Part shown: positions 1 to 11,007 of the stretch, in pieces
Layout: each line of letters opens with the position of its first letter
Position numbering within the stretch: the first letter of the stretch is position 1
Origin: Dehalococcoidia bacterium
GTDB lineage: Bacteria > Chloroflexota > Dehalococcoidia > UBA3495 > JAAXIE01
Reading direction: 5' to 3'
NCBI GenBank assembly: GCA_012270525.1
Contig: JAAXIE010000058.1
Coordinates: 1-11,007, forward strand
DNA: 11,007 nucleotides
The notes under the pieces: model-generated
Databases searched by the model: none
Seen by the model: the letters and a program-made list of their open reading frames with translations, nothing else
What the model was told of the DNA's origin: nothing
Position numbers and translations under genes: made by a program

Positions 1-510
1 ACCATGGAGCGTCTGGGCCGCCTCTCCCCCGCCTTCAAGACCGAAGGCACGGTGACCCCCGGCAACGCCTCGGGAATCAACGACGGAGCATCGGCGGTCG
101 TCGTCATGTCCGGCAGCCGTGCATCCCAGTTGGGGTTGACGCCGTTGGGCGTGGTGCGGAGCTACGCATCGGCGGGAGTGGAACCCCACATCATGGGCAT
201 CGCCCCCGTGGCCTCCAGCACCAAGGCCTTGGGCAAGGCGGGGCTATCGCTGGATGACATGGACCTGGTGGAACTGAACGAGGCCTTCGCCGCCCAGTCC
301 CTGGCGGCGGGCAAGGTATTGGGTCTGGACTGGGACCGTACCAACGTCAACGGCGGGGCCATCGCTCTGGGTCACCCCCTGGCCGCCAGTGGCACTCGCA
401 TCCTGACCACCCTGCTGTACGAGATGGGTCGTCGCGAGGCCGAACATGGTATGGCGACCCTGTGCATCGGCGGCGGGCAGGGCATCTCGCTGGTCATCGA
501 CAAGCCCTAG
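1..510 (+). CDS. Thiolase (acetyl-CoA acetyltransferase family), C-terminal part
   Basis: This is the C-terminal 169 residues of a thiolase, an enzyme that condenses or cleaves acyl-CoA thioesters (acetoacetyl-CoA synthesis or beta-oxidation). The gene is cut by the left window edge; the ATG at 4 is internal. The sequence shows NEAFAAQ at 277-297, a GHPLAASG motif whose His (373-375) is the usual catalytic base, and CIGGGQG, whose Cys (463-465) is the second catalytic Cys of the family. The acylated nucleophile Cys lies upstream, outside the window. The usual GHPLGASG motif has Ala in place of the second Gly here, a mild change. The family is secure, but degradative and biosynthetic types cannot be separated from this part. 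The gene ends at a TAG, about 105 bases before the next gene. Confidence 0.93.
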   Translation, partial: TMERLGRLSPAFKTEGTVTPGNASGINDGASAVVVMSGSRASQLGLTPLGVVRSYASAGVEPHIMGIAPVASSTKALGKAGLSLDDMDLVELNEAFAAQSLAAGKVLGLDWDRTNVNGGAIALGHPLAASGTRILTTLLYEMGRREAEHGMATLCIGGGQGISLVIDKP

Positions 511-531
511 GGCCGAGCTCAGACCCCGCGG

Positions 532-560
532 TTGACGCTCCTCAGGGCAGCCGATATTCT
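532..560 (+). promoter_or_regulatory. Candidate sigma70-type promoter before the VOC gene
   Basis: TTGACG (532-537, 5/6 to the -35 consensus) is followed after 17 bases by TATTCT (555-560, 4/6 to the -10 consensus, keeping the first T, the A and the last T). It lies in the gap between the thiolase stop and the VOC start, so the VOC gene probably has its own transcript. Seen by eye only. Confidence 0.4.
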
Positions 561-615
561 GCCCCTGGCTACGGTAAACTCACGCTGAACACAAAACATG
601 CAAGGAGGTCGCCCG

Positions 616-990
616 ATGGCATACCGGTTCAACCACCTTCACCTGAAGTCCCCAGACACACGAAAGACGGCCAACTGGTACGTGGAGAACTTCGGGGCCA
701 GGATAGTCTCCGAGGGGCAGAACGCCGAGGGGCAGCCCACCTTCCGCCTCGACCTCCACGGCGTCCCCTTCAACGTAACGCCGATGATCTCCAGCCAGGA
801 CGCCAACCGCCAGACCTTCGGCTTGGAGCACATCGCCGTCGACACCGACACCTTCGAGGAAGACATCGCCCGCATGAAGGCTGGCGGGATCAAAGTCCTG
901 GAGGAGAACATCCTGCCCGACGGCCGTCACATCTGCTTCTTCGAGGGGCCGGAAGGCGTGCAGGTCGAGTTCCTGGAAATCAAGAGCTAG
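616..990 (+). CDS. VOC (glyoxalase/bleomycin-resistance fold) family protein
   Basis: A 124-residue protein with the beta-alpha-beta-beta-beta repeat pattern of the vicinal oxygen chelate superfamily, whose members bind a divalent metal and act as isomerases, dioxygenases, or thiol or drug-binding proteins. The first half opens with FNHLHL (His7/His9), then a helix and WYVENFGA. The second half has LEHIAVDTD (His72), then a helix, and ends with the VEFLEI strand (Glu118). These are the places where metal ligands usually sit. The start is chosen at ATG 616 because AAGGAGGT (602-609) lies 6 bases upstream; an in-frame ATG at 598 would sit before that site and is unlikely. The substrate cannot be told. 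Its stop overlaps the stop of the stranded HAD tail on the other strand (987-989). Confidence 0.88.
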   Translation: MAYRFNHLHLKSPDTRKTANWYVENFGARIVSEGQNAEGQPTFRLDLHGVPFNVTPMISSQDANRQTFGLEHIAVDTDTFEEDIARMKAGGIKVLEENILPDGRHICFFEGPEGVQVEFLEIKS

Positions 991-1091
991 CCTGGGCTGG
1001 CTCGTTGCCCTCTTTGACGGGCGAGGCGTCGCACCCCATCGACGACCTCGCCCAGCGTTTTCACCGTGATGTCGGGGGCCACCTCGACAGA
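987..1091 (-). pseudogene. Stranded C-terminal remnant of the HAD hydrolase gene
   Basis: Read on the minus strand, this stretch continues in frame as about 34 residues. VAPDITVKTLGEVVDGV and the following RRLARQ match the end of the intact HAD protein encoded at 2256-3032, then a different tail, RGQRASPG, runs to a TAG at 989-987. It has no start and cannot make a HAD enzyme. The simplest reading is that this was the original end of the HAD gene, convergent with and just touching the VOC gene, until an island inserted and gave the HAD gene a new end (IAEQGSR). Compared with the intact gene, two codons differ in residue (Glu for Val, Ala for Val) and two differ silently. Confidence 0.72.
1013..1090. 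repeat. Direct repeat, left copy, flanking the nuclease island
   Basis: This aligns without gaps to 2279-2356 (offset 1266) over 78 bases with four differences, at 1068, 1078, 1084 and 1086. The first 55 bases (1013-1067) are identical. Similarity stops at once on both sides. It overlaps the stranded HAD tail. Confidence 0.95.
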
Positions 1092-1120
1092 TAGTGTGTT
1101 AACATGCTCAAGACTAGATC

Positions 1121-2218
1121 ATGGCAGAGAGGCCATACGAGATGGCGATTGAAGATGCCTTGAAGCTGGCGGTCGATCGAATACGCTCAGGGCAACTACA
1201 AAAGGAAGAACAGGTTAAACACTCCGTAATTCTTCCACTACTTCGCGCATTGTCCTGGGACGATGCCGACCCTTCGCAGGTGATACCTGAATACCCAGTG
1301 AACAATGGTTCCGTGGACTATGCCTTATGTAGGCCAACTCGAACGCCGTTTGTGTTTCTGGAAGCAAAACGCCTTGAGAGCATGGACGAATCAGGGGTTG
1401 CGCAGGTTTTTGGTTACGCCGCAAACCGGGGTGTCCCATTCCTTGTATTAACTGACGGCAACATCTGGGACTTTTATCTCAGTATGGCAGATGGTGTTCC
1501 CGCTGATCGCAGATTCTACCGCATTGAGTTGGAGCGTTTGGAGAAGATCGCAGAATACGCTGTGTTTTTTGAGGAATACTTGCGCAAAGACCGCGTCAGT
1601 ATGCACGAGACCCGGCTAGCCGCGGAGCAATTACGAGATGGCGACCGTCAGAAAGAAAAAGCCCGCAATGCTATCCCGGGGGTATGGAGAGCCCTATTGG
1701 CCGCGGGGGATCAATCTCTCTGCAGTCTGTTGGTGGATGCGGTAGAGGGAGAATGCGGAACACAACCGGAACTTGACGACGCCGAGGCCTTCTTGAAAAA
1801 CATGGCTGCCACCACGATTCCAGCCGGTCAGAGAACGGTGAACCCAGCGATCTCAACCTCGCAGGGTGCTGGCGATAGGAGAAGCAAGATCGTTGGATTC
1901 GTGCTTGATGAACAGACCCAGAATGTTGGGAACGGAATCCGCACCTTGGTGGAAGTCATAAGAGAGTTCGACCGTCGCTCTCCCGTATTCATGGAACAGT
2001 TCGCCGAGCGCACGAGAGGCCGGACTCGCAGATTAGTTTCGCGGGATCGAGATCACCTCTATGACCAAGTCTCACTAAGAAAACAAGCTATGGACTTGGG
2101 TAATGGTTGGTGGCTGGGCACAAACCTTAGTACGGAGAGCATAAGAAAGAATATCGGTACAGCCTGCTCTGTCATGGACTTACGTCTCGGTTCCCAGCTA
2201 AAGATTATAGAATCCTAA
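1121..2218 (+). CDS. Stand-alone nuclease with HsdR N-terminal-like (PD-(D/E)xK) domain
   Basis: A 365-residue protein. Residues about 10-155 resemble the N-terminal nuclease domain of type I restriction subunit HsdR: a helical lead-in (EEQVKHSVILPLLRAL), Glu57 in IPEYPV, Asp66 in SVDYAL, the E-A-K triplet Glu81-Lys83 after a strand, and Gln95 in AQVFGYA. These are the expected PD-(D/E)xK catalytic positions. No ATPase or helicase follows. The rest has a charged middle (about 155-250) and a C-terminal part with a GWWLGTN motif (329-335) that I cannot assign. No methyltransferase or specificity gene is nearby. There is no clear ribosome binding site before ATG 1121; ATG 1142, with AGAGAGG 9 bases upstream, could be the true start. 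A/T-richer base use and flanking repeats point to recent gain. It could be a solitary defence or DNA-modification-dependent nuclease, or a homing-like enzyme. Confidence 0.75.
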   Translation: MAERPYEMAIEDALKLAVDRIRSGQLQKEEQVKHSVILPLLRALSWDDADPSQVIPEYPVNNGSVDYALCRPTRTPFVFLEAKRLESMDESGVAQVFGYAANRGVPFLVLTDGNIWDFYLSMADGVPADRRFYRIELERLEKIAEYAVFFEEYLRKDRVSMHETRLAAEQLRDGDRQKEKARNAIPGVWRALLAAGDQSLCSLLVDAVEGECGTQPELDDAEAFLKNMAATTIPAGQRTVNPAISTSQGAGDRRSKIVGFVLDEQTQNVGNGIRTLVEVIREFDRRSPVFMEQFAERTRGRTRRLVSRDRDHLYDQVSLRKQAMDLGNGWWLGTNLSTESIRKNIGTACSVMDLRLGSQLKIIES

Positions 2219-2252
2219 CCGTCATGAACGGAATCGCGAGGCAACGCAATAG

Positions 2253-2268
2253 GGGTTAGCGCGAACCC
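2253..2268. other. Small hairpin at the end of the HAD gene
   Basis: GGGTT (2253-2257) and AACCC (2264-2268) pair around a 6-base loop, spanning the HAD stop codon between the convergent nuclease and HAD genes. There is no run of T on either side, so it is a weak terminator candidate at best. Confidence 0.25.
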
Positions 2269-3032
2269 TGTTCAGCAATTTGACGGGCGAGGCGTCGCAC
2301 CCCATCGACGACCTCGCCCAGCGTTTTCACCGTAATGTCGGGGACCACCACAACAGGCTCGCGACGGTCGTCATGGGTCTCGATCCAGATGGTGAGCAGG
2401 CCTGCATCCTTGGCCCCCAGCACATCGTTGCGCAGGTGGTCTCCCACGTGGACAGTCTCCTCGGCTTCGGCCCCCAGTTCGTGCAGTGTGCGCTGGAACA
2501 TGGGCACCGATGGCTTGGCCAGCAGCATCTCGTCGGAAAAGGCCATGATGTCGAAATAGCTCCCCAAGCCCTTCTCCGCCAGAAAACTGCGGAAGGCGTA
2601 CCCTGGGGTCATGCCTGTGTTTGAGATCAGTCCCACCCTGTAGCCGTCGGCCTTCACCTGTGACAGCACTGCGGCTGCGTCCTCGTGCACCCGGGGAGGA
2701 TAGACATAGAAGGAATCGCAGTAGGCCGTGGTGATTTCGGCGACGCTCTCCTGGGGCAGGCTCTCCAGCAGACCCTCCTCGATATGCTCGATGAAAAACG
2801 CGACCTGCTGGTCGAAAGAAACGTCCTTCTCCTCTTCACGTATGGCGTGACAGGTCCTGTAGCAGGCGCGGTAGGCCTCGCGCACCTGTTCCGGATCGAT
2901 CTCACGGCCAGCCTTGGCCAGGGCCGCGACCGCTCCGTCGAGACGCACCTGCATCCGCGCCCTGCCTTGCTCCTGGGTATCCATGAGCAGCGTCTGCCAC
3001 AGGTCGAAGGTGACTGCGGTAATCCTGGCCAA
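2256..3032 (-). CDS. HAD-superfamily hydrolase (haloacid dehalogenase/phosphatase-like)
   Basis: A 258-residue HAD hydrolase with all four motifs: I, FDLWQTL with nucleophile Asp10 (the usual second Asp is Trp12, as in many 'DLWxTL' members); II, LISNTG with Ser137; III, Lys173 in AKPSVPMF; IV, GDHLRND with Asp198 and Asp203. A helical cap lies between motifs I and II (about 20-110). Such enzymes hydrolyse phosphate esters or, less often, carbon-halogen bonds; Trp for the second Asp leaves the class open. The start is TTG (3030-3032) with an AGGTAGG-like site just upstream (about 3035-3043 on the other strand). The last 78 coding-strand bases before IAEQGSR belong to the right copy of the island repeat, so the final residues appear to be supplied by the island. 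Confidence 0.9.
   Translation of the reverse strand: MARITAVTFDLWQTLLMDTQEQGRARMQVRLDGAVAALAKAGREIDPEQVREAYRACYRTCHAIREEEKDVSFDQQVAFFIEHIEEGLLESLPQESVAEITTAYCDSFYVYPPRVHEDAAAVLSQVKADGYRVGLISNTGMTPGYAFRSFLAEKGLGSYFDIMAFSDEMLLAKPSVPMFQRTLHELGAEAEETVHVGDHLRNDVLGAKDAGLLTIWIETHDDRREPVVVVPDITVKTLGEVVDGVRRLARQIAEQGSR
2279..2356. repeat. Direct repeat, right copy, within the HAD gene 3' end
   Basis: This is the partner of 1013-1090, 74 of 78 bases identical. On the minus strand it encodes the end of the HAD protein, from the V-V-V-V-P stretch through R-R-L-A-R-Q. It joins the island at 2278. Confidence 0.95.
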
Positions 3033-3169
3033 GCCCTACCTCTATCCGAAATCCGTGTCCCAGCGGAAGTCACGCCTATTCTACAACGCCCCAAAGCAAC
3101 TTTGTGACGGCAGGTATAGCCCTGCTCCGTGGTCCGCTCCATCCCCACGCGATCAGGTTGCCATGCAGG

Positions 3170-3175
3170 TATAAT
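3170..3175 (+). promoter_or_regulatory. Candidate -10 element for the amidohydrolase gene
   Basis: An exact TATAAT lies 35 bases before the TTG start at 3210, in the 177-base gap between the divergent HAD and amidohydrolase genes. No convincing -35 hexamer is found 16-18 bases upstream, so an activator or another contact may be needed. The sequence GCAGGTATA, which leads into it, also occurs 55 bases upstream (3110-3118). Confidence 0.4.
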
Positions 3176-3209
3176 GGCGTTCCAACGCCTGTGTCGAAGG
3201 AGGAAGGAA

Positions 3210-4727
3210 TTGGCGCAACAGGGGCGTTCCTCCCTGGTCCGCGGAAAGCAGGTCATCGTTCGCGCTGGGGCAGACAACGAATCGAGCCAGGTGATACTCG
3301 ACGGCGCTGTGTTCCAGCGCGACGGTATTATCGAGGACGTTGGCGACTACTCCGCCCTGAGGGCAAGGCACCAGGCCGACGAGGAGCTTGGCGGCCCCAA
3401 CTTCCTCGTCACTCCGGGCTTGGTCAACGCGCATCACCACGGCAGGGGCATCACCACAATCCAGATGGGCACACCCGACGACTCGCTGGAAGCCTGGATC
3501 GTCAACGGCTGGTCCCGCAGGCCAGTCGACAACTACATGATGACCCTCTACACCGCCCTCCAGATGCTGGAGTCGGGTACCACCACCGTGATGTACAACC
3601 ACACCCAGACCCCAGTGGCCACCGTGGAATCGGACATCGATGAGGTGCTGCGTGCCTTCAACGATGCGGGCATGCGGGTCGCCTTCTCGGTCTACCACCG
3701 CACCCAGAACCGGGTGGTCTACGGCGACGACAGGGCCTTTGTCGACTCACTGCCCAGAGATTTGGGTGAGCGGGTGTGGCGACACATAGGAGCGGGCACT
3801 CTCACCGACGACGAATACTTCGGCCTGTTCCAACGGGTCTACGACAGGTACGGCACCGACCCCCAGAGCCGCATACGCGTTCTCCTCAGCCCGTCCAACG
3901 TGCACTGGACCAGCGACGATTTCCTGCAGCGCACCAAGGAATGGGCCCAGCGTTACCAGACGGGCATCCACCTCCACCTGGTGGAGTCCTACTACCAGCG
4001 TCACTACGGCACCCGCCACTGGGGCAAGACGCCACTGGCCCACCTGGACGACCTGGGGTTCCTCGGCCCCGAGGTCTCCTACGCCCATGGTGTGTGGCTC
4101 ACCGAACCCAACCTGCGCCTGCTGGCCGACCACGGGGGTACCGTCTGTCACAACGCCAGTTCCAACCTGCGTCTGAAGAACGGCATCGCTCCGGTGAACC
4201 AGATGCTGCAACACGGCGTAAACGTGGCCATCGGTACCGACAGCGATGGCATCAACGACGACGACGACATGGTGCAGGAGATGCGCTTGGTGTCCAAGCT
4301 GCACCGGCAGCCGGGCATCGGGGCCCCCGCACTGCCATCGGCCCAGGTGCTCAAGATGGCCACGGTCAACGGCTCTTCCCCCACCTTCTTTGAAGGGCAG
4401 GTGGGCACGCTGGAAGTCGGCAAACGGGCCGACATGGTGCTGACCGACCTGTCCCACATCGAGGACCCCTACATGCACCCCGACGTCAGTCCCATCGACG
4501 CCTTCATGCACCGCGGCAAGGCCCGGTACGTGGACACGGTGATCATCGACGGCGAGGTGGTGCTGCAAGATGGTAGGTCCACCAAGGTCAACCAGTCCGA
4601 CCTGGTCGCCCAGATCAGGGAGAGCCTGTCCGCACCGCTGCCGGAGCGCGTGCTGGAAACAGAGCGCATGGTGCGGGAGCTTCTCCCCCACGTCCAAGCC
4701 TTCTATGCCGACTGGACCCAGGAATAG
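3210..4727 (+). CDS. Amidohydrolase-superfamily enzyme (ATZ/TRZ-chlorohydrolase/deaminase type)
   Basis: A 505-residue metal-dependent hydrolase of the branch that includes cytosine/guanine deaminase-like enzymes and atrazine/triazine hydrolases. Visible ligands are the HxH of PGLVNAHHHGRG (His75, His77), His254 with Glu259 in GIHLHLVES, His293 in SYAHGVWL and Asp344 in IGTDSDG, followed by an acidic run and QEMRL; HNASSNLRLK (314-323) is also typical. This pattern suggests a mononuclear metal centre with an acid/base Glu. The start is set at TTG 3210 because AAGGAGG (3197-3203) sits 6 bases upstream; in-frame ATG 3174 and GTG 3129 lie before that site, and the extra residues they add look non-native. 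The substrate is unknown. It is followed 24 bases later by the small selenoprotein gene, probably on the same transcript. Confidence 0.9.
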   Translation: MAQQGRSSLVRGKQVIVRAGADNESSQVILDGAVFQRDGIIEDVGDYSALRARHQADEELGGPNFLVTPGLVNAHHHGRGITTIQMGTPDDSLEAWIVNGWSRRPVDNYMMTLYTALQMLESGTTTVMYNHTQTPVATVESDIDEVLRAFNDAGMRVAFSVYHRTQNRVVYGDDRAFVDSLPRDLGERVWRHIGAGTLTDDEYFGLFQRVYDRYGTDPQSRIRVLLSPSNVHWTSDDFLQRTKEWAQRYQTGIHLHLVESYYQRHYGTRHWGKTPLAHLDDLGFLGPEVSYAHGVWLTEPNLRLLADHGGTVCHNASSNLRLKNGIAPVNQMLQHGVNVAIGTDSDGINDDDDMVQEMRLVSKLHRQPGIGAPALPSAQVLKMATVNGSSPTFFEGQVGTLEVGKRADMVLTDLSHIEDPYMHPDVSPIDAFMHRGKARYVDTVIIDGEVVLQDGRSTKVNQSDLVAQIRESLSAPLPERVLETERMVRELLPHVQAFYADWTQE

Positions 4728-4751
4728 TCAGGCTTCCTCAAGGAGCGCACG

Positions 4752-5030
4752 ATGCGGGTGACCATCAGCGACCAAGCCAGGTACCACCTCCTGGACAAGG
4801 GAGGCAGTGTCGCCCTCGACCTCGTCTTCGGGACCGGGTGAGCCACCCGCCCGAGGGTGTCCGTGGACACCTACCTGCAGCGCAAAGACACATCCAACTA
4901 CCAGTTGGTAGAAGGAGAGGGCGTGCAGGTGTTGGTCTCGCCTCTGTTGGCCGAGCAAGCCAGTTGGATACACCTCGACCTGCAGAAGTTCCTCTTCTGG
5001 AAGAGCCTCGCCGTATACGCGGAAGCGTAA
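4752..5030 (+). CDS. Probable small selenoprotein (HesB-like / CC-Se-motif-like) with in-frame UGA
   Basis: A 92-codon frame from ATG 4752 to TAA 5030 is interrupted only by TGA at codon 30 (4839-4841). AAGGAG (4740-4745) lies 6 bases before the ATG. The 29 residues before the TGA (MRVTISDQARYHLLDKGGSV, then ALDLVFGTG) and the 62 after it form one protein. The later part has a GVQVLVSPLL segment like HesB/IscA proteins and ends with a IHLDLQKFLFWKSL pattern that I recall from the small 'CC/Se motif' (seleno)protein family, in which Sec or Cys sits at this place after an N-terminal strand. The protein has no Cys, so Sec30 would be its only redox residue. A SECIS-like hairpin follows the UGA. 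The function of the family is not known; a redox or Fe-S-related role is inference. The alternative is a nonsense-mutated gene or a sequencing error. It is 24 bases downstream of the amidohydrolase. Confidence 0.75.
4855..4872 (+). promoter_or_regulatory. Candidate bacterial SECIS element
   Basis: GGTGTC (4856-4861) and GACACC (4866-4871) form a perfect 6-bp stem around the 4-base loop CGTG, extendable by a G-U pair at 4855/4872. The loop begins 20 bases after the UGA codon. It has a G in its first two positions followed by U, as the bacterial SECIS pattern recognised by SelB requires, and it lies inside the coding region, as in bacteria. A weaker competing stem (CACCC 4844-4848 with GGGTG 4855-4859) is possible. 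Confidence 0.62.
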
Positions 5031-5076
5031 CGCAACCGGTCGGTGTACTCCCGGCGCCATGCCGGTGTAATCAGGC

Positions 5077-5105
5077 TTGACCCTCGAACAGCCCTCAAAT
5101 ACACT
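5077..5105 (+). promoter_or_regulatory. Candidate promoter for apt, placed almost at the start codon
   Basis: TTGACC (5077-5082, 5/6) and TACACT (5100-5105, 4/6 with the key first, second and last bases) are 17 bases apart. A start of transcription about 7 bases downstream of the -10 would fall near 5112, only some 4 bases before ATG 5116, giving a nearly leaderless message. A short hairpin (CCGGC 5051-5055 / GCCGG 5061-5065) lies just upstream, without a T-run. Confidence 0.4.
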
Positions 5106-5115
5106 CGCAGGCGCG

Positions 5116-5628
5116 ATGGACCTCAAGGACTACATCCGGGACGTGCCCGATTTCCCCAGTCCGGGGATCCTTTTTCGCGACATCACGCCCCTGCTGTCGG
5201 ACCAAGCCGCCTTCCGTCATGCCATCGACCTGATTGCGGAACGGTACGAAGACCGGGGGATCGATACCGTGGTAGCCATCGATGCCAGAGGGTTCCTGTT
5301 CGGAGCCCCGTTGGCTTATCGCTTGGGCAAAGGCTTGGTCCCCGTGCGAAAACAGGGCAAGCTGCCCTACCATTCGCTGCAGGTCGGCTACTCGCTGGAG
5401 TACGGCGAGAACGTGGTGGAGATGCACCGCGACGCCTTGGCCCCAGGCCAGACCGCCCTGGTGGTGGACGACCTGCTGGCTACCGGGGGTACAATCCGGG
5501 CTGCAGCCCAACTGGTGGAACAGGTCGGGGGCAGGGTTGAAAGCATCGCCGCGGTCATCGAACTGGTCGACCTGAACGGGCGCGAGAAACTGCAGGGCTA
5601 CGACGTGTTCGCCCTGATGCAATACTAG
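5116..5628 (+). CDS. apt: Adenine phosphoribosyltransferase
   Basis: A 170-residue cytosolic enzyme of purine salvage that joins adenine to PRPP to give AMP and pyrophosphate. The sequence shows the typical opening MDLKDYIRDVPDFPSPGILF with RDITPLL, then AIDARGFLFGAPLAYRLG, the VPVRKQGKLPY loop with SLEYG, and the PRPP-binding loop VVDDLLATGGT. The length matches the family. ATG 5116 is chosen because homologues begin with this MDLKDYI-type stretch; an in-frame TTG at 5077 would add 13 unrelated residues and coincides with the proposed -35 element. No good ribosome binding site precedes the ATG, in keeping with the promoter lying right against it. The stop is embedded in a 16-base tandem duplication. 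Confidence 0.95.
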   Translation: MDLKDYIRDVPDFPSPGILFRDITPLLSDQAAFRHAIDLIAERYEDRGIDTVVAIDARGFLFGAPLAYRLGKGLVPVRKQGKLPYHSLQVGYSLEYGENVVEMHRDALAPGQTALVVDDLLATGGTIRAAAQLVEQVGGRVESIAAVIELVDLNGREKLQGYDVFALMQY

Positions 5629-5644
5629 CCTGATGCAATACTGG
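5613..5644. repeat. 16-bp tandem duplication at the apt stop
   Basis: Two adjacent 16-base units, 5613-5628 and 5629-5644, match at 15 of 16 positions. The first encodes the last residues of apt (LMQY) and its stop; the second is a non-coding spare that creates a spurious ATG at 5633. Confidence 0.9.
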
Positions 5645-5737
5645 GCGGAAGCAGCACCAGGCACTGGAACCTGCGCAACCTGCCGACGGCCGGTTCCCAG
5701 CGATAAGCGGTTCTCATCTGTTGCCAAGGAGAGGGAC

Positions 5738-6586
5738 ATGCAGGACAAGACGACCATGGGTAACGTGGAAGTCCTCTCGGTACTGGATATGTACTCGCCG
5801 GGACGGCCCGTCGACTTCTTCTTTCCCGATGTGCCCAGGGAAGCCTGGGGCCCGTACCGCGAGTCCCAGTTGGACGAGAACGGCGAGATCGCCCTCCCCT
5901 ACCTGCTGTTCGCCCTGCGCTCCCAGGGCCAGACCATCATGATCGACACTGGCATGGGGCCAGGCCCCCATCCTAGTCGTGCCAACCGCACCGGCGACCT
6001 CATCAACCAGTTGAAGCGTCACGGCATCGGCCCCGATGACGTGGACGTGGTGGTGCACACTCACCTGCATGCCGACCACGTGGGTTGGAACGTCACCTAC
6101 GAGGGCGGCCAGCCCAAGGCCACCTTCCCCAAAGCCAGGTACCTGGTGCCGAGGGCCGACTGGGACTATTTCACCCAACCCGACGTGCTGGCCGAAGAGC
6201 GGAACCAGCATGTGCGCGACTACGTGGTGCCCCTGGAGGGTTTGGGGGTCATGGACCTCATCGACCCCGGGCATACCATCACTTCCGAGGTGTCCACCCT
6301 CCACACGCCGGGACATACTCCGGGCCACATCTGCGTCATGATCGACTCGCAAGGTCAGAGCGGAGCCGTCGTCGGCGACGTGTTCCACATGAGCGTCCAG
6401 ATAGAGCACCCCGACTGGTGCGCCGGAGTGGACCTGGACAAGCCCACGGGTCAGCACAGTCGCGAGCAACTCCTGGAGCGGTCCGAGCGCGACGGCATGA
6501 TCATCGCCGCTGGGCATTTCGGCGTGGACGAGCACTTCGGCCGGGTGGTGCGTCGCGACGGCCGTCGCTACTGGCAGGGTCTCTAG
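5738..6586 (+). CDS. MBL-fold metallo-hydrolase (lactonase-like group)
   Basis: A 282-residue metallo-beta-lactamase-fold hydrolase. The metal site is complete: THLHADH (His109, His111, Asp113, His114), His193 in TPGHTPGH, Asp214 in GDVFH and His260 in AAGHFG, typical of a dinuclear zinc centre. The order and length are like N-acyl homoserine lactonase-type and related small MBL hydrolases, but these enzymes are hard to assign and could also act on other lactones or esters. The start is ATG 5738, with AAGGAGAGGG (5726-5735) upstream; the earlier in-frame ATG at 5633 arises from the tandem duplication and is rejected. It follows apt by 109 bases and converges with the amidase gene, ending 23 bases before it. 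No signal peptide is seen. Confidence 0.9.
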   Translation: MQDKTTMGNVEVLSVLDMYSPGRPVDFFFPDVPREAWGPYRESQLDENGEIALPYLLFALRSQGQTIMIDTGMGPGPHPSRANRTGDLINQLKRHGIGPDDVDVVVHTHLHADHVGWNVTYEGGQPKATFPKARYLVPRADWDYFTQPDVLAEERNQHVRDYVVPLEGLGVMDLIDPGHTITSEVSTLHTPGHTPGHICVMIDSQGQSGAVVGDVFHMSVQIEHPDWCAGVDLDKPTGQHSREQLLERSERDGMIIAAGHFGVDEHFGRVVRRDGRRYWQGL

Positions 6587-6609
6587 GGGCCTGTCGTCAG
6601 GTCAGCGCG

Positions 6610-8022
6610 CTAGAGAGAGGGCCGCCTCGTGTGCCAGTCGGTCGCCTGTTCGTAGGCGTGTGCCGCCCGCAACACCGTAAGCTCGTCGAAGGGCCTCCCG
6701 CCAAGTTGCAACCCGATGGGCATCCCCTCGTCCGAGAAACCGCAGGGTACCGTGATAGCAGGGAAGCCATTGATGTTGAAGGGACGGGTGTACTGGGTTA
6801 GAGCCGCCGTCACCCCCATGGTGGCCTCTCCCACTCCCGTCTCGGTGGCCAGCAGCGGAGGGGCCGTCACCGGGCAGGCTGGCCCCGCGATCAGGTCGAC
6901 CTCGTCCAATAGGGCGCGGCTTTCGCGACGGAACAGGGTGCGGGCCTGCTGACCACGCAGGTAATCGTCGGCCGATATGAAATAGCCCGCCTCCAACCGC
7001 AAGCGTACCGGCGGGTAGTAGAGATCGCCCTTCTCCCGCACCAGCCTGTGGTGATAGGCCGCTGCTTCCGACATCAGCAGGATGCCTGAGATGGCCTGCG
7101 ACTGGTGATACATGGGCCACGACACCTCGCTCACCACCGCTCCCATCTCCGCCAGCACGTCGATGGCTCGACGCACTGCCGCCTCCACCTGCGGGTCGGT
7201 GGGGACTTCGAAATACTCCTTGGGAATGCCGACGCGCAATCCACGGACATCGCCAGTCAGGGCAGCGGTATAGTCATCGGTGGTGCGCTGGGCCGATGCG
7301 GGGTCATTGGAATCGTAACCTGCAGTGGCATTCAACACCAGGGCGCAGTCCTCGACGGAGCGCACCATGGGTCCGGGATGGTCCAACGACCAAGCCAGGG
7401 GCGTGAGTCCGTGACGGCTCAACAGGCCGTAGGTGGGCTTGAGCCCAGCCAGACCGCACAACGCCGAGGGTATCCGTATGGAACCACCGGTATCGCTGCC
7501 CATGGTGATGGTGCATTGGCCTGCGGCAGCCGCCGAACCCGACCCGCCGCTTGAGCCTCCTGCCACCAGTTGGGGGTCCCAAGGGTTGTGCATGTGACCG
7601 TAGTCCCCGTTCTCTCCGGTGGGCCCGTAGGCGAACTGGTGCATGTTCAGCTTGCCCATGAGGATGGCCCCCGCATCCCGGAACCGGGCCATCACCGTGC
7701 AGTCGTAGTCGGGCACGAAGTCATCGAAAATGCGCGACCCTGCCGTGTTCTTCACCCCCTTGGTGTAATAGAGGTCCTTGAGACCCAAGGGGACTCCGTG
7801 CAGGGGTCCCCGGTGGTTTCCCGAAGAGATTTCCTGCTCCGCAATACGCGCCGAGGCCAACGCCTGCTCGGGAAGCAGCGTTATGAAGGAGTTGAGGACG
7901 GGCTCGGTCCGCTCGATGCGCTCCAGCTGGGCCTGCACCACCTCAACCGGCGACACCTCCCGCCTCTCTATCATGCGGCCGAGATCGCCCGCGGTCAGGT
8001 AGCACAGTTCAATTGGTTCCAT
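6610..8022 (-). CDS. Amidase-signature family hydrolase (GatA-like)
   Basis: A 470-residue enzyme of the amidase signature family, which hydrolyses carboxamides. The Ser-cisSer-Lys triad is visible: Lys82 in GLKDLYYTKG, Ser157 in AGGSSGGSGS and nucleophile Ser181 in GSDTGGSIRIPSALCG, with the expected 24-residue spacing between the two serines. The start ATG (8020-8022) has an AAAGGAG site 5-6 bases upstream on the minus strand. A small GatC-like gene ends 49 bases upstream, and no gatB is in the window, so this is more likely a catabolic amidase with a GatC/AtzG-type partner than the tRNA-dependent amidotransferase, though gatB elsewhere is possible. It is the last gene of the minus-strand cluster and converges with the MBL hydrolase. 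The substrate is unknown. Confidence 0.92.
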   Translation of the reverse strand: MEPIELCYLTAGDLGRMIERREVSPVEVVQAQLERIERTEPVLNSFITLLPEQALASARIAEQEISSGNHRGPLHGVPLGLKDLYYTKGVKNTAGSRIFDDFVPDYDCTVMARFRDAGAILMGKLNMHQFAYGPTGENGDYGHMHNPWDPQLVAGGSSGGSGSAAAAGQCTITMGSDTGGSIRIPSALCGLAGLKPTYGLLSRHGLTPLAWSLDHPGPMVRSVEDCALVLNATAGYDSNDPASAQRTTDDYTAALTGDVRGLRVGIPKEYFEVPTDPQVEAAVRRAIDVLAEMGAVVSEVSWPMYHQSQAISGILLMSEAAAYHHRLVREKGDLYYPPVRLRLEAGYFISADDYLRGQQARTLFRRESRALLDEVDLIAGPACPVTAPPLLATETGVGEATMGVTAALTQYTRPFNINGFPAITVPCGFSDEGMPIGLQLGGRPFDELTVLRAAHAYEQATDWHTRRPSL

Positions 8023-8071
8023 GATTGCTCCTTTGGTGACCGGGATTGGGCTGCGGTCGGCCCATTACTGC

Positions 8072-8269
8072 CTACAACTGGCCATCCGCCATGTAGACGA
8101 TCTCCGGCTCGACCTTGCTGAGGTCCAGTTCGTTGATGGAGCCAAGTCCCCGCAGCGTCCCCCTGACTATGGGGAACAACTCCGCCATGTGAGGGCTGCT
8201 GGTATCCAGCCCAGCGGCCTTCGCCATCTCCAGAAACTGCTCTTCGGTTATCTCTTCGCCCACGGACAT
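8072..8269 (-). CDS. Small GatC-like (AtzG-type) partner of the amidase
   Basis: A 65-residue acidic, helical protein that begins ITEEQFLEMAKAAGLD and ends near LDLSKVEPEIVY. This resembles the GatC fold: an N-terminal helix, a middle helix (ELFPIVRGTLRGLGSI), then a 'xxVEPxxx' tail. GatC-like proteins wrap around and stabilise GatA-type amidases, and AtzG does the same for the AtzE amidase. The start is ATG 8267-8269 with AAGGAG about 8 bases upstream; a longer in-frame extension to 8413 is rejected because it overlaps the protease gene and has unrelated content. It sits directly before the amidase gene in the same direction, which fits a complex between the two products. The assignment rests on a short weak pattern plus gene order. 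Confidence 0.65.
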   Translation of the reverse strand: MSVGEEITEEQFLEMAKAAGLDTSSPHMAELFPIVRGTLRGLGSINELDLSKVEPEIVYMADGQL

Positions 8270-8312
8270 CGGCGCAACTCCTTCCCATTCCGGCCCAGCG
8301 TGCAGCCAGGAA

Positions 8313-8669
8313 CTAGTACATGATGAGATGTGCAGGCACCAGCCTTTGGTGAGTGGGGTCGACCGCCAACCGCAGCCCTTCCAGGGTATAGTCCCCCAAC
8401 AGGGGTGGAACATCGTCCTCGCCGAAGACCACTATGGTGGCCACGCTCGCTCCATCTATCGTTGCTCTCGCCTCCCCAATCTCCCACTCGACCCCACGAC
8501 TGTCGGCCATCTCCAGTACCGCGGTCTCGGTTGGCAAGACACCCAACTCCCGCAGCAGGCGTCCCGGCAGCATGGTGAAGAACGCCCCGGTATCCACGGT
8601 TGCTTCCAGGTCCCGCCAGTTCTCTCCGTCCATGGTGGAAATCCTCGTCGGATAGCTGAACGTTCCCAT
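8313..8669 (-). CDS. Retropepsin-like (clan AA) aspartic protease family protein
   Basis: A 118-residue protein with one aspartic-protease half: the catalytic motif VDTGA (Asp26-Thr27-Gly28) after a strand, then FTMLP and a helix (GRLLRELGV), a beta-rich middle, and LLGDYTLEGL (90-99), which matches the I/LLG motif of retropepsins. Such single-domain proteins work as dimers; small bacterial versions are widespread, but their targets are mostly unknown. No signal peptide or membrane segment is visible, so it is probably cytosolic. The start is ATG 8667-8669, with a modest GAGGACAGG-like site upstream. It lies 30 bases after the aldolase/SDR gene and 43 bases before the GatC-like gene on the same strand, so it is probably co-transcribed with both. 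Confidence 0.8.
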   Translation of the reverse strand: MGTFSYPTRISTMDGENWRDLEATVDTGAFFTMLPGRLLRELGVLPTETAVLEMADSRGVEWEIGEARATIDGASVATIVVFGEDDVPPLLGDYTLEGLRLAVDPTHQRLVPAHLIMY

Positions 8670-8699
8670 ATTTCAGTTTCCTGTCCTCAACGAACCACT

Positions 8700-10760
8700 T
8701 TATCGTGGGAACGCTTCCCGCACTCCACCGTCCACGGGAATCATGGCTCCCGTGGTCTTGGCCGATCGGTCCGAGGCCAGAAAGAGGGCTGCCTCGGCGA
8801 CGTCCTCCGCCAGCACCCGCTGCTTGAGCAGGTTTCGTTGCCGGTAGAAATCTTCCAGTTGGTCCACCCCGACGTTGTGGGCCCGGGCCCGCTGTTCCCG
8901 CACCTCATTCGACCACAGGCTGGATCCCTCGAATATCGCGTCGGGGTTGATGACGTTGCAGCGTATTCCGTGGCCCCCGTTCTCGATGGCCAGCACCCTG
9001 GCCAACTGCACCTCGGCTGCCTTGGACGCGCTGTACGCCCCGAAATCGCCCCCAGGCGCAGGAACGTTCTTGGTGCCCACGAACACCAGATTGCCCCCCA
9101 GGCCCTGCTGGCGCATTATCCTGACAGCTTCCTGGGCCACCAGAAAGTGGCCCGTGGTGTTCACGTCGAACGCCCTCTGCCAGAGCGACAGCGACATCTC
9201 GTGCATCGCTCCCGTTGGAGCGATGCCAGCGTTGGATACCAGAATGTCCAGCCCGCCGTAGGCCAGCACCGTCCGCCGGAACGCTTCAGCCACATCCGCC
9301 TGGTCGGTCACGTTCATGGTCACTCCGAGACCCCGGCCCTCTCCGCGCTCCGCGACGACCTGGGATGCCACTGCCTGGGCCCCCTCGCCATCAATGTCGG
9401 TAACGACCACGTGGGCCCCCTCCGATGCCAGCCTCAACGCGATGGCCCGCCCGATTCCAGCCGCGGCCCCGGTGACCAGGGCCACCCTTCCAGCCAGTTC
9501 TCCCCCACGGGGAGCCAAGCCCAGCTTGTACAACTCCAGTGGCCAGTACTCCGCCTCGAAGGCATCCTTGTCGGATAGCGAGGAATAGCCACCGACCCCC
9601 TGCGCCGAGCGCATCACGTCAATGGTATGTCGATAGATGTCGCCGGTGACGACGGCCGCTCGAGCATCCCGCCCTGTCGTCCACATCCCGATGCCCGGGA
9701 TCAGCACCACCCGCGGGTAGGGGTCCAGCATGGGCGTACCACTCGAGGCATGTGCGGCATGCCATCGCCTGTAGCCCTCGGCGTATCCTTCGACCGCACC
9801 AGGCAGCCCTGCCAGCAGACCTTCCACGTCCCCCGGATGCTCGTTCTCCAGCCACAGGGGAAGGCGCTTGGTCTGGATGATATGGTCGGGGGTAGCGGGA
9901 CCGACCCCGGCAACCTCGCGTCCCCGCTCCGACCCCACCATATCCAGCACATGAGGCGAATCGTCGTAGCGCAGAACGGCAAGCTGCTTCCGGGACACCT
10001 CTCCCCTCAGTGTCGGGGCGATGTCAGCGGCCACTTGATGGCGTTTCTCAGCTTCCAGACTCGGCGTTTTCAGCACGCCGAAGGCCCGTTTTCCCGACGC
10101 CCGCTTCCGAGCGTAGTCCTCCGCTTGGGACACCAACTCTATGTGGTCGTCGTAGCACGCCTTGGCTGTGTCTCCCCAAGTGAAGAGCCCGTGGTTGGCG
10201 AGAACCACCCCCTTGATGCCCGGCCACCGCCTGACCTCGGTCCCCACCAGCTTGGAGAGGCCGAAGCCAGGCCGGATGTAGGGCACGACGGCGACGGTAT
10301 CGCCATACGCCTCGCGCAGGACCGTCGCGGCCTCCGGGTTGTTGGTCAGCGCGATCACCGCATCTGCGTGGGAGTGGGCGACCACCGGAGCGGGAATGAA
10401 GGAGTGAAGCAGCGTCTCGATGGAGGGCCTCCGACCCCCCGAGTCGAGGGCGCAATGCTCCAGGTACGCCACCATCTCCTCGTCGCTCATGGACTCCAGC
10501 TCGAACAGCGGCTCGATGTCGCCCAAGCGCAGGCCGACGAAGTCCCTTGTCCCAGCGGTTTTGAGGTCAGAGCCACTGCTCTTGATGAGCAGGGTCCGGG
10601 TGTCGCGTCCCCGGAAATCGGGTTGGCTCGTCTTTATCGAGGTGTTGCCCCCACCCCACACCACCAAGCCCTCGTCCGCCCCGATGAGACGGCTGAGGTA
10701 GACCAACTCCTCCAGCCCGCCAAGTCCCCGGGCCTCTTCATCTGACCAGCGAGAGTCCAT
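8700..10760 (-). CDS. Class II aldolase / short-chain dehydrogenase fusion (RhaD-ADH-like)
   Basis: A 686-residue two-domain enzyme. Residues about 15-250 are a class II aldolase/adducin domain: GGGNTSIKT, zinc ligands in VAHSHADAV (His129, His131) and His190 in LANHGLFTWG. After a linker (about 260-420), residues 424-686 are a Rossmann-fold dehydrogenase: TGAAAGIG for NAD(P), Asp455 after the second strand (favouring NAD), NAG (510-512), and Tyr576-x3-Lys580. The usual catalytic Ser position appears as Thr563 in VGTKN. The layout matches the rhamnulose-1-phosphate aldolase/alcohol dehydrogenase fusion, which splits the sugar phosphate and oxidises the resulting lactaldehyde. No rhamnose isomerase or kinase is in view, so another keto-sugar phosphate is possible. 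The ATG start lies 21 bases after the preceding aldolase gene, with only a weak ribosome binding site. Confidence 0.9.
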   Translation of the reverse strand: MDSRWSDEEARGLGGLEELVYLSRLIGADEGLVVWGGGNTSIKTSQPDFRGRDTRTLLIKSSGSDLKTAGTRDFVGLRLGDIEPLFELESMSDEEMVAYLEHCALDSGGRRPSIETLLHSFIPAPVVAHSHADAVIALTNNPEAATVLREAYGDTVAVVPYIRPGFGLSKLVGTEVRRWPGIKGVVLANHGLFTWGDTAKACYDDHIELVSQAEDYARKRASGKRAFGVLKTPSLEAEKRHQVAADIAPTLRGEVSRKQLAVLRYDDSPHVLDMVGSERGREVAGVGPATPDHIIQTKRLPLWLENEHPGDVEGLLAGLPGAVEGYAEGYRRWHAAHASSGTPMLDPYPRVVLIPGIGMWTTGRDARAAVVTGDIYRHTIDVMRSAQGVGGYSSLSDKDAFEAEYWPLELYKLGLAPRGGELAGRVALVTGAAAGIGRAIALRLASEGAHVVVTDIDGEGAQAVASQVVAERGEGRGLGVTMNVTDQADVAEAFRRTVLAYGGLDILVSNAGIAPTGAMHEMSLSLWQRAFDVNTTGHFLVAQEAVRIMRQQGLGGNLVFVGTKNVPAPGGDFGAYSASKAAEVQLARVLAIENGGHGIRCNVINPDAIFEGSSLWSNEVREQRARAHNVGVDQLEDFYRQRNLLKQRVLAEDVAEAALFLASDRSAKTTGAMIPVDGGVREAFPR

Positions 10761-10781
10761 TGGTCGCGGTTCTCGCCAGCC

Positions 10782-11007
10782 TCACTTGGCCTCGGCCTTG
10801 AGGCTCTGGAAAAGTTCGTGTGCCTCCCCGGCACTGGCCCCTTCATGCACGATCTGGCGAATGGCCCGGATCATTGGCACAGGGTGTTCGTTCTGCCAGA
10901 TGTTGCGCCCCAGGTTCACCCCGATGGCCCCTCGCTGCATGCCGTCATCGACGAACTCGAGGACCTCCAACTCCGTGTCCACCTGGGGTCCCCCCGCCAT
11001 GATCACC
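10782..11007 (-). CDS. Class I aldolase, DhnA/FbaB (or LsrF)-like, C-terminal part
   Basis: This is the last 74 or so residues of a TIM-barrel class I aldolase cut by the right window edge. It shows MAGGPQVDTE, a GAIGVNLGRNIWQNEHP phosphate-binding segment and a final helix with IVHEGASAGEAHEL, the typical end of DhnA-type fructose-bisphosphate aldolases and the related thiolase LsrF. The Schiff-base Lys lies outside the window. The stop (10782-10784) is 21 bases before the aldolase/SDR fusion on the same strand, so the two are probably one operon. That puts two unrelated aldolases side by side in a sugar or sugar-like catabolic unit. The exact substrate cannot be told. Confidence 0.85.
   Translation of the reverse strand, partial: VIMAGGPQVDTELEVLEFVDDGMQRGAIGVNLGRNIWQNEHPVPMIRAIRQIVHEGASAGEAHELFQSLKAEAK

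Follow-up and report, generated by a model that had tools for sequence, protein, structure and literature searches.

A putative selenoprotein gene related to the CC/Se family, with a predicted IscA/HesB fold, in a Dehalococcoidia bacterium

Gene locus and reading frame

The window analysed here is a stretch of 11,007 nucleotides from a Dehalococcoidia bacterium (contig JAAXIE010000058.1). Between an amidohydrolase gene and a phosphoribosyltransferase gene it contains a small gene of 92 residues that starts with an ATG at 4752, ends with a TAA at 5028-5030 and carries a single in-frame TGA, at codon 30 (Table 1). A first-pass annotation, made from the sequence alone, had described a hidden selenoprotein gene at 4752-5030 with a strong ribosome binding site, an ATG, one in-frame TGA at codon 30 and a frame open to codon 92. 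All of these features can be read directly from the DNA; the observation is confirmed, and its interpretation, that the UGA is read as selenocysteine (Sec), is supported by the comparisons below. As that annotation had also remarked, the protein lacks cysteine (Cys) altogether: the residues around Sec30 read FGTGU and UATR, and the C-terminus reads VYAEA.

Table 1. Coordinates of the gene, its putative recoding elements and the adjacent genes within the window
Feature	Position	Strand	Evidence
Putative selenoprotein gene, related to CC/Se family (NF041239), predicted HesB/IscA fold	4752..5030	+	Profile; class and order homologues; fold; dN/dS<1 on both sides of TGA
AAGGAG ribosome-binding site (Shine-Dalgarno-like)	4740..4745	+	Read directly; 6 nt upstream of ATG
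UGA codon 30 (putative Sec30), aligned with GCSG cysteine of IscA/HesB	4839..4841	+	TGA in 113/117 rows; hhalign
Putative SECIS hairpin, 5' arm GGGTGTC	4855..4861	+	Folding; wobble covariation with 3' arm
Putative SECIS apical loop CGTG (N1-G-U-N2)	4862..4865	+	Bases 1 and 4 complementary in 104/109 sequences
Putative SECIS hairpin, 3' arm GACACCT	4866..4872	+	Folding; covariation with 5' arm
Amidohydrolase (PF01979), upstream neighbour	3129..4727	+	Syntenic in L001, 89% identity; context only
Phosphoribosyltransferase (PF00156), apt-like per first-pass annotation, downstream neighbour	5077..5628	+	Syntenic in L001, 92%; context only

The nearest relative (L001) is a syntenic gene on a 3.4-Mb Dehalococcoidia chromosome record (G001); its product is 79% identical, it has a TGA at codon 30, and a GAGGAG lies upstream of it. 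Between the window gene and L001, dN/dS is 0.22 before the TGA and 0.15 after it, values which indicate that purifying selection acts on both parts of the gene. A sequencing error, which the first-pass annotation had named as a way in which its reading could fail, is argued against by the same TGA in the independently assembled L001 record and by its recurrence in further independent assemblies.

The first protein-database search returned 16 matches at E<=1, all of them 53-84 residues long and 74-92% identical, with starts shortly past the TGA. Half-length proteins of this kind are the expected output of gene callers confronted with a Sec gene, in agreement with the earlier suggestion that standard callers would miss or fragment it, and they make up most of the database relatives.

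Relatives and the codon 30 column

A DNA search returned five loci, of which L001 to L003 are true relatives; the other two, L004 and L005, look like chance matches. Both L002 (54% identical) and L003 (44%) have TGA at codon 30. The gene was found in 27 of 393 genomes drawn from the class, and all 27 matches have exactly one TGA in the aligned part. A search of 250 genomes of the order found it in 84, with 89 matches that each contain at least one in-frame TGA (one match has two in the aligned part), and neither TAA nor TAG occurs in the aligned part of any of the 89. Among 396 genomes drawn from the Actinomycetota, 11 contain the gene, and the column is TGA in seven and Cys in four. A scan of viral contigs found no relative.

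In the combined alignment of 117 distinct proteins (identical ones merged, and L064 to L066 left out), the codon 30 column holds TGA in 113 rows and Cys in four. The first-pass annotation had suggested asking whether homologues show Sec or Cys at this position or end there: they run through codon 30, and the column is Sec (as TGA) or Cys, with one exception among database proteins, P0046, which has Gly in the column and ends where others have a second TGA. Another database protein, P0023, has W at both Sec positions, which is most simply explained by a gene caller that uses TGA=W.

Several loci show further variation. Two adjacent paralogous copies, both with an in-frame TGA, occur at L070, L076, L097, L098, L110 and L113. 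In a paralogue class (L049 and part of L069 to L142), a Cys precedes Sec by 3 or 4 residues and the C-terminus often differs (NGLVLGRR). In L109 another in-frame TGA, the third, replaces the Trp codon of relatives (FKULKVNA versus FKWLKVNA); either a sequence error or the recoding of one more codon could explain it.

A SECIS-like hairpin downstream of codon 30

The hairpin with a CGUG loop 20 bases past the UGA that the first-pass annotation had reported was found at 4855-4872. It has a 7-bp stem and a folding energy of -9.2 kcal/mol, with the hairpin starting 13 nt and the loop 20 nt past the UGA. The bacterial SECIS model, as described in PMC13188914, has a loop of 3-9 nt with a G in the first two positions, a stem of 4-16 bp, a spacing of 16-37 nt and an MFE <= -7.5, and the window hairpin lies within every one of these limits. 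Compared with the bacterial consensus in the Fig. 2 legend of the same source, it is alike in its 4-nt loop, in G2 followed by U and in the complementarity of N1 and N2, and no difference was found; the second hairpin of some relatives (see below) differs in lying at or past the stop codon.

In isolation the window hairpin outdoes 99 of 100 shuffles that keep base composition only, and the 50-nt stretch as a whole has an unremarkable folding energy (z -0.58, matched by 57 of 200 shuffles). The hairpin is nevertheless considered above chance because relatives share it with covarying synonymous wobble bases and because purifying selection flanks the TGA. These comparisons used 112 Sec30 loci, that is, the 117 rows minus the four Cys30 rows and the partial L062. 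A hairpin with dG <= -6 is present in 95 of the 112 and fails this threshold in 17; 62 outdo 95% of base shuffles (which again keep base composition only) and 50 do not. All 62 have a GU loop, and in 59 of them the loop starts at 20 or 23 nt. None of the four Cys30 loci has a hairpin that outdoes 95% of shuffles.

A coding motif, VSVDT, underlies the hairpin, so conservation of the protein and of the RNA need to be separated, which the wobble bases allow. In the 109 of 112 Sec30 sequences with an [VI]xV[DS]T motif, the wobble bases of V36 and D39 face each other in the stem and form G-C in 64, A-T in 40, G-T in one and C-C in four. The exchange between G-C and A-T is synonymous (GTG or GTA with GAC or GAT), a single ATA codon excepted; in the four C-C rows residue 39 is encoded by AGC. 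Of the 109 sequences, 104 have complementary loop bases 1 and 4, which are mostly the wobble bases of residues 37 and 38. With the arms in register, 677 of the 763 cells of the seven stem pairs are paired, versus 195-385 when one arm is slid by 1 to 3, and the outermost pair is formed in only 55 of the 109 sequences. On a protein tree (116 rows, 93 columns, 49 of 113 inner branches open), with 103 rows used for covariation, there are at least seven changes at the V36 wobble site and eight at that of D39; on the starred branches, four of four independent pairs change together (p 0.125, too few for significance alone). Rfam reported no known element at the gathering score over the window. An FMN riboswitch over the window gene, reported at a relaxed threshold, was rejected as a chance match (13.7 bits versus 66.2 needed).

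Family and fold placement

Read with the TGA as Sec and entered as Cys, the window product matches the NCBIfam profile NF041239.1 (CC/Se motif family (seleno)protein) over residues 1-88 at 41.3 bits, against a cut-off of 40. In the 400 genomes drawn from the phylum this profile gave four matches, of which only that of G001 lies above the cut-off; the three others are L064 to L066. The HesB-like and CC/Se-like patterns of the first-pass annotation are confirmed by the NF041239 profile and by a predicted IscA/SufA/HesB fold; the CxxU motif of the CC/Se family is absent from the window protein, where FGTGU contains no Cys. The window protein is like NF041239, a family predicted in Moorella thermoacetica, in its full-length profile match and in having Sec in the motif column. 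Some relatives from the same order have Cys 3 or 4 residues ahead of Sec, and among distant matches below the cut-off L064 and L065 have CC at the motif (with a C-terminal Cys) and L066 has CU (C-TGA). Table 1 of PMC13188914 gives the CC/Se family the motif CxxU and one Sec; compared with this, the window protein lacks the Cys, and a second Sec is present in the C-terminal tail of 48 of the 112 Sec30 relatives.

The IscA/SufA/HesB fold was predicted for the window protein by fold searches; profile-based sequence searching of the PDB yielded chance matches only. With hhalign, Sec30 falls on the GCSG cysteine of the IscA family, at a probability of only 71% (E 3.8e-05), in an alignment of eight of nine matches (L161 left out), three of which lack the GCSG cysteine themselves. 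The window protein therefore resembles A-type Fe-S carriers (IscA/SufA/HesB, PF01521) in its predicted fold and in the placement of Sec30; it differs in missing the C-terminal CxC (it ends VYAEA), in place of which relatives have, by eye, U/C-x-H and the window protein has neither. No Pfam family matched it at E<=1 or E<=10, and PF01521 gave weak matches in 2 of 35 members (best E 0.045). PF28096 is listed for many relatives in the protein database, and no Pfam scan in this study reported it. Taken together, passing the NF041239 cut-off without CxxU, and an IscA-like fold without CxC or a PF01521 match, mark the window gene as a variant branch related to the CC/Se family rather than a standard member of either group.

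The HesB-like selenoprotein TIGR01911 has one Sec and a UxGP motif (Table 1 of PMC13188914). It and NF038090 (IscA_HesB_Se) are IscA/HesB-related by name and match weakly in one (E 0.039) and two (E 0.0066) of the 35 members, respectively; the window protein is not among these matches, has no TIGR01911 match at E<=1 and has UATR where UxGP would stand. The UXX-star profiles (NF041114 and NF041211) have a name that presumably denotes a Sec two residues before the stop. By name they resemble the U-x-H-stop tail of relatives, which the window protein lacks, and none of the 35 members matches them at E<=0.1. The first of them, NF041114, is listed as Grx-like in PMC13188914.

Partner residues and a second selenocysteine in relatives

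Many relatives end in a His-rich tail, ...H-x-H-x-P-T-U-x-H-(G)-stop, in which U corresponds to a second in-frame TGA. Other relatives have Cys in its place (ACTH in L002, TCRH in L037), and by the His-tail pattern the 117 rows comprise 49 U tails and nine Cys tails. Beyond the second TGA, at the stop codon or past it, a hairpin (dG <= -6) is present in 39 of the 49 U tails; 38 of these second hairpins outdo 95% of base shuffles, and 36 of the 38 have a GU loop. The Cys tails have such a hairpin in one of nine, and none outdoes the shuffles, whereas the 59 other genes have a hairpin past the stop in ten, nine of which outdo the shuffles, none with a GU loop. These counts indicate that Sec and Cys interchange at both positions and that an extra hairpin accompanies Sec. 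Since TGA is also the inferred ordinary stop in 25 of the 58 tail-bearing genes, the case for the second Sec rests on the exchange with Cys, the conserved residues that follow and the hairpin.

The window gene and L001 have no tail and are paired on the tree, and the nearest other rows, L002 and L068, are tailed. The C-terminal KDEHVHGPE of P0012, a relative from the database, resembles a tail remnant. The simplest reading is that the branch of the window gene lost the tail together with its second Sec or Cys, although the resolution of the tree is insufficient as proof. A branch with neither tail nor Cys would account for the lone Sec of the window protein, which the first-pass annotation had called unusual. 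The absence of Cys holds, yet the condition is not unique: nine of the 112 Sec30 proteins, including the window protein and L001, have one Sec and no Cys. Possible partners in the others are a second Sec in the tail (48), Cys at -4 (34), a Cys tail of the His pattern (nine), Cys near the C-terminus without that pattern (four), Cys at +3 (two), Cys at -3 (one) and Cys elsewhere (five). As partner residues vary, Sec30 appears to be the constant working group, with the partner supplied by the tail, a nearby Cys or a second molecule.

The literature searched and Table 1 of PMC13188914 contain no account of a form with two Sec residues. Tentatively, and with the balance somewhat against it, we propose that a lineage of Chloroflexota and Actinomycetota kin possesses an IscA/HesB-fold carrier in which both cluster-ligand positions are Sec, each served by its own SECIS and the second of these at or past the stop, and that the window branch lost the second Sec and retained a single selenium ligand. 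If so, the double-Sec form would represent an A-type carrier whose metal or Fe-S site is ligated by selenium, and a single short mRNA would undergo UGA recoding twice, the second time a few codons short of its end.

Selenocysteine machinery

The G001 chromosome contains selA (552 bits), selB (346 bits) and a tRNA-Sec with a TCA anticodon, together with two selD genes (L028 and L031), located near both ends of the record and each with one in-frame TGA. In the fragmented genomes of L002 and L003, selB is above the cut-off in both and selA in neither; tRNA-Sec(TCA) was found in the L003 genome and not in that of L002, and selD is above the cut-off in the L002 genome and not in that of L003. Overall, the three relatives' genomes yielded selA in one, selB in three, tRNA-Sec(TCA) in two and selD in two. 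Judging from the relative's genome, the organism of the window probably has the machinery to decode the gene.

Across the order, selB is above the cut-off in 209 of 250 genomes. It accompanies the gene in 79 of 84 gene-bearing genomes (five lack it at this cut-off) versus 130 of 166 gene-lacking ones (p 0.001 by Fisher test with kinship ignored and lists compared by eye, a value that overstates significance because related sequences are not independent). As selB is common in the order anyway, this association lends mild support.

Alternative explanations

With a conserved UGA, a hairpin of SECIS type and selection along its full length, the locus is in our view very probably a real selenoprotein gene with SECIS-driven insertion of Sec30, an IscA-like fold and a lost tail, a reading drawn from comparative sequence data. 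Were translation instead to stop at the TGA, the locus would consist of two genes or a pseudogene, with a 57-residue piece from GTG 4857, as databases annotate the relatives. Start codons are indeed present in frame past the TGA and database products, mostly 53-84 residues long, begin there, but purifying selection acts before the TGA as well as after it, none of the 89 order matches has TAA or TAG in place of the TGA, full-length Cys30 proteins cover both halves, and the hairpin covaries at synonymous sites; this explanation is very improbable. An equally slim chance attaches to genome-wide reassignment of TGA, or to nonspecific near-cognate read-through. The W at both positions in P0023 (presumably from a TGA=W caller) and the Gly of P0046 could be cited for it. 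However, G001 has tRNA-Sec(TCA), selA, selB and a UGA-containing selD, TGA serves as the inferred ordinary stop in 25 of 58 tail-bearing genes, the four non-Sec loci read as DNA have Cys and not Trp in the column, and the hairpin matches the published SECIS model (PMC13188914). Least probable of all is that the opposite strand is coding, through a 132-aa ORF at 4728-5126 (-). No stop interrupts that ORF in the window, L001 and L003 each have one antisense frame over the gene free of stops, and the translation matches L001 at 58% over 102 residues; even so, all three antisense frames of L002 contain stops, the sense product matches L001 at 79% rather than 58%, and the sense differences are mostly synonymous.

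The remaining alternative accepts Sec insertion and concerns function, namely that the protein is a thiol/selenol redox enzyme of the peroxidase or reductase type instead of a metal or Fe-S carrier. PMC13188914 (section 7) regards the majority of uncharacterised selenoproteins as probable redox proteins, and among the 112 Sec30 proteins Sec30 is constant while its possible partner varies; on the other side stand the predicted IscA/SufA fold, which would put Sec at a cluster-ligand cysteine, and the His-rich U-x-H tail, which resembles a metal site. We regard such an enzyme as quite possible, and a metal or Fe-S carrier as an evenly balanced prospect.

Proposed mechanism and significance

For the favoured reading as a selenoprotein, SelB and Sec-tRNA(UCA) would recognise the hairpin at 4855-4872, so that the UGA of codon 30 would be read as Sec, not as a stop, to give the 92-residue protein. 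This would fold like A-type carriers, with Sec30 replacing the first conserved cysteine (GCSG) at a presumed cluster-ligand position. At the place of the A-type CxC, tailed relatives would have another Sec or Cys with a His after it (U/C-x-H, with His residues before it), an arrangement that suggests a selenium-and-histidine metal or redox site. The window branch would have dropped this tail and kept only Sec30, in which case the protein would act with a partner thiol or as a dimer. Most likely it would be a small soft-metal or Fe-S binding protein or redox carrier. Should the IscA-like site bind metal, selenium would occupy a place that belongs to sulfur in carriers of this kind.

Ordinary annotation misses this gene, since databases mostly hold the second half of its relatives, unnamed or as 'hypothetical protein'. 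With the gene recognised, one in three sampled genomes of a single order (84 of 250) gains a conserved selenoprotein; in the parts of the literature examined, Sec in this phylum is found in formate dehydrogenases and other anaerobic dehydrogenases. In addition, genes with the U tail provide a small natural system in which to test whether UGA is recoded twice when a SECIS lies at the stop codon or beyond it, and the Cys-tail relatives can serve as internal controls.

Genomic context

Clustering of neighbouring genes revealed clade-specific neighbours only, the largest cluster comprising 19 loci, and none common across the tree; consequently, no function is drawn from context. In 19 loci of the paralogue class in which Cys precedes Sec by 3 or 4 residues, the upstream gene is one that we take to be HD-domain-like. 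Nine of the 11 window ORFs compared with L001 are syntenic, at 77-93% protein identity, and the ORFs at 1121-2218 and 8313-8669 have no counterpart there. The small ORF at 8313-8669 (-) has a weak aspartyl-protease match, below the cut-off, and the ORF at 1121-2218 a weak HSDR_N match, also below it. The latter ORF is flanked by a 78-nt direct repeat (95%) at 1013-1090 and 2279-2356, the second copy of which overlaps the 3' end of a HAD gene; ORF and repeats together look like an insertion with duplication.
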